Shown in pieces: positions 1 to 64,000 of a stretch of DNA of 64,000 bases. The DNA is taken from the NCBI GenBank assembly GCA_021825585.1, contig JAKAGT010000026.1, forward strand, positions 1 to 64,000. Direction: 5' to 3'. Numbering within the stretch: position 1 is the stretch's first letter; each line of letters begins with the position of its first letter. The notes beneath the pieces are model-generated. The model was not told where the DNA came from. It searched no databases and saw only the letters and a list, made by a program, of their open reading frames with translations. The stretch comes from Bacteroidota bacterium. GTDB taxonomy: Bacteria > Bacteroidota > Ignavibacteria > Kryptoniales > JAKASW01. Position numbers and translations under genes: made by a program.

Positions 1-51
1 CGGCGGCATCAGCAGCAACTGATCCATGTTGTATTCTCTGAACTTTCTCAT
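1..51 (-). CDS. Transposase N-terminus (IS1182-like), partial
   Basis: Read on the minus strand from an ATG at 49-51, the first 17 codons give MRKFREYNMDQLLLMPP and then leave the window. Openings of the type FKxYNQxQxxLLPP are typical of IS1182-family DDE transposases. An AGGAGAG ribosome binding site lies upstream of the ATG on this strand. Only the start is visible, so family and intactness are inferred. It lies beside a restriction-modification island, which fits a mobile-element border. The next 240 bases (52-295) show no recognisable gene. Confidence 0.5.
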   Translation of the reverse strand, partial: MRKFREYNMDQLLLMPP

Positions 52-295
52 CTCACTCTCTCTCCTTCACCTATCTTCCTGCAATATTTATGCCGCCCAT
101 CCCTCGGTTCCCCGACAGACTCCTAGTGTTTTCATGCTTCCCTCCATACCAGATTAGAATTTCACAACTCGATATTATTCGCTCAAGGCTCGAAAAGCAA
201 GAAAATCGGGATACTCGACGGTTATCTCCGATCACGTAGTGCCACCCACTCGCCGTCAGGAGAAACCTACGTGCACTGAGTATGATCAAATCCAC

Positions 296-325
296 TTGCT
301 ACTTATAGTCTGTAGACTTTTAATC
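296..325 (+). promoter_or_regulatory. C-box operator overlapping the controller promoter
   Basis: Two 11-bp half operators lie at 300-310 (TACTTATAGTC) and 315-325 (GACTTTTAATC), separated by the 4-base spacer TGTA. The 11+4+11 layout and the ACTTATAGT core match the C-boxes of restriction-modification controllers such as C.Esp1396I and C.AhdI. A -35-like TTGCTA (296-301) and a -10-like TTTAAT (319-324), 17 bp apart, are embedded in the operator. Controller binding would therefore govern its own promoter. The ATG of the controller follows 22 bp later. Known family behaviour is activation from the left site and repression from the right site. Confidence 0.8.
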
Positions 326-347
326 ATCACGATAATAATCTCAGCTT

Positions 348-575
348 ATGAAAAAGAGGCTCTACCAAATTGTCGGTAAACGTCTAAAAGCATTTAGAGA
401 AGCAAGGGGACTGTCCCAAGAGGCATTTGCTTCTATGTGCAATCTCCATCGAACCTACATCGGCGGAATTGAAAGGGGCGAACGCAACATAACACTAGAA
501 ACCCTTCAGGCAATTGCCGAAACACTGAAGATAAGTCCCTCCGAACTGCTCAAGGAAAAAGAAGAAGATGTTTGA
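348..575 (+). CDS. Restriction-modification controller (C) protein, XRE family
   Basis: A 75-residue single-domain helix-turn-helix protein. It has the usual C-protein size and motifs: GLSQEAFA in the first helix pair and LHRTYIGGIERGERN in the recognition and turn region. C proteins dimerise and delay endonuclease expression after the system enters a new cell. The gene overlaps the BglI-type endonuclease gene by 8 bp, so the two are translationally linked. The C-box pair immediately upstream predicts autoregulation. The whole island is visibly richer in A+T than the genes that follow, consistent with horizontal acquisition. Confidence 0.85.
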   Translation: MKKRLYQIVGKRLKAFREARGLSQEAFASMCNLHRTYIGGIERGERNITLETLQAIAETLKISPSELLKEKEEDV

Positions 576-1458
576 TTCTGCCCGCCATGATCAGTTCAAG
601 CTGTACGGCAAAGCTCGCACGTATTTTGTGCAAAATCCCGGAGCGCTCATAACGCTGGAAAAGTTCCTTAGTGACACATTGTACGATCTTATCGATGCAA
701 ATATCGATGAGATAGCTTTCGATTATAATGAGGCAAGCAAGCTGTATCCCTTTTGGCAAAACTATCCTCCAGACCAAAGAGGTCGAATGCCCAAAGGTGA
801 TCAATATCCATGGATTGAGGTAGGAGAACAAGTCTTTGGCAACAAGCTCATGCGTTTGCTTGCAGGACGCTTTAAGCTTCGTGATGCCGGGTTGCCTTCG
901 GGTCCCGACAAGAGAATGATTATGAGTTCGGATGACATAACAAGCGCCTGCAGCAATTTCACTGATTCGTGCTGGTTATTTCTTGACATAAAATCGGTTG
1001 GACCAAGAGACGATCAAGAGCACGCCGTAATGTCACACAATCAAGTCTCGGGCGACGGCAAATGGAATAAGGAGGATAGTCTCCTGAAAAACACCCCAAT
1101 AACCGCAAGGGGGATCAGGGCATCTCACAAATTCCACGTTGCAATTCCACCTTTATATGTTTTGAGTGATCGAACGATTGCACCGGTCGTGAGTGTCGCC
1201 ATCAAGCCGGTGTACCAAATGCTCACATTAAGAAATGAAATGGAGGGCCGCGGACAACCGCTTCAGAGAGTCTCGGTGGTTACAATTCCCAACGGACTAC
1301 TTCTGACCGAGCAACCGGGTTACCTCAAGAGTTACCCCCGCCTTTTCTTCCCCGGCAAAGACGATAAAGGGAAGAAAGCCAACAAGATGCGAGCGCGCGT
1401 ATCATTTGATTTGCTAAAGAAGATCGACTCGTGGCGGGTTCGTACCATAACCTTCTGA
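568..1458 (+). CDS. Type II restriction endonuclease, BglI family
   Basis: A 296-residue protein that aligns by eye along its length with R.BglI (site GCCNNNNNGGC). Shared blocks are DYNEA, PFWxNYPPxxRG, MPKGDQ, PWIEVGE, FTDS, DIKSVGPRD, NQVSG, IPPLYxLSD, PNGL and FRPGKDD-like FFPGKDD. The catalytic residues known from the BglI structure, D116, D142 and K144, map to D114, D140 and K142 here, with the same 26-residue gap between the aspartates. All active-site residues are therefore retained and the enzyme should cut DNA. Start ATG 568 overlaps the controller end. Cleavage specificity is inferred from the family and not proven. Confidence 0.93.
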   Translation: MFDSARHDQFKLYGKARTYFVQNPGALITLEKFLSDTLYDLIDANIDEIAFDYNEASKLYPFWQNYPPDQRGRMPKGDQYPWIEVGEQVFGNKLMRLLAGRFKLRDAGLPSGPDKRMIMSSDDITSACSNFTDSCWLFLDIKSVGPRDDQEHAVMSHNQVSGDGKWNKEDSLLKNTPITARGIRASHKFHVAIPPLYVLSDRTIAPVVSVAIKPVYQMLTLRNEMEGRGQPLQRVSVVTIPNGLLLTEQPGYLKSYPRLFFPGKDDKGKKANKMRARVSFDLLKKIDSWRVRTITF

Positions 1459-1462
1459 CTTG

Positions 1463-2512
1463 TCAATCCAGAAACAAACTTATCTGAGCCTCTGCGTGCC
1501 TGATGTTTTTTTTCGCTAGCTCAAAGTATGCCGATTCCTTCTCGATCCCAATGTAATGCCTTCTAAGTTTCACCGCGGCTACTGCTGTGGTACCGCTGCC
1601 CAAAAATGGATCAAGCACGGTGTCGCCGGGATCAGAATACAACTTAATAACCCTTCTTGCGAGCTCCTCCGGAAATTTTGCTTCGTGGTCGTCGTTACGT
1701 CTGACGCTAGGAATCTCCCACACCTGTCGATAGCCCCAGCCCTTCCATTCTTCTGGCGACAATCTCTTCCTGTCTATTGTTATCTCTCCGGGTTTCCAAA
1801 AAATATATAAGTCTTCTATCTCACTAACCGACTTTAAGGAATTCGTGGTCCATTTGCTATTTGCCCAAGTTGGGTCTTTTTTCCAAATGCGTCTGTCATA
1901 AAGATACAGGCCGGCATCATAAGCGAAAGACTCGATGCCCCCTCCAACAAGTTTTACCCTTGTTTGAGCCTGGTACTTACCGCCCCGTATGTTAACGCCA
2001 TGCAGTCTTCTGTCAATAGTTTGCTCGCTACATCCCAGTAAATCAGCAAGCTGATACCGATTGTAGTCCGGATGTTTTGCCTTTGCCTTGAGTACCATAT
2101 CCTTTGTAATAGGTGATTTCTGTCCAGACAAATTCATGGCTTGAAATCGAGGCATCGAAGGATCCCTGAAAGCCATGATATCAGCAATATTGATAACGAG
2201 AAATCCCCCGGGCTTTAGAGCGAGTGAATGAAGTTGTGTTACGGTTTTCAATAGACCTTGCCAAGAGTCATAGGTGTTGTTCCGCTCATACGACTTGCCA
2301 AGGAAATAGGGTGGTGACCAAAAACTAAGTGAAATTGTCCCTGGCTGTAGTTGCTGCATCAGCTCCTCGGAATGGCCACAATAAACAGCGTCGACCTGTA
2401 GGTAATCCGCTCCAGCATGACACTTATTGTCATCACCATAGTAAATGCCTTGTCCTTCGGCTACTCGTTTCCTGCGTTTGCTATATCGTGCCAAGCCTTC
2501 CTCCACTGACAA
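1463..2512 (-). CDS. DNA methyltransferase of the BglI-type system (probably N4-cytosine)
   Basis: A 349-residue S-adenosylmethionine-dependent methyltransferase. Catalytic motif IV reads SPPY at residues 66-69, the form typical of N4-cytosine enzymes. Motif I, DPFLGSGTT, lies near residue 301. The order IV, target domain, I marks class beta. Between them a helix-turn-helix-like stretch (YQLADLLGCSEQTIDRRL) may belong to target recognition. It is convergent with the endonuclease, with only 4 bp between the genes, so it needs its own promoter upstream of 2512. The longest frame starts at TTG 2512; GTG 2506 is an alternative and neither has a convincing ribosome site. It should protect the host from the neighbouring nuclease. 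Confidence 0.88.
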   Translation of the reverse strand: MSVEEGLARYSKRRKRVAEGQGIYYGDDNKCHAGADYLQVDAVYCGHSEELMQQLQPGTISLSFWSPPYFLGKSYERNNTYDSWQGLLKTVTQLHSLALKPGGFLVINIADIMAFRDPSMPRFQAMNLSGQKSPITKDMVLKAKAKHPDYNRYQLADLLGCSEQTIDRRLHGVNIRGGKYQAQTRVKLVGGGIESFAYDAGLYLYDRRIWKKDPTWANSKWTTNSLKSVSEIEDLYIFWKPGEITIDRKRLSPEEWKGWGYRQVWEIPSVRRNDDHEAKFPEELARRVIKLYSDPGDTVLDPFLGSGTTAVAAVKLRRHYIGIEKESAYFELAKKNIRHAEAQISLFLD

Positions 2513-2795
2513 AAGTAATCGTCGCTCTTAAAAAGTTCAACTTGCGAGATGCGTTCGTGTCATAGAGTTTAAGGGAAACGACAAGGTGCTATTGATGTAT
2601 GACCAAGACAACACCCCCTCCTTGAATCTCACTTCCCCTCCATTTAGCTTATGTATCGATAGTCGTAACACGGAATTCGTGCTTCCGTAAGATAGACTGT
2701 TAAATTGAGATTTCAGGGCGGCTAATCATCCACTGTCAGGCGGCTTAAGTCCTGGTAATCACAATACGTTATGTCGTTGCATCAAAATTCAGGGC

Positions 2796-4166
2796 ATGCA
2801 AATCATGAAAGCAGGCAAATGCGGGCTTATTATGGCCGCGGCTCAGTTTCTCGCGGTTGTATTCTTCATAAAGACCTCTGTCGCGCAGGAGCGTCCCGGA
2901 CTCGTCCTGACTCTTGACAAGGCGATTTCGATAGCGCTCGATCAGAACAGGGATGTCCTGATTGCCAACCAGGATCGCTACAAGGCCGAAGCGCAGATCG
3001 CCGAAGCAAGATCGGGAGCTTTTCCACAGCTGTCGTTCTCCGCGCAGTATATGAGGAATATCAAGCTCCCGGTAATCTTCCTGCCGGCAAACTCGCCACC
3101 GTTCAACCCGACCAGCTCAACCATATCTTTTGCAATCGGTTCCAACAACTCATACCAGGGAGGGCTTGCACTGACGCAGGCGCTCTACAGCAGACAGGTC
3201 GGAGTCGCGCTCGACATCGCTGACACGTACAAGGACCTTTCGGAAGCGGGATATGAGTCGGCGAGGCAGAACGTTGTTCTGCAGGTGAAGAAGGCCTTCT
3301 ACGGCGTACTGCTGATGCATAAGCTGGTAGAGGCAAATCGCCAGGGACTGGAAGTAGTGAAAGCAAATTACGAAAACGTGCAGGCGCTTTACAAGCACGG
3401 CCAGGCGGCGGAGTTCGATCTCCTCCGCGCGGAGGTGCAGGTCGCCAATACCGAACCTACCGTCATCTCGATGGAAAACAACCTGGTACTTGCGGTCAAC
3501 GGGCTGAAGAGTCTTCTCTCGATACCGCTCGACAGCAACATCATCGTTCGCGGCGACTTCACGTTCGAGGATGTCCCAACGCAGGTTCCTGACGATGGAG
3601 CACGAAGCGCCTTGAGAAGGAACCCCGGACTCCAGCAGCTGGCGTTCCAGGAAACGATGCTGGATAAGAACATCAGCATCGAGCAGTCGGGATACTTCCC
3701 GTCGATTTATGCTTTCGGCGCATACCAGTGGCAGTCACAGGATAACACGTTTCAATTCGGAAACTACCTCTGGGCGAAGATCATGAATGTTGGTGTGACG
3801 ATGTCATGGAACATCTTCGACGGACTGCGCACACCGGCGCGCGTCGAACAAGCCCGGGTGGAACTGAAGAAGGTCCGGTACACGCGATTGAAAGCAGAAG
3901 AGGGTCTCACCATTCAGATCCAGTCGGCGATGTTGAAGATGAGCGAAGCCAAGAGGCGCATTGAGGGACAGGAAAAGAACATAGAGCAGGCTAAGCGGGC
4001 CGTGGCGATTTCGGAGACCCGGTTCAAGAGCGGAGTCGGCACGCAGCTGGAGCTCCTCGACGCGCAGGTCGCGATGACTCTCGCGCAAACTAATTACGCG
4101 CAGGCGATCTACGATTACCTCGTTGCGAAGGCAGACTGGGATTATGCCGTCGGCAGGGAGAAATAA
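2796..4166 (+). CDS. TolC-like outer-membrane efflux protein
   Basis: A 456-residue outer-membrane channel of the TolC/OprM family. It has an N-terminal signal peptide (hydrophobic stretch around residues 11-30 ending near VAQ) and two copies of the long alpha-helical outer membrane efflux repeat, with repeated phrases such as YEQAR-like YESARQNV and RVEQARVELKK. It forms the exit duct of an RND pump with the adaptor and transporter that follow. The start could be ATG 2796 or ATG 2805; neither has a strong ribosome site. It is the first gene of a TolC-adaptor-RND operon. Confidence 0.92.
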   Translation: MQIMKAGKCGLIMAAAQFLAVVFFIKTSVAQERPGLVLTLDKAISIALDQNRDVLIANQDRYKAEAQIAEARSGAFPQLSFSAQYMRNIKLPVIFLPANSPPFNPTSSTISFAIGSNNSYQGGLALTQALYSRQVGVALDIADTYKDLSEAGYESARQNVVLQVKKAFYGVLLMHKLVEANRQGLEVVKANYENVQALYKHGQAAEFDLLRAEVQVANTEPTVISMENNLVLAVNGLKSLLSIPLDSNIIVRGDFTFEDVPTQVPDDGARSALRRNPGLQQLAFQETMLDKNISIEQSGYFPSIYAFGAYQWQSQDNTFQFGNYLWAKIMNVGVTMSWNIFDGLRTPARVEQARVELKKVRYTRLKAEEGLTIQIQSAMLKMSEAKRRIEGQEKNIEQAKRAVAISETRFKSGVGTQLELLDAQVAMTLAQTNYAQAIYDYLVAKADWDYAVGREK

Positions 4167-4251
4167 AAACATTCAATAACGATAGACACCCATGATTCGG
4201 AAAAGTATCTCCGTGTCTCTCGTGTTTAGATTCGGATCCAGGAGGTTGAAT

Positions 4252-5313
4252 TTGACTAAGAAGCTTCATTCTCTGAATATCGGACTTCTGATGATTTCAC
4301 TGAGCGGCGCACTCCTTTCCGGCTGCGGAAAACAACCCAACGCTGAGAAACATGAAGGAGGCCTGTCTTACTCCACCATACCGGTGGAGATAGCAGTCGT
4401 ACACAGGCAGAACCTGTCGGTGACCAAGCTGTACTCGGGGACACTCGAAGGCGAGGAGCAGGCAAATGTCGTCCCGAAGATTTCGGAGCGGATCACCGCA
4501 ATCAATGCCAGGGTCGGCGAATCGGTGAATGCCGGCCAGGTTCTGATAGTACTGGACAAGAGCGGAGCGACTTCGCAATACTACCAGGCACAGGCCGCAT
4601 TCAGCAATGCCGAGAAAACCTACGAGCGCATGAAGGCTCTTTACCAGGAAGGTGCAATTTCACAGCAGACTCTCGACGGCGCACAAACAGGTTTTGACGT
4701 GGCCAAGGCGAACTTCGATGCGGCAAAGAGCGCGGTGGAGCTTACGACACCGATCCCCGGAGTGGTCACCGCCGTCAACGTGAGCGCGGGAGATTTGACC
4801 ACGCCCGGCGAAGTCCTGATTACTGTCGCAAAGATCGGGAGAATGAAGGTAGACTTCGACGTAAGCGAAACGGACCTCGGCAGTCTCGCGCTCGGCCAGA
4901 ACGTGCAGGTCTATTCGGAAGCACGTCCGGACGTCAAGATAACGGGCGAGATCGTCCAGCTTTCCAAATCCGCGGATGTCCGCTCGCGGACCTTCCAGAT
5001 GAAGGCGCTGTTCAACAACACGCGGGACAACTGGTTCAGGCCGGGAATGTTCTGCCGGGTTAACGTGCAGGTTGCGGCGCACGATAAACCACTGGTTGTT
5101 CCCGCGGCTTCCATAATAAGCGACGGAGTCACAAACAGAGTATTTGTGGTGAGGAGCGGGAGGTCGTTCCAGCACGCCATTCGGACCGGACTGACGGACG
5201 GGAAGATGTTCGAAGTACTGGACGGACTCAGTGAACGAGACACGGTAATCACAACGGGCGCCACGAGTGCGCGCGACAGCGGCTACGTTACGATAGCCAA
5301 CGCCGGAGAATAA
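4252..5313 (+). CDS. RND efflux periplasmic adaptor lipoprotein (HlyD/AcrA family)
   Basis: A periplasmic adaptor that bridges the inner-membrane RND pump and the TolC channel. I place the start at TTG 4252. AGGAGG at 4240-4245 sits 6 nt before it, and this start gives a clean lipoprotein signal ending LLSGC. The longer frame from ATG 4192 adds 20 residues before the signal. The 353-residue protein shows the lipoyl-like half-motifs (ITAINARVGESVNAGQVL and the return strand PGVVTAVNVSAGDLTTPGE), a coiled-coil hairpin between them, and the beta-barrel domain. It sits 85 bp after tolC and 96 bp before the transporter. Confidence 0.9.
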   Translation: MTKKLHSLNIGLLMISLSGALLSGCGKQPNAEKHEGGLSYSTIPVEIAVVHRQNLSVTKLYSGTLEGEEQANVVPKISERITAINARVGESVNAGQVLIVLDKSGATSQYYQAQAAFSNAEKTYERMKALYQEGAISQQTLDGAQTGFDVAKANFDAAKSAVELTTPIPGVVTAVNVSAGDLTTPGEVLITVAKIGRMKVDFDVSETDLGSLALGQNVQVYSEARPDVKITGEIVQLSKSADVRSRTFQMKALFNNTRDNWFRPGMFCRVNVQVAAHDKPLVVPAASIISDGVTNRVFVVRSGRSFQHAIRTGLTDGKMFEVLDGLSERDTVITTGATSARDSGYVTIANAGE

Positions 5314-5409
5314 AATGGCAGCCGACAACCTTACTATCCCGATCGATAGGATTGGCTTCCAGCAGAGAGGGCATCGAATCTCTTACACGGCACACGGGAG
5401 AAACCAAAG

Positions 5410-8400
5410 ATGAAACTAGCCGATACTTCAATAGAACGCCCCGTCTTTGCCACGATGATGATACTGGCACTCGTCGTGCTCGGGATGTTTTCGTTCCTTA
5501 AACTCAACATCGATCAGTTCCCGGATATCGATTTTCCGTACGTCACCGTGACCAGCGTCCTACCGGGCGCGGGGCCGGAGCAAATGGAGACCGACGTAAC
5601 GAAGAAGATCGAAGACGCGGTGAACACGATCGGCGGCATCGAGCACATCACTTCGATTTCAAGAGAGGGAGTCTCGTTCGTCATAATCCAGTTCAAGCTG
5701 GAGATCAACGGGCAGCAGGCCGCACAGGAAGTGCGTGAGAAAATCGCCGCGGTCCGGGCCGATCTTCCCACCGATCTCGAAGAGCCGGTCATCCAGAGAA
5801 TCGACCCCGCAAGCATGCCGATGTTTACGCTGACGGTCTCCGGCCCGCGATCCGACAAGGAGATAACCACATTCACCAAGGACATCATCAGGAAGCGGCT
5901 TGAAAACGTTCCCGGTGTGGGACGCGTGGACCTCGTGGGGGGCGCGGAAAGGGAAATACAGATTGCAGTTGACGCAGGAAGGCTTGCTGCATACGGTCTG
6001 TCAATTAACGACGTCATCCAGACGGTCGCCTCCTCTAACGTAGAGGTCCCGGCCGGGAACCTGACACAGGGCCCGCGCCAGCTTCTTCTGCGGACGATGG
6101 GAAAATATACGAACGTGAATGACTTCAACAGGGTGATAGTTGCAACTCCGGATGGCAAGCCTGTTTATCTTTCGGACGTTGCGCAGGTCGTCGATGGGGT
6201 GAAGGAGCAGACAAGTCTCACGCGCGTGAACGGCAGAAGCGCAGTAGGGCTTAGCATACTGAAGCAATCCGGCAGCAACACTGTGCGCGTTGCACAGGCA
6301 ATTCAGAAAGAGCTCGACGTACTCGAAAAGGAAGTTCCGTCCGACCTGAAGATTACAGTCGCCCAGGACAACAGCACGTTCATAGTCGAAGAGGTGAACG
6401 ACGTCCTCTTCGATATCTTCTACGGCGGACTCCTTGCCGTGATTGTCGTCTTCCTGTTTCTCGCCAACGTACGTTCGACGATCATAAGCGCCATCGCGCT
6501 TCCGACTTCCATCATCGCAAGCTTCATCATAATGTATGCCCTGAACTTCACGCTGAACATGGTCTCACTTCTTGCGCTTTCGCTGGCTGTCGGCCTGCTG
6601 ATAGACGACGCGATAGTCGTGATAGAAAACATCTTCAGGCATATGCAGCAGGGCGAGACGCCGATGGAGGCAGCGAAGGCGGCGACTGCGGAAATAGGGC
6701 TTGCCGTCATGGCAACAACGTTCACGATCGTGGCGGTTTTCGTCCCGATTGCCTTCACCCCGGGCCTCGTAGGACGTTTCTTCTACCAGTTCGGCATAAC
6801 GGTCTCGGCAGCGGTTCTCGTGTCGCTCTTCGTCGCTTTTACGCTTACGCCGATGCTTTCGTCACGGTGGCTCAGCGCGGCGGATGAGGAATTGGCCGAC
6901 AGGGGCTCGATCATCAGGCGGGGATTGTATTATTTCAATCATTTCTTCCAGATCCTGAGCCAGAGATACAGAAAGGCGATCTCCTGGTCGCTGCACCATC
7001 GAAAGATCGTAGTATTCGGGTCGCTGGCGGTGTTCGTTTCGAGTTTCTTTCTCATGGGACTGCTCGGAACATCGTTCTTCCCCGACACGGACGAGAGCGA
7101 GTTTAATATCGGGATAAACGCGGCTCCCGGGAGCTCGCTGCAGCAGACGGCGGACATAGGGGCTCACATCGAGTCCGTCCTCCGCAGACAGCCGGAAGTC
7201 ACGACTACCCTGCTGACCATTGGTGCGGGGAACGATCCGGTTACGAGAGGAAATATACTTGTAAAGCTGGTAAAGAAGGACAAACGCAGGCGGAGCGTCT
7301 GGCAAATCATGAGCTATCTCCGGTCGGAATTGAAAAACACCCCCGGGGCAAATATTTCCTACGCTACCCAGGGCGGTCCAGGCGGAAACCAGAAGCCCGT
7401 GGTGATGAGCGTTCGAGGAGACAACATGACGACGCTGAAGTCAATTGCCGGTGGTGTCGAGAAAATCGTCCGCACGACTCCGGGGGCCGTCGACATCGAG
7501 AACAGCCTGGAGACTTCGAAGCCCGAGGTCAGGATCCGGATCGATCGCGACAAGGCTTCAGACCTCGGAGTGAATGTCGCCCAAATCGCCACGACTGCCC
7601 GTGCACTCGTCGACGGCTACGTCGCTACCAAATTCCAGGAAGGCGACGAGCAGTACGACGTGCGGGTCAGGCTGAGAAAGCAGGACAGGACTACGCTCGA
7701 GAACGTGAACAACCTGACGGTCAAGAGCAACAAGGCAATGGGCAACGGCGAAAACCTCCTCGTGCCGGTGAGTTACGTCGCGGACATACGCCAGAGTTCG
7801 GGTCCTTCCCAGATAAACAGATTCGATCGCCAAAGGGAAATCAGAGTCGACGCGAATCTATCGGGAAGGCTGCTCGGCGAAGTCCTGGCTGATGTACAGC
7901 GCAGGACAAACAGAATTGTTCTCCCTGCCGGTTACAATGTCGGTGTCGTCGGCGAGGGGCAGATGCAGTCCGAATCCTTCATGAACATACTCCTGTCGCT
8001 CGCTCTGGCGGTCATATTCGTGTATATCGTGCTGGCGGCGCAATTCGAGAGTTTCTCATACCCGTTTGCCATCATGCTGGCGCTTCCGATGTCGCTGATC
8101 GGCGCCGTTCTCGGACTGCTGGTTTTCGGCAGCTCAGTATCCATGATGTCGATGATCGGGATTATCATGCTGATGGGGCTGGTGACCAAGAACGGAATTC
8201 TTCTGGTCGACTATGCGAACGTCCTCCGCGACCGCGGACAGGAAAGGACGGAGGCTTTGATCAACGCCGGCGCGACCAGGCTGCGGCCCATACTGATGAC
8301 TACATTCGCGATGATATTCGGAATGGTGCCGGTCGCATTCGCGGTCAGCGAGGGAAGCGAGTTCCGCGCGCCGATGGGACAGGCGGTAATAGGAGGACTG

Positions 8401-8535
8401 ATAACTTCGACACTTCTGACGCTGTTCGTCGTGCCGGTTGTGTATTCCATCCTCGACGACCTGTCGTTCAGGAATGTTTTTTCTTTTCTGCAGAGGAACC
8501 AACGGACAAAAAAAGAACGCGGGTCAAACGGATGA
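5410..8535 (+). CDS. RND multidrug efflux transporter (AcrB/HAE1 type)
   Basis: A 1041-residue inner-membrane proton antiporter with the usual 12 transmembrane segments and two large periplasmic loops. The N-terminus reads IERPVFATMMILALVVLGMFS, as in AcrB-type pumps. The fourth membrane helix carries GLLIDDAIVVIENI, including the aspartate pair equivalent to AcrB D407/D408 that relays protons. The second half repeats the fold, with GLVTKNGILLVDYAN near the end. Length and motifs are complete, so the pump should be active. The substrate cannot be read from sequence. Its last codons overlap the following broken GxxExxxY gene by ATGA. Confidence 0.94.
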   Translation: MKLADTSIERPVFATMMILALVVLGMFSFLKLNIDQFPDIDFPYVTVTSVLPGAGPEQMETDVTKKIEDAVNTIGGIEHITSISREGVSFVIIQFKLEINGQQAAQEVREKIAAVRADLPTDLEEPVIQRIDPASMPMFTLTVSGPRSDKEITTFTKDIIRKRLENVPGVGRVDLVGGAEREIQIAVDAGRLAAYGLSINDVIQTVASSNVEVPAGNLTQGPRQLLLRTMGKYTNVNDFNRVIVATPDGKPVYLSDVAQVVDGVKEQTSLTRVNGRSAVGLSILKQSGSNTVRVAQAIQKELDVLEKEVPSDLKITVAQDNSTFIVEEVNDVLFDIFYGGLLAVIVVFLFLANVRSTIISAIALPTSIIASFIIMYALNFTLNMVSLLALSLAVGLLIDDAIVVIENIFRHMQQGETPMEAAKAATAEIGLAVMATTFTIVAVFVPIAFTPGLVGRFFYQFGITVSAAVLVSLFVAFTLTPMLSSRWLSAADEELADRGSIIRRGLYYFNHFFQILSQRYRKAISWSLHHRKIVVFGSLAVFVSSFFLMGLLGTSFFPDTDESEFNIGINAAPGSSLQQTADIGAHIESVLRRQPEVTTTLLTIGAGNDPVTRGNILVKLVKKDKRRRSVWQIMSYLRSELKNTPGANISYATQGGPGGNQKPVVMSVRGDNMTTLKSIAGGVEKIVRTTPGAVDIENSLETSKPEVRIRIDRDKASDLGVNVAQIATTARALVDGYVATKFQEGDEQYDVRVRLRKQDRTTLENVNNLTVKSNKAMGNGENLLVPVSYVADIRQSSGPSQINRFDRQREIRVDANLSGRLLGEVLADVQRRTNRIVLPAGYNVGVVGEGQMQSESFMNILLSLALAVIFVYIVLAAQFESFSYPFAIMLALPMSLIGAVLGLLVFGSSVSMMSMIGIIMLMGLVTKNGILLVDYANVLRDRGQERTEALINAGATRLRPILMTTFAMIFGMVPVAFAVSEGSEFRAPMGQAVIGGLITSTLLTLFVVPVVYSILDDLSFRNVFSFLQRNQRTKKERGSNG

Positions 8536-8945
8536 TTCTGGTCAGCATGGAACGAGATGGAATGATTCACCAGGAGGTGGCAAAGAAGAATATAGAAGCC
8601 TTCCAAAATGTTTATGACGAACTCGGTTACGGCTTCCCGGAAAATGTGTGCGGGAATGCCATGTGCTTAGAGATGACCGCGACGGGAATGACCGTTCAGC
8701 AGCAAAAGAACATTGAAGTCGTTTACCGCGGCGTTGAAGTTGGTGATTATTATACCGATCCCTTCGCGGATAATGCCGTTATCGTGGAACCAGAAGCAAC
8801 GGAGGGTCTGCGCGCTGAACATGAGGCGCGGCTCATCAACTAACTTAAAGCGACCGACATCGCGGCGAGATTACTGCCGAATTCCGGGAAGAAGCCGGAA
8901 TTCAGAAGAAATATCTTTTCGAACGAAAGAGAGAGAAGAAAATAA
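8532..8945 (+). pseudogene. GxxExxxY-family protein, broken by an in-frame stop
   Basis: Codons 1-103 read as a GxxExxxY protein (family TIGR04256), ending EHEARLIN at a TAA (8841-8843). The same frame then continues LKATDIAARLLPNSGKKPEF and on to RRNIFSNERE before a second stop at 8943-8945. Relatives have LINYLKAT at this point, so the stop is a single TAC/TAT to TAA change. Other damage is visible: the motif tyrosine is replaced by cysteine (GFPENVC), and the usual VELKA stretch reads VEPEA, losing its lysine. The family is small and of unknown, possibly nuclease-like, function. It overlaps the RND stop by 4 bp. Confidence 0.85.
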
Positions 8946-8982
8946 TCCGTGATTATCCGGCTTTTCCGTGTAATCCGTTTGC
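8946..8982 (+). repeat. Degenerate 9-10 nt tandem array (TCCG units)
   Basis: TCCG recurs at 8946, 8956, 8965 and 8974, giving units TCCGTGATTA, TCCGGCTTT, TCCGTGTAA and TCCGTTTGC. The array begins directly after the terminal TAA of the broken GxxExxxY gene and ends shortly before the GGGAGG ribosome site of the next gene. Confidence 0.55.
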
Positions 8983-9004
8983 TGATTTTCAGTAGGGAGG
9001 TTCT

Positions 9005-9304
9005 ATGAAAATAGCATTCTTGGTTTGCAACGACGTTATTTCGCCCCGCCTGATGAAACTTCTCGACGAGGCACACATCGATTTTTACACCCGCTGGGAG
9101 CATGCGAAAGGGAGGGGCCACGGTACCGACCCCCATCTCGACACCCGCAGTTTCCCCGGCACAAACGCCGTCTACATGATTGCATTCGAGGAGGAGGCCA
9201 AGCTCGATTTGCTCATCCAGGAAATCACGGAAGCCAACAAGGAAATTCCGAGGCCGGACGATCACATCAGATTATTCCAGGTTCCACTGGAGCGCATCGT
9301 ATAG
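9005..9304 (+). CDS. PG0541-like transporter-associated small protein
   Basis: A 99-residue soluble protein with a ferredoxin-like, PII-like look (MKIAFLVCNDV...HIDFYTRWEHAKGRG). The composition and the GRGxGTDPHLDTRSFPGxN block resemble the PG0541 family, which occurs next to RND transporters in Bacteroidota. The start at ATG 9005 follows GGGAGG at the right distance. It lies downstream of the tripartite pump with only the pseudogene between, so a modulatory role for the pump is inferred. The biochemical function of the family is not known to me. Family assignment rests on visual similarity. Confidence 0.65.
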   Translation: MKIAFLVCNDVISPRLMKLLDEAHIDFYTRWEHAKGRGHGTDPHLDTRSFPGTNAVYMIAFEEEAKLDLLIQEITEANKEIPRPDDHIRLFQVPLERIV

Positions 9305-9374
9305 ACCTGCCCGATTGCTCCGGCAGCATCGCGTATAGAAACCAAATCCTTGATTCATTCGTACCCCCAAGTTA

Positions 9375-9396
9375 CATTTCGACGATTGGCGAAATG
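9375..9396. promoter_or_regulatory. Inverted repeat upstream of arsC, possible operator
   Basis: CATTTCG at 9375-9381 and CGAAATG at 9390-9396 form a perfect 7-bp inverted repeat around an 8-base centre. It lies about 150 bp before the arsenate reductase start in a gap without a gene. No ArsR gene is next to the ars genes, so the link to arsenic control is a guess. Confidence 0.3.
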
Positions 9397-9548
9397 ACAA
9401 TACGCCGATAAAGAGCGATGTCGGGAGACGCCAGGTTTCTCCGGCAAAGAGCGGCGCGGCATGGCTCAAGTCGCCTGCGCCAAGCGATTGGAGTCTTTCG
9501 ACAACGAGTAAAGATGCTAACCTTGATAATAAGACGGTGGAGGTTGAA

Positions 9549-9998
9549 TTGGACAGGATAAAGGTTCTCTTCATTTGCGTTCACAACAGCGCCCGGAGCC
9601 AGATGGCGGAAGCGTTCCTCAATCAATACGGACACGAGAGATTCATCGCCGAAAGTGCGGGGCTCGAACCGGGTAAACTGAACCCTATAGTCGTCGATGC
9701 CATGAAGGATGCAGGAATAGACATCTCTGCCAACAAGACGAAGAGCGTTTTCGATTTTTTCAAGCAGGGAAGAAGATACAACTTTGTTATCACGGTTTGC
9801 GACGAATCTAACGCCGAACGCTGTCCGATCTTTCCGGGGGTAGTCGATACAATCCACTGGAGTTTCAGAGACCCGTCCGGCCTGACCGGCGGCTATGAGG
9901 AAAAACTGACGGGAACCCGCATCATAAGGGACGAGATCAGGAGCAGAATCCAGGAATGGATTAAGGAGATGACCGCGAATGAGGGCAACCTAAAATGA
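9549..9998 (+). CDS. arsC: Arsenate reductase, thioredoxin-coupled (low-molecular-weight phosphatase fold)
   Basis: It reduces arsenate to arsenite in the cytoplasm. The P-loop nucleophile motif is CVHNSARS (C-x5-R-S), followed by the shuttle cysteines in [11 protein letters not shown], the pattern of thioredoxin-dependent ArsC enzymes. I place the start at TTG 9549: GGAGG at 9539-9543 precedes it by 5 nt and the P-loop strand begins at once. The frame extends 4 codons further up to GTG 9537. The 149-residue length is normal. It overlaps the ACR3 gene by ATGA (9995-9998), so the two form an operon that reduces and exports arsenic. Confidence 0.92.
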
Positions 9999-11077
9999 GT
10001 CCTGGCCTGAGCAAGCTGTCGTTCCTGGACCGGTTCCTGACGTTCTGGATATTCGCCACGATGATCCTCGGCGTATTCATCGGGTACATGTCCCCGGGGG
10101 TTGTCGGCTTCTGGAACAGCTTCCAGAGCGGCACGACGAACATTCCAATCGCCATCGGCCTGATCCTGATGATGTATCCTCCCCTCGCTAAAGTCAGATA
10201 CGAAGAGCTCGGCAAAGTATTTCGCAATGGGAGAATATTGACGCTTTCTCTCATCCAGAACTGGATCATAGGGCCGATAGTGATGTTCGCTCTGGCCGCG
10301 ATATTCCTTCACAACTATCCGGAGTATATGGCGGGTCTGATACTTATAGGGCTGGCCAGATGTATCGCTATGGTCATCGTCTGGAACGAGCTCGCATGCG
10401 GAAACACGGAGTACGCAGCCGGCCTGGTCGCATTCAACTCGATCTTCCAGGTATTGTTCTACTCTTTGTACGCATACCTTTTCCTCACGATACTACCGCG
10501 TACGCTGGGTTTGAACTCATTCACGGTCGACATAACGATCGGCCAGATCGCCGAGACCGTGTTGTTCTATCTTGGAGTCCCTTTTGCTGCCGGAATCATA
10601 ACAAGGTTCGCGCTCATCCGGCGGAAAGGCAAAGAGTGGTACCAGGAGAAGTTTACACCGAAGATCAGCCCCATCACTCTTGTCGCGCTTCTCTTCACAA
10701 TCTTCGTGATGTTCACCCTGAAAGGCAACCTCATAGTTCGTTTGCCGCTGGACGCAGCGAGGATTGCGGTTCCGCTTGTCATCTATTTCGTCGTCATGTT
10801 CTTTGTCTCATTCTGGATGGGAAAGAAAGTCGGTGCCGATTACAGCAAGACAGCCACTTTGTCCTTCACCGCTGCAAGCAACAACTTCGAGCTCGCAATA
10901 GCCGTAGCGATAGCGGTATTCGGAATAAACTCGGGGGAGGCCTTCGCATCCGTGATCGGTCCGCTTGTGGAAGTACCTGTACTGATTTCGCTGGTCAACG
11001 TGTCTCTCTGGTTCCAGAAGACATACTTCACCATTGAAGACCGGGGCAAACCCGCTGACGGCCCCGGAATAGACTAA
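9995..11077 (+). CDS. acr3: Arsenite efflux transporter, ACR3 family
   Basis: A 360-residue membrane protein with about ten transmembrane helices that exports arsenite. The diagnostic ACR3 stretch [19 protein letters not shown] holds the conserved cysteine needed for transport in characterised members, followed by [15 protein letters not shown] second half-repeat carries [21 protein letters not shown]. It is translationally coupled to arsC by a 4-bp overlap. No ArsR regulator or ArsA ATPase is adjacent. Length and motifs are complete. Confidence 0.95.
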
Positions 11078-11407
11078 GCCTTCCTCAGTCATAACCTGAA
11101 ACCGCTGACGGATCGCAGCCTCATCCGGTCTTGATCCAAAGGGCACCCCCCGGCCTTAACTTCGGGTCCCTGAAATCTAATTTCGGCCTGCCGGGCGTGC
11201 ACTTCAGCATGGATGTGCAGCCATCAGACGGACTCTGCTTCGAGATATTCAAGCGGGTGGAAGTGGAAAGCCCGGTAATTTTCTTATATCCGAAGTTGAA
11301 AGGCGACGAAATTGTGAGCCGGCGAATGCGGGCGCACTCAAAGATCGGCCGAACCGGCAGCCGTGCGGCGAGCCAACATTCGCTTCGACCCGCCGCGGGA
11401 CAACCAG
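11078..11407. other. Gene-poor gap between acr3 and the acetate kinase operon
   Basis: This 330-base stretch between convergent genes contains no convincing gene. A plus-strand frame opening at 11131 and a minus-strand frame both read through it, but neither resembles a protein family I know and both overlap the end of the kinase paralogue. No clear terminator hairpin with a T-run was found. Confidence 0.5.
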
Positions 11408-12517
11408 CTAAACGTTCGCCCCCTCCGCGAGGCGGCAATAGTCCGCAGCAATTATCCTGTCCAACGGGTCGCGCACATAAAGTACGGGTTTGGATTCCTC
11501 CCCGACAATTGCGGTCCTTGTGCCTTGCCGGGCTTTGTGGCGCGTCGAGCCTGCCAACCTGGCCGTCAACCATTTTGAGAGTTTTTCGGCCGCATGGCCG
11601 TACTTCCCGGAAAATACCATCGCGTCGTAACCGCCCATCAGGGCTATGGCAGCTCCGCAACTCAGAAGGACTCTGTATTCGAGAAGATCCCTGGCGGCCT
11701 TATACTTCTCTTCATCTTCAAATATGTCTTCGATCGTAACCTGTTGTCCGGCAACGGCGGTCAGGCCGCTGTTCCTAGTCAGCATCTCGTTTATCGTTTC
11801 GGGTCCGAGCTTTTTCTTTTCTTCGATGAGCAGCACGATACCGGGGTCTATCTCGCCGCATGTCGTGTTGCCCGGAATACCTTCCATCGGAGTGGACCCG
11901 CCTGAAACGTAGACGGGCCTCCCGTCATATATTCCCACGACTTCAGGAACAGGCTCGAGACAAATCGAAATTACCCTGGCTGCCTCTTTGTACTGTCGGC
12001 TGATTCTACGATAGGCGGCCTCGTGATAAAGGCCGTGGTAGCCGAACCTTCTAATGCCGTCGAGGGCGCCGTCAGATATCTCCGCAGACTCAATATCCAG
12101 AGCATAGGTCCGCTCCTGTATCGGAAGATCGACAAAGAACGCCGTCTCGAAAAGGAGAAGCATATCGGGGACCGGGACTGCCCTCTCAAGCGTCTTTATC
12201 AGCCTGATGGCGGGCGGGATGTGGAGCGGGGAATCCGGAACCAGTTCCTCCAATGCCGGCAAGATCGATCTGTCGTAAAGAGCCGGCTTTCTGAACCGCT
12301 CGCCTCCATACAAGACCCTGATCGCGACCGTTTTGGGTCTGTAATCGTCCATCAGGCTTCTTATGTCGTCACTCGAGGCCGACGAATCTCTCGATCTGAT
12401 TCTCCCTTTTCTCTGAAGCTGGTACGATTCGTCTGCCGGGGGCTGAAGGTCGCCGGTCGAATAGACGAAATAGTTCACGTAGAAACCTTCAGGAATCAAG
12501 ACGACTAAGTTTCTCAT
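11408..12517 (-). CDS. Acetate-kinase-fold protein lacking catalytic residues (pseudoenzyme)
   Basis: A 369-residue paralogue of the acetate kinase just upstream. The fold is recognisable from IRRFGYHGLYH, STPMEGIPGNTTCGEIDPG and RNSGL. Residues used by Methanosarcina acetate kinase are mostly gone. N7 of LNCGSSS is replaced (LIPEGFY), D148 is E (FETAFF), the phosphate-binding HLGxG reads CLEPV, R241 of TRCG is T (TTCG), and the IGE and TNEE motifs read KYGH and DPLD. R91, H123 and the FHGxxH histidines survive. Start ATG 12517 has AAGG 6 nt ahead and overlaps the ackA end by 29 bp. A regulatory or structural partner role is inferred. Confidence 0.85.
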   Translation of the reverse strand: MRNLVVLIPEGFYVNYFVYSTGDLQPPADESYQLQRKGRIRSRDSSASSDDIRSLMDDYRPKTVAIRVLYGGERFRKPALYDRSILPALEELVPDSPLHIPPAIRLIKTLERAVPVPDMLLLFETAFFVDLPIQERTYALDIESAEISDGALDGIRRFGYHGLYHEAAYRRISRQYKEAARVISICLEPVPEVVGIYDGRPVYVSGGSTPMEGIPGNTTCGEIDPGIVLLIEEKKKLGPETINEMLTRNSGLTAVAGQQVTIEDIFEDEEKYKAARDLLEYRVLLSCGAAIALMGGYDAMVFSGKYGHAAEKLSKWLTARLAGSTRHKARQGTRTAIVGEESKPVLYVRDPLDRIIAADYCRLAEGANV

Positions 12518-13802
12518 TTGCACCTTCTCCATTCTCATGAAACGCTGATTCACTTCCATCCGGCCCGACGAGCCCGACATCCGCCGGCGATATGTGACCG
12601 TATGTCTCCCTCCGTGACAGGAGCTCATAAGCTCTCTTTGCGATCGCAGCCTCTTCGTTCGTTCTGACGACCAGAATGTGCGCCTCGCTTCCGGACGACG
12701 AGATGTCGGCAGGAAGCCCCGTCGCTGTCCTGTTCTTCCATTTGTCCAGCCTGATGCCGAAGTAGTCCATGTTTCTGCAAACCAGTTCGCGGACGTATGG
12801 CACCGACTCTCCTATCGTGTCGGTGAAGATAACGGCATCCGCGTTTCCCACGACCGTCATGTAAGCGCCAAGATACTTCTTTATTCGTGACAAATAGACA
12901 TCAAGCGTCGTCCGGGATCTTTCATCTTCCGTACCGGCGGCTCTTCTGATGACATCTCTTATATCAGACGAAATTCCGGACAAGCCGAGGACGCCGCTCT
13001 TCCTGTTCAGTATTTTGTCCACTTTTGAATAGTCCCCTCCGGTATAAGCGATCATCTTCAGGACCACTGCCGGATCAAGGTCACCGCAACGGGTGCTCAT
13101 CACCAGACCCTGCAACGGCGAGAATCCCATCGAGTTATCGGCAGATTTTCCTCCCGCGACCACGCAAAGACTGGCGCCACCACTGCCGAGGTGACAGCTT
13201 ACCGCGTTGAACCTCTCCGGGGCTATACCCAGGAACTCCGCTGCGGCCTCGGATACGTACTGGTGACTTATCCCGTGAAATCCGTACTTTCTGATTCCGA
13301 GTTCGTCCCTGATTCCTTCCGGGAGAGGATAAGTGTAAGCATACTCGGGAATCGTCGAGTGAAACGCCGTATCGAGTATTACCGCCTGGGGAATCTCCGG
13401 ATATCTTGCGTCGCATTCATTTATCAGTTCTATCACAGGCGGATTGTGTATTGGTGCAAGGTCCCTGATCTTCTCCAGTAAGGGAAATTCTCTCCTGGTA
13501 ATAAGCGTGTTGTCACGGAACTCCGCGCCGCCCTGTACGAGTCGGTGAGCAAACACATCCGGCGGGAAACTCATATCCTTCTCCACGATCCTTGTTGCTT
13601 CGGAGAAAGCTTCCTTGTAGCTTCCCGCTTTTATCGGATATGTTTCCTCGCGGCCGGAGACCCTGTGAACGATCCGCGAGGCCTCGGCCGTTTTTGCTCC
13701 TATCCTCTGAACTTCCCCGCTGAGTATCTCTTCACCCGCGGGCATAGAGATCATTCCATATTTCAGCGAGGAACTTCCGCAGTTCAATACGAAGATGTTC
13801 AT
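12489..13802 (-). CDS. ackA: Acetate kinase
   Basis: It makes acetyl phosphate from acetate and ATP, or ATP in the reverse direction. The 437-residue protein keeps the catalytic set: N in LNCGSSSLK, R in AHRLVQGG, H in APIHNPP, D in ILDTAFH, the histidines in YGFHGISH, phosphate loop CHLGSGG, R in STRCGDLDP, and E in IGES and TNEE. It is some 35 residues longer than usual because of an extra tail after the last motif. The start at ATG 13802 matches the family N-terminus; the open frame runs farther upstream inside the M20 gene. It lies 5 bp after the M20 gene and overlaps the degenerate paralogue. No phosphotransacetylase gene is nearby. Confidence 0.94.
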   Translation of the reverse strand: MNIFVLNCGSSSLKYGMISMPAGEEILSGEVQRIGAKTAEASRIVHRVSGREETYPIKAGSYKEAFSEATRIVEKDMSFPPDVFAHRLVQGGAEFRDNTLITRREFPLLEKIRDLAPIHNPPVIELINECDARYPEIPQAVILDTAFHSTIPEYAYTYPLPEGIRDELGIRKYGFHGISHQYVSEAAAEFLGIAPERFNAVSCHLGSGGASLCVVAGGKSADNSMGFSPLQGLVMSTRCGDLDPAVVLKMIAYTGGDYSKVDKILNRKSGVLGLSGISSDIRDVIRRAAGTEDERSRTTLDVYLSRIKKYLGAYMTVVGNADAVIFTDTIGESVPYVRELVCRNMDYFGIRLDKWKNRTATGLPADISSSGSEAHILVVRTNEEAAIAKRAYELLSRRETYGHISPADVGLVGPDGSESAFHENGEGANEKLSRLDS

Positions 13803-13807
13803 GGTTG

Positions 13808-15037
13808 TCAGATCTCCAGGTCCGATGTCCATCCGAAGACCGGGATTCCTGCCAGGCTGTGTACAATCGCCGCCGTGCCGAGAACGCCTTCCGTTATCCT
13901 TCCGAGTGCGACGTACTCGTTCGGGGCATGGGCCTCGTCTTCGCGGCCGGGTCCGTATCCGATCGTCGGGATACCGAACCGCTTCGTCAGGACGCTTCCC
14001 GCGGTCCCCATGCCGAGGCGGGGAAGACGCCATTTGCCCGGCTGGTTCTTGCATCCTGCAGACGCGAGCGCCTGGCGGGAACGATCCATGATGGGAGAAA
14101 ACGGGTTTGTCTCCCAGGCATCGCTGAGATATCTGACCTGAACGGTCTGACCGTTACTCAGTCTCTGTGCCTCTTCACGTATCTGGATATCGAGATTAAG
14201 GTCGTTCCTCTCTCTCAGATCCCGCAGGCTGAACTGTTTTATCCTCTCGGTCAGGGTCTCAGTGTCATCATCGGAGAAGAGTCTGCGGTTGAACGTTATG
14301 TACGCATCTCCTTTTTCATGATCGAACCTCGGCTCCCTGACGTTCATCAATTCGATGAAACCGGGAAGGCCCTTTGCCTGAGTGGCGCTCAGGAGGTTCC
14401 GGAAGACAGTTTGAGCTGCATCGTGAAGGAAGTTCGGATTCGGCGAGTCCAAACCGATCTTGAACTCAGCCCAGCCGTCATGACCGTAGAATAGCCCCAG
14501 GTCGGTCGGCTCACCGAGGATTGCGTAGTCGACTTTTATCTTCATATCGGCCAGGGTCCTGGTGAGCAGGTGCTGCACCCCGAGGCTCAGGCCGTTCTCC
14601 TCCGACACGGTGGCGGCAACAATCAGATTGCCTCTCAAAGGAAGGAGCGCACGTTTCAGAAGATATCCGGCATAAACCTGAACTGCGATTCCGCTCTTGC
14701 AGTCCGAGCTTCCCAGACCGTACAGCCTGTCTCCTTCAACCTCGCCGGAGTAGGGCGGCATATCCCAATTTGAATTTTCTGTATCGGCATCGACTGTATC
14801 CATATGGCTATTCAACAGGACCGTCGGACCGGACTCGACTCCGTATATAATCCCGAAGACGTTGCCGAAATCATCCACGATGACCTTGTCATACCCCAAC
14901 TCGTTCATTCTTCTCTCAACGATCTTTGCGACGTTGATCTCGCAAAGACTCTGGCTCGGTGTGCGGACAAGTTCAGACGTGAACCTGGCCGCTTCTTTTC
15001 CTAAATAGTTCGCGTGTTCTTTTAGCAGTTTATACAT
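13808..15037 (-). CDS. M20-family metallo-hydrolase (ArgE/DapE/YgeY-like)
   Basis: A 409-residue zinc-dependent amidohydrolase or peptidase. The di-metal ligands are visible in NSHMDTVDA, GLGSSDCKSG, the catalytic EENG, GEPTDL and the late EDEAHAPNE. The start is ATG 15037, with GAGG 8 nt ahead; the frame has an earlier ATG at 15061. It heads a three-gene minus-strand operon with acetate kinase and its degenerate paralogue. One reading, which is inference, is that it releases acetate from an N-acetylated substrate for the kinase. The substrate cannot be told from sequence. Confidence 0.88.
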   Translation of the reverse strand: MYKLLKEHANYLGKEAARFTSELVRTPSQSLCEINVAKIVERRMNELGYDKVIVDDFGNVFGIIYGVESGPTVLLNSHMDTVDADTENSNWDMPPYSGEVEGDRLYGLGSSDCKSGIAVQVYAGYLLKRALLPLRGNLIVAATVSEENGLSLGVQHLLTRTLADMKIKVDYAILGEPTDLGLFYGHDGWAEFKIGLDSPNPNFLHDAAQTVFRNLLSATQAKGLPGFIELMNVREPRFDHEKGDAYITFNRRLFSDDDTETLTERIKQFSLRDLRERNDLNLDIQIREEAQRLSNGQTVQVRYLSDAWETNPFSPIMDRSRQALASAGCKNQPGKWRLPRLGMGTAGSVLTKRFGIPTIGYGPGREDEAHAPNEYVALGRITEGVLGTAAIVHSLAGIPVFGWTSDLEI

Positions 15038-15255
15038 TTCAGTTCCTCTTTTTTCTTTCACCTATGATACCTCAAGGAGTGTGCCGACGGGAAAACCCGC
15101 GCTGCGTACGCATTTGAGCGTTTAGGGATTGTTGCTTAAGATGCACCTTTGTAATTTGCAATGGTATCACTGCAGGACGCCATTAGAAAATCGGAAGGCG
15201 CGAAGAGAACGAGCCTCCGTTAATTCCAGGGAGTCGGGCAGAACATTACCAGAGG

Positions 15256-15284
15256 CTTTTTGACTTCCTACTTTTGACTTTTGA
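15256..15284 (+). repeat. Heptamer array (CTTTTGA units) before the sigma-54 activator
   Basis: Units are CTTTTTGA (15256-15263, one extra T), CTTCCTA, CTTTTGA and CTTTTGA, ending 9 bp before the ATG at 15294. On the other strand the unit reads TCAAAAG, as in the arrays beside uvrC. Confidence 0.65.
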
Positions 15285-15293
15285 ATTACGATA

Positions 15294-16910
15294 ATGAAAG
15301 CTGAAGACTTAAGATTAGAAGAATTAGTCAGCTTCTCCGAAGGGACATTGGCCCTTCAGGGGCGCGAAGTGGTCCTTCACAGCCTGCATGCATTTGCACA
15401 ATTCAGGAAGGACCTCGTCGACACTGTCAGCCTGGAGCATACAAGAAGTTTCCTTACCAGGTTCGGATATTTCCAGGGCCAGGCGGATGCGTCCGTTCTC
15501 ATCAGCAACTTCACCTGGGACAACGACATTGAGTTGATAAAAGCCGGCTGCAAGCTCCATTCGCTTGAGGGGATCGCGAGAGATATCATAAACAGCCTGG
15601 AGTATGATGCGCGGGCCGGAAGATTTCTGATGGAGATCAGCTGGGTCGACTCCAAAGAAGCGCAGGAGCACTTGTATGTCCTGGGAAGATCGGCTGAACC
15701 CGTCTGTTGGATACTGAGCGGGTATTTCAGCGGCTTCGTATCGCTCTGTCTCAAAAGAGACGTCTACTTCATCGAAACTTCCTGTAAGGCTCAAGGCAAG
15801 AACGTCTGTCACGCGACCGGAAAGGACGTCGATACGTGGGGTGATGAGATCAAGCCTTACATCGGTTACTTCAAGTCTCACGATATCAAGCTAAAGATCG
15901 GGAAGCTCACCGAGCAGCTGAAGCAGAAAGCGGCGCTGTTGAAGAAATACGAGAAGGAAATCGAGGCGCTCGGTACGGCTGCAAAACCGTCGTTCATCGA
16001 AATCCACAGCAAGGCGTACAAGAATGTCCTGATAGTTGCCAACAAGGTCGCACCCTATGATTCGACGGTCCTGATTACCGGCGAGACCGGAGCGGGAAAG
16101 GAAGTGATGGCGAAATATATCCACCGGCTTTCTCCGCGGTCGAAGGGGCCTTTCATCGCCGTCAATTGCGGGGCGCTGCCTGAGTCGCTTCTCGAAAGCG
16201 AACTATTCGGGCACAAGGCCGGCGCTTTTACCGGCGCCATCAAGGACAGAATCGGGCTGTTCGAAGTTGCCGACAAAGGCACCGTGTTTCTCGATGAGAT
16301 CGGCGACATAAGCCCTGCCATGCAGCTGAAGATCCTTCGGGTTCTACAGGAACGCGAGATCTTGCGCGTCGGCGAGAGCCTTCCCCGCAAAGTCGACATC
16401 AGAGTTATCGCGGCGACGAACAAAGACCTGAAGGAATTGATAAGCCGGGGCAAGTTCAGAGAGGATCTCTACTACAGGTTGAGCGTGATGGAGCTGCGTG
16501 TTCCCGCACTCCGGGACCGCAAGGAAGATATTCTCCCCCTCACGAGGTTCTTCGTCGACAGGCTTTCAAAGAAATTAAAGATCCGCAATCTCCACATCGA
16601 TTCCACCTGCATCGACTATCTCCAGGAATACAACTGGCCGGGAAATGTCAGGGAATTGGAAAACGTGATTGAGCGGGCCGCAATACTGAGTCCGGACGGG
16701 CGAATCTTGCCGGAGCATCTTCCTGCCGCGATTGCCAATGCGGGAAAGAAGTCCTTTGAACCCCTGGTGAAAGGGAATCCGACACTTGAGGAAGTGGAGC
16801 TCGGTTACATACAACAGGTACTGGAACAGACGGGGGGTAACAAAGCGAAGGCCGCGCGCGTCCTAGGAATCGATGTGACTACGCTCTGGAGAAAACTGAA
16901 GAAAGACTAA
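15294..16910 (+). CDS. Sigma-54-dependent activator with XylR-N/V4R-type sensor
   Basis: A 538-residue enhancer-binding protein of the XylR/DmpR type. Residues 1-110 resemble the XylR N-terminal fold. Residues about 115-182 look like a V4R small-molecule domain with cysteines C164 and C172. A coiled linker follows (200-226). The AAA+ domain has Walker A GETGAGKE (263-270) and the sigma-54 contact loop GAFTGA (310-315), and a Fis-type helix-turn-helix closes the protein ([21 protein letters not shown]). It is divergent from the M20-acetate kinase operon, which makes that operon its likely target. I could not find a convincing -24/-12 promoter in the 256-bp gap. Confidence 0.92.
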
Positions 16911-17002
16911 TCGGAAGTTGGAGACCTGAAGCCGGAGGCCGGATATCGAAGATTGATCCTTTCGTTTTCCCGCCTCCGGTCTCCTGTCTACAGTCTCCAA
17001 TT
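16911..17002. repeat. Two inverted heptamer arrays between convergent genes
   Basis: Directly after the TAA of the activator come TCGGAAG, TTGGAGA, CCTGAAG, CCGGAGG, CCGGATA, TCGAAGA and TTGATCC (16911-16959). From the opposite gene, just after its TAG, the minus strand reads TGGAGAC, TGTAGAC, AGGAGAC, CGGAGGC (16999 down to 16972). The arrays pair as nested inverted repeats: TTGGAGAC 16918-16925 with GTCTCCAA 16993-17000, and CCGGAGGC 16932-16939 with GCCTCCGG 16972-16979. A bidirectional terminator role is possible, but there is no long T-run. Confidence 0.65.
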
Positions 17003-17527
17003 CTACCACCCATTCCTTTTCCTGAGCGACGTTATGTGCGCAACGTGGTGCTTGCCGTGCCAGGCATACATTTGAAGCGTCGTCTCGAGCTTCTGAACTC
17101 CGCTCTCCGGATGCCTGAAGGTCCGCTGAAAATCTTCGGGTTTCATGCTTCTAAGCAGGAAGACCCATCTATGATGCAGATTCTCCAGAAGTTTGAGAGA
17201 AATTTCCACGTCGGCCGAAGTCGCGTCCGGAAGCCTGGCCCACTCGGCCTGCTCATACGGTTTCACCATCGGCTGGTCCTCGGTGAGCGCAAGCCTGAAC
17301 CTGACATATGCATTCATGTGGCTGTCCGGCAGATGATGTACTACCTGTCGCAGCGTCCAGCCGCTGGGGCGATAAGGGGTCTCCAGCTGCTGCTTCGTTA
17401 AGCCGTGTACCGCCTCCCGAAGAGCCGCCGGCGCCTTCGTTATATCGTCTATCAAAGCAATGCGCCTGGCTTCAGTCAGTTCTTGTTCGGGCTTGAATCG
17501 GCCTATGGGGTAACTGTAGTCTTCCAT
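17003..17527 (-). CDS. YfiT/BstA-like DinB-superfamily protein (putative thiol transferase)
   Basis: A 174-residue four-helix-bundle protein of the DinB superfamily, YfiT/BstA branch. In this branch members have been linked to bacillithiol S-transfer or metal-dependent hydrolysis. The metal-binding histidines are in VVHHLPDSH and AWHGKHHVAH, and the N-terminal YPIGRF phrase is typical of YfiT. An AAGGAG site precedes ATG 17527. Two further DinB-type proteins occur at 54029 and 62039. The substrate is unknown. Confidence 0.87.
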   Translation of the reverse strand: MEDYSYPIGRFKPEQELTEARRIALIDDITKAPAALREAVHGLTKQQLETPYRPSGWTLRQVVHHLPDSHMNAYVRFRLALTEDQPMVKPYEQAEWARLPDATSADVEISLKLLENLHHRWVFLLRSMKPEDFQRTFRHPESGVQKLETTLQMYAWHGKHHVAHITSLRKRNGW

Positions 17528-17550
17528 CTCTTTCTCCTTCTACCTCTCAT

Positions 17551-17925
17551 CTAACCTCTGATATTCTTGAAAAGTTCAGTCAGTTTTCTATTATCTAAAA
17601 ACCCGTCGCTTCTCACACCGGTGCGGACATCGATTCCATACGGATGAACGGACTCTATGGCTTTTCTCACATTGCCGGGGTTAATTCCGCCCGCGAGGAA
17701 AATTGGCCTGTCTGTCATCCGTACGATTTCTTTCGCAGTTACTTCGCTCGTCAAAAGGAAGGTTCCGACGGCAGGCGGAACCGACGCAGCGATTTTTCTT
17801 ATCGCGGCGTCATCGATTACTCCGGGACCGCTGGGCATCCTGCCGACAAGTCCGATGGCATCCGCTCCGGCCCCGATTGCCATTTCGGCCTCCTGAAGGC
17901 TCGATACGCAGCTATGCTCCCGGGA
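17551..17925 (-). pseudogene. trpF: Phosphoribosylanthranilate isomerase remnant, internally deleted
   Basis: The frame reads SSLQEAEMAIGAGADAIGLV, then MPSGPGVIDD and VGTFLLTSEVTAKEIV, and then jumps to RPIFLAGGINPGNV and GIDVRTGVRSDG. Both ends match TrpF-like isomerases, but roughly 85-90 residues between KEIV and the next block are absent, with the frame kept. The beginning is also lost: the usual start strand is replaced by unrelated codons and an upstream TGA at 18004-18006. About half of the beta/alpha barrel is gone, so activity is not expected. No other trp genes are nearby. Confidence 0.8.
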
Positions 17926-18008
17926 AAAACAGTACTGGGAACAAGCACCCGCCTCAATGCCGGCTTGTTCCCCGTCAGATTTGCGGCTGAGACTCTCCCG
18001 ACGTCAGG

Positions 18009-18344
18009 CTATTTCATTGTATCCGGTTTCACTAACCTTATGAGCTTCATCCCAATGGGATAAAACGTCGTATCCGGAGGCCATGGGACCGGGGGACCTG
18101 CATGGACGAGGGCGTGGGTTGTTGTCGTATCGGTAACCTTCGGCCAGGTAAACTCGACTCTCATCTTCGTCTTACTCCTGAAAGTACCCGACGAAATCGC
18201 GTAGATATTTCCCCCCACATGGACAGCGGTAATCGTGTCTGGAGGCCAGCGCAGACTCTGCAGGGGCTGGTTCTTGGTGCACGAACCCATGAAAAGAGAA
18301 CTGCCGAGGACAAAAAGCAAAAGCAGCAATAAGTGATTTTTCAT
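18009..18344 (-). CDS. Small hypothetical lipoprotein
   Basis: A 111-residue protein with a lipoprotein signal (hydrophobic leucine run, cleavage at MGSC) and a short mature part rich in threonine and tryptophan-proline pairs (RWPPDT, VPWPPDT). I do not recognise a family. It is probably anchored in the outer or inner membrane facing the periplasm. It lies 42 bp downstream of the kinase gene on the same strand and may be its operon partner. Confidence 0.7.
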   Translation of the reverse strand: MKNHLLLLLLFVLGSSLFMGSCTKNQPLQSLRWPPDTITAVHVGGNIYAISSGTFRSKTKMRVEFTWPKVTDTTTTHALVHAGPPVPWPPDTTFYPIGMKLIRLVKPDTMK

Positions 18345-18386
18345 GTCGATGATGCTCCTTCCTTTTAGTTGTCTACCATGCGATCA

Positions 18387-21218
18387 TTACAAGCGGTTTA
18401 TTTTGTCTTTTAGTCTTAAAGCCTCTCGTCCGCCGATGAATCCAGTATCCGCATATTGCCAACATCTGAGACATTCGTCGAGATAGCGGGCGGCCGCAGT
18501 CGTGTCGTTATTCCTCAAATAGAACCTGGCCAACTCCAGATCGATATCAGGCCACAATTCGCGTATCCAGGGGCCGCTGTTCCTCAAAGCAAGAATGAGG
18601 GCAAAGACTACTTCTCCACGCTGCCCGAGGATGCCGCTTAGCCTCCTTTCGCCTGTCGTATCCCGGCTCTCCAGTTCGCCGAGGGCAATGCCTTTTTGGG
18701 CAAGGAGATAGAACGGGTCGGCACTGTGAAGTCTCTCGACGAGTCCGAATTCCCTGGACGCCAGGGTGTTCTGCTGTTTTGCCAGAAGTATTTCTCCCTT
18801 GACGAGATGAAGGTAAGCGGAGCGCCGCCTGACGAAATAAGGATCGCTGCTTCTCACATTTTCAATATGCCTCAACACGCGCGCCGCATCCGCCAGTTTT
18901 CCGGATTCGGCGTAACTTGCCGCGATAAGGGGAAGCTCCGCAAATGGAGACTCACTCGTTTGTTCGGCCTGGCGCATTTCACCGGCGTATTTGTGTGCAT
19001 CACCCCGGTCTCGCTCGATTCTCCCGAGAAGGTAATGGAAATAAGATTCCTCGCCTTTCCTCTGCTCGTTCTGCAGCTGGACGATTGCATCTCGACAAGC
19101 CTTCCCGGCACAGCCCAGCCTGCCCTGGAAGTAATACAGCGCCGCGAGCTGGGAATACGCCAGTGTTCTCGTCCTTGGATCTCCAACCGTCAGAAGGTTC
19201 GTCAATATCTTCTCCGCGGAATCCTCCTTCCCCATCATCCAATAACATTGGGCAATGTATCCGTCTATGCTGTAATATTGCTGTCGAATGATCTTACTCT
19301 GCCTGAAGTACTCGATCGCCGTGGCGGCATTACCCGAGAGAGCGAGGGCATATCCCATATTATTGAAAACAGTACCCTTGTAGACCGAATCGATTGACAG
19401 GGCCTTGCCGTCCGCTTCCAGTGCAGCGCCGTAATTCCCGACAAACATCGCCAAGTGGCCTAGTGTAGCGTAGCCTTCCGAGCTGTTCGGGTATCGCACA
19501 ACCAGCTGCTGTATATTTTCAAAAGCCCTCTGATAATCCAACTCGAAGCTGGGACCGTAGTAAACCGCCAGGATGTAGAACCTCTCCCTGTCGGTGACAC
19601 GATCTATAAGCGGAAGCACCCGGCTGTGGTAATGCAAGGCTAGGCTGTCTTCACCGAGTTTCCTGTATATATAAGAAAGATCGCTGACCGCGATTGCGAA
19701 CATCGTGTCTTTCAGGACGGCCTGCGCTTTGAGAATCGCGGCTTCACGGTATTTCCCCTCTCCTTCCAGAACGTTCCCCCTTGAATACAACTCCAAAGCA
19801 TCCAGAGAAGGAGTGGTGACCCTATCCAGCCTGATGGTGTTCTCAGATATGTGACGTTCCGACTCGCCCAGGGCCTCTCTGATGTCTTCACAGAGTTTAT
19901 CCATCGCTGGCAAAACATCCTCTATCCTCGTGACTTCCCGACGGAACATTTGCACGGTTTCGCCAGCATTTGCGTCGATAATCTTACACGACAGAACGAA
20001 GCTGGCCCCGACCGGATGAATTCCCCCCGCGACGACCACGCCGATGCCCTCCCGACGTGCGGCAGCTACTGCGATATTTTCGGCAAACGGCGTGTTCACC
20101 GGCACTCTCATCCGTTTCAGGGTCTCGGCGATCCTGGAAGAGGGAAGGATATTGAAATGCGGGGATTGCCTGAGAGATACTTTCATTGCCTCTGTAAGAG
20201 AGTGGTCGAACACGGCATTCCGGGTGGAATTTTCGAGGTCGGCAACTATCACATAAGATGCTGGTTCTATTCTGAACGATCTGACGGAAAGACGCGGGTA
20301 AAGAATGATTCCAAGAACGAAAACCGCAATTAAGAGAGGGCCGGCGATATACTTGTGCTCCATGATAATGTGGAAGCCTCGAGTGAAGGCCCCGGGCTCC
20401 TTCGCAGGAAGAGCAATCCGGGAGAGGGCGTCCCTGACCTCAGCTGCGCTGCCGTATCTCCTGTCGGGATCCTTCTGCAGGAGCCGCATGATTATTTCTG
20501 CCAGGCCTTCCGGAATCCCGGGGCGGAGGGCGCAAGGAGAAGCGGGTTTATCATAGACGATGGAGTAGAAGAGCGCGGCTTCATGCCCGGCCGCAAACGG
20601 CCTCGTCCCGGTCACCATCTCATACAGCACGACTCCCAGGGAGAAGAGATCGCTGCGGGCATCAACGACGCCGTTCTGTATTTGTTCCGGCGACATGTAC
20701 GCAGCCGTTCCCGGCCTGGCTCTCGCTGTTGTCTGGACGACGTTCCCGGTCAACTTTGCCAGGCCGAAATCGACGATTTTCACCATCCCATCGCGGGTAG
20801 TTATCAGATTTGCCGGTTTGATGTCTCTATGAATGATTCCGGCTTCGTGTGCACGACGTAGTCCGTCGGCTACCTGCAGACCGATTCGAACCGTCTCCTT
20901 AACGCCGAGCGGGCCGCGCTCAATTCTCTGCTTCAGCGTCTCTCCGTCGTAGAGAGCCATACAGATGAACGAACGCCCGTCATTTGTCTCATCTATCTCG
21001 TGAATAACGCCGATATTCGGATGATCCAGGGCGGACGCTGCCTGCGCTTCCTCGACGAACCGAATTCTTGCGTCTGAATCCGTCGTCAGTTCGGGGGGAA
21101 GGAACTTAAGAGCGACGTTGCGCCTGAGTCTCAAGTCCTCAGCTTTGTACACTACGCCCATTCCGCCTTCGCCAAGCCTGGACAGAATCTTGTAGTGAGA
21201 TATGACTTCGCCGATCAT
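18387..21218 (-). CDS. Membrane serine/threonine kinase with TPR sensor region
   Basis: A 943-residue Hanks-type kinase. The cytosolic kinase domain (1-275) has GEGGMG (16-21), the lysine in VALKF, HRDIKPAN, DFGLAK and AYMSPEQ, so it should be active. One transmembrane helix (near 290-310, IAGPLLIAVFVLGIIL) follows. Next comes a TolB/FlgO-like domain (VIVADLENST...) and then many TPR-type helices to the C-terminus. The start ATG 21218 gives MIGEVISHYKIL, the normal kinase beginning; the frame opens 7 codons earlier. It lies 233 bp downstream of a SpoIIE-type phosphatase on the same strand, suggesting a kinase-phosphatase pair. Confidence 0.92.
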   Translation of the reverse strand: MIGEVISHYKILSRLGEGGMGVVYKAEDLRLRRNVALKFLPPELTTDSDARIRFVEEAQAASALDHPNIGVIHEIDETNDGRSFICMALYDGETLKQRIERGPLGVKETVRIGLQVADGLRRAHEAGIIHRDIKPANLITTRDGMVKIVDFGLAKLTGNVVQTTARARPGTAAYMSPEQIQNGVVDARSDLFSLGVVLYEMVTGTRPFAAGHEAALFYSIVYDKPASPCALRPGIPEGLAEIIMRLLQKDPDRRYGSAAEVRDALSRIALPAKEPGAFTRGFHIIMEHKYIAGPLLIAVFVLGIILYPRLSVRSFRIEPASYVIVADLENSTRNAVFDHSLTEAMKVSLRQSPHFNILPSSRIAETLKRMRVPVNTPFAENIAVAAARREGIGVVVAGGIHPVGASFVLSCKIIDANAGETVQMFRREVTRIEDVLPAMDKLCEDIREALGESERHISENTIRLDRVTTPSLDALELYSRGNVLEGEGKYREAAILKAQAVLKDTMFAIAVSDLSYIYRKLGEDSLALHYHSRVLPLIDRVTDRERFYILAVYYGPSFELDYQRAFENIQQLVVRYPNSSEGYATLGHLAMFVGNYGAALEADGKALSIDSVYKGTVFNNMGYALALSGNAATAIEYFRQSKIIRQQYYSIDGYIAQCYWMMGKEDSAEKILTNLLTVGDPRTRTLAYSQLAALYYFQGRLGCAGKACRDAIVQLQNEQRKGEESYFHYLLGRIERDRGDAHKYAGEMRQAEQTSESPFAELPLIAASYAESGKLADAARVLRHIENVRSSDPYFVRRRSAYLHLVKGEILLAKQQNTLASREFGLVERLHSADPFYLLAQKGIALGELESRDTTGERRLSGILGQRGEVVFALILALRNSGPWIRELWPDIDLELARFYLRNNDTTAAARYLDECLRCWQYADTGFIGGREALRLKDKINRL

Positions 21219-21451
21219 GGTCTTATTCTCGTCTCTCACGCCGCTTCAGACGACGGGTGTGAATAGGGACGATTAACAACGCTAATGCGGAGCCGGTTAT
21301 TCTGTTATCCGAAAGTCTATATCGTGAAATCATCATTTCATCTGTCCGGAATCATTCCCTATCGGTCACGAAGCCGATTCGGATCAGCCGGCGGCGTTCG
21401 CTCCAAAGCCTTTGAAGATGGTACTCTTCACCTCGGCTCTTCCTTCCTCCG

Positions 21452-22735
21452 TCACGCGATAACCCTTTTCACAACGAGTGCGGTAATATCGTCGTGCTGA
21501 GGCGTTTCTGCGCTGTGTTCTTTTACGGCGCGGAGGATCTCCTCAATTAGTTTCCCTGCCGGCATCGCGGCATTCTCCGTGATGAGATTGCGCAGCTTTT
21601 CCTCGCCGAATTGCTCCTTGTCCAGATCCATGGCCTCGGTAACTCCGTCCGAATAGACAACAAGCACATCTCCCGGCTTTAATCGTATTGTAGACTGTTC
21701 GTATTCAAATCCGTTTCCGACACCGATTACGGTGCCGCCTTCGCGGAGACGTATCGGATCATGTTCTTCGGTAAGAAGGAACGGGGGCTCGTGACCCGCG
21801 TTGCAGTATGTCAATTCGTGGCTCATCGTGTCGACCGTCGCATAGAAGAGCGTCGCAAACTTCTCCGGCCCCGTCCTCTTGTAAAGATGCCGGTTCAGGC
21901 CGGCGACACAATCTCTAACCGAGTTGCCGGAGATTGTCAGGCCCTGGAGTGAGGCCTGCAGATTAGTCATCAGCAGCGCGGCCGGGAGTCCCTTGCCTGA
22001 GATGTCTCCGAGACAAAGCGCCAGTCTATGTTCGCTGAGCGGAATGAAGTCGAAGTAATCGCCGCCAATGGTCCCCGCGGGGAAGGTCGCTCCGGCAATA
22101 TCGTATCCCGGAAACTTCGGTGCCTCCTTCGGCAACAGATCCATCTGGATTTGAGAAGCCAGTTTCAATTCGTGATGCATTCGAATCAGTGCCTGCTCTT
22201 CTTCATACAGCCTCGCGTTCTCCACGACCTGCGCCGACTGCGAGGCGATGATCGCGAGAAGACGCTGGTCGTCTTCGGTAAACCCCTCCCCGTCCTTCTT
22301 GTTGTACACGGCCAGGACACCCTTCAAAAGATTGCGCACCAACATCGGTACGCAAAGGACCGACCTGACGGAATCGTCCCATTGCAAGCCATGGAACCGT
22401 TCGTCGGCGGCGGGGGAGTTCACGGTCAGCGGCTTCTTGTTAAGAACCATCCAGCCGAGAAGAGCCTGATCGATGTGGAATGGATCGTGCTCTGAGGAAC
22501 TGATGCTCGCCCTTACAAGTGTCTTCGTGGGAAGGTCCGGCTGCTCTTCAACGAGAGTAATAATCCCCTGCTCGGCATCGACCGCCCTGAGGGACCGGCT
22601 TATGATTTTTCGAATGACCTCGTCGGATGTTTTAAGTGCACCGATTGCACCGGCAAGTTCGTTCAAAACTGACAGTTCGTCGACCGCTCGTTTCAGACGC
22701 TGGTTTTCGGTCTGCAACAGTCTTAGGTTTTCCAT
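21452..22735 (-). CDS. GAF-domain SpoIIE/RsbU-type protein phosphatase
   Basis: A 427-residue cytosolic protein. A short coiled coil (1-25) leads into a GAF sensor domain (about 30-190, AEQGIITLVEE to ENARLYEEEQ). The PP2C-like SpoIIE catalytic domain follows (about 215-425), with metal-site phrases GGDYFDFIPL, LGDISGKGLPAAL, YCNAGHEPP, YSDGVTEAMD and DDITALVVK. Such enzymes dephosphorylate serine or threonine on anti-anti-sigma factors or other targets. It lies upstream of the TPR kinase on the same strand. No anti-sigma partner gene is adjacent. Confidence 0.92.
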   Translation of the reverse strand: MENLRLLQTENQRLKRAVDELSVLNELAGAIGALKTSDEVIRKIISRSLRAVDAEQGIITLVEEQPDLPTKTLVRASISSSEHDPFHIDQALLGWMVLNKKPLTVNSPAADERFHGLQWDDSVRSVLCVPMLVRNLLKGVLAVYNKKDGEGFTEDDQRLLAIIASQSAQVVENARLYEEEQALIRMHHELKLASQIQMDLLPKEAPKFPGYDIAGATFPAGTIGGDYFDFIPLSEHRLALCLGDISGKGLPAALLMTNLQASLQGLTISGNSVRDCVAGLNRHLYKRTGPEKFATLFYATVDTMSHELTYCNAGHEPPFLLTEEHDPIRLREGGTVIGVGNGFEYEQSTIRLKPGDVLVVYSDGVTEAMDLDKEQFGEEKLRNLITENAAMPAGKLIEEILRAVKEHSAETPQHDDITALVVKRVIA

Positions 22736-23129
22736 GTGTTGTTACCAACCTTATCTTGTCTGCATAGAGATCTGTCTCGCCGGACTTTCGCTCTCAATCG
22801 CCGCGTCTGCCGCGGCATGCGAGCGGAGATCGATCTATCTGATCCGGTATTACGTCGAACGAGGAGCTGAGGGCTTATTTTGCCTGTTGTTGGGAGGTTC
22901 GATCGTTACCACGAAGGAGTTTCGTTGGAGCTTCTCGGAACCAAAAAGTACTTTTGCCCTTCCTGAAGCATGCACGACCATATTTCGAATCCAGGGTGAA
23001 TCTAATTGAGCTTCGATGAAAAATCAAATTGATGGCGGAACGATCGAATGGGGAATCGCAGTCCGTTCGCCGCCCCGGTAATTCCGCATAATCCCTTAAT
23101 TCGTTTAGACTTCGGGATGCCGGGGATTC
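22736..23129. other. 394-base gap without a supported gene
   Basis: Between the phosphatase start and the end of the PAS/HD pseudogene no intact gene is visible. A minus-strand frame from ATG 22981 to TAA 22850 (43 codons) has a tail, FVVTIEPPNN, that faintly recalls the end of RskA-type anti-sigma factors. The match is too short to call. Confidence 0.4.
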
Positions 23130-24560
23130 TTATTCTCCATCCTGATTCAGCAGGACGTGTACAGGAGAAACTATCGGATCGAGGTTGCCCCATTGGTTAA
23201 GGAGCTTGCAAATAGTTTCCGTCGGAGTGGCGCTCCTGCGAAGCAGAAGCTGGCCGTTCTGGGTAACAAGGTCCTCGAGCAGCACCATACCGACGGTCAA
23301 TCTCCTGACCGGAACCGTAGCGTCCGGTCTCTTTGCTTCAGGAGAGGGGGGGCCGCCCAGAAGAACGAGAATCAGGTCTGGATCGTAAACCTTATACATG
23401 CTTTTCATCTTCTTGAGAACGTCACGCCCCTTGAAGTGATCTGTGCTCTTCATTTCCAGATCCAGAAGAATCTTCAGAATTCTCGATCCGAGCGGGATAT
23501 CCTTTCCCTTCACGGGGTCAGCCACCGGTTCACCCGTACCGTCAAAGTTTTTTCGCTGAAGCCGGATTATGTGGGCAACGCCGGCGACCAGATGACCTAT
23601 CGACGCCAGCTTCTCCGACTGCACAAGCCCCTTTTGCATTTCTTTCATCTCGACGAGTGTGCGTTCCAACTCGGAATTCCTTGTCTGTAGCTCCTTCTCA
23701 AGAGCGGCTCTTTCTCTCTCGTGCATAACGCTGTCGGTTGTATCTCTCATAACAACCATTATCTGCGATTCGTTGTCGGCTATCAGGACATTTATGGTCG
23801 CCTCCTTGATTCGCCAGAAGGCCCTCCCCCCGCCGCCGAACCTGAATCGAACTCGACGGTAATGATAATCATCCGAAACATTATCGAGCACTCTTCTGAA
23901 TTTCTCGACGTCCTCACCATGGACGTATGACAGAAATTCTTTGCCGGTCAGATCGCCGGGGTCTACGTTGTCCTGGTGGAATGACTGGCTGGCATAAACG
24001 CAAACGTAATTCGAGTCGAGGACGGTGATCATGTCTATGACGTTTTCGCAGATGAGCCGCATTGGCAACCGTTCGACGGGAGTTGATGTCCTTCACATAA
24101 ACTATGTCGGGAAGATTATCGATGAGGGTCCTGAGAAGAATCCTCTCTCGAATGAGCGCCTCTTCAGCTCGCTTCCTCGGATCTATGTCCGATGTGGAAC
24201 CCGCCATCCTCAGCGGTTTTCCCTCCGTTGAGAATACTATCTGGCCACGGTCATGCACCCATTTGTAACCGCCGTCGACGGTGCGCATCCTGTACTCTTC
24301 GGAGAATACCGACGACTTGTGAGTGATGTAATTTCCCAAATCAGACCGAACCCGTGCCAGATCATCCGGATGAACGTACCTGGACAAATCGGAAAAGTGG
24401 TTGACCGAACCGTCGAGCTTGTAGCCGGTTATTGTGTACCATCTGTCCGACGGGATAATTGCGCACTGCCTGCCTGAAGAGCATGTGTGTTCGTTCCGAC
24501 TCCGAGATACGGCGCTGTTCGAGATAGAAAGTTATTGAAATCGGAAGAAAAATTGACGTC
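23130..24560 (-). pseudogene. Shattered PAS/histidine-kinase/HD-domain chimera
   Basis: From high to low coordinates: a coiled start (LEQRRISESERTHMLF), a frameshift, a PAS fold (WYTITGYKLDGS...VHPDDL), a second PAS start (LPDIVYVKDINSRRTVAN), then near 24075 a jump in frame into the middle of another PAS (MRLICENVIDMITVLDSN). Next comes a histidine-kinase dimerisation motif, EKLASIGHLVAGVAH. Where EINNPL should follow, the frame continues directly into the end of an HD domain, FDGTGEP and KGKDIPLGSRIL. The catalytic ATPase and the HD metal site are both absent. At least two deletions and two frameshifts are needed, so this is a decayed gene. Confidence 0.8.
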
Positions 24561-24707
24561 CGCAGGGGCGCACGCGGGTCCTGCCCGAAGGAGGTGCCGG
24601 TTGGGTGCCCGACGGCCGATCCCTTAAAAGGTATTCTTAATTTCACGCGGAATTCGCAACCAATTAACATCCTTTTGTGTTATTGACAGCGAGAAGAAAG
24701 GAAGAGA

Positions 24708-25859
24708 ATGAAGATCGTTCTGGAATTGCTAATCGTTTTCGGCTTGACCTATTATCTCATTACCCTCCTGGCGACAAGACTCAAGCTCTTTTCGGATAGG
24801 CGCCCTAATCAAGACGAGAAACAGGAAGATGCACCATTCCTTCCGTCGATCTCGGTACTCAAACCGGTAAACGGAATTGACGGAAACCTTTACTCTAATC
24901 TCGTTTCCTTTGCAAACCAGGACTACCCGGACTATGAGATCGTAATCGGCCTTCAGTCTCCGGACGACCCGGCAATACCGCTTATTGAAAAGCTTAAACT
25001 CGAGTTCCCGGACAAAAAGATCAAATATACGGTAAGTAACCGCACGCTGGGATACAACCCGAAGGTTAACAACCTGTATGGCATGATGCCGCTTGCTGAA
25101 AACGATTACATGGTGATCAGCGACAGCAACGTTATCGTCTCCAGGAACTATCTCAGGGACAATGTGAAGTACTTCGAGGATGAGCGGGTCGGGGTTGTGA
25201 CGAACCTGATCAAGGGAGTCGGAGGAGAGAATATCGGTGCGTTGTTCGAGAATCTTCATCTTAATTCGTTCGTGATCGGAAATGTCAGCCTGCTCGATCT
25301 CGCAGACAGGAAGATAGTAGTGGGGAAATCGATTTTCTTCAGGAAATCACAGTTCGACCGGCTGGGCGGCATATGGGAACTCCGGAATTATCTCGCTGAA
25401 GACTACCTGATGGGTAGGATGTACAAGAAGAGCGGATACAAAGTGGTAGTCTCGCCGCAGTTGATCGGCACGACGAATCACTCGTGGACTTTCAAACGCT
25501 TTGTGAATAGGCATACCCGATGGGCACAGTTGAGATGGAACCTGAATAAGCCGGCCTACTTCGCCGAACTCCTCATGAATTTTCCATTCTGGTCACTGGT
25601 CCTGGCTGCAGTCTCCGGGTTCTCGTATGAAGCGTCTCTCATAGCGGCGTTCACGTGGGGAGCGAAGATTACCGGAGATGCGCTCATGAATGCGACTCTT
25701 GACAGCGGCCTGGGAATTACACACTGCATGGCGGCCCCGATCAAAGATTTGCTTATTGCATTTTCATGGCCGGTCCCGCTCGTCAACAGGAAAACAAACT
25801 GGCGCGGGACGTCCGTGAAGATCACCCGTAACACGCTCCTGCTCCCTTCCGGCAACTAG
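24708..25859 (+). CDS. Ceramide-glucosyltransferase/HpnI-like glycosyltransferase (GT21)
   Basis: A 383-residue membrane glycosyltransferase of the GT-A fold. It begins with a transmembrane helix, then SISVLKPVNGIDGNL and QDYPDYEIVIGLQ. It carries the GT21 acid motif SDSN, the EDYLMG catalytic region and the RHTRWAQLRW signature ((Q/R)xxRW), with hydrophobic helices at the end. This family puts a sugar on ceramide or acts in hopanoid glycolipid synthesis (HpnI). No hopanoid cyclase or sphingolipid genes are beside it, so the acceptor is open. GGAAG precedes the ATG. Confidence 0.87.
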   Translation: MKIVLELLIVFGLTYYLITLLATRLKLFSDRRPNQDEKQEDAPFLPSISVLKPVNGIDGNLYSNLVSFANQDYPDYEIVIGLQSPDDPAIPLIEKLKLEFPDKKIKYTVSNRTLGYNPKVNNLYGMMPLAENDYMVISDSNVIVSRNYLRDNVKYFEDERVGVVTNLIKGVGGENIGALFENLHLNSFVIGNVSLLDLADRKIVVGKSIFFRKSQFDRLGGIWELRNYLAEDYLMGRMYKKSGYKVVVSPQLIGTTNHSWTFKRFVNRHTRWAQLRWNLNKPAYFAELLMNFPFWSLVLAAVSGFSYEASLIAAFTWGAKITGDALMNATLDSGLGITHCMAAPIKDLLIAFSWPVPLVNRKTNWRGTSVKITRNTLLLPSGN

Positions 25860-25916
25860 ATTCGTGATTCCTTCAGCATAAGGAAGAATCAGCAGAAACA
25901 AGTCTCCGCTGCGTTC

Positions 25917-27164
25917 TCACGGGATCAGTCTATCAAAGGTGCCCTCGTCAACCTTCTCACCGCTCACGAGCCGGTCAATCTCGAATCCTCCCGTCTTGGG
26001 AAGTCTCTGATATCCCATCTCGGCAAGTTCCAGCAATTGACCCGTTTTCCGGCTCTCGTCGAGCCAGCGGGGAAAGTCGCGTATTGACGACATGTCAACT
26101 GCACACTTGTTATCAATCAGATATTCCCGGTTTCTTGCCTCATGATCCCCGATCGGCGGAAGAAATACCATCGGAATACCTAGAGCGGCGTAGAAAACCA
26201 TCTCGCTCGGCTTTGTGATAATCACGTCGACGGACTTAAGGGCAACGTTGAATCTATCGAAAGATTTGAAGAGATCCCGGTCGAAAATCACCTCAGTATA
26301 CTCGCATTCGTCGAGCCCGTAATTCACGAATAAATTCTCCGCATTCTTCAGCGCATGTTCGTTGTCGCCGCACGAGACTATCAGCCTTACGCTTCCATCT
26401 CTCAGATCGTCGAGCAGAGATTTCACAAGTTCCGCCAGCATGTTCGAATATGCGCCGGCACCGCTGAAGGGGAACATTATGGTCAGCGGAACGGTTGAAC
26501 CGGATCGGAGCCTGCTTCTTCTGATCTCAAGATCAGCAACAAGGGCGGCCAGATCACTGGCACCGGTATTGACCGGCGGCAGCGGGAAACCGGTTACATG
26601 AATCCGTTCCAAAGGCACACCGTAAGACATCAGCCTGTCCGCGGATCTAGGAACCGGAACCATGTAATCAATATTCGGCTCGTTCGGGTCGATCGGTATC
26701 CATACGCGGTGAAATTCGGTATCACACAGCAGAAGATAATTCCTCCCGCGGTAACGCCGGTATAATGAAATCATCGCCTGCAGATAAAATGTGTGGAGCA
26801 AAGCGGGATAGTCCGGTCTTAAGGAATCAAGAAAGCGCTCTCCGACCTTCAGCGCACTGAGGAGCCGAATAAACTTCGATCCCACCAGAGACGGCGGCTT
26901 GTGGTCGTCCTGGATTCTCATCAGACCGTCGAACCAATTGTACAGAAACCTGGTCCTGCTCTCCGCGTCTCTCGACCCGTAAGTGTGAATGCGCTGCGCG
27001 CCGTTCCATATCAGTTCGTCGATCCCGCCGACGAACGGTTCCCTGTCGACTCTTGCGACGGGGGCGCCACTGACACAGGATAAGTTATGCGCAGCCCTCA
27101 GATGGCCGTACCCCATGAGTGCCGAAGTGATTATATACCTGCCGTCCGTCAATTCATTTGACAT
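25917..27164 (-). CDS. GT28/MurG-like glycosyltransferase (GT-B fold)
   Basis: A 415-residue protein with an N-terminal glycine-rich loop (SALMGYGHLRAA) like those of MGDG synthases and MurG. Its C-terminal domain has a nucleotide-sugar region reading TKPSEMVFYAALGIPMVFLP followed by IGDHEARN. These motifs support transfer of a sugar from a nucleotide donor to a lipid or wall precursor. It is convergent with the GT21-like gene. There is no strong ribosome site; a TATAAT sits a few bases before the ATG, so a very short leader is possible. Acceptor unknown. Confidence 0.75.
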   Translation of the reverse strand: MSNELTDGRYIITSALMGYGHLRAAHNLSCVSGAPVARVDREPFVGGIDELIWNGAQRIHTYGSRDAESRTRFLYNWFDGLMRIQDDHKPPSLVGSKFIRLLSALKVGERFLDSLRPDYPALLHTFYLQAMISLYRRYRGRNYLLLCDTEFHRVWIPIDPNEPNIDYMVPVPRSADRLMSYGVPLERIHVTGFPLPPVNTGASDLAALVADLEIRRSRLRSGSTVPLTIMFPFSGAGAYSNMLAELVKSLLDDLRDGSVRLIVSCGDNEHALKNAENLFVNYGLDECEYTEVIFDRDLFKSFDRFNVALKSVDVIITKPSEMVFYAALGIPMVFLPPIGDHEARNREYLIDNKCAVDMSSIRDFPRWLDESRKTGQLLELAEMGYQRLPKTGGFEIDRLVSGEKVDEGTFDRLIP

Positions 27165-27365
27165 ACATTATAGTTTTCGGATTAAATTCGACTAACGTCT
27201 GTACACACCGGAGGGCAAGAGGATTATCTGACAGGAAGTATACAAAACAGAGGATTCGCAAACAACGCATTCACGCCGGGGCCCCAAATTGTCAGGAATT
27301 GGCCGTTCCGGACGGAATTTCTAACGAGCCGGCAGGTGCAACCCCACTCTTCGATTCGCACCCCG

Positions 27366-29276
27366 TTACGAGGCCGACCCCACGGTCTCCCCGTTTTCTT
27401 CTATCCGGTCCTGGAAATACGATTTGATATTCCGTGCCGCCTTCATCCCGACCACCCGGGCCAGCTCTTCCAGCGACGCCTGACGGACACCCTTCGCCGA
27501 ACCGAACTCCTGCAGCAGCCTTGTCGCCCTCGTCTCACCGACACCTTCAATTTCCGTGAGCTCGGTGGAGATCACGCGCTTTTCACGGAGAGATCGGTGA
27601 AATGTTATGGCGAACCTGTGTGCCTCGTCGCGAACGTGCTGGAGAAGTTTCAATGCCGAGGACGTCTTCGGCAGCAGAATGGATTCCGACTCTTCGGGAA
27701 CGAACACTTCCTCGAGCCGCTTTGCAAGCCCGATTATCGGCTGATTGGGGAGTCCGATCCTCCTTAGAACGTCTACAGCTGAAGAGAGCTGTCCTTTGCC
27801 GCCGTCGACCACGACCAGGTCGGGGAACTGCCCTCCCTCGCGCATCACTCTCGTGTAACGGCGTTCGATCACTTCTTCCATGCTCGCGAAATCGTCCGGG
27901 CCCACGACGGTCCTTATCTTGAATTTCCTGTAGTCGCTCTTGCGCGGCTTCCCGTCGACAAAAACAACCATCGAAGCTACGGGGTCGCTTCCCTGTATAT
28001 TTGAATTGTCGAAGCATTCTATCCGCCTCGGAAGCGCGGGGAGATGGATGTCCCTCTGGAGCGCCTGAAGCGTGTGCGGCACCGTCTCTTTGCTCTTCTC
28101 CTTTTGTATTTTCAGCTCGTCCAGCATATACTTCGCGTTTGCGCGGCACATCTTCACGAGCTTCTGGTCTTCGCCTTCGTCCGGAACGACGACCTCGACC
28201 TCTCCGCCTCTCTTCGATTGCAGCAAGTTGGCAACGAACTCTGTATCAGTCGGTTCTGCGGACAGATAAATCTCAGCCGGTACGTAGTCCGATTTGATAT
28301 AGTACCGCTCGATGAGAGTCTCTATCATCTCGGATTCGGACCGTTCGGAGACGTTCGAAAGATAGTAATGTTGTTTGCCGATCAGCTTGCCGTCGCGGAC
28401 TTTGAATATTACCCCGCAGCCGTCGTCGCCCTCGCTCACTACGGCGATTATGTCCCGCTCGATGAGCTCGAGCGAAACCATTTTCTGTCTCTCGGTGTAG
28501 ACCCTGATTGCTTCGATCTTCTTCTTGGCTTCTCCGGCCTTTTCAAACTCGAGTCGGTCCGAAAACTCCCGCATCCGTCCGGCCAAAAGGGCAATGAGCT
28601 CATGAGTCTTGCCCTTGAGCAGCCTCTCTACCTGCGAGATCATTTCGTTGTATTCTTCCTGAGTCACGAGTCCCTCGCACGGCCCGCCGCATTTTCCTAT
28701 ATGATAGTCGAGGCAAATTTTCCATTTCTTCCTCGCTATGGTCTCGATTGTCAGCGGCAGGCGGCAGCTCCTGATCTGGAAGATGTCCCGAACGGATTTA
28801 AGGGCGAACCTCATGGTCTTCACGTCTGTGTATGGCCCGTAATACCTCGAGCCGTCCTGCCTGATTCTCCGGGTTACGTACACCCTTGGGAAGGGTTCGT
28901 TCGTGACGACGATATACGGGTAGCTTTTGTCGTCGCGCAGGTCGATGTTATAGCGCGGTTTGAGCTTCTTTATGAGTGTGTTCTCAAGGATGAGCGCCTC
29001 CATCTCGGAGTCCGTCACGATCACCTCGAGATCGGAAACTTTTGAAATCATTACTTTCGTCTTTGGATCGTGGTCGTGTCCCTTCTGAAAATAGGAACGC
29101 ACACGATTGCGGAGGATTTTTGCCTTGCCGACATAGATTATCTTTCCTTCCTCGTTCTTGAATTGATAGACCCCAGGCATGCGCGGGAGGTTGTTCAGCT
29201 TCTCCCTCAATTCGAAGCCGACTTCCTGTATCTCTATGTCTTCGTAAAGATTTGGCAATGTTGACTCAAAACTCAA
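27366..29276 (-). CDS. uvrC: UvrABC excinuclease subunit C
   Basis: A 636-residue nucleotide-excision-repair nuclease that cuts on both sides of DNA lesions bound by UvrB. In order: a GIY-YIG nuclease domain (MPGVYQFKNEEGKIIYVGKA), a UVR motif near residue 225, the RNase-H-like second nuclease (IECFDNSNIQGSDPVASMVV), and a C-terminal helix-hairpin-helix pair (IEGVGETRATRLL). Length and motifs are complete. The start is uncertain: the frame opens at TTG 29276 inside a heptamer array, and other TTG codons follow. It lies 104 bp downstream of mce on the same strand. Confidence 0.94.
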   Translation of the reverse strand: MSFESTLPNLYEDIEIQEVGFELREKLNNLPRMPGVYQFKNEEGKIIYVGKAKILRNRVRSYFQKGHDHDPKTKVMISKVSDLEVIVTDSEMEALILENTLIKKLKPRYNIDLRDDKSYPYIVVTNEPFPRVYVTRRIRQDGSRYYGPYTDVKTMRFALKSVRDIFQIRSCRLPLTIETIARKKWKICLDYHIGKCGGPCEGLVTQEEYNEMISQVERLLKGKTHELIALLAGRMREFSDRLEFEKAGEAKKKIEAIRVYTERQKMVSLELIERDIIAVVSEGDDGCGVIFKVRDGKLIGKQHYYLSNVSERSESEMIETLIERYYIKSDYVPAEIYLSAEPTDTEFVANLLQSKRGGEVEVVVPDEGEDQKLVKMCRANAKYMLDELKIQKEKSKETVPHTLQALQRDIHLPALPRRIECFDNSNIQGSDPVASMVVFVDGKPRKSDYRKFKIRTVVGPDDFASMEEVIERRYTRVMREGGQFPDLVVVDGGKGQLSSAVDVLRRIGLPNQPIIGLAKRLEEVFVPEESESILLPKTSSALKLLQHVRDEAHRFAITFHRSLREKRVISTELTEIEGVGETRATRLLQEFGSAKGVRQASLEELARVVGMKAARNIKSYFQDRIEENGETVGSAS

Positions 29277-29293
29277 GTATCAAAAGTCAAGAA
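29266..29293 (-). repeat. Heptamer array at the uvrC start
   Basis: In the gene direction the units are TTCTTGA, CTTTTGA, TACTTGA and GTTTTGA (29293 to 29266), four exact 7-nt steps. The array overlaps the earliest possible TTG start of uvrC. The unit matches that before the sigma-54 activator. Confidence 0.65.
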
Positions 29294-29346
29294 TGGTTCA
29301 AGATTCGAGTCCGCGAGACTGATGTTCGACCTGTAATTCACTACGC

Positions 29347-29374
29347 TTTTTGACTTCTGGTCTTAGACCTATGA
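29347..29374 (-). repeat. Heptamer array after the mce stop codon
   Basis: On the plus strand the units are TTTTTGA, CTTCTGG, TCTTAGA and CCTATGA. In the direction of mce they begin 6 bp beyond its stop codon (29381-29383). It is the second array in the 104-bp mce-uvrC gap. Confidence 0.5.
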
Positions 29375-29380
29375 TTATCT

Positions 29381-29788
29381 TCATTTCAACTTCTCGCTCA
29401 GCTCCACAAGCACTCCGCCCGTCGTCCTGGGATGGATAAACGCAATCAGGTGGCCATCAGCGCCCAACCGCGGCTGCTCGTCGATCAGCTGAAACCCTTC
29501 GTTCTTCAGGCGAACCAGTTCGGCCCTTATATCTTCCACCTCGAAACAGATATGGTGAATCCCTTCCCCCCGTTTCTCGATGAACTTGGCGATGGTGGAC
29601 GAAGGATCCGTGGGACCCGCCAGCTCGAGCCTCGACTCGCCGATCGGCAGCATGCCGACGCGGACCCTTTGGTCGGGGACTTCTTCGACAACCGCTATTT
29701 TGTTGCCCGTGAGAGTCTCGAATGCCTTCCTGGCGACTTCAAGGTTTTCGACCGCGATGGCGATGTGACTGATTTTCAGAAAACTCAT
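29381..29788 (-). CDS. mce: Methylmalonyl-CoA epimerase
   Basis: A 135-residue vicinal-oxygen-chelate enzyme that interconverts (2R)- and (2S)-methylmalonyl-CoA in propionate metabolism. The first metal histidine is in KISHIAIAV. The family signature GEGIHHICFEVEDI carries the next, and a final glutamate is in GGVLVELSEK. Size is normal. A strong GGAGGTAA site precedes ATG 29788. No mutase or carboxylase gene is in the window. Confidence 0.92.
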   Translation of the reverse strand: MSFLKISHIAIAVENLEVARKAFETLTGNKIAVVEEVPDQRVRVGMLPIGESRLELAGPTDPSSTIAKFIEKRGEGIHHICFEVEDIRAELVRLKNEGFQLIDEQPRLGADGHLIAFIHPRTTGGVLVELSEKLK

Positions 29789-30007
29789 TACTTACCTCCG
29801 ATGATCCGGAGACTCATGTGCCTCCGACACAAAAAATTTAGCCAACTCGGAGACCAAAGTCTATGGAAGAGGCGGGTCCGCACGCTTGTGCCGAGGTTTC
29901 GTGTGCGAATACCACGACCCGCCGCGTTGCCGCTTCACATATGACTTGAAGGAGTCGGACAACTCCCCCAAATTGCGGCGCAGTACGACGTCACGGACGT
30001 AATTCAT

Positions 30008-30349
30008 ATGAATAGTAACACTTTCAAGGCGACTCTCTTCCTTCAGGCACTCCTGATCGCGGGCTGTGCCTCTTCTCAGACAATATTCGATCCCACCAGA
30101 AAGGCTGTCGGCCAGATTATGATCGTAGGGAATGAGCCCTTTGCCCGGCTCGCGGTAAGAGTCTCGAAAGATCAGCTTTATCTCGTAAGCTGCGACGGAG
30201 AAGTTGAGCGACTGCTCCTCTCACATCAGGGAAAAATCGCGGAGCTCGCTTACGACAGGGTCCGGGAGACGAGATTCGGAAAGGAGATCTATGTCGTCAG
30301 CGTGAAGTTTTTTCATGGTCATCTTGAAGAACCGAAGAGGCAGAAATGA
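30008..30349 (+). CDS. Hypothetical lipoprotein paired with a secreted protease
   Basis: A 113-residue protein with a lipoprotein signal (LFLQALLIAGCAS). The mature part has alternating hydrophobic strands (IMIVGNEPFARLAVRVSKD, LYLVSCDGEVERLLL), suggesting a small beta barrel. I do not know a family. Its stop overlaps the start of the metalloprotease gene by ATGA (30346-30349), so the two are made together and may act together at the cell surface. Confidence 0.7.
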   Translation: MNSNTFKATLFLQALLIAGCASSQTIFDPTRKAVGQIMIVGNEPFARLAVRVSKDQLYLVSCDGEVERLLLSHQGKIAELAYDRVRETRFGKEIYVVSVKFFHGHLEEPKRQK

Positions 30350-32592
30350 AACTCGCTCTGATGGCAGCATTCATCGCCCTCACTTACAGCCCAACCTTTG
30401 CACAGTCGATTCAGAAAACGCCCGTCGAAGGGACTACGACGAACAGAAGCTATCCCATTGACGGCACACCGCTTCTCGAGAAGCAATACCGGCAGGCGGC
30501 GGAGTACGTTTCTTCCCATCCGGGCTTGACCGAACAGATGCGGCTGGAAAAAGTCAGCTCCTGGGGTTTCACCGTGGGGAGTACGCACAGCTGGTACGTC
30601 TACAATTACGCAACCACCAGGTATTACCTCGACAAATCGACCTGCCGAAGCGTCGGTTCGCATTGCTATATCTTTGTCGAAGATTCGCTTTGGGGAACGC
30701 GCGTGACTCAGGCTGCGGTCGATTCGATCGAAAACGATTTCGACAACAGGACGCCGGCCAACCCGAACGAGGGAATTTACGAAATGGACGTAAACGCATT
30801 CGGGAATCCACCGGATGTCGACAACGATCCGAGAATCATAATCCTGATCTGCAACATACAGGACGGTTACAAGGGAACCGGCGGATACATTGCGGGGTTT
30901 TTCGATCCGACGAACGAGACAAACCAGGCATACAGCAACAAAGCCGAAATCTATTATGTCGACGCGGATCCCACAAACCTGACCACCGCTGGCGGGATCG
31001 AGCAGGCGATGTCTACAACCGCCCATGAGTTTCAGCACATGATAAACTATAATTATCACCAGACGGTACCCGAACCGACGTTCATAAACGAAGGATGCTC
31101 CAAGCTGGCAGAGGTCTATTGCGGGTACCCGACAGACGATCTGTCGCTGTACGCAAACGAGACAAACATTTACCTCTTCACCTGGCGGACCAGCAACAAT
31201 ACCCTTGTCCTCAATGATTATGCAAGAGCGCAGCGGTTCTTTTTGTACATATGGGACCGGTTCGGCATAGGAATCTTCAAATACATTGTTCAGAGCCAGC
31301 AGAATACCGAACAGGCTATTCTAAACGAGGCTTTCCAGAAAGACGGTTTGTCGTTGAGCTTCAACGGCCTCTTTACGGACTGGCTCATCGCGAACAAGTT
31401 GGATGATACTACATCCAATCGTCTGTACGGATATGCATACCCGGACCTCCCTCCTTCAAACGGCGAAGATTATTATAATCCCAACGTTTCGGGAATTGAC
31501 ACCGTGCAGAACGTAGCCGCGGAATATTTGATATTCAAGGGAGGGAGCGACCTGACGGTCACGTTTACGAATCCCGGTTCCGATCCAAACCTTTTTGTGA
31601 AGGCAATTGAGTTCGGGAGCAGTCCCGTACTTGCCGACGTTCCTTTCGGGATACCGTATTCCGTGCCAGGTTACGGAAGCACATATACCGAGATCGCCTT
31701 CGTCATAATCAACGAAGATCCCAACAGCGATGCGGTCGTGAGCTACAAGGCAACCGGAAGCGGACCGGCCTCCGTAGAGGAGCTGAAGTGGGACACATCG
31801 GAACCTGACGGCTACTTCCCGTGGGCAGCATCGGATACTGTGTGCGTGACTTTTGGCGCGTACCCCGGAGGCGTCCTTGATTCGGTTCGGGTCGCCCTGA
31901 AGAAGGCAGGCGCGATCACTGGCGGGGTGTACCAGTTCACGGGAAAAATAAACCCGACCCCGCTCGGGAAGCCTCTGGCAGCACCCATCTCCGCGACTAT
32001 CTCCACCTCTTCTCAGTACCCGTATCCGGTGCCTTACCAGAATTGGGCAACTGTCGACCTGTCAACGTTGGGTATCAGCACCGATCAGCCCATCGCCGTT
32101 GCATTCGTGATAGGTACTCAGGACCCTGGAGTAATGGTGACGGAATACCCCGGACAGAGTCCATATCACAGCTACACATATCTCACCTCGTCCGAGGCAT
32201 CGCCCGACCCTGCGGGATGGTATTATATAACAGACACGGATTCCACCGTGGCGATATATCTCATCCGGGCATATGTAAGCTTCCCGACATCATCGGATGT
32301 GAATCCAACCCCGTCCACCTTCAGCCTGTACCAGAACTATCCAAACCCGTTCAATCCGACGACAGTCATCAGCTACGATCTGCCCGGAATAAGTTATGTC
32401 ACCCTCAAGATATACGACATCCTCGGACGCAACGTAACGACGCTGGTCAGCGCAAACCAAAGCGCAGGCTCCCACTCGATTACATTCACTGGCCGCGGAC
32501 TCCCGAGCGGAGTCTATTTCTACAGATTGTCTGCCGCCGGCGGCGATGGAAACCTGTACACCGCTACGAAGAAGCTTGTCTTGATGAAATAG
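30346..32592 (+). CDS. Secreted zinc metalloprotease with T9SS sorting domain
   Basis: A 748-residue exported protein. A signal peptide ends near residue 19 (TFAQS). The zinc motif HEFQH is at 227-231, with a downstream glutamate in FINEGCSKLAE, an arrangement seen in M30-like/hyicolysin peptidases. A long region of beta-sandwich character follows. The C-terminus is a type IX secretion sorting domain, beginning FSLYQNYPNPFNPTT and ending in KKLVLMK. It should be exported by T9SS and attached or released at the surface. It is coupled to the small lipoprotein ahead and followed by a strong hairpin. Confidence 0.88.
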   Translation: MKLALMAAFIALTYSPTFAQSIQKTPVEGTTTNRSYPIDGTPLLEKQYRQAAEYVSSHPGLTEQMRLEKVSSWGFTVGSTHSWYVYNYATTRYYLDKSTCRSVGSHCYIFVEDSLWGTRVTQAAVDSIENDFDNRTPANPNEGIYEMDVNAFGNPPDVDNDPRIIILICNIQDGYKGTGGYIAGFFDPTNETNQAYSNKAEIYYVDADPTNLTTAGGIEQAMSTTAHEFQHMINYNYHQTVPEPTFINEGCSKLAEVYCGYPTDDLSLYANETNIYLFTWRTSNNTLVLNDYARAQRFFLYIWDRFGIGIFKYIVQSQQNTEQAILNEAFQKDGLSLSFNGLFTDWLIANKLDDTTSNRLYGYAYPDLPPSNGEDYYNPNVSGIDTVQNVAAEYLIFKGGSDLTVTFTNPGSDPNLFVKAIEFGSSPVLADVPFGIPYSVPGYGSTYTEIAFVIINEDPNSDAVVSYKATGSGPASVEELKWDTSEPDGYFPWAASDTVCVTFGAYPGGVLDSVRVALKKAGAITGGVYQFTGKINPTPLGKPLAAPISATISTSSQYPYPVPYQNWATVDLSTLGISTDQPIAVAFVIGTQDPGVMVTEYPGQSPYHSYTYLTSSEASPDPAGWYYITDTDSTVAIYLIRAYVSFPTSSDVNPTPSTFSLYQNYPNPFNPTTVISYDLPGISYVTLKIYDILGRNVTTLVSANQSAGSHSITFTGRGLPSGVYFYRLSAAGGDGNLYTATKKLVLMK

Positions 32593-32615
32593 GCAGGGCC
32601 GGACTATCACAATTA

Positions 32616-32653
32616 CACGAAAGCGGCACATTTGAAGTGCCGCTTTCGTGTTT
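32616..32653. terminator. Bidirectional terminator hairpin
   Basis: CACGAAAGCGGCAC (32616-32629) and GTGCCGCTTTCGTG (32637-32650) form a perfect 14-bp stem with a 7-base loop, followed by TTT. It lies between the convergent protease and ssb genes. Confidence 0.85.
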
Positions 32654-32670
32654 CCGAATCTCTTTCCCCC

Positions 32671-33084
32671 TTAAAAAGGAAGATCGTCCCTTTCTTCCGA
32701 GACGGCCGGTGGTGTGCCGGACGTAGACTCTTCTCTTTCGCCGCCGTCCTGACGTGAACCCAGCATCACAAGATCGTTCACCACAATTTCTGTCACGTAT
32801 CTCTTGTTCCCGCTTTTGTCCTCATAGTCCCTGTACTGCAGCCTTCCTTCGATATAGACTTTTCGTCCCTTCTTCAGGTATTCGGCTGCGATCTCGGCGA
32901 GTTTTCCCCACACGACCAGGTTGTGCCACGTCGTGCGTTCCTGCGGATTCCCCTCCTGGTCCTTCCATTGTTCGTTGGTTGCAAGGCTGAAGCTGGCAAC
33001 GGCGGCGCCGCTTGGAGCATAACGCAGCTCCGGATCTTTTCCAAGGTTGCCAATCAGGATGACTTTATTCACACTGCGAGCCAT
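32671..33084 (-). CDS. ssb: Single-stranded DNA-binding protein
   Basis: A 137-residue SSB. The OB fold runs from [19 protein letters not shown] to about residue 105, with [20 protein letters not shown] and [15 protein letters not shown] typical of the family. A glycine/glutamate-rich linker leads to the acidic tip DDLPF, which recruits repair and replication proteins. An AGAGGAAGGG site precedes the ATG. It lies downstream of the PUR-type nucleic-acid-binding protein, separated by a terminator. Confidence 0.95.
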
Positions 33085-33132
33085 TTTATACCCTTCCTCT
33101 CTTTCGTCTCAATTTTAGTTAAAAAATAATAG

Positions 33133-33165
33133 CGGGGCTCTTCTGTTTCAATCCGAAGAGTCCCA
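33133..33165 (-). terminator. Terminator of the PUR-family gene
   Basis: In the minus direction GGGACTCTTC pairs with GAAGAGCCCC (33164-33155 with 33143-33134, one G-U pair), followed by ATTATTTTTT. This is a typical Rho-independent signal between the PUR-type gene and ssb. Confidence 0.75.
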
Positions 33166-33201
33166 TTAGCCTTTCTTCTTTCGACTCGCGACTTGTTCTT
33201 G

Positions 33202-33429
33202 TTAGCCCTGCACCCCAAATGTGGGAGCGACTTTCTTCATTGCTTCGTACACTTCCTGGAAATGGTCCTGAAAGATCATGATACTTTGTCTGTCGAACTT
33301 ACCCTCCTTGTTCTTCTTGCTCTCCGACACAACAAGGTACTTCTTTCCGTTTTTCGCTTCTTTGACATCAAAGAAGTAGGTCCTGTCACTTGCCGGGACC
33401 TTGATTGCTTCCGAAGCTTCCTTACCCAT
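33202..33429 (-). CDS. PUR-alpha family nucleic-acid-binding protein (DUF3276)
   Basis: A 75-residue protein that matches the Bacteroidota PUR-alpha-like family: DRTYFFDVKEAKNGKKYLVV, SESKK and MIFQDHFQEVYEAMKKV. Members form a beta-beta-beta-beta-alpha PUR repeat and bind single-stranded DNA or RNA. The start is ATG 33429, with GGAGGG 5 nt ahead; an open frame begins 9 codons earlier. The gene has its own terminator before ssb. The cellular role in these bacteria is poorly known. Confidence 0.85.
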   Translation of the reverse strand: MGKEASEAIKVPASDRTYFFDVKEAKNGKKYLVVSESKKNKEGKFDRQSIMIFQDHFQEVYEAMKKVAPTFGVQG

Positions 33430-33599
33430 TTTGTCCCTCCTTTTTTGATTTCCCACTTCAAATTGCCTCAGAAACCGAGAAATTTCGCGTTTATTCTGCT
33501 ATCCTGCGGAACTTCTCTGGAAGCACGACTGACGAGGCGGTTGACACAAGAAGCTAATCTACCATTTTTACAAAGTCAAATCGGAGATCCATCATCCCC

Positions 33600-33628
33600 G
33601 TCTCCACGACCATCCGGGCCGTGGAGAC
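33600..33628. repeat. Perfect 9-bp hairpin downstream of the export protein
   Basis: GTCTCCACG (33600-33608) and CGTGGAGAC (33620-33628) enclose 11 bases, 45 bp beyond the stop of the Wza-like gene. No T-run follows, so it is a weak terminator candidate or an mRNA-end structure. Confidence 0.45.
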
Positions 33629-33672
33629 ATCCGCGCAGACCCCGAGGAAATCCTTCGCCGAGAACCCTTGCG

Positions 33673-35388
33673 CTACTTCCCTTGTGACGTCCTGATCACA
33701 AGCACGATCGTCGTAGCGATCGATGCTACTGCACCGACCGTCGTAAGGACGTCTTTGAACAAATCCCAGGAATACAGCTGCGGTTTGATCGTAGGCTTTG
33801 GAACGTAGACAAAATCGCCTGGCTCGATCGTTGTATTTCCCGGACTGTACCACTGGTACGTAACCCCTTTTATTACTTTCGTATCGCCGGTCTTCGCGTC
33901 CTGTGCGGGGCCGCCGGCCGCATGAATGTAGTCCTTGTATCCCCAGCCGTCGTGATACTGAACGTAACCCGGATATTTCACCTGTCCGTAGACATACACT
34001 GAATACGTATTCCGCGGCACGTAAATGCTGTCGCCGCTGCGGAGTGTGCAATCGTATTTTTCATCCTTGTCTGCAAACAGCTTCACGAAATTTGTCGAGA
34101 CGAGTTCCGTCGATGGCCGCATCAGGAGTTCGTGTGAGAAATCTTCCAGCTGTTCCTGCGAAATTCCGGTTGCCCTGAAAATATAAGAGAGGGTATCGAG
34201 CATGATGGCCTGACGGGAATAGGCACCCGGCCTCCTTCTGTAAATCACCGCTTTCGGCAACGACGCCCACTTCGTGAAACCTCCGGCGAGGTTAATTATC
34301 GTGCTGAGCTTTGTCGAATCCACGGAGATCGGATAAATTCCCGGAGAGTTGACCTGACCTCCAACCCATACATAGTAATCGTTCACCTTTGACCAATCGG
34401 TCGGAACGACGACACGGGAATTAACTGCCAGCGGTCTATCGAGAGTTGTCGTGTCCTTCAGGTCGACGGTCTTTTCCTCATAGACCTTACCGTTCCAGTT
34501 CAGTATCCTTGCATGTGCTGAATCTGCGAGGCCTGTCAAACCTCCCGATAGCTCGAGCAGGTCCTTTATCCTGTCACCAGGCACGTATTCGAAATTTCCC
34601 GGCATCTTAACCGCACCGGAAATGCTTATGCTCCCCGATGCGAAGTTCTCACCCGGAACGACAATCGCGTCACCCGCCCTGAGGTATGGGTCATCCGACA
34701 AGTTTCCGGTCATGAAGAACTTGAGCAGGTCCACGTTCTGAACACTTCCGTCCCTGTGAAGCAGCTCGATCCTGCGAAGCGAAAAGTTCGGGTAGACTGT
34801 CGTGGTATCGTTCGCGCTTCTGGGCAAATTCGCGAGCTCGAACGCCCGGTCAACGCGGTCGAATGACGTGACGGTGTACCTTCCCGGATTTCTCACTCTT
34901 CCCGATACTATTACATAGAAAGAACGCGGATAAATAAGCGTAAGTGTGATGGCGCCGTTCTTGAATTGCTTGCTCAATTCCCGTCTCACGTATGCCTTCG
35001 CTTCCGCCAGCGTCATGCCCCCAATTCTCACGACGCCGAATGTCGGTATGATTATCGATCCTTCCGGCGTTACGCTCATGTTGTACGAAATCGGAGTGGG
35101 ACCCCACACGCCCAGGTTCACGATGTCACCAGGCCCGAGAACGTAGCTGTTTGTGTCGACCGACCTGTCGTACGGCGGCGGCTGAACGAGCATTCCCTGA
35201 CTCTGAAGATTGCGGAAGAACTCGGTGCTGGACGTGAACATACTGCTGCCGATCTGCGGCATCTGTATCGAAGTGGAGGGCTGCTGCTGCTGTTGGGATG
35301 TCCCCTGCTGCTGCTGGGGGAGCAATTGAGCTGGAGACGTGCCGGCGGCAAGGCAGAAAACGAAGACAAGAAAAAGGAGTCTTTTCAT
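33673..35388 (-). CDS. Polysaccharide export protein, Wza-like, multiple SLBB domains
   Basis: A 571-residue outer-membrane exporter component. A signal peptide (LLFLVFVFCLAAGTSPAQ) is followed by a glutamine-rich stretch (QQQQ runs). The poly-export domain comes next (YVLGPGDIVNLGVWG...IPTFGVVRIGGMTL) and then at least four SLBB repeats (ISGAVKMPGNFEYVPGDRI, VGGQVNSPGIYPI, VYGQVKYPGYVQYHDG). A hydrophobic helix (VLTTVGAVASIATTIVLVI) ends the chain, like the amphipathic pore helix of Wza. Start ATG 35388 or 35400; neither has a clear ribosome site. No capsule synthesis genes are adjacent. Confidence 0.88.
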   Translation of the reverse strand: MKRLLFLVFVFCLAAGTSPAQLLPQQQQGTSQQQQQPSTSIQMPQIGSSMFTSSTEFFRNLQSQGMLVQPPPYDRSVDTNSYVLGPGDIVNLGVWGPTPISYNMSVTPEGSIIIPTFGVVRIGGMTLAEAKAYVRRELSKQFKNGAITLTLIYPRSFYVIVSGRVRNPGRYTVTSFDRVDRAFELANLPRSANDTTTVYPNFSLRRIELLHRDGSVQNVDLLKFFMTGNLSDDPYLRAGDAIVVPGENFASGSISISGAVKMPGNFEYVPGDRIKDLLELSGGLTGLADSAHARILNWNGKVYEEKTVDLKDTTTLDRPLAVNSRVVVPTDWSKVNDYYVWVGGQVNSPGIYPISVDSTKLSTIINLAGGFTKWASLPKAVIYRRRPGAYSRQAIMLDTLSYIFRATGISQEQLEDFSHELLMRPSTELVSTNFVKLFADKDEKYDCTLRSGDSIYVPRNTYSVYVYGQVKYPGYVQYHDGWGYKDYIHAAGGPAQDAKTGDTKVIKGVTYQWYSPGNTTIEPGDFVYVPKPTIKPQLYSWDLFKDVLTTVGAVASIATTIVLVIRTSQGK

Positions 35389-35526
35389 ATTAGCCAACAT
35401 TTAGTGATTGTTGAAGTTCTATAATAGTAAGAAAGAAAACTCGCTTACTCAAGATACATGCGGGGGATACACAGGTTTCCGGGTTTGAAGAGATTGACTA
35501 TATTCAATCGAAAAAAAGGGGTGTCG

Positions 35527-35874
35527 ATGTTTGAACATAAGAAAGAACCGCTGCTGCCCAGACACAAATATGTCCGTCGTGTCGCGAGACACGGGTTCCT
35601 GGCGTTTTGTATAATCTTCTTCTCGCTGGCCATAGGAATATTGGGATACCACATCCTGGAGGGTTTGTCATGGATAGATGCAACCGTCAATGCATCGATG
35701 ATACTCGGAGGAATGGGACCGGTCAACAAACTCCACTCAGATGCAGGCAAGCTATTTGCTTCTGCATATGCGCTATTCTCGGGCATAGTATTCCTCGTAG
35801 CCGCGGGCGTCCTCTTCGCACCGGTGTTCCACAGATTCCTCCACAAGTTTCACCTCGACCCCGGAGACAAGTGA
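35527..35874 (+). CDS. Two-helix membrane protein with pore-loop-like segment
   Basis: A 115-residue membrane protein with start ATG 35527 (AGGGG upstream); the frame opens 23 codons earlier. Helix 1 is FLAFCIIFFSLAIGILGYHI. A short amphipathic segment SWIDATVNASMIL is followed by GGMGPVN, and helix 2 runs from GKLFASAYALFSGIVFLVAA to a histidine-rich basic tail. The order helix, pore helix, glycine loop, helix matches a K+-channel pore module, with GGMGP in place of TVGYG. I know no assigned function. Ion conduction is inferred from layout only. Confidence 0.7.
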   Translation: MFEHKKEPLLPRHKYVRRVARHGFLAFCIIFFSLAIGILGYHILEGLSWIDATVNASMILGGMGPVNKLHSDAGKLFASAYALFSGIVFLVAAGVLFAPVFHRFLHKFHLDPGDK

Positions 35875-35983
35875 TGCTGGCGTATCGCCGCCGATTCCGT
35901 CTTTCTGTAATGACACTCTTTAGGTTTCAGATCCTTTTTGTTTATATTTTAAAAAATTAACGATTCGCCCAGGAGAACAAGAG

Positions 35984-37666
35984 ATGAAAACCGGTTTGAA
36001 CAAATACAGTTCACAACTGACGCAGAAGACTTCACAGGCCGCATCCCGCGCGATGTTGTATGGCGTCGGACTGAAGGACGACGACATGAACAGGCCGCAG
36101 GTCGGCATCGCCAGCATGGGCTGGGAAGGGAACACCTGCAACATGCACCTGAACGACCTTGCAAGGGTCGTCAAGCAGGGCGTGCAGGAGGCTGGAATGG
36201 TGGGACTTATTTTCCATACCATCGGGGTAAGCGACGGCATATCGATGGGAACAGAAGGAATGAAGTCTTCCCTGCCGTCAAGAGAGATAATTGCGGACTC
36301 GATCGAAGCCGTGATGCGGGCACAGTGGTACGATGCCAACATTTCGCTCCCCGGCTGCGACAAGAATATGCCGGGATCAGTAATGGCCATGGGCCGGGTT
36401 AATCGCCCGAGCCTCATGATTTACGGGGGAACAATACGTGCGGGTCACTGGGGCGGAAGGAAACTCGACATCGTCTCGGTGTTCGAATCTTACGGCGAAT
36501 TCATCGCGGGGAACATAAAAGAAGCGGAGATGAACGAGGTCGTCAGGCATGCGTGTCCCGGCCCTGGGGCGTGCGGCGGGATGTACACCGCAAACACGAT
36601 GGCCACCGCCATCGAAACCCTCGGCATGTCGCTTCCCTACAGCTCTTCCCTGCCGGCCGACAGCGATGCGAAGAAAAAGGAATGCCTGGCGGTGGGAAAG
36701 GCCGTGCTCGGTTTGCTGGAAAAGGACCTGAAACCGCGCGACATCATGACAAGGACGTCGTTCCTGAACGCTATCACGATGGTGACAGCCCTTGGAGGAT
36801 CCACGAACGCCGTGCTTCATCTCATAGCAATCGCAAAATCAGTGGGGGTCAAGCTCACGATAGACGATTTCCAGGATGTCAGCAACCGCGTCCCGTACAT
36901 TGCCGAACTTAAGCCGAGCGGCAAGTTCGTCATGGAAGACGTGAACGACATTGGCGGTATCCCGGCGGTCCAGAAGCTGCTTCTCAAGGAAGGCTTGCTC
37001 GACGGCAACTGCATGACGGTAACCGGCAGAACTCTCGGCGAGAATATCGAAAAGGTCGCCGACCTTGCCGCCGGTCAGAAGATCGTCCATCCGCTTTCCG
37101 ACCCGATCAAAAAGACCGGCCATCTGCAGATCCTTTACGGGAACCTCGCGAAGGATGGCGCCGTCGCGAAGATAACCGGAAAGGAAGGCTTGAGATTCGC
37201 AGGACCAGCAAAGGTCTTCGATTCGGAAGAGGAAACGCTTGCGGCTCTTGAGCAGAAAAAGGTTGTGCCTGGCGATGTAGTCGTCATAAGGTACGAAGGA
37301 CCGAAAGGCGGGCCGGGAATGCGCGAGATGCTGACGATAACGTCCGCCATAATGGGAGCCGGTCTGGGAAAGAGCGTCGCCCTGATTACCGACGGCAGAT
37401 TCTCCGGTGGCACGCACGGATTCGTAGTCGGCCACATTACACCAGAAGCACAGGCGGGCGGAGTCCTCGCGGTCGTTCACGACGGCGACATGATAACCAT
37501 CGATGCCGAGAAGAACAGCATCACCCTGGACGTCCCCGGCAATGTGATCGAAGATCGTCTGAAGAAATGGAAAGAACCGCCATACAGGGTCACTGGCGGA
37601 ATGCTATACAAGTATATCAGGAATGTGTCCCCCGCTTCGGAGGGGTGCGTCACGGACCAATTCTAG
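35984..37666 (+). CDS. ilvD: Dihydroxy-acid dehydratase
   Basis: A 560-residue iron-sulfur enzyme of valine, leucine and isoleucine synthesis that dehydrates 2,3-dihydroxy acids. Cluster cysteines are in [25 protein letters not shown] and GNCMTVTG. The C-terminal [17 protein letters not shown] and [16 protein letters not shown] signatures are intact. An AGGAG site stands ahead of ATG 35984. No other branched-chain amino-acid genes are in the window. Confidence 0.96.
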
Positions 37667-37772
37667 AAAAAAGAACGACCGACCGGTCGAAGGTCAAAGC
37701 GGTATTCAAACAACAATACACCTCCCGCTTGCACCATAATAGCTTTGGCTTTCGACGCGGTCTTCCTTCCGC

Positions 37773-39599
37773 TTACATCCTTCTCATTGCTCTGTTGCCG
37801 ACCTGCGGCCTAGGCGGCCTTTCTCTCTTCTTCTTTTCGGTTGGCTTAACCAGGACCTCCTCCATCGGCTTCTTGTTAAGGAGGTACTGCTGTCCTATCG
37901 ACAGGAAGCTGAAGACGAAATAGTACAGGTTAAGTCCGGACGGCAGGTTATTGAATATCAGCCACATCATGACGGGCATGAAGTAAATCATGAACTGCTG
38001 TCTCGGGTCCTTCGTGGTCATCTTCATCTGGATGAATTGAGTAATCGCCATCAGCAACGCGAGGCCGCTTATCTGATTCATGCCCACAACGGGAAGGGTA
38101 ACAGGCAGCCGCAGAATAGTGTCTGGGATCGACAGGTCTTTGATCCACCATATGAAGTCGGATTGCCGGAGAGCGATGTTGCTCCTGAATATTGCCCATA
38201 GCGCGTACAGGATCGGGAGCTGCAGGACCATCGGCAGGCAGCCACCCATCGGATTTACCTTGTACTCCTTGTACAACCCCATAACCGCCTGGTTCATCTT
38301 CTGCGGGTCCTCTTTATACTTCTCCTTAATTTCCTCCATCATTGGCTGAAGCGCCTGCATCTTACGCATCGACTTCATGCTGGAGACTGTCAACGGATTA
38401 AGGAGAATCTTAAGGATAATCGCGAAGATAATGATGACTACCCCGTAGTTCGGGACAAACGAGTGAATAAATTCAAAAGCGGGAAGCATGACGTACTCTG
38501 CAATGGGACGAATGACCCAATGCCACCCGAGGCCGACGGTGCCCTCCAGTCCGACGTTGTAGGACTTCAGGATGTTGTAATCGAGCGGCCCCATGAAGAC
38601 CATGAACGAATCGGTCTGCACGGGCTGTCCCATGAATCTCATCTGGAGCGAGGTGTAGTACTGACGCTCCAGCCCGTTGTTCGGCAGGCTGCGTTCGATG
38701 CCGTGAAGGTAAGCCCCATCGGCAGGTTTCCCTTTTGAAACAATCGCTACCGTGAAGTACTTCGTGGTTTGGGAAATCCACGACGTATTGCCGCTGAAAA
38801 CCTGCTTCACCGGCTGGTTGAGTTTGGAGGCCTCAAGAGAGACTACTTCCCCGCCGTTGTCGGCATAGGCAGTAGAAAAACTTGACTCGTCTACGCTGTT
38901 CTCCTCCGAATAGTTCAGCCCATGCTCCCATGTAACCTGGTACTGGTAATTCGCTATATACGGAGCCATATCTTTGAGCGTTACCTGCGAGCCAATATTG
39001 TATACTCCGCCGGTGAACGTGAACTCGCGTATAATTTTCGACGAATCGTTTATGCCGAGTGTAAACCTGACTTTGAAAGTCTGGTTCTTTGCCAGCTTTA
39101 CCACTTCCCCGTTTTGGAACGGCGCATCGAAATAAAAACCCTTTGTGTCGATAAGCTTGCCGTCCATTGCCTGGAACACCAGGCTGAAGTCTCCATTATG
39201 CCTGTAGTTGACAAGCTCAACCGGCGCTCCGCTCCACGTCTTGTACTTCGTAAGAGTCCAGTCCTTGATCATTCCACCTTCTGTGGTAAGGACGGCCCTG
39301 TACAGGCTTGTCTCTATCGTAATAGTCTTTGTGGTCCCGCGTGTGAACGGCGCGAAAGTTTTTCCATACAAACTCACTCCGGTCGTGTCGCCGGAAGATA
39401 CGGCGGCTTCCCTCTCCCCGGGCATCCGCGGCAGCTCCGGCCTCTCGCTCCCGGTTTTTCCCTGAACGCTCGAACCGACAGACTGCTCCGTGCCGGTTTG
39501 CTGCTTCTGTTGCGGAGGCTGTTTCGGCGAGTTGAGAAACATCCACGCGAACAATACAAGCGTTATGATAATGATCCCTATTGTTTCGGTCTTCCCCAT
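37773..39599 (-). CDS. yidC: Membrane protein insertase YidC
   Basis: A 608-residue insertase that places proteins in the inner membrane alone or with SecYEG. An N-terminal anchor (ETIGIIIITLVLFAWMFL) is followed by the large periplasmic beta-supersandwich and then the conserved five-helix core (YGVVIIIFAIILKILLNPLT, GGCLPMVLQLPILYALWAIF). A basic tail ends the protein. Gram-negative type and complete. GGAAAA lies ahead of ATG 39599. It follows yidD, rnpA and rpmH on the minus strand, the standard origin-linked cluster. Confidence 0.96.
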   Translation of the reverse strand: MGKTETIGIIIITLVLFAWMFLNSPKQPPQQKQQTGTEQSVGSSVQGKTGSERPELPRMPGEREAAVSSGDTTGVSLYGKTFAPFTRGTTKTITIETSLYRAVLTTEGGMIKDWTLTKYKTWSGAPVELVNYRHNGDFSLVFQAMDGKLIDTKGFYFDAPFQNGEVVKLAKNQTFKVRFTLGINDSSKIIREFTFTGGVYNIGSQVTLKDMAPYIANYQYQVTWEHGLNYSEENSVDESSFSTAYADNGGEVVSLEASKLNQPVKQVFSGNTSWISQTTKYFTVAIVSKGKPADGAYLHGIERSLPNNGLERQYYTSLQMRFMGQPVQTDSFMVFMGPLDYNILKSYNVGLEGTVGLGWHWVIRPIAEYVMLPAFEFIHSFVPNYGVVIIIFAIILKILLNPLTVSSMKSMRKMQALQPMMEEIKEKYKEDPQKMNQAVMGLYKEYKVNPMGGCLPMVLQLPILYALWAIFRSNIALRQSDFIWWIKDLSIPDTILRLPVTLPVVGMNQISGLALLMAITQFIQMKMTTKDPRQQFMIYFMPVMMWLIFNNLPSGLNLYYFVFSFLSIGQQYLLNKKPMEEVLVKPTEKKKRERPPRPQVGNRAMRRM

Positions 39600-39609
39600 T
39601 TATTTTCCT

Positions 39610-39867
39610 TTATTTCACCGGATCGAATCCGCCTTTGTTGAATGGATTGCAGCGGAGAATTCTCCAAACACTCAGCAAGAGTCCTTTGAAGAAACCGTGC
39701 TTGTGGAATGCCTCGATGGAATAGGTGGAACAGCTCGGGTAGAACCTACACGAAGGCGGGAACAGAGGCGAGATTAATTTCTTATAGAGTCTGATCAGAA
39801 AGACTGCGCCATCAGCCGGCAATGTCGTTACTGATTCTGGAAACAAAATGCTTGAAGTCTTTTTCAA
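39610..39867 (-). CDS. yidD: Membrane protein insertion efficiency factor YidD
   Basis: A small protein with the YidD signature [20 protein letters not shown] and [16 protein letters not shown]. It sits at the membrane and assists YidC-dependent insertion. The longest frame gives 85 residues from TTG 39867, overlapping rnpA by 56 bp. TTG 39819, a few codons before the conserved part, is perhaps more likely and would cut the overlap to 8 bp. It is 10 bp upstream of yidC. Confidence 0.9.
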
Positions 39868-40216
39868 CGTCTTTCAATGACAAGGATTTTTCGGCAAGAT
39901 CGTGACTGAAGTTGAGTACGATGTCAACGCCGGTTCGCTTATCGCGGACTGTATCTTTCAGCCTCTCGCTGTTCAGCCGAAAGGCTTCTCTCATCAGCCG
40001 CTTCAAACGGTTCCGGTCGACTGCGCGCTTTACTCTCCTGGATACCGTAAACGCAATTCTGGTCGTCTCCGTTTCGGGGCGCAACAGATAGACGACCGAA
40101 ATGTTATTTCCATTGACGCGCTTTCCCGACTTGAAGATGTTGCTGATTTCCCTTGAGGATTTGATGATGCTGGTTTTCGGAAGCGTGTGATGTCCGGTTT
40201 CCTCACTCTGGGACAA
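39812..40216 (-). CDS. rnpA: Ribonuclease P protein component
   Basis: A 134-residue basic protein that binds RNase P RNA in tRNA 5' processing. The family signature is [20 protein letters not shown] followed by RLMREAFR. The start is a TTG at 40216, 15 bp after the rpmH stop. No closer ATG fits the family beginning ([15 protein letters not shown]). It overlaps yidD. Confidence 0.92.
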
Positions 40217-40230
40217 GCGCTGGTCAATCC

Positions 40231-40377
40231 CTACTTCTCGTCGCTTACTGTCAGGCGCCAGCGGCCTTTGGCCCGCCTGCGCGCCAAAACTTTCCTTCCG
40301 TTCTTCGTCTGCATCTTCGAACGAAAGCCATGCGTCCTTTTCCTGCTCACATTATGAGGTTGGAACGTCCTCTTCAT
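40231..40377 (-). CDS. rpmH: Ribosomal protein L34
   Basis: A 48-residue protein, [18 protein letters not shown] to LTVSDEK, the textbook L34 sequence with [13 protein letters not shown] in the middle. The ATG at 40375-40377 is preceded by AGGAGT at the right distance, and the TAG is at 40231-40233. It heads the rpmH-rnpA-yidD-yidC cluster and faces away from dnaA. Confidence 0.97.
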
Positions 40378-40479
40378 CTGATACTCCTGTAAATTTAGGT
40401 TTTGCCCGTTAAGTTAGCTCCAAGTCCGACAAAATTCAAGGATTTCCTTGCCTCAGATTTGTCACATCGCGCGGAGATC

Positions 40480-40940
40480 TTATCAACACTCATTATTCTC
40501 GATAATCAACAGGATCCGACCGGTTTTCCACAAAACACCGGGACTTTTCCACAATTTCCATAAAGATTCGACTTGATTTTGGAAGGAATTACGCGTATCG
40601 ACGACTGACGAAGTTTTCCACACGCCGGCTGATTTTCGCATAACCTATTGCGCGACAAGACGTTACACCGACAAACATCTCTGGTACCATCTTGTTTTTC
40701 CACAGTCTCTGTATTATAATTTGAGGCAAGGGTTTGGGAATGTCTGATGTGGATAACTTGTGGAAAACGGCAAATTTCTTACCTCTTTTCACTTGGTGGC
40801 TAATTTACGGTTTTCCCTGGGTTTTCAACAGTAATGTTAAGTTTGTGCTAATCCCCCTGTTAAACCCTTGATTTACAGTTTGTTATGCGGGGCGCAGTCT
40901 TGTTGATAACCCTGTTAATAATGTGGAGAACTTTTCAACA
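40480..40940. other. Replication origin, left DnaA-box cluster
   Basis: An AT-rich gap between rpmH and dnaA with many DnaA boxes. There is one perfect TGTGGATAA (40748-40756). TTTTCCACA occurs at 40524, 40545, 40614 and 40696, and inverted TGTGGAAAA at 40759. Weaker TTATCAACA is at 40480, TTTTCAACA at 40822 and 40932, and TGTTGATAA at 40901. Gene order supports oriC here. The dnaA promoter must lie in the same region, so autoregulation by DnaA is likely. Confidence 0.85.
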
Positions 40941-40956
40941 GTAGGACGGGAAGCTT

Positions 40957-42357
40957 ATGATGGAAGCAGCTACAGATGCCAACGGGGCCTGGCAGGAATG
41001 CATGAAAGTCATTCACGAGCGGGTAAACAATCTGACTTACAAGACCTGGTTTGAACCGGTTGTGCCGGTAAGCCTGGGAAACGACAATTTGGTGCTCAGG
41101 GTGCCGAGTCAGTTCTTCCATGACTGGCTGGAAGAACACTACTCGTCGGTCGTAACCGACTCGATAAGAAAGGTGGTCGGAGATAACGTTCGCGTAGACT
41201 ATGTGATCTCGGAAGATGACGTTGTCGAATCCGAACAGATGTTTTACCGGCCTCCACAACCCGGGAGGATCGGCTCTCAGACGGATAGTGTTGCGAGCCA
41301 GAGACCGGTCAGCAAACCGTCCTTTGAGAGCAACTTGAACCCCAGGTACACTTTCGAAAACTTCATCAAGGGCGATAGCAACCAGTTCGCCAGAGCAGCC
41401 GCATACGCAGTGGCAAACAATCCGGCGGGGACGTCTTTCAATCCGCTAGTGATCTACGGCGGCGTCGGTCTTGGTAAAACGCACCTCATACAGGCGATAG
41501 GGAATTATGCCAGGCAAATGGGTCGATCAGAGCGGGTCCTTTACGTATCCAGTGAACGTTTCACTGTAGATTTTGTCGATGCAATCCAGAAGGACAGGGC
41601 AAGCGAGTTCTCGAATTTCTACCGCAGCATGGATATCCTGATAGTGGACGACATACAGTTCTTCGGAGGGAAGGAGAAAACGCAGGACAATTTTTTCCAC
41701 ACGTTCAACGCTCTGCATCAATCCGGCAAGCAAATCGTCCTATCGTCTGACCGCCCTCCAAAGGAACTCAAAGGCGTGGACGACCGGCTGGTCAGTCGCT
41801 TCACATGGGGACTCACGGTGGATGTTCAGCCGCCGGACCTTGAGACACGAATAGCGATCCTCCGAAAGAAGAGTGAAGACGACGGCATCCAGATGCCTGA
41901 CGATGTTATCGAATACGTCGCAGCCAATGTGACGTCCAACATCCGTGAACTCGAGGGGAGCCTCATCAGCATACTCGCAAAGGCGAGCCTCAATAACAGG
42001 GAAGTCTCTGTCGACCTGGCAAAGGAGGTCGTGCGAAGCCTGGCTGTCAGCAGGAAAACGGCCGTAACGGTTGAGGATATACAGAAAGTGGTCGCCGATG
42101 TATTCGATGTTACAGAGGAACAGCTCCGCGGCAAAACAAGGAAGCAGGAAATCGTGATCGCCAGGCAGACGGCAATGTATCTGACAAAGGATCTGACGCA
42201 GCTGCCATTGAAGACGATCGGGAGTCACTTCGGCGGCAGAGACCACTCGACCGTGATATATGCCTGCCAGATTATTTCAGACCTTCTGTCGAACGACACG
42301 AGATTCAGGGAAAAATACGAATCAACGAAGAAGAAAATCGAAATGATAGGAATGTGA
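40957..42357 (+). CDS. dnaA: Chromosomal replication initiator DnaA
   Basis: A 466-residue initiator AAA+ ATPase that binds DnaA boxes and melts the origin. Domain I spans about 1-85 and a variable linker reaches about 125. Walker A GGVGLGKT lies at 168-175 and Walker B ILIVDDIQF follows. The C-terminal domain IV carries the DNA-binding signature GGRDHSTVIYA. A GGACGGGAAG site precedes ATG 40957. DnaA boxes lie on both sides of the gene, one overlapping its stop codon. Confidence 0.97.
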   Translation: MMEAATDANGAWQECMKVIHERVNNLTYKTWFEPVVPVSLGNDNLVLRVPSQFFHDWLEEHYSSVVTDSIRKVVGDNVRVDYVISEDDVVESEQMFYRPPQPGRIGSQTDSVASQRPVSKPSFESNLNPRYTFENFIKGDSNQFARAAAYAVANNPAGTSFNPLVIYGGVGLGKTHLIQAIGNYARQMGRSERVLYVSSERFTVDFVDAIQKDRASEFSNFYRSMDILIVDDIQFFGGKEKTQDNFFHTFNALHQSGKQIVLSSDRPPKELKGVDDRLVSRFTWGLTVDVQPPDLETRIAILRKKSEDDGIQMPDDVIEYVAANVTSNIRELEGSLISILAKASLNNREVSVDLAKEVVRSLAVSRKTAVTVEDIQKVVADVFDVTEEQLRGKTRKQEIVIARQTAMYLTKDLTQLPLKTIGSHFGGRDHSTVIYACQIISDLLSNDTRFREKYESTKKKIEMIGM

Positions 42358-42644
42358 ATAACTTGTTTGTATCTGTGTTGATAGCCGTTGAGTTTGAGTG
42401 GAATACCCCGGAAGATTTCACAATTTATTCTTCCGTTTCGGGCGACTGTTGAGAAAGAGCCTCTTGCCAACAAGTTTTCAGTGTGTCGTTGTGAATAAAT
42501 TCCCGGTGTCCCAGATCGGCATGTACTCGGATAACAAGAGCTTATGAGAAATCAGCATAGTTGCAAACATATCCACAGCCCTTATTATTACTATTCTTTA
42601 TATAAGTGAATATAGATATTTATATTAATAGAGAGTTTTCCACA
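42353..42644. other. Replication origin, right DnaA-box cluster with AT-rich element
   Basis: The dnaA-dnaN gap (395 bp) contains TGTGAATAA at 42353-42361 (over the dnaA stop) and at 42490-42498, TGTTGATAG at 42376, ATATCCACA at 42569 and TTTTCCACA at 42636. Between the last two lies a strongly AT-rich stretch (42581-42630), a good candidate unwinding element. With the cluster before dnaA this suggests a bipartite origin. Confidence 0.75.
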
Positions 42645-42752
42645 GCGTACCCCAAGCATTACTAAATTGAATATCAGGCTGAAAAAGGCTAAATTTAATT
42701 AAAATTTACAGGACTCTAACTTGAAGTATTCTGCAAACAATGGAGGCGGAAA

Positions 42753-43883
42753 ATGAAATTTAAAGTGAACAGCAGGGAACTGAGAGACGTGATCAGCCGC
42801 ATTATCGGCGTTGTTCCTGTCAGGACAACCATTCCGGCGATCGAGAATCTGCTGCTTGAAGTAGGCAAGAAGAAACTGATCATCTCCGCCACAGATCTTG
42901 AAATATCAATGTCAACACAGGTCGATATCAGCGACGAACAAGAAGGGAGAGTCACTGTAAATGCGAAAGAGTTTTTTGAAATCGTCAGGAACCTGGATGA
43001 TGCGGAGATTGAAATTACAGTAGACGAGAGTCTCAAGTTGACGCTGAAGACAAAATCGGGATCGTACAAGTTTGCATGTACTCCTGCAGACGAGTACCCT
43101 ACACTGCCGACGCTCGGCGAGAATGCCGAAACATCCACAATCAGCGCAGAATCTCTTCACACGGTCATAGAGAGAACGATATTTGCGGTTTCAAAGGATG
43201 AGCATCGGCGTTCGATGAACGGTGTGTTGTTTCAGTTTTCCGGAAAGAGCGCCAAGATATATTCTACAGACGGCCACAGGCTGGTCCGTATAGCCGACAA
43301 AGGACTCGTAGAGAAACCCCTGAAGAACGAGGCGAATATCCAGGAGAAAGCGCTGTCGCTTGCGTCCAAGAGCTTCAAGATTTCAAATATCGATCTGACG
43401 ATTGCGGAGGATCACATCCGGCTGAAGAACAACGATACCGAGCTGATCACCAGGCTGATAAAGGACCCTCACCCAGACTACGAAGCGGTAATACCGGGCG
43501 ACATAGACAACAACAAACTGATGACAGTCGGGAGAGAGGAACTCCTCGAAAAGGTTCGACGCGTATCGATACTTTCAGACTCTGTAAATCATCTCGTTAA
43601 ATTCACAATAGACAAGGACCAGCTGACGATCTCTGCGGAGGATGCCGACAGAGGACAGATGGGCGAGGAGAAATTGCAGGTACAGTGGAACGGCGGGGAG
43701 GCGATGAACATCGGCTTCAACTCGACATATATAACGGACGCGATGAGCAGCATGGATGCCGGCAAGGTGAGATTCGCTCTGTCGTCGCCGACGCGGGCGG
43801 TTACAATCAAGCCCGTGTCTGAGGACGTCAAGCAAAACGGTCAGGAAATACTGATCCTTGTGATGCCGCTTAGATTGAACTAG
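42753..43883 (+). CDS. dnaN: DNA polymerase III sliding clamp (beta)
   Basis: A 376-residue ring-forming clamp that tethers polymerase III to DNA. Three clamp domains are recognisable (MKFKVNSRELRDVISRIIGV; IERTIFAVSKDEHRRSMNGV; ELLEKVRRVSILSD), and the end PVSEDVKQNGQEILILVMPLRL is standard. GGAGGCGG precedes the ATG. recF begins 3 bp after the stop. Confidence 0.97.
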   Translation: MKFKVNSRELRDVISRIIGVVPVRTTIPAIENLLLEVGKKKLIISATDLEISMSTQVDISDEQEGRVTVNAKEFFEIVRNLDDAEIEITVDESLKLTLKTKSGSYKFACTPADEYPTLPTLGENAETSTISAESLHTVIERTIFAVSKDEHRRSMNGVLFQFSGKSAKIYSTDGHRLVRIADKGLVEKPLKNEANIQEKALSLASKSFKISNIDLTIAEDHIRLKNNDTELITRLIKDPHPDYEAVIPGDIDNNKLMTVGREELLEKVRRVSILSDSVNHLVKFTIDKDQLTISAEDADRGQMGEEKLQVQWNGGEAMNIGFNSTYITDAMSSMDAGKVRFALSSPTRAVTIKPVSEDVKQNGQEILILVMPLRLN

Positions 43884-43886
43884 AGA

Positions 43887-45011
43887 ATGCGCTTCAAGAA
43901 GGTTCAATTAGAAAATTTCAGGAATCATTCCGAATCGTCGCTCGAATTCACGCCCGGAGTGAATTTGATAATCGGCGGGAACGCGCAGGGGAAGACAAGC
44001 ATACTCGAGGCGTTGTCGTACGTCTGCCTTACGAAGAGTTTCCTGCAACAGTCGGATTTCACGGTGCCCAAATTCGGTACCGATCTCTTTGCAATCGAGG
44101 CTGCGATGGAGGGAGACCGGAGCAGCCTGAACCACGCGCGCATTGTTTATTCGAGCGGAACGGGCAAGAAGTACTTCCTGAACCGGAACGAAGTTAGAAG
44201 GAGCTCAGAAGTCATCGGGATGTTTCCGATCGTGATGCTGTCGCCGGGCGACTTTGCGCTTACGACCGGTTCTCCTGCCGAGCGGCGGAAGTTTGCGGAC
44301 ATGGTTCTGTCGCAGATTTCGAGATCGTACCTTGAGGAGCTGGTCGAATACAGGCGGGCGCTGAAGCAGAGGAACAAGATTCTACTCGACGGGAAGATCA
44401 GCAACATTCTTGATAAAGACATGCTCGCCGCCTGGACAGATGCTCTTGTTGCACACGGTTCGAGGGTGATGACGAAGCGGGAAGAATTTCTAAGCGACTT
44501 TCAGGAGACCTTCAAATCGGCATATTCCACACTCGTGGAATCCGGGGAAGCACCCGGGCTGTACTACGAACCGTCGTTCGGAAGCCGGGATTCTGTTCAG
44601 GACACATTTCACAAAGAGCTGGAGAGGGTATCGAGAGTGGAACGCGCGCGAGGAGCCACGCTTGTCGGTCCGCATCGCGACGACATCAGGTTCGTCTTGA
44701 ACGATAGGTCGCTGAAAGAGTTTGCGTCTCAGGGACAGCACAAGACGTTTCTCGTGGCGCTGAAGATAGCGGAGTTCCACTATATCAGGAAGATGCTTGG
44801 CGAAACACCCGTCATGCTCCTTGACGATGTTATGACGGAGCTCGATTACAGAAGGGCGACGAGTACCATCGGTGTGATCTCGGGTTTGGGTCAGACGTTC
44901 ATAACCGCAACCGACATGCTGAGCTTCGACGAGAAGTTCCTTGATACCGTCAGCACGAGATACCATCACGTAAAGGAGGGAAGCGTAGTCTACGAGCATG
45001 TCGGGATCTAA
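43887..45011 (+). CDS. recF: Recombination mediator RecF
   Basis: A 374-residue SMC-like ATPase that loads RecA at gaps with RecO and RecR. Walker A is GGNAQGKTS, the signature region QGQHKTFLVALKIAE is present, and Walker B is MLLDDVMTELD. It starts 3 bp after dnaN, and its end overlaps the DUF721 gene by 14 bp, so the three are co-translated. Confidence 0.96.
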   Translation: MRFKKVQLENFRNHSESSLEFTPGVNLIIGGNAQGKTSILEALSYVCLTKSFLQQSDFTVPKFGTDLFAIEAAMEGDRSSLNHARIVYSSGTGKKYFLNRNEVRRSSEVIGMFPIVMLSPGDFALTTGSPAERRKFADMVLSQISRSYLEELVEYRRALKQRNKILLDGKISNILDKDMLAAWTDALVAHGSRVMTKREEFLSDFQETFKSAYSTLVESGEAPGLYYEPSFGSRDSVQDTFHKELERVSRVERARGATLVGPHRDDIRFVLNDRSLKEFASQGQHKTFLVALKIAEFHYIRKMLGETPVMLLDDVMTELDYRRATSTIGVISGLGQTFITATDMLSFDEKFLDTVSTRYHHVKEGSVVYEHVGI

Positions 45012-45315
45012 CGGAGACAACGCCGCCGGCACGCACGGGGCCAGGAGACTCGGCGAGTTAATAAAAGAGTTCACTCAGCAGAGCGGTGTCTCCGGAAAAC
45101 TCCGCGCGTACCAGGTGATCGGCGAGTGGGAGAATATAGTCGGAGATGCGATCGCACGAAACACGGAGATATCGCGGCTGGAGAACGGCACGCTGTACGT
45201 CAGGACCGCAAACAGCACGTGGCGTAACGAGCTGGTTTTCATGAAACCAGCGATCATGCGGAAGATAAGAGAGAAATATCCCGATTCGGGAGTAGAAGAT
45301 ATATTTTTCATCTAA
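44998..45315 (+). CDS. DciA-like helicase loader (DUF721)
   Basis: A 105-residue protein of the DUF721 family, whose members include DciA, a loader of the replicative helicase in bacteria without DnaC or DnaI. The central YQVIGEWENIVGDAIARNT and the strand pair GTLYVRTANSTWRNELVF fit. A glycine/alanine tail leads in. It sits between recF and gyrB in the classical position. Confidence 0.87.
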   Translation: MSGSNGDNAAGTHGARRLGELIKEFTQQSGVSGKLRAYQVIGEWENIVGDAIARNTEISRLENGTLYVRTANSTWRNELVFMKPAIMRKIREKYPDSGVEDIFFI

Positions 45316-45327
45316 GAGAGGTAGTTC

Positions 45328-47385
45328 ATGGCGAAAAAGGACGTGGCGACTAAGTCTGGGCCGCGCAAAATGCAGAAGGACGGCAAGTCGGGAAATAAGG
45401 GTGCCGAAAATAAGGAGACGAAGAAGGTCCTGGCTGTAGTCACAGAGGAGAAGAAACAATCGAAATCAGATAACGGCAAAGGATACACGGCAGAGAGCAT
45501 TACCATTCTGAAGGGCCTGGAGGCCGTAAGAAAACGTCCGGCGATGTATATCGGCGACGTGGGGCAGCGCGGCCTGCACCATCTTGTATACGAGATAGTG
45601 GACAACTCGATTGACGAGGCGCTGGCGGGGTTCTGCAAGAACATTCTGGTTACGATAAACAAGGACGGCAGTATAACCGTCGAGGACGACGGACGCGGAA
45701 TTCCCACCGATCTGCATCCTGTCGAAAAAAAGTCGGCCCTTGAAGTCGTCATGACGATGCTCCACGCGGGCGGAAAATTCGACAAGACGACATATAAAGT
45801 CTCCGGCGGGCTTCATGGTGTCGGAGCCGCCGTGGTAAATGCCGTCTCCGAATGGGCGGAAGTGACCGTTTACCGCGATGGTAAGGTTTTTTACCAGAAA
45901 TACAAGCGCGGCGAGCCGGTCGAGGCCGCCAAGGCAATCGGGAAGGAAGCGAAGAAGACCGGGACGACCACGACCTTCATGCCCGACAAGGAGATCTTCA
46001 AGAACAGGAATTACAAGTTCGAGACCCTGGCTGAGAGAATGCGCGAGCTCGCTTTCCTCAACCCCGAGATCACGATCAAGCTGATGGACAAGCGTGACGG
46101 CAACGAAGAAGAATTCCACTACAACGGTGGAATCGTCGAGTTCGTCCGCTACATCGACGGCACAAGGAAGACGCTTGCAAAGGACCCCATCTTTGTCACC
46201 GGCGAACGGGAAGGCGTAGCGGTCGAAGTGGCCTTTGAATACTGCGACGATTACCGGGAGAATCTTTTCTCATACGTCAACGATATCAACACCGTTGAAG
46301 GGGGCACCCACGTCAGCGGTTTCAGGAGCGCTCTCACGAGAACACTGAAATCATATGCGGACAAGAACAACCTGGTGAAGTCGGACAAGATCAACCTGAC
46401 CGGCGACGATTTCAGGGAAGGCCTGACGGTAGTCATCAGCGCGAAGGTTCCGGAGCCGCAGTTCGAGGGACAGACGAAGACCAAGCTCGGGAACGGCGAG
46501 GTGGAGAGCATCGTCCAGACGATAGTGAACGACCGGCTGGGACAATATCTCGAAGAGAATCCCGGGATAGCGAAGAGAATTATAGACAGGGCAGTGAACT
46601 CGGCAGAGGCGCGCGAGGCCGCCCGCAAGGCTAGAGAAATCGTCAGGCGCAAAAACGCACTGGAGTCCTCGAACCTCCCGGGGAAACTTGCGGACTGTTC
46701 CATTAACGATCCGGAGCACTGCGAGATATTCATCGTCGAGGGAGATTCCGCGGGCGGCTCTGCAAAGCAGGGTAGAGACAGACAGTTTCAGGCGATACTT
46801 CCCCTGAAGGGAAAGATACTCAACGTCGAGAAGGCGAGGATGAATAAAATTCTCGAGAACGACGAAATCCGCTCGATTGTACAGGCAATCGGTGCGGGGA
46901 TCGGTGACGGCGACGAATTCAGCGCGGAAAAGGCGAGGTATGGAAAAGTTATACTCATGGCGGATGCAGACGTTGACGGAAGCCATATCAGAACGCTGCT
47001 CCTGACTTTTTTCTTCAGATACATGAAGGAACTTGTCGAGTTGGGAAAAGTGTACATTGCTCAGCCTCCGTTGTACAAAGTAAAGAGAGGGAAAGCCGAA
47101 CAGTATGCATACAGCGAAGATGAGCGGGACGATCTGATAAAGGAATATAAGAAAGGCACCGACGCCGAAGTCTTAGTCTCAAGATTCAAGGGCCTTGGTG
47201 AGATGAATCCCGAACAACTCTGGGAGACGACCATGGATCCCAACAAGCGGACACTTCTTCAGGTCAGCATCGAGAACGCTGCCGAGGCGGACAGGACATT
47301 TTCCATCCTGATGGGAGAAGATGTCGAGCCAAGGAAGAACTTCATCGAGAAGAATGCAAAGTATGTCAGGAACCTGGATGTGTAA
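45328..47385 (+). CDS. gyrB: DNA gyrase subunit B
   Basis: A 685-residue ATPase subunit of gyrase. The usual GyrB start (YTAESITILKGLEAVRKRPA) begins only at about residue 52. Before it is a lysine-rich, low-complexity tail (KKDVATKSGPRKMQKDGK and more) that most GyrB proteins lack. GHKL ATPase motifs (EIVDNSIDEA, DDGRGIP, GGLHGVGAAVVNA) and the TOPRIM region (IVEGDSAGGSAKQGRDR, DADVDGSHIRTLLL) are complete. An AGAGG site precedes ATG 45328. gyrA follows after 52 bp. Confidence 0.97.
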   Translation: MAKKDVATKSGPRKMQKDGKSGNKGAENKETKKVLAVVTEEKKQSKSDNGKGYTAESITILKGLEAVRKRPAMYIGDVGQRGLHHLVYEIVDNSIDEALAGFCKNILVTINKDGSITVEDDGRGIPTDLHPVEKKSALEVVMTMLHAGGKFDKTTYKVSGGLHGVGAAVVNAVSEWAEVTVYRDGKVFYQKYKRGEPVEAAKAIGKEAKKTGTTTTFMPDKEIFKNRNYKFETLAERMRELAFLNPEITIKLMDKRDGNEEEFHYNGGIVEFVRYIDGTRKTLAKDPIFVTGEREGVAVEVAFEYCDDYRENLFSYVNDINTVEGGTHVSGFRSALTRTLKSYADKNNLVKSDKINLTGDDFREGLTVVISAKVPEPQFEGQTKTKLGNGEVESIVQTIVNDRLGQYLEENPGIAKRIIDRAVNSAEAREAARKAREIVRRKNALESSNLPGKLADCSINDPEHCEIFIVEGDSAGGSAKQGRDRQFQAILPLKGKILNVEKARMNKILENDEIRSIVQAIGAGIGDGDEFSAEKARYGKVILMADADVDGSHIRTLLLTFFFRYMKELVELGKVYIAQPPLYKVKRGKAEQYAYSEDERDDLIKEYKKGTDAEVLVSRFKGLGEMNPEQLWETTMDPNKRTLLQVSIENAAEADRTFSILMGEDVEPRKNFIEKNAKYVRNLDV

Positions 47386-47400
47386 TGGAAACATACTGGC

Positions 47401-47432
47401 GGAATATTGGAATAATGGAAAATTGGAATAGG
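47401..47432 (+). repeat. Octamer array between gyrB and gyrA
   Basis: Four 8-nt steps: GGAATATT, GGAATAAT, GGAAAATT, GGAATAGG. They lie 15 bp after the gyrB stop and end 5 bp before the gyrA ATG (47438). The last unit may serve as the ribosome site, and every unit carries a GGAA. Confidence 0.75.
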
Positions 47433-47437
47433 TCATT

Positions 47438-49930
47438 ATGTCATTGAATGAAAAGTTATTACCGGTCGACATAGAAGACGAGATAAAAGGCTCGTATATA
47501 GACTACGCGATGTCCGTCATCGTGGCCCGTGCGCTCCCCGATGTGCGGGACGGCCTCAAGCCCGTACACAGGCGGGTTCTCTTCGGAATGATGGACCTCG
47601 GGCTCGATTATAACAAGCCTTACAAGAAGAGCGCAAGGATTGTCGGAGAAGTGCTCGGAAAATATCATCCTCATGGCGACTCGGCGGTTTATGATACGCT
47701 TGTCAGGATGGCCCAGGACTGGTCCCTGCGCTACCCGTTAGTTGACGGGCAGGGGAATTTCGGCTCGATCGACGGAGATTCGGCGGCTGCGATGCGTTAT
47801 ACAGAGGCGAGACTTTCCAGAATCGCCGGGGAAATGCTTCGCGACCTTGAAAAGAACACCGTGGATTTTACTCCGAACTTCGACGAATCGCTGAAGGAGC
47901 CGCTCGTTCTCCCGTCTCTTGTTCCGAACCTCCTCGTGAACGGTTCCAGCGGAATCGCAGTCGGCATGGCGACGAACATCCCGCCGCACAATTTGAGCGA
48001 TACCGTGGACGCGATAGCGAACCTGATAAAGAACCCGGAGATGCCGATCGAGAAACTGATAAAGATCCTGAAGGCGCCGGACTTCCCGACGGGCGGAATA
48101 ATATTCGGCTACGAGGGAGTCAAGGACGCTTACATGACCGGCCGCGGAAGGATAATTCTGCGAGCGAAGGCCAACATCGAGACCCTCAAGAACGGAAGAG
48201 TAAACATCATCATCACCGAGGTACCATATCAGGTAAATAAGGCAAATCTCATCGAAAAGATCGCGGACCTGGTCAGAGAGAAGAAGATTGAAGACATATC
48301 TGACATCAGGGACGAGTCGGACAGGGACGGAATCCGCGTGGTGATCGAGCTGAAACGCGACGCGGAGGCGCAGGTCGTCTTGAATAATCTCTACAAGCAC
48401 ACACAGATGCAGACCACTTTCGGTGTGATTATGCTTGCGCTCGTGGAGGGTGTGCCGAAGGTTCTTAACCTCAAAGAGGTGATGGAACACTTCATTAACC
48501 ACCGGCACGAAGTTGTGGTCAGAAGAACCAAGTTCGACCTCGATGCCGCCGAAAAGCGCGCGCACATACTCGAAGGTTACAAGATCGCCCTCGACAACAT
48601 CGACGAGGTGGTGCAGATTATCAAGAAGTCGAAGGATCCTGAGACGGCAAAGACCGCCCTGATGAAAAGGTTCAAGCTGAGCGAGATACAGGCAAAGGCG
48701 ATCCTGGCGCTGACGCTGCAGAGACTCACCGGCCTGGAAAGAAAGAAAATCGAAGACGAATACCGGGAGACGATCAAACTCATCGAGAAGTTGCGCGCGA
48801 TCCTTGCCAGCAAGGCGATGAGGATGGACATCATCCGCGAGGAGCTCCTCGAGCTGAAGAAGAACTTTGGCGACGAGCGCCGGACGGAGATTGTCGAGAA
48901 GGCATCGGAGTTCAGCATCGAGGATATGATTGCCGAAGAGGACGTCGTGATCACGATAACGCACAACGGATTCATAAAGCGTTATCCTGTAAGCGGTTAC
49001 AGGCGGCAAAGCCGGGGCGGAAAGGGAATCACGGCCCAGTCGACCCGGGAAGACGATTTTGTGGAACACATGTTCATCGCCTCGACACACCAGTATATCC
49101 TCTTCTTCTCCGACAAGGGCAGAGCATACTGGCTGAAGGTGCACGAGGTGCCCGAAGGCGGCAGGGTATCGCGCGGAAGATCGATCGTCAACCTGATAGG
49201 GAAGATGGCGGACGAGGACATCACTGCATTTCTCCCGGTCAAGGACTTCAGCGTAGATATGTACGTCACTATGGTAACAAAGCGCGGTCATGTGAAGAAG
49301 GTGACACTCAGTGAATTTTCCAATCCGCGGAAGGTCGGGATCATCGCCATCGTGCTCGATAAGGGTGATCGCCTGATCGACGCATGGCTGACGGACGGAA
49401 AGCAGGACATAATCATCGGCAGCAAGAACGGTCTCGCGCTGAGGTTCAACGAGAAGGACGTTCGTCCGATGGGACGGGGCGCCCGCGGAGTGAAGGGAAT
49501 GAACCTATCGAAAGGCGACGAGGTAATCGGCATGATCACGGTCGGCAGGCCGGGAGCGAGCGTACTCATAGTCACGGACAAAGGATTCGGAAAACGGAGT
49601 GAGGTAAACGAGTACTCCCTCAGACGCCGCGGCGGAAAGGGGTTGATTACCGTAAAGACCGGCGACAAGAACGGGAAGCTCCTCTCGATCAAGGAAGTCA
49701 TCGACAACGACGACATCATGATAGTGACCACGAAAGGATACCTCATACGCCAGCATGTGAAAGACATCAGGCTCGCCGGAAGGAATACCCAGGGTGTGAG
49801 GCTCATCCGCCTGCAGGGTACCGACATGATCGCCGCGGTCGCCCGCGTGCTTGCGGAAGACGACGGCGAGTCTAACGGAAACGGATCCAACGGAGACCAG
49901 AAAGACCTTTTCGAAGAGGGAGAAGAATAG
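47438..49930 (+). CDS. gyrA: DNA gyrase subunit A
   Basis: An 830-residue breakage-reunion subunit that introduces negative supercoils with GyrB. The quinolone-region [10 protein letters not shown] and the catalytic tyrosine in [10 protein letters not shown] are intact. A GyrA-box-like QSRGGKG lies at the start of the six-bladed C-terminal wrapping domain, and the chain ends in an acidic tail (DLFEEGEE). Serine follows GD in HPHGDSAV, the drug-sensitive form. A strong terminator follows the gene. Confidence 0.97.
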
Positions 49931-49996
49931 GCGGAATCTCCGGGCTGACGGCTCAGCTGTTACCGGGTGTCAGAAGAGAAATAGGAACGAGAAGAC

Positions 49997-50027
49997 AAAA
50001 GGCGATGTGGCGACCCATCGCCTTTTT
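49997..50027 (+). terminator. Rho-independent terminator of the dnaA-gyrA cluster
   Basis: AAAAGGCGATG (49997-50007) and CATCGCCTTTT (50016-50026) form an 11-bp stem with an 8-base loop, running into T residues. Confidence 0.88.
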
Positions 50028-50092
50028 ATCGGGGGTGCATCAGCGAGTACTTCTGCAGGTCGGTTGCAGACGACCACTTTTTTACGTTCCCT

Positions 50093-51349
50093 TCATGCCT
50101 CCGAAACCCCTGAAGTCTCGCCGGCTGCGGATCCAGCGCTCTCTACCAACTTTGACTCGCGGAGCCTCATCGCAAGGAAAAGGCTTAGGAATACAAGTGC
50201 GACCATCACAATGAGCGACGGCGTCATGGAACCGCTCGACGTCCTGAACATGTCCATTCCGAAGATAAACGCTATTCCGGAAATCTGTCCCATGAGCAGG
50301 AGAAGGCCGTTCGAGGTTCCTTCGGGTGTAGGCCTGGCAATCTCGGCTCCGTACTGGAAACCGATGGGTCCGCAGCTCAGCAGGAAGAACCCAAGCGCAA
50401 AACAGGAGGTATAGAGGAGTCCGGCGGTGTGAGCGAATGTTATGCCGAGCAGGCCGGGAATCGTCCCCGCGAGGCCGATGAGGATGAAAGGAACTCGTTT
50501 CCGGTATTTGTCTGACATTGTCGGGAGGATCAAAGCACCGATGATGCCGCCGACTATCATAAGGCCACCCGCCGTCCCTGCCTGTGTCGCCGTGAAGCCG
50601 CGCGGACTGATGATGTCTTCGATCCAGGTTGTAACGCTGTTGAAAACGCCGAGACCGATGAAAAATATGAGCATAAGCAGGAGAAAGTTGCCGTTGCGCA
50701 GCACCTGTTTCATTCCGTCGAACATCAGCGCGCGCTCCTCCAGCTCGGGCGGACCGGGCGGCGTTGCCGGATGCTCGCGTGCAAACAGAATGAACAGCAC
50801 TCCCACGACGAGTGCCCCGACGCCGTAATACAGGAGCATGTTTGAGAAGCCGGCGGTTAGCGTCAGGTCCGGAGTCAGGGCCAGTCCCGCGAGGATGCCG
50901 AGATACATAGCGAGTGAGCCGAGCCCGGAGGCCGTGGCACGCTCTTCGATGGGGAACCAGCGGGCGGCAACCTTCGTGAGAGCGTTCAGTATAAACGGCT
51001 GGCCGACCGCCGTCCCGATCTGGGCGATCATCACGAGCGTGAAATTAGTCGCGACGATCCCGCGCATCAGACCGAATATGCCGGTCAACGCTGCTCCGAT
51101 CCCTACAGCAACCCGGAAGCCGTACGTGTCGATCACCCATGATGCCGGTATCGAGAAAACCAGGAAGGCAATCATGAAACTCATCGACAATAGCCCGATA
51201 TCGAGCTGGGAGACGTGATAGTAGGCAGCTGCAGCGTCGGTCACCGGCGCAAACGTGATCCATATCAGCTGGTTAAGAGCCGCGACCAGCATGAAGACGA
51301 CCAGGATGACCCATCTGTAGTTATAGATCTTGAAGGCAGGGTGTTCCAT
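50093..51349 (-). CDS. Major facilitator superfamily transporter (FLVCR-like branch)
   Basis: A 418-residue transporter with twelve predicted membrane helices. Features such as IPASWVIDTYGFRVAVGIGA, IGTAVGQPFILNALTKVAARW and FPIEERATA resemble the FLVCR/DIRC2 branch of MFS, whose eukaryotic members move heme or choline. The substrate here is unknown. A GGAGAT site precedes ATG 51349. It is convergent with gyrA across a terminator. Confidence 0.85.
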   Translation of the reverse strand: MEHPAFKIYNYRWVILVVFMLVAALNQLIWITFAPVTDAAAAYYHVSQLDIGLLSMSFMIAFLVFSIPASWVIDTYGFRVAVGIGAALTGIFGLMRGIVATNFTLVMIAQIGTAVGQPFILNALTKVAARWFPIEERATASGLGSLAMYLGILAGLALTPDLTLTAGFSNMLLYYGVGALVVGVLFILFAREHPATPPGPPELEERALMFDGMKQVLRNGNFLLLMLIFFIGLGVFNSVTTWIEDIISPRGFTATQAGTAGGLMIVGGIIGALILPTMSDKYRKRVPFILIGLAGTIPGLLGITFAHTAGLLYTSCFALGFFLLSCGPIGFQYGAEIARPTPEGTSNGLLLLMGQISGIAFIFGMDMFRTSSGSMTPSLIVMVALVFLSLFLAMRLRESKLVESAGSAAGETSGVSEA

Positions 51350-51495
51350 GTTTGTAGTATCTCCTTTGATGTTGAACTAAAAAGTCGCTCGGTCTGCGGT
51401 ACCGATAGCGCTCGATCCTCTTTGTGTTTGGAACAAAGTTTGACGACAAGCTTCGGCGTGATTGTTTATGGCGTCGAAGGCAGGGAAGTGCCGGG

Positions 51496-51876
51496 TCATG
51501 CCCGCGGAGTCGGCTCGAATAGTTCGACGGGGTTTCCTGACGGGTCATCGATGAGTATCTGTCTTCCACCGACGCCGAGGACGATGTCGTTTCGGAAACG
51601 GACACCGGCTTCTCGCAGCCTTTCGACCTCTGAAGAGATATCGGAGACTTCTATGGAGAATCTGTTCCAGCCGCCCGGTTCAGGCTTACGTCCATCGGGC
51701 GTCGATCGGCCGCCGCCGGCCTGGTTGGACGGTGCACTCAAGACCAGACGGAGATTGTCCCGCGACAACATCGCGAATGTCGGTGTGGGATGCATTATGG
51801 GGGAAAAACCGGGTTGGCCTGTATAGAATGCGATTGCTTCGTCAACGTCATGAACGATATAACGAACCGTTACCAT
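51496..51876 (-). CDS. VOC/glyoxalase-family protein
   Basis: A 126-residue protein of the vicinal oxygen chelate fold: VRYIVHDVDEAIAFYTGQPG at the start and GRQILIDDPSGNPVELFEP at the end are standard. The central loop GGGRSTPDGRKPEPGGW is typical of a common uncharacterised subgroup. The metal ligands expected for glyoxalase I are not clearly conserved, so the reaction is open. A GGAGGAGAG site precedes ATG 51876. Confidence 0.88.
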   Translation of the reverse strand: MVTVRYIVHDVDEAIAFYTGQPGFSPIMHPTPTFAMLSRDNLRLVLSAPSNQAGGGRSTPDGRKPEPGGWNRFSIEVSDISSEVERLREAGVRFRNDIVLGVGGRQILIDDPSGNPVELFEPTPRA

Positions 51877-52158
51877 GTCTCTCCTCCTCCGGCGGTAAGA
51901 TTGAAGTCGTCTTCGCCGCCATATTGTGCTGTTGAAAGAAAGAACCGGAAGCGTGCGGAGAACCGTTTCTACCGCACCGGTCTTGCATGGAATTTATTCC
52001 GTTGCGATTCAAAGTGCAATCGGATTTAAAATGCCGGACGTCACCGTGAGTCAGCCGCCTGTCTGCTCCAGGAACGTCCGGTGATGCCGCCGCGTTTTAC
52101 CGTGTATGAAGGTTCAAGCTTTCCGATTATACGCGGCCAACCCCAGGAGGAATCTCCC

Positions 52159-52494
52159 GTGACTACAATTACAGACGACTTCATGCGTCAGCGCCTTTCG
52201 CAGGCAAGGAACTATACGATTGTCATTCTGAAGAAGACGTCAAGAACGAGTGAACCAGGAGCGGACAAAATAATCTGGGAGCATGGGCGCAGGAACATGG
52301 CCATGAATGCCGACGGGCTGCTTCCGGTGGTCTGCCCGGTCAACGACGGCACGGATCTGGCCGGCGTCGGAATCTTCGATGCGAGTGTGGAGGAGACCCT
52401 GAAGATTCTGGATGACGATCCCGGCGTAAAGGCGGGACTCTTCACATTCGAATTGCACCCCTGCCGTGGTTTTCCGGGAAGCAGCCTTCCGTGA
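52159..52494 (+). CDS. YciI-like small protein
   Basis: A 111-residue protein that reads like the YCII-related alpha+beta domain: a first strand (NYTIVILKKT), HGRRNMAMNADGLLPVVCPV, and GIFDASVEETLKILDDDPGV followed by AGLFTFELHPC. The start is GTG 52159, with AGGAGG 8 nt ahead (52145-52150); the frame is open back to 52081. Related proteins are small putative dehydratases or lyases without a confirmed role. It stands alone before a terminator. Confidence 0.68.
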   Translation: MTTITDDFMRQRLSQARNYTIVILKKTSRTSEPGADKIIWEHGRRNMAMNADGLLPVVCPVNDGTDLAGVGIFDASVEETLKILDDDPGVKAGLFTFELHPCRGFPGSSLP

Positions 52495-52536
52495 CCTGGA
52501 AGAGACACCTCACGGAAAGGCCGCGCCGGACCATGC

Positions 52537-52569
52537 ATCCGGAACTGCTATCCGGCGCCGGATTTTTTT
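52537..52569 (+). terminator. Terminator after the YciI-like gene
   Basis: ATCCGG (52537-52542) can pair with CCGGAT (52558-52563), which runs straight into TTTTTTT. An alternative stem uses GCGCCGGA (52523-52530) with TCCGGCGC (52551-52558). Confidence 0.65.
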
Positions 52570-52663
52570 GAAACAGGAGACATTCGCATGAGCCGGCAAT
52601 TTCTGTAAGGGAGACTATAAGAATAGGAACAACCGCAGCTGAGTATCTCTTTGAAAAATAAAG

Positions 52664-52683
52664 GCCGGCTATCGACAGCCGGC
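52664..52683. repeat. Small GC-rich hairpin
   Basis: GCCGGCT (52664-52670) and AGCCGGC (52677-52683) enclose ATCGAC. On the minus strand it is followed by TTTATTTTT, so it could stop antisense transcripts. It lies between two plus-strand genes. Confidence 0.45.
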
Positions 52684-52835
52684 TCTACATTCATTTACGG
52701 TTAGGTACCAAGTTGAGAAACCGGTTAGACATCCCAACTTGCCGAGTGTTATATTAGCCCAGAATTAAAGACGGAATTCCTATGCAAGGACAACTCGATG
52801 AGCCGACAGTCAATCTTCCAGGAAGGAGGCCAGAA

Positions 52836-53852
52836 ATGTTGTCACGCGAGAAGTCTCAAGTCCCTTCGCAACCCGCAGGAATGCGTCCGAATGAAATGCT
52901 GAGGGCGGTAAGCCGGACTTTTGCGGTTTCAATCGAGCGGCTCCCGAAGGCCCTGCGCGACGTGGTTACCACGGCATACCTGTTATACCGTGTCTCGGAT
53001 TGCCTGGAGGACAACACGCAGCTAATGGCATCGCATAAAGCCGACCTTCTCCGAATGTGGTCCCGAGTGCTTGTCGACAGTATGCCGGTCGACAGCCTTA
53101 CCGGCAAGATACATCACTTGGACGAAACCGATCCCGAGGTTTACGTCGCCAGACACGCAGGAGAGATCCTGAGGAGGCTTAGAAGGCTTCCGCAGCCGAT
53201 TCAGGAAATCATAACGAAATATGTCAATGAAACCTCGCTTGGTATGGCACGCTGGCAGGAGAACGGCGACGTACGCACCGAAGAGGATATGGACGACTAC
53301 ATGCACCAGGTCGCGGGGCGCGTAGGTTATCTTCTGACGGACCTTTTCGCATTGTACTCTCCCACCATCATGGAACGGAAGGAGCGGCTGTTTCCTCTGG
53401 CAAGGCATTTCGGCCTGGCACTGCAGACTGTGAACATCATACGAGGATTGCGCAAGGACTACGAGCGGGGGTGGGTCTATGTACCCCGTACTTTTTATGA
53501 ACCGCTCGGGTTGACGCGCGACAACCTCCTATCGCCGGGCAACGCGGCACAGATACTCAAGGTGGTCGACCGACTGGCAGACAAAGCGGAGACTCATCTG
53601 CAATACGGATTGAATTATATTGTTAATCTTCCTAAGTGGCTTCATGGATTACGACTCGCCTGCATGTGGCCGCTGCTGTTTGGCGTGAGGACGCTTGCCG
53701 TCAGCCGCAACAATATTGATGTTATTCTTTCCGAAGTTAAGATTACCCGGAAGGACGTAAAGAAGATCATGCTTGACACGACTCTGTTTGGATGGTCAAA
53801 TGGCTGGCTGATTAATTACTATGACCGTCTTCATACGATAGGAACAGGCTAA
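52836..53852 (+). CDS. Squalene/phytoene synthase family protein
   Basis: A 338-residue head-to-head prenyl synthase. The first aspartate-rich region reads YRVSDCLED and the second is in TVNIIRGLRKDYERGWVYVP, with SRTFAVSIERLP at the start. The sequence looks closer to squalene synthase than to crtB, but the second DxxxD is altered (RGLRKD). I choose ATG 52836 because AAGGAGG lies 6 nt ahead; the frame opens at 52782. It would join two farnesyl diphosphates for hopanoids or carotenoids. No cyclase or desaturase is nearby. Confidence 0.85.
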   Translation: MLSREKSQVPSQPAGMRPNEMLRAVSRTFAVSIERLPKALRDVVTTAYLLYRVSDCLEDNTQLMASHKADLLRMWSRVLVDSMPVDSLTGKIHHLDETDPEVYVARHAGEILRRLRRLPQPIQEIITKYVNETSLGMARWQENGDVRTEEDMDDYMHQVAGRVGYLLTDLFALYSPTIMERKERLFPLARHFGLALQTVNIIRGLRKDYERGWVYVPRTFYEPLGLTRDNLLSPGNAAQILKVVDRLADKAETHLQYGLNYIVNLPKWLHGLRLACMWPLLFGVRTLAVSRNNIDVILSEVKITRKDVKKIMLDTTLFGWSNGWLINYYDRLHTIGTG

Positions 53853-53865
53853 CTGGCAGAAGAAG

Positions 53866-53997
53866 TCACCGTCCCGAGCCGCCCAGGATCTTTGCGTATA
53901 AGTTGAGCGCTTCCTCGCAGTCTCCTCTGAGACTCAGGTAGGGGACGATTTGCCTGGGTTCTGCGTTACTTGTATTGCTGCGACGATCAACTGTCAT
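53866..53997 (-). pseudogene. N-terminal fragment of a PhnB-like VOC protein
   Basis: Forty-three codons from ATG 53997 end in RQIVPYLSLRGDCEEALNLY and AKILGGSGR before a TGA. This is the first strand and helix of PhnB-like VOC proteins (usually IxPYLxFxGxxEEALxFYxxxxGG), which run to about 140 residues. The rest is missing and squalene synthase lies directly beyond. It is divergent from the DinB gene at 54029. Confidence 0.7.
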
Positions 53998-54028
53998 CGG
54001 ATAAACAATTCTGTAGAAGGAGACCGTT

Positions 54029-54529
54029 ATGGAAAACATCACGCTGGGAAAATTCTTTCTGAAGGAACTCGAGGAGGAAGCGCCCGCCTCGAGGAAGTGT
54101 CTGGAAAGGGTTCCCGAATCCCTTTTTACCTGGAAACCGCATGAAAAGTCCATGCAGATGGGTTACCTGGCCCTCCTCGTTGCCGAAATTCCCAAATGGA
54201 TAACCGAAATCGTCGAGGTATCGGAAATCGATTTTGCGACCTTTAAGCACTTTCAGCCGAAGACAATCGATGAGCTGGTCAAACACTTTGAAGATAATCT
54301 CAAGGCGACCAGAGTCGCACTGCAGAACGTATCCGATAAGGCCCTCTCCGAGCCGTTCCATCTCAAGTCCAACGGCAAGGTTCTATTCAGTTCACCGAAA
54401 TCGGATAACATCGGTTCGTCTATCAACCATCTCGTACATCATCGCGGACAATTAACCGTTTACCTGAGGCTCAATAACATTGCCGTTCCCTCGATCTACG
54501 GGCCATCTGCGGACGATAGGAATTTCTAG
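54029..54529 (+). CDS. DinB-superfamily protein
   Basis: A 166-residue four-helix bundle. Metal-site histidines are in TWKPHEKS and INHLVHHRGQLTVYLRL, the standard DinB arrangement. The protein closely resembles the one at 62039-62530 (shared TWKPHEKS, HHRGQLTVYLRL, GPxADxR end), so they are paralogues. Function is unknown; relatives are thiol or maleylpyruvate transferases or hydrolases. AGGAG precedes the ATG. Confidence 0.88.
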   Translation: MENITLGKFFLKELEEEAPASRKCLERVPESLFTWKPHEKSMQMGYLALLVAEIPKWITEIVEVSEIDFATFKHFQPKTIDELVKHFEDNLKATRVALQNVSDKALSEPFHLKSNGKVLFSSPKSDNIGSSINHLVHHRGQLTVYLRLNNIAVPSIYGPSADDRNF

Positions 54530-54607
54530 CGGGATCTGATCGCGTTATTGCCTGGCCATTTCTCACGAATCCGGATTACCAGACGGTTCGGTTCTTCTGC
54601 CCGGTAA

Positions 54608-54623
54608 ACGCATGTGCATGCGT
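54608..54623. repeat. 16-bp palindrome between convergent genes
   Basis: ACGCATG and CATGCGT flank TG in the gap between the DinB gene and the T9SS cargo gene. It is not followed by a T-run. Confidence 0.35.
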
Positions 54624-54640
54624 CGTCAGCAGCCTTCTGC

Positions 54641-56086
54641 CTACTTCAAGAGGAGCATCTTCATCACCCGCCGGTAACTTCCTGCCTTGAGCGTGTATAG
54701 GTAGACTCCGCTGGAGAGACCGTTTGCATCGAAGGTGACACTGTAAATGCCCGGCCCCTCCTTTCCGTCGATCAGCGTGGCGACTCTTCTGCCAAGAACG
54801 TCATATACGGACAAGGTAACATGACTGGCTGCCGACAACCGATACCCGATTGCCGTGCTCGGATTGAACGGGTTCGGATAATTCTGCGAAAGGGAAAACC
54901 CGGATGGTTGCTGGGCGACCGGCTCTCTTATACCCGTTGTGACATCTGTGACCGGCCGGCGCCATACGCCCCCCGACAATCCCGCATATAGAGTGGTATC
55001 GTTGATGGCGAGTGAAAACACGCTCTCAACTGTGTCGGAAACCCCCTTATTGAAAGCGGCCCAGCTGGCACCATTATCCTGTGAAAAGAAAGCACCGCTG
55101 CTGTCACTTCCTGCGACTATGTCGCTCGAGAGGAAGATCCCGTTGGCAGTACCGGCGAGGACCTCTTTCCCGCCCGCAGCGACGCAATTTACGTACGGGT
55201 TAGAGAGACCGTAGCTAACGGCCGTCCATGTTCTACCGTTGTCGTGAGATGAAAAAACTCCCGCTCCCCACGTTCCGGCAAAGAGGGTTCCGCCTGTGAC
55301 GGCAAGAGAGTTGACATCCGTGGGGGCAACGCCTGAATTCGCTTCGACCCAGCTTCCGCCGTTATTGGTCGAAAGAAAGACACCTCCTCCCAAGGTACCT
55401 GCGAAGATGGTGCCTCCGCTGGCCGACAGAGAAATCACGTTCATCCTGGTGAGCCCGGTGTTGACTGCGCTCCACGTTGCACCATTGTCTGTGGAGAGAA
55501 ACACGCCGCCACCGTTTGTTCCGGCAAAGAGATTCGTCCCGGCGGACGCGAGTGATACCACGTCCAACTGACTCAGACCGGTATTGAAGGCCGCCCAGTA
55601 TGCCCCGTTGTCAGTGGAAACGAAGACGCCTCCTCCGCTTGTTCCTGCGAAAAGACTCGTTCCCATCACGGTGAGACAATTTATCCATGGAACCGTCAAT
55701 CCTGAATCGACTGGCGTCCAGCTTGTACCGCCGTTCATAGTCAGGTAGATCCCGTTATTGAGCGTCCCCGCAAAAACCTCTGTTCCGATCGCGATTAGCG
55801 ACCGGATGTTTGCCTGTCCGAGACCCGAATCGACGGCCGTCCAGCTTTTGCCGTTGTTGGTGGAAAGGAAGACTCCGCCTCCCCAGGTTCCCGCAAACAG
55901 TTGAGTCCCATTTTCTGCAAAGCAATCGACAAACGGAAATGTCAGGCCGGAGTCTATCTGAGCCCAGCTTGTTCCGTAGTTTGTGGAAAGGAAGGCTCCA
56001 TTCTCCGTCCCTGCGAAGAGGTTGGTTCCGCTTGCGAATAGAGAATATATGAAACCGCCATAAGGTCCATTTGTAGACAACCACAC
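54641..56086 (-). pseudogene. T9SS cargo of YCF48/BNR-type repeats, 5'-truncated
   Basis: The 481-codon frame holds eight repeats of about 41 residues (GTNLFAGTNGGGVFLSTDNG and so on), the BNR/YCF48-like beta-propeller type. It ends in a type IX sorting domain (FSLSQNYPNPFNPSTAIGYR to MKMLLLK). There is no signal peptide: the frame begins at GTG 56086, already inside a propeller-like WLSTNGPYGG, two codons after the TAG of the LOG gene, which is in the same frame. Without a signal it cannot reach T9SS. I read it as a truncated gene joined behind LOG by deletion. Confidence 0.75.
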
Positions 56087-56092
56087 TCTTCG

Positions 56093-56674
56093 CTACTTTA
56101 CAGAGGCGAACGATATTGCGTCGGCGGACCAGTCCGGTGCATTCTCGATTGCGCTCATTATATCATCCGGGTCGGACACAACCGTCCACATGTTCCTGTG
56201 AGACTCCGACATGAAGCATTCCCTGATGCTTTTCTCCAGCATTTCGATCAACGGGGCATAATAGTTATTGATGTTCATGATGACAATCGGCCTGGTGTAT
56301 AGTCCGAGCCGCTTCAGGGAAATAGCCTCGAGAAGTTCTTCGAAGGTACCGCTCCCGCCGGGAAGGGCGATGAGAGCATCGGTTCCTTCCAGCAGTTTTT
56401 TCTTCCGCTCGTGCATATCGGCAACAACATGTATCTCTTCGAGGCCGTCGTGCTGCCATTCGACTTCCGTCATGAATTTCGGAATCACGCCTACGATGTG
56501 ACCACCGTGCTGTATGACCGTGTCGGCAATCCGTCCCATGAGTCCCGCGGCTCCGCCGCCGTAGACCACCGTAACATTGTGTGAGACCAGCTGTACTGCA
56601 AGCCTCTCTGCCGCATCGAAATATGACTTATCTATTTTGCTGCTCGAGGCGCAGTAAACACAGATTCTCTTCAT
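56093..56674 (-). CDS. LOG-family nucleotide 5'-phosphate phosphoribohydrolase
   Basis: A 193-residue Rossmann-fold protein of the LOG family, which releases cytokinin-type or other bases from nucleoside 5'-monophosphates. The N-terminal ICVYCASSSK and VVYGGGAAGLMG and the catalytic signature PGGSGTFEELLEAI are intact. Start ATG 56674; a GTG at 56683 is in frame. Its TAG at 56093-56095 is followed in the same frame by the truncated T9SS cargo. Confidence 0.92.
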   Translation of the reverse strand: MKRICVYCASSSKIDKSYFDAAERLAVQLVSHNVTVVYGGGAAGLMGRIADTVIQHGGHIVGVIPKFMTEVEWQHDGLEEIHVVADMHERKKKLLEGTDALIALPGGSGTFEELLEAISLKRLGLYTRPIVIMNINNYYAPLIEMLEKSIRECFMSESHRNMWTVVSDPDDIMSAIENAPDWSADAISFASVK

Positions 56675-56844
56675 CTCTATCACTCTTGTCTGATTGTTCT
56701 CAATTTTATTTTCAATGAATTTAAGTCATCAGGAGCTTATTTCGGCATCCCGATCCGGCGGACCGCCGCCTGCTCTTTCATGCCGACGGCCAGAAAGAAA
56801 TGTTCCTCCATGGTTCTTCTGTCGGGTTGTTTTGCTTTCTGCAC

Positions 56845-57432
56845 TCAGAAGCCGATGGAATAAAGATATTTCTCGATCATTATAAAGGTTCTGTTCATCG
56901 CTTCATTTGTAAGCGCGGCGTTGACGCCGTCGCCCCACGCCTGGCCCGTTGCGCGGGCGCTGGCCAGGATTGTCTTTGACCCTACAACCGAGTCGCCTTT
57001 CATCACCGTCACCGTTGTCCGCATCGAGGCCCTCAGAATCGGGTTCGTCCAGACAGCGCTGTCTGCAAAAGAGAAGGAATCAAGTTTAAACCTGATTAGA
57101 TACGTGAACCCCGCGGAATCTGCCGGCACAATCCTGCCGAATTTGGTTTCCATGTAAGCTTCCGTGCAGCTTCGGAATGAGCTGCCGACAGGGATGATAT
57201 CGGCCAGGCCGAACATGTAGTGGGAGACATATGGATGGGGGACTTCAGAGCCGACAGAATAAGCAACGGGCGCTTTCGAGTAAGGATGAACTGAAACGAG
57301 GACGAGGTTCGATGGGGAACTGAGAAGGTTGAGAGTGCTCACCGTGGAGCAGCCCGGAAGAAAAACCGCCGACAGGGACCCAACCAGAAAAATTGCGATG
57401 GTTTTCATCCGGGGTGAGTTTATGAGACACAT
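56845..57432 (-). CDS. Hypothetical lipoprotein
   Basis: A 195-residue protein with a lipoprotein signal (IFLVGSLSAVFLPGC) and a beta-rich mature part. MCLINSPRM at ATG 57432 has GGAAAT upstream; ATG 57408 (MKTIAIF) is an alternative. It contains PHPYVSHYMFGLADIIPVG and RATGQAWGDGVNAALTNEAM, an end that recalls outer-membrane lipoproteins of the LptE/YajG kind, but I cannot name a family. It is downstream of the shortened TMEM175 gene. Confidence 0.65.
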   Translation of the reverse strand: MCLINSPRMKTIAIFLVGSLSAVFLPGCSTVSTLNLLSSPSNLVLVSVHPYSKAPVAYSVGSEVPHPYVSHYMFGLADIIPVGSSFRSCTEAYMETKFGRIVPADSAGFTYLIRFKLDSFSFADSAVWTNPILRASMRTTVTVMKGDSVVGSKTILASARATGQAWGDGVNAALTNEAMNRTFIMIEKYLYSIGF

Positions 57433-57433
57433 T

Positions 57434-57775
57434 TCATATTTCCTTTCCGGAGGCGGCGGACTTGTACAGATATCGTCCAGCGAATGTCCTTTCGATTCGC
57501 CGGTCCGGAACCAGCCAGACAATCGCCACAAGGACGTATAGCGCAAGGGCAGTCCACCTGTTCAGGAATGCAATAAGAATCCCCGCGACATATATTGCGA
57601 CCGAAATTTTTCCCTTGAAGTCTCTGCCCAGAGCAGCGGCGATGACGGATTCCTTTCCGTGAAGAGAAACGAGCGTCTTCGCTAATATGAAATACGCAAT
57701 CGCCGCGAGGAGCATAATTGTGATTATTATCGCGAGCACGCCGTCGCTGAAAGCCTCCATTCGCCCCTTATTCAC
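57434..57775 (-). pseudogene. TMEM175-type potassium channel (DUF1211), core deleted in frame
   Basis: The 113-codon frame opens with the family start NKGRMEAFSDGVLAIIITIM (GTG 57775), including the RxxxFSD filter motif. It then continues directly with AAIAYFILAKTL, ALGRDFKGKIS and VLVAIVWLVPDRRIERT. These belong to the last third of the family. About 85-90 residues, covering roughly helices 2 to 4, are missing while the frame is kept. Such a protein could not form the normal pore. It could in principle be a stable short membrane protein, so I call it a pseudogene with caution. Confidence 0.75.
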
Positions 57776-57954
57776 GAGCGGCCCCGCGCGGTGTTTGAAA
57801 GTACATCCATAATGAAACTAAACGGTGTATGTCGTTTATTTTGTTCCCGTTTTGGCGGAAGAATACCGTTGCGGAAAGAGCTGCCGCCGATCAAGGGTTT
57901 GCGCGTACCGTGAACTCCATGTCTCGCGATGATTCAGCAGCCGAAGGGGTTTCT

Positions 57955-58377
57955 TCAGGGAGAGTGAAACACAGTGAGTTCATCCGCTTCGAGATGATCG
58001 AAGGCGTCTTTTCTTGCGGAGACTTTTACGAGTTCTTCGACAAACCAATGCCGGCTGATGAGATTCTTCTCGGTTACGGCTCTCAGCCATTTCTCCTCTT
58101 TGTATTCTATCCTGCCGTCTGCGAAGGCGAGCGCCAAGCCGTCCTTGATGAACATCATGGCGAGTTCCCTGGAGGAGAATAGAGGCGGAGTGTCTTCGAT
58201 GTATTTGTTCTTCAGGATTTCCTGAACGGCAGATTCGCAGAACTCCTTCTCGAATCCGAGCCGCTTTCCGACGCGCGCCGTCAAAGCGACCTCCGCGTCG
58301 GTAACTCTGTGATCCTTCCTGATGAGAAGCAGCAATCCTTTGAAGTAATTGCTGGCGTCTATCACACTGATTTCCAT
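57955..58377 (-). CDS. TerB-like domain protein
   Basis: A 140-residue all-helical protein resembling the TerB/DjlA tellurite-resistance domain: LIRKDHRVTDAEVALTARVG and DGLALAFADGRIEYKEEKWL carry the two acidic helix-loop motifs. Such domains bind metals or protein partners. No ter operon is present, so tellurite resistance cannot be claimed. GAGAGG precedes ATG 58377. Confidence 0.75.
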   Translation of the reverse strand: MEISVIDASNYFKGLLLLIRKDHRVTDAEVALTARVGKRLGFEKEFCESAVQEILKNKYIEDTPPLFSSRELAMMFIKDGLALAFADGRIEYKEEKWLRAVTEKNLISRHWFVEELVKVSARKDAFDHLEADELTVFHSP

Positions 58378-58477
58378 GTTCGCCTCTCGCGCGGATTGTT
58401 ATGAATACTGAAACGCCGGAAAGATTTTAATTATACATTCCGCAAAATTCAAGATGGACAGGACTCAGTCTTAGGGC

Positions 58478-58511
58478 GCAATCCCTGCACCGCTAGGCCT
58501 GCAGGGATTGC
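58478..58511. repeat. Perfect 12-bp hairpin upstream of a lipoprotein gene
   Basis: GCAATCCCTGCA (58478-58489) and TGCAGGGATTGC (58500-58511) enclose 10 bases. It lies between divergent TerB and DUF4382 genes, about 127 bp before the likely DUF4382 start, and has no T-run. It may be an operator or a dispersed palindromic element. Confidence 0.5.
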
Positions 58512-58547
58512 ACAAATGCCGAATGAGGATAGTTATTTGCCGCATCG

Positions 58548-59441
58548 ATGAAGCTGAAGGCATCTTCCCGGCCTGGTTTTCACGCGGTACGCGATTTGCA
58601 CTCTTATTCTTCGCGTAACGATGAAAGGAGAGGAATCATAACGAGAAAAATTTTGATAATAGTAGTTCTGGCATTTCTCGGGGTGCTCGTGACCGGATGC
58701 AGCAACTCGTCGCCGACCTCATCGGGCGGGAGCGGAACACTTCAGATAAACATGGTGGATAGCCCCGGCAGTTTCGACGCGGTAAATATCGTTATCGACA
58801 GCGTTCAGGCACACATCGCGTCCTCCGATACAACCTCCGGGTGGGTTACCCTCAGCAGTACGCCGGAGACTTATAACCTTTTGGTGTTGGTCAACGGCGC
58901 CAATGCAGTGATAGGGAAGGCCTCGGTACCCGCCGGGCAATATAGCCAGGTCAGACTCTACATAGGGAGCGGCTCGAACGTAGTCGTTTCGGGAATCAGT
59001 TATCCGCTGACAGTACCCAGCGGAACACAGAGCGGACTGAAACTGAATGTGGACGCCACTGTCCAGTCGAATATCACCTATGTGATGACGCTTGACTTCA
59101 ATGCCAACGAGTCCATCGTGTCCGCCGGCGGCATCGTCAATTCCAAGTTCCTCCTTAAACCCGTCATACGTGTCATCACAACGCCTTCCAACGGCGCCAT
59201 AGAAGGAATCGCAGCTCCGGCTGGTGCCCGGCCGAGCGTAATGGCATTCAGTTCTTCCGATACAGTCTCGACGATTGCCGACACATCGGGACATTTCGTC
59301 GTCGGCTATCTCCCGTCCGGGACTTACAGTGTGGAGCTGACACCGTCTGACACTACATATAATGATACTACGATTGCAAACGTCGGCGTGACGGACGGAA
59401 AGACGACGAACCTCGGCACCATTACACTTTCGAGCAAGTGA
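58548..59441 (+). CDS. DUF4382 lipoprotein with carboxypeptidase-regulatory-like tail
   Basis: A surface or periplasmic lipoprotein: hydrophobic signal ending VLVTGC, then a DUF4382 domain (GTLQINMVDSPGSFDAVNIV... LKLNVD... LLKPVIRV) and a C-terminal CarboxypepD-like beta domain (GAIEGIAAPAG... GHFVVGYLPSGTYSVEL). The start is odd. ATG 58548 gives a 30-residue lead without a ribosome site. AGGAG at 58627-58631 sits 6 nt before ATA 58638, exactly where MTRKILIIVV would be expected. A 6-codon reading frame, MKGEES (ATG 58621), ends over that ATA. Function unknown. Confidence 0.82.
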   Translation: MKLKASSRPGFHAVRDLHSYSSRNDERRGIITRKILIIVVLAFLGVLVTGCSNSSPTSSGGSGTLQINMVDSPGSFDAVNIVIDSVQAHIASSDTTSGWVTLSSTPETYNLLVLVNGANAVIGKASVPAGQYSQVRLYIGSGSNVVVSGISYPLTVPSGTQSGLKLNVDATVQSNITYVMTLDFNANESIVSAGGIVNSKFLLKPVIRVITTPSNGAIEGIAAPAGARPSVMAFSSSDTVSTIADTSGHFVVGYLPSGTYSVELTPSDTTYNDTTIANVGVTDGKTTNLGTITLSSK

Positions 59442-59453
59442 CTCATTCTCTGG

Positions 59454-59486
59454 CATGGGAAGGTTCGTGCCGTGCTTTCCCATGCT
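59454..59486 (+). terminator. Hairpin after the DUF4382 gene
   Basis: GCATGGGAA (59454-59462) and TTCCCATGC (59478-59486) form a perfect 9-bp stem with a 15-base loop, 12 bp after the stop. There is no clear T-run. Confidence 0.5.
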
Positions 59487-59609
59487 CGTTGGTTGACCGG
59501 TTCTGCCCGTATATTGTGACAAATGCCGGCCGGATTTAGTTCCGCCCGATCGTACGAGTTTTCGGCCGAACAGCGCATCCAATCGATTTATATCGCATCA
59601 CATCTTCGT

Positions 59610-59858
59610 ATGGAAAAGATTACATCTGAAATCACGATCGAGGAGCTCGTAGCCGAGCTGCCGGCGTCTGTGAATTATCTCATGGAAAAGGGGATCAAGT
59701 GCATCGCGTGCGGCGAACCCATCTGGGGCACGCTTGAATCGGCGGCAAAAGAGAAGGGATTCACGGAAAAAGAAATCATTTCTTTCGTGTCCGATCTTAA
59801 CGCCATAAGTGAAGCGCGGGTCTCGGGGGACCGGATTCCGAATAAGCCCCAGGCTTAA
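59610..59858 (+). CDS. DUF1858 domain protein
   Basis: An 82-residue protein with the DUF1858 fold: ITIEELVAELPASVNYLMEK and then GIKCIACGEPIWGTLESAAK. The CxxC pair matches the redox-type variant seen next to hybrid cluster proteins, though none is here. The start is ATG 59610; the open frame extends to 59523 but has no family resemblance there. No strong ribosome site is seen. Confidence 0.82.
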   Translation: MEKITSEITIEELVAELPASVNYLMEKGIKCIACGEPIWGTLESAAKEKGFTEKEIISFVSDLNAISEARVSGDRIPNKPQA

Positions 59859-59898
59859 ATGCTTTGATTACACGAAGGTGCCCGCGGGGACCTCGTCC

Positions 59899-60666
59899 TC
59901 ATGAGGTTCTCTTCTTTTGGAAGCCCCACTCCGTCGTTTGAAACGTCCTCGCGTCCCTGTAACAAGCGTCATTGTTGAAAAGGACGTAGACATTTGTGAA
60001 CCCGGGTGGGAGAGATTGAATTTTCCTGTGCAGGTGCGCGAGTTCCTCTTTTGAGAAATCGTAAAGATATATCGTGGGTTCTCCGAATCCATGGAGTCTG
60101 AAATAAGCCGTCATATTTTTTCGGAGAGGCACGATATCGTTTCGGAAGGGGTCGACGCAATGTACCAGGCCGTTCTCCTCGCAGACCCTCACAATCATTT
60201 CCGGTCTATCGTACCACGTTCCTCGCGGTTCCCAGACGATTTCTAAGTCGGCCCTGTCTATCCTTTCGAAGAAGAACCGCATGTTTGCGATGTTTTCCGG
60301 AGTCGGTTTGAAACTCGCAGGTGATTGAAGGAGGACGCATCTTGCACGCAGCGCCGAACTAATATCCCTGATGATTTTGAACGAGACGAGCGACTCATTC
60401 TTTTGGAACCGGTGAAGGTGCGTTATTCCCTTGAACACTTTCACTGTGAATTCGAAGCCCGGATTTATCTCGTCGGCTTCCCTTCGCCATTTCTCGGCGG
60501 TCGACAGGCGCGGCAGGCGGTAGAAGGTCGAGTTGATCTCAACTGTGTCGAAAAGGGTCGCGTAGGCCTGGAGCTTCGACGAATATTTCCCGGCCAGTTC
60601 ACCGGTAAAATCTCGTTCGTTCAGATAACTCCATCCGCAGCATCCTATGTGAATAACGGGAGACAC
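59899..60666 (-). CDS. DUF72 family protein (YecE-like)
   Basis: A 255-residue TIM-barrel protein of the DUF72 family. The start IGCCGWSYLNERDFTG, EINSTFYRLPRLSTAEKW, KVFKGITHLHRF and the acid-rich WEPRGTW are typical. The start codon is GTG 60666. The end YVLFNNDACYRDARTF (usual YVYFNND) is also conserved. Function unknown, sometimes linked to DNA repair or nuclease activity. Confidence 0.88.
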   Translation of the reverse strand: MSPVIHIGCCGWSYLNERDFTGELAGKYSSKLQAYATLFDTVEINSTFYRLPRLSTAEKWRREADEINPGFEFTVKVFKGITHLHRFQKNESLVSFKIIRDISSALRARCVLLQSPASFKPTPENIANMRFFFERIDRADLEIVWEPRGTWYDRPEMIVRVCEENGLVHCVDPFRNDIVPLRKNMTAYFRLHGFGEPTIYLYDFSKEELAHLHRKIQSLPPGFTNVYVLFNNDACYRDARTFQTTEWGFQKKRTS

Positions 60667-60714
60667 GACGGCATTGTCCTCTTGAAGAATCTAGCCGTGA
60701 TTACCGCGAAAGTC

Positions 60715-60830
60715 AACGTGAAGTGGTCGAAGCCTTCGGCGGTCAGCCGTCGGTCTTTTTCGCGGCACATGCCACGCTCTACGGATATGTGTGTCCCCCG
60801 TCACTATTACTTCGTATTGAGGTCCGGACT
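60715..60830 (-). pseudogene. Possible metallophosphoesterase start fragment
   Basis: Just beyond the pirin stop the minus strand reads YEVIVTGDTHIR and then decays into frames without match before a stop. VIVTGDTHI resembles the first metal motif (xSDTHxR) of YfcE-type phosphoesterases. Only about ten residues support this, so it may be chance. Confidence 0.25.
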
Positions 60831-61766
60831 TCACAATAGATGTTCCTTCACGAACGTCCCTCTCTCGAGCTCCTCGAACGCTTCTCGCAACTCTCCCTCG
60901 TGGTTCATCACGATGGGACCGTGCCATGCTATCGGTTCGCCGATCGGCTTTCCGGAGAACAGGAGGAACCTTACCGGTTGGTCGGCAGTGCTCACCTCGA
61001 CAGCATCGCCGTCGTCGAAAAGAACCAGGCTTTCATTATCGATAATCTGCTTGCTGTCGGACTTCGATCCGTCCGATCCTTCTATTTCATATGTGAACAG
61101 ATCCTTCTCGCGGGTGAAGTAGCCTTTTCCTTCGATGACGTAAGCTATGACCTTGTGACCATTTATCGTGGGGAGGTCGAAGCTTGCGTTCGCCGGCATT
61201 GTGACGTCGAGATATTGCGGCGTTATCACGATGTCGGTCACCGGTCCTCTGACGCCTTCGATTTCACCCGCGACTACTTTTATCTTCGTGCCGTTTTGTC
61301 TCGTCACGGTTGGGAACTGGTTGTTCTTCACCTCTTGATAGCGCGGGTCCATCATCTTGTGTGTCTTCGGCAGATTCGCCCAGAGCTGGAACCCGTACAT
61401 TCCGCCGCTTTTGTCGCCTTTCGGCATCTCCTGGTGAATGATTCCGCTTCCGGCAGCCATCCATTGGACGTCGCCGGCATTTATCACGCCTTTGTTTCCC
61501 ATGCTGTCGCCGTGCTCGACGTCGCCCTTGAGCACATACGTAATCGTCTCGATTCCTCTGTGCGGGTGCCATGGAAAGCCTTTCAGGTATTGCTCGGGAT
61601 TGTTCGACCTGAAATCGTCGAGCAAAAGAAAGGGGTCGAACATTTTCACTTCATGGAAGCCGAACGCGCGTTTCAGATGCACTCCGGCCCCTTCAAGTGT
61701 TGCTCTGCTCTTAAATACTCTCTTTATTTTTCTATATTCAGTTCCCGTAGACGGGATCTTCGACAT
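60831..61766 (-). CDS. Pirin family protein
   Basis: A 311-residue bicupin. The iron site of pirins is present: WHPHRG, then GIIHQEMP carrying the third histidine and glutamate. GFHEVKMFDPFLLLDDFRS and FSGKPIGEPIAWHGPIVMN are hallmark phrases. Pirins act as quercetin dioxygenases or redox-sensing co-regulators, and which applies is open. AGGAGA precedes ATG 61766. Confidence 0.93.
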   Translation of the reverse strand: MSKIPSTGTEYRKIKRVFKSRATLEGAGVHLKRAFGFHEVKMFDPFLLLDDFRSNNPEQYLKGFPWHPHRGIETITYVLKGDVEHGDSMGNKGVINAGDVQWMAAGSGIIHQEMPKGDKSGGMYGFQLWANLPKTHKMMDPRYQEVKNNQFPTVTRQNGTKIKVVAGEIEGVRGPVTDIVITPQYLDVTMPANASFDLPTINGHKVIAYVIEGKGYFTREKDLFTYEIEGSDGSKSDSKQIIDNESLVLFDDGDAVEVSTADQPVRFLLFSGKPIGEPIAWHGPIVMNHEGELREAFEELERGTFVKEHLL

Positions 61767-61898
61767 TCTTATCTCCTCTCTGCGCGGATTTGATGCCGGA
61801 CGATCAGTCTGGATTCATATGTCTAACAGTGAGGAAAACGGGGGAGGTTCCCGTCCGATAGGGTTTGCAGCGATCGAAGAAGACACTCCACTATTGCA

Positions 61899-61970
61899 CA
61901 CAGATGACGCAGAATGAGACACAGATTCTCACGGACGACGACGTTTATAATAGTTCAGTCCGTGAGAATC
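61899..61970. repeat. Array of 9-10 nt units with a 13-bp inverted repeat
   Basis: Plus-strand units are CACAGATGA, CGCAGAATGA, GACACAGATT and CTCACGGAC (61899-61936). GATTCTCACGGAC (61924-61936) is matched perfectly by GTCCGTGAGAATC (61958-61970) across 21 bases. The TCCGTG core also occurs in the array at 8946. It lies between the DinB stop and the pirin start. Confidence 0.6.
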
Positions 61971-62038
61971 CCATAATTATCCGTGCGATCAGTGTGCTTT
62001 CTTCTGTCCCAGAGGGATCGGCGATCCTCTGTGAGCGC

Positions 62039-62530
62039 CTATCTCTCGTCGGCGGTCGGCCCGAACGTGCCTGGCACTGGTATATCGAGGAGTCGGAGAT
62101 AAACGGTCAGCTGACCGCGGTGGTGGATGATGTGGTTCAGTGTGTTGCGGGTGACCACACTCCGCGGCATCTCGTAAATCAGCTGTTCACCCCTTGTTAC
62201 CTTCCACACGACAGCCATTTGTTCATCGGACGCTTTCTCCAGTGCGTCAACGGCTTTCGCCAGCGACTTTTCGAAAGTCTCAATGATCTCCGCCGCTGTA
62301 TTCGGGAAGACGGGTTTGAATGGGGAAGCGGCAAAGTCGAACGTTTCCGTTTCAAGGGCCCTGACTATCGTGTTCGGCAATTCTGCTATGTGCATTCCCA
62401 GCCGTCCGATCTGAGTGGACTTCTCGTGAGGCTTCCAGGTAAGCTTGGCTTCGGGGATCCTTTCCAGAACTTTCTTGCTATTGGCAGACTGCTGCTGTAG
62501 TTCTTCGCTTAATTGCTTTGCTATGGTCAT
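62039..62530 (-). CDS. DinB-superfamily protein, paralogue of the 54-kb copy
   Basis: A 163-residue four-helix bundle with metal histidines in TWKPHEKS and LNHIIHHRGQLTVYL, ending GPTADER. It clearly shares ancestry with the protein at 54029-54529. An AGGAA site precedes ATG 62530. Directly upstream on the same strand lies the remnant of an AraC-type regulator. Substrate unknown. Confidence 0.88.
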   Translation of the reverse strand: MTIAKQLSEELQQQSANSKKVLERIPEAKLTWKPHEKSTQIGRLGMHIAELPNTIVRALETETFDFAASPFKPVFPNTAAEIIETFEKSLAKAVDALEKASDEQMAVVWKVTRGEQLIYEMPRSVVTRNTLNHIIHHRGQLTVYLRLLDIPVPGTFGPTADER

Positions 62531-62683
62531 AATTGCGGTTCCTGTTTTAGGTCTTTGGATTAGTTCGGTAATCTTCTGATTCGATTTGTTTCATAGAATT
62601 ATTTTCGAGTTCCTATCCGGAAGAAACGCGTCTGTCTGAATGAAACTAAGCGAAGCATTTTGGAAAATCAATTCAGCAGGGGG

Positions 62684-62951
62684 TCAGGGAAGTGAACCGG
62701 CGTTCCTCGCATACTCTCCCGGTGACAAACCCACTATTGCTTTGAAGGGTTCTTTTGTTCGTGAGGAAAGACGATACAATGTCGTCGACTCTTGTGATGG
62801 CGGAGTCGGATACGATTTTCTCAATAATCCGGTTGACAAGTGAAACATTCTGGTCTTGAGCGGCGCCTCTTGAAAAAATAAACTCCTCCGCCCTGGTGGC
62901 CGTTTCAGAATCGTGATCGGGGGAATTTATGTCATGTACGAACGACTCCCC
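62684..62951 (-). pseudogene. AraC-family regulator remnant
   Basis: One minus-strand frame reads TRAEEFIFSRGAAQDQNVSL and then IVSDSAITRVDDIVSSFLTN and KRTLQ, the linker and first helix-turn-helix of AraC regulators. After KRTLQ the match moves to another frame reading KAIVGLSPGEYARN before a TGA at 62684-62686. That is the second half of the same domain (usual LFRRYVGVSPKW). A TAA at 62952-62954 cuts the upstream end, so the sensor half is gone. The gene has at least one frameshift and a truncation. Confidence 0.75.
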
Positions 62952-63134
62952 TTAACCTAAAACGATGGAAGCGCTAATGAGGTTCGATGTGCCGTCGCTC
63001 AAAGTGGAAACGTGCGGATACACGGGTAATGGAACAACGCAACGAATCCGCGATGCGAGTTGTGTCCCGGAGGTTCTATTAGTGCCGGTAATGGTTGTCT
63101 TTCAATGAGTCCGCAACGCAGGTGACGAGTGTAT
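62952..63134. other. Gap upstream of the VapBC module
   Basis: No gene or clear structure was recognised between the AraC remnant and the toxin-antitoxin promoter. It may hold more unreadable AraC sequence. Confidence 0.4.
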
Positions 63135-63176
63135 TATCGATAGATATTTGATATACGATATGCTTATCGATATATT
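63135..63176 (+). promoter_or_regulatory. VapBC promoter with repeated TATCGATA operator
   Basis: A -35 TTGATA (63148-63153) and a -10 TATATT (63171-63176) are 17 bp apart. Palindromic TATCGATA occurs at 63135-63142 and 63165-63172, 30 bp from centre to centre, the second touching the -10. The layout fits an autoregulated toxin-antitoxin operon. Confidence 0.65.
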
Positions 63177-63201
63177 AAGTCGTAAAACAGCAGAGGCGAT
63201 C

Positions 63202-63408
63202 ATGACAACGGTGAAGATATCACCGAAATACCAGGTTGTAATTCCGAAGGAAATACGCCGGCGGTTAAAACTAAAACCCGGGCAAACGCTCCAAATTCTT
63301 GAATTTCGAGATAGGATAGAATTCATACCTTTGACGAACATACGGGATGCCCGCGGTATGTTGAAGGGAATCGACACCAGCGTAGACCGAGAAGGGGACA
63401 GGATTTGA
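63202..63408 (+). CDS. vapB: AbrB/MazE-type antitoxin
   Basis: A 68-residue protein with a SpoVT/AbrB swapped-hairpin DNA-binding fold: VKISPKYQVVIPKEIRRRLK and LKPGQTLQILEFRDRIEFIP. The start is ATG 63202 with GAGGCG ahead; the frame opens 18 codons earlier without a site. The C-terminal tail would neutralise the PIN toxin whose start overlaps its stop. It should also bind the TATCGATA sites upstream. Confidence 0.88.
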   Translation: MTTVKISPKYQVVIPKEIRRRLKLKPGQTLQILEFRDRIEFIPLTNIRDARGMLKGIDTSVDREGDRI

Positions 63409-63779
63409 ACCTGGTAGACTCCTCCGGGTGGCTGGAGTATCTGGCCGACGGCAAGAATGCCGGACATTTCGCCGCAGCCATTGAGAAGACGGACGAGTTG
63501 CTTGTATCAGCGGTAAATATTTATGAAGTGTACAAGAAACTGGTTCTGGAAAAAAACGAAAATGTGGCATTGCAAGTTGTCGGCCTCATGCATCAGGCAA
63601 AGGTCATTGAGGTGAGTTCGTCGATTGCGGTGCAAGCGGCAAGATTTAGCCTCGAATTCAAAATGCCGATGGCGGATAGTTTGATCTACGCAACCGCACG
63701 CATGAATGATGCCATCGTATTGACACAAGATGCGGATTTCAAGGGTCTGGAGGGAGTAGAGTACTACAAGAAGATGTAA
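63405..63779 (+). CDS. vapC: PIN-domain toxin, VapC type
   Basis: A 124-residue ribonuclease of the PIN fold. The acidic residues are in LVDSSGW, NIYEVYK, MADSLIYATA and TQDADFKG, the complete VapC set. The start is TTG 63405, overlapping the antitoxin TGA (63406-63408), so translation is coupled. Targets of such toxins are tRNAs or rRNA; the target here is unknown. Confidence 0.9.
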   Translation: MNLVDSSGWLEYLADGKNAGHFAAAIEKTDELLVSAVNIYEVYKKLVLEKNENVALQVVGLMHQAKVIEVSSSIAVQAARFSLEFKMPMADSLIYATARMNDAIVLTQDADFKGLEGVEYYKKM

Positions 63780-63945
63780 CCTTATCAAATACTGCGTGGC
63801 ATGCCGTTGAGCGATTCCCAGGCCTCTCCCCGTCTAAGAATCGTATGGCTCGTGGTTCTATCAGTTGCCGCCCTTGCATACGGCTCCTACCTCTAAAGGC
63901 AAAGACGGAGGATTAATATTTCTTCTCCTTGATAAGGTGGAAGCA

Positions 63946-64000
63946 TTGAGAGAGATAGACTGCAAGATAGTGAGGCAGAGAATTAATTGCGTGATCAGTA
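63946..64000 (+). CDS. Possible gene start running off the window
   Basis: From TTG 63946 the frame reads LREIDCKIVRQRINCVIS to the window end, with AAGGTGG 5 nt ahead. The opening recalls class I fumarase alpha subunits (MREIDxxxI), but 18 codons are too few to decide. Confidence 0.3.
   Translation, partial: MREIDCKIVRQRINCVIS

Follow-up and report, generated by a model that had tools for sequence, protein, structure and literature searches.

What is a catalytically dead copy of acetate kinase doing immediately behind an apparently competent one? Textbooks describe acetate kinase as a homodimer, and the window considered here (the whole 64,000-nucleotide stretch of DNA analyzed, from a Bacteroidota bacterium) carries two overlapping genes of that fold, ackA2 and pAck, of which only the first retains the full catalytic set. 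They had been picked out from the sequence as an active acetate kinase directly followed by a pseudoenzyme, and the coordinates, strand, gene order and 29-bp overlap given in that original prediction were all correct (Table 1). The M20 hydrolase and sigma-54 regulator alongside had been left unconnected to the pair; the unit is in fact a four-gene module, in which the sigma-54/V4R regulator is divergent from an M20 hydrolase gene that is followed by ackA2 and then pAck.

Table 1. Positions of the module genes and associated features in the window.
Feature	Position	Strand	Description
pAck	11408..12517	-	369 aa, start ATG at 12517; predicted acetate-kinase-fold pseudokinase by sequence
ackA2	12489..13802	-	Full catalytic set, pyrophosphate-type PHOSPHATE2 and ADENOSINE motifs
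ackA2 end / pAck start overlap	12489..12517	-	29 bp; same 29-bp overlap in three congeners
M20-family amidohydrolase/peptidase	13808..15061	-	PF01546, 85 bits
-24/-12-like element upstream of M20 gene	15071..15086	-	CGGCACACTCCTTGAG; weak, shuffle p 0.19
Sigma-54-dependent activator, divergent	15294..16910	+	Pfam XylR_N and V4R (ligand-binding domains), Sigma54_activat, HTH_8

Longer open reading frames from upstream starts (406 and 521 aa) were set aside, and the starts at 12517 and 13802 are preferred because homologues begin at those positions; the conserved start of the M20 gene is probably the ATG at 15037. The nearest NCBIfam model of the M20 gene is the YgeY family (NF009555), against which it scores 189.6 bits, below the cut-off of 321. 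Its metal-ligand residues are conserved within the module, the sigma-54 regulator is conserved beside it, and a -24/-12 match lies 29-55 bp before the M20 start in 14/14 non-congeneric loci tested (shuffle p at most 0.02). Just 3' of pAck, on the opposite strand, lie genes named from their translations as arsC-like and ACR3-type arsenite exporter (9537-11077).

AckA2 scores 365 bits against PF00871 and passes the NCBIfam acetate kinase model TIGR00016 (360.8 bits, cut-off 293.4). In the numbering of Methanosarcina thermophila AckA (Mt), used throughout, it keeps N7, S10, S12, R91, H123, D148, H180, R241, and E384, and all of these other than the two serines are also present in its full-length relatives, in agreement with the N, R, H, D, H, R, E set first reported for this gene. 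The label of active acetate kinase stood less well: the catalytic set is complete, but in its motifs the enzyme departs from the plain ATP type and carries pyrophosphate (PPi)-type marks. Its PHOSPHATE2 loop reads HLGSGGAS, with one extra Gly where the M. thermophila and Thermotoga AckA sequences have a gap; A330 is replaced by Asp, G331 by Thr and G239 by Ser, and D330 and T331 depart from the ATP-type ADENOSINE motif (Gly331, Ala/Gly330). Asp occupies Mt330 in every AckA2 examined, and positions 331-332 are Thr-Ile or Thr-Val in most, with Asp-Ile in a congener (G007) whose Asp at 331 is as in Anaerolineaceae. The extra Gly and Asp330 are found in all AckA2 and are absent from the ordinary ACK sequences examined. 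The NGGS loops of a few canonical ACKs were considered as similar extensions and rejected, being of normal length with Ser changed to Gly and accompanied by a normal ADENOSINE motif.

Dang and Ingram-Smith report the extra PHOSPHATE2 Gly and the Asp only in four Anaerolineaceae sequences and in the ACK of Entamoeba, an enzyme that works with PPi/Pi; according to them Gly stands at 331 in every ATP-dependent ACK, and residue swaps at such positions failed to turn ATP enzymes into PPi users (PMC5517563). On its motifs, then, AckA2 is an acid kinase with the adenosine motif and phosphate loop of a pyrophosphate-type enzyme. Counting against a PPi donor, the Entamoeba enzyme (EhACK) has Gln-Met at 331-332 and AckA2 here has Thr-Ile. 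There is an appreciable, if minority, case for an ATP-dependent acid kinase, perhaps one acting on an acid other than acetate, whose odd adenosine motif would reflect altered subunit packing, a reading compatible with a pseudokinase partner. Every catalytic residue is in place, position 331 is Thr where EhACK has Gln, and M. thermophila AckA altered at Gly331 retains a weak use of ATP (PMC4390882); set against this, four AckA2 motif positions match the PPi type, including the inserted Gly that PMC5517563 describes as confined to that type.

The downstream protein passes PF00871 (120 bits, cut-off 22) and fails TIGR00016 (116.6 bits, cut-off 293.4). Its predicted structure (pTM 0.83, with low-confidence parts that include residues 208-211 and 220-226) matches TdcD and AckA with Z about 33 over 335 residues at 3.6-3.8 A, bearing out the claim that the paralogue keeps the acetate kinase fold. 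It has I at 7, R91, H123, E148, Y179-H180, H184, T at 241 and L at 384, with the phosphate loop CLEPVPE where HLGNGSS stands in acetate kinase. Most of the residue list drawn up initially can therefore be retained (R91 and H123 kept; N7, the phosphate loop, R241, and E384 lost), with two amendments: D148 is replaced by Glu rather than plainly lost, and the motif given as FHGxxH is YHGLYH, its histidines being kept. R241, the phosphate loop and E384 are lost in every full-length pAck and N7 in most, while the acid-side residues R91, H123, and L122 are mostly retained. At the lost sites stand new conserved motifs, namely E148, Y179-H180, H184, CLExxPE, a PGxT[TS]CG run in place of LOOP3, and GRY in place of GIGEN. 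The pattern is far beyond chance, with more than 20 further loci showing it. Judged by sequence, pAck is a pseudoenzyme, its catalytic residues lost while selection keeps the gene; it is predicted to keep its fold and a good part of the acid-binding half-site, and to have lost the metal, phosphate, and nucleotide half.

Such a replacement of catalytic motifs by other invariant residues, not random ones, together with the large retention of H123, H180, and H184, might also be expected of an enzyme with a new activity, for example hydrolysis or transfer of an acyl phosphate made by AckA2, using the invariant Glu, two His, Cys, and Glu. This is unlikely: those residues are not shared by the pAcks of G007 and the Margulisbacteria, and some of the conserved loops fall in the low-confidence parts of the model, so that no site can be drawn.

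A pAck profile scan of 84,980 species genomes returned 27 loci, which include KSB1, Phycisphaerae and other Planctomycetota, Lentisphaerota, Kiritimatiellota, a Desulfobacter-named genome, Polyangiaceae, and Marinamargulisbacteria. The module is rare yet present in at least seven phyla (Bacteroidota, KSB1, Planctomycetota, Lentisphaerota, Kiritimatiellota, Desulfobacterota, and Myxococcota), with a distant form in Margulisbacteria. The order of regulator, M20, ackA2, and pAck is the same in nearly all loci not cut by a contig end, and protein identity of the four-gene module across phyla is 35-60%. The flanks beyond the four genes differ between phyla, and no recurring fifth gene that might hint at the substrate was seen in them. 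An AckA2-profile search, in which AckA2 scored at least 615 bits and ordinary ACKs at most 446, covered 1035 genomes of five phyla: 288 from the phylum of Pontiella, 294 from that of a planctomycete (G431), 297 from that of the Desulfobacter-named genome, 74 Margulisbacteria, and 82 KSB1. It found 10 AckA2 genes in the Pontiella phylum and one in each of the others, and pAck was adjacent to all 14; several of these genomes were seed genomes, and at least three (L104, L106, and L108) lay outside the pAck scan. The possibility held out at the start, that the paralogue would be found only here, consequently fails: pAck is ancient, and its position beside AckA2 is conserved. Plasmid records gave, among the matches listed, only ordinary acetate/propionate kinases of about 31% identity. 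One Polyangiaceae genome (G429) has two separate ackA2-pAck pairs, on C196 and C650, as judged from adjacent PF00871 matches.

An ordinary full-length ackA is also present in 14/14 module genomes tested. In the source genome it lies elsewhere (C18, 520 bits to PF00871), and another contig (C75) carries a gene of butyrate kinase type with a phosphotransacetylase-like gene after it; the ackA2-pAck pair is therefore neither the sole acetate kinase nor the housekeeping one.

Within the genus, the intact four-gene locus occurs in five congeneric genomes, with identities to the window of 49-54% for pAck, 61-69% for AckA2, 65-71% for the M20 protein, and 76-79% for the sigma-54 regulator. G007 has a second ackA2-pAck pair (L041, 5843-8192, minus strand) with neither M20 nor sigma-54 regulator, and folE2 (GTP cyclohydrolase) lies directly 3' of it. 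The G007 AckA2 has the Entamoeba enzyme as its best solved match (366 bits against 300 for the next) and groups with Entamoeba ACK in the tree, and its own divergent pAck stands next to it. The Marinamargulisbacteria variant (L085) has an HTH-cupin regulator instead of the sigma-54 type. Its M20-like protein (819-2033) has no Pfam match and may be a pseudo-hydrolase, since the metal-binding residues of the other module M20s have been lost; at the module end, on the other strand (4314-5168), is a PurU-like gene with ACT and formyltransferase domains. This gene and folE2 make two one-carbon/formate-related neighbors, which may be coincidence.

These variants bear on a further reading, in which pAck senses a ligand as a free protein and has the sigma-54 regulator or the M20 protein, not AckA2, as its target. 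Regulatory roles can be taken on by ROK-type and other ASKHA proteins, the regulator belongs to the conserved module, and part of the acid-binding pocket is retained in pAck. Nevertheless, the G007 pair has no regulator or M20 and the Margulisbacteria variant has a regulator of another type; the constant partner of pAck is thus AckA2, and a free sensor seems quite improbable.

Among three close congeners (G012, G009, and G002), dN/dS was 0.08-0.13 for pAck and 0.04-0.07 for ackA2, pAck evolving about twice as fast as AckA2. In the tree, pAck forms one group (support 100/95), as do the ordinary ACKs (92/96), and AckA2 with EhACK makes a third, weakly supported group (87/43); branches within pAck are long, and its two most divergent members, those of G007 and Margulisbacteria, are placed with caution. 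In these two, function may have been lost independently within the same kind of paired layout. A sister species (G006, L035/L061) lacks M20 and ackA2 altogether, together with the greater part of the regulator and the first 83 pAck codons, as if by one deletion; stumps of the regulator and pAck remain, and no counterpart of the window's arsenic genes is seen at the locus. The pAck stump has 283 codons and a dN/dS of 0.14. Because it is 84% identical without an internal stop, the loss looks recent, in what is a metagenome assembly where a mis-join is possible.

Signs of neutral decay, part of what would have refuted the original prediction, were looked for and not seen. That pAck is a recent duplicate heading for loss is scarcely credible, for although it diverges faster than AckA2 and survives in one sister species only as a stump, it is conserved across phyla as one clade with its own motifs and low dN/dS, and where only the stump is left, the pAck N-terminus is missing in company with AckA2, M20, and the greater part of the regulator, with no sign of long decay. 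pAck is under purifying selection, and the inheritance of the pair together across at least seven phyla shows that the dead copy is maintained as a partner rather than decaying as a duplicate. The same selection and tight co-inheritance would be expected of any functional partner, whether or not it is a heterodimer subunit.

The reading preferred here, to which we give an even chance, is that the locus encodes a sigma-54-controlled and probably non-ATP acid kinase, formed as a complex of catalytic AckA2 and a pseudokinase subunit, pAck. The divergently encoded activator would sense a small organic ligand and turn on the M20 hydrolase-AckA2-pAck operon. AckA2 and pAck would then assemble with each other, as a mixed dimer or a larger complex. 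Within it AckA2 would be the subunit that transfers the phosphoryl group; its donor would probably be Pi/PPi or a different non-ATP compound, and its substrate a carboxylic acid or acyl phosphate connected with what the M20 hydrolase produces. As the non-catalytic subunit, pAck might sense or position the acid or set the activity of AckA2, and the genome's separate, ordinary acetate kinase would be left with the housekeeping reaction. Because ordinary acetate kinases are homodimers with half-the-sites behavior (PMC3145573), an inactive subunit as a fixed part of the enzyme could plausibly serve to set activity or specificity. More speculatively, and in our estimate rather doubtful, the pairs could constitute a bacterial class of PPi-type acid kinase that works only with its pseudokinase, in a four-gene catabolic module moved between phyla, from which the Entamoeba PPi-ACK would descend, having lost its partner.

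The gene pair is real and conserved, and apparently undescribed. The original prediction knew of no acetate kinase pseudoenzyme pair, and the open-access literature likewise yielded none, whether described as a pseudoenzyme of acetate kinase, as a tandem paralogue without activity, or as the partner of a bacterial PPi-ACK; a search for a CoaX pseudoenzyme precedent found unrelated papers only. To our knowledge, acetate kinase has no dedicated pseudokinase partner. Both fall within the acetate kinase superfamily; what is new is their constant pairing and its link to pyrophosphate-type motifs. Should the complex form, it would provide a natural mixed active/dead dimer and a test of half-the-sites models. 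Should AckA2 use pyrophosphate, it would supply bacterial examples, amenable to study, of a donor type that has been shown only in Entamoeba (PMC5517563), along with many natural variants in which to find the determinants of donor choice, unsettled by mutagenesis. The module is open to such tests because a cultured type strain, Pontiella sulfatireligans F21 (Kiritimatiellota), carries it.

Several known systems resemble parts of this arrangement. The YgeY family (NF009555, TIGR03526) is the closest named family of the M20 hydrolase, which is not a member by cut-off. The regulator shares the XylR_N-V4R-AAA+-HTH layout of MobR and the AAA+ and HTH region of PrdR, scoring far below the curated cut-off in both cases. 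TsaD and TsaB are an active/inactive ASKHA pair, one subunit being catalytic and the other an inactive paralogue of the same fold. AckA2 and pAck would have that same layout, whereas the family, reaction, and partner set differ. AckA (PF00871, TIGR00016; M. thermophila, PDB 1G99/1TUY) has the fold common to both proteins, and its catalytic residues are all in AckA2; in contrast to AckA, the PHOSPHATE2 loop of AckA2 is longer and its ADENOSINE motif changed, pAck is without the catalytic set, and the two were paired in every case found. The accessible portion of PMC5517563 mentions no pseudokinase partner of a PPi-type ACK. With the PPi-dependent Entamoeba histolytica ACK (PDB 4H0O) and its putative Anaerolineaceae relatives, AckA2 shares the extra PHOSPHATE2 Gly, the Asp, the loss of the ADENOSINE Gly, and Ser239; it differs from the Entamoeba enzyme in having Thr-Ile rather than Gln-Met at 331-332 and in being encoded in a bacterial operon with an M20 hydrolase and a pseudokinase.
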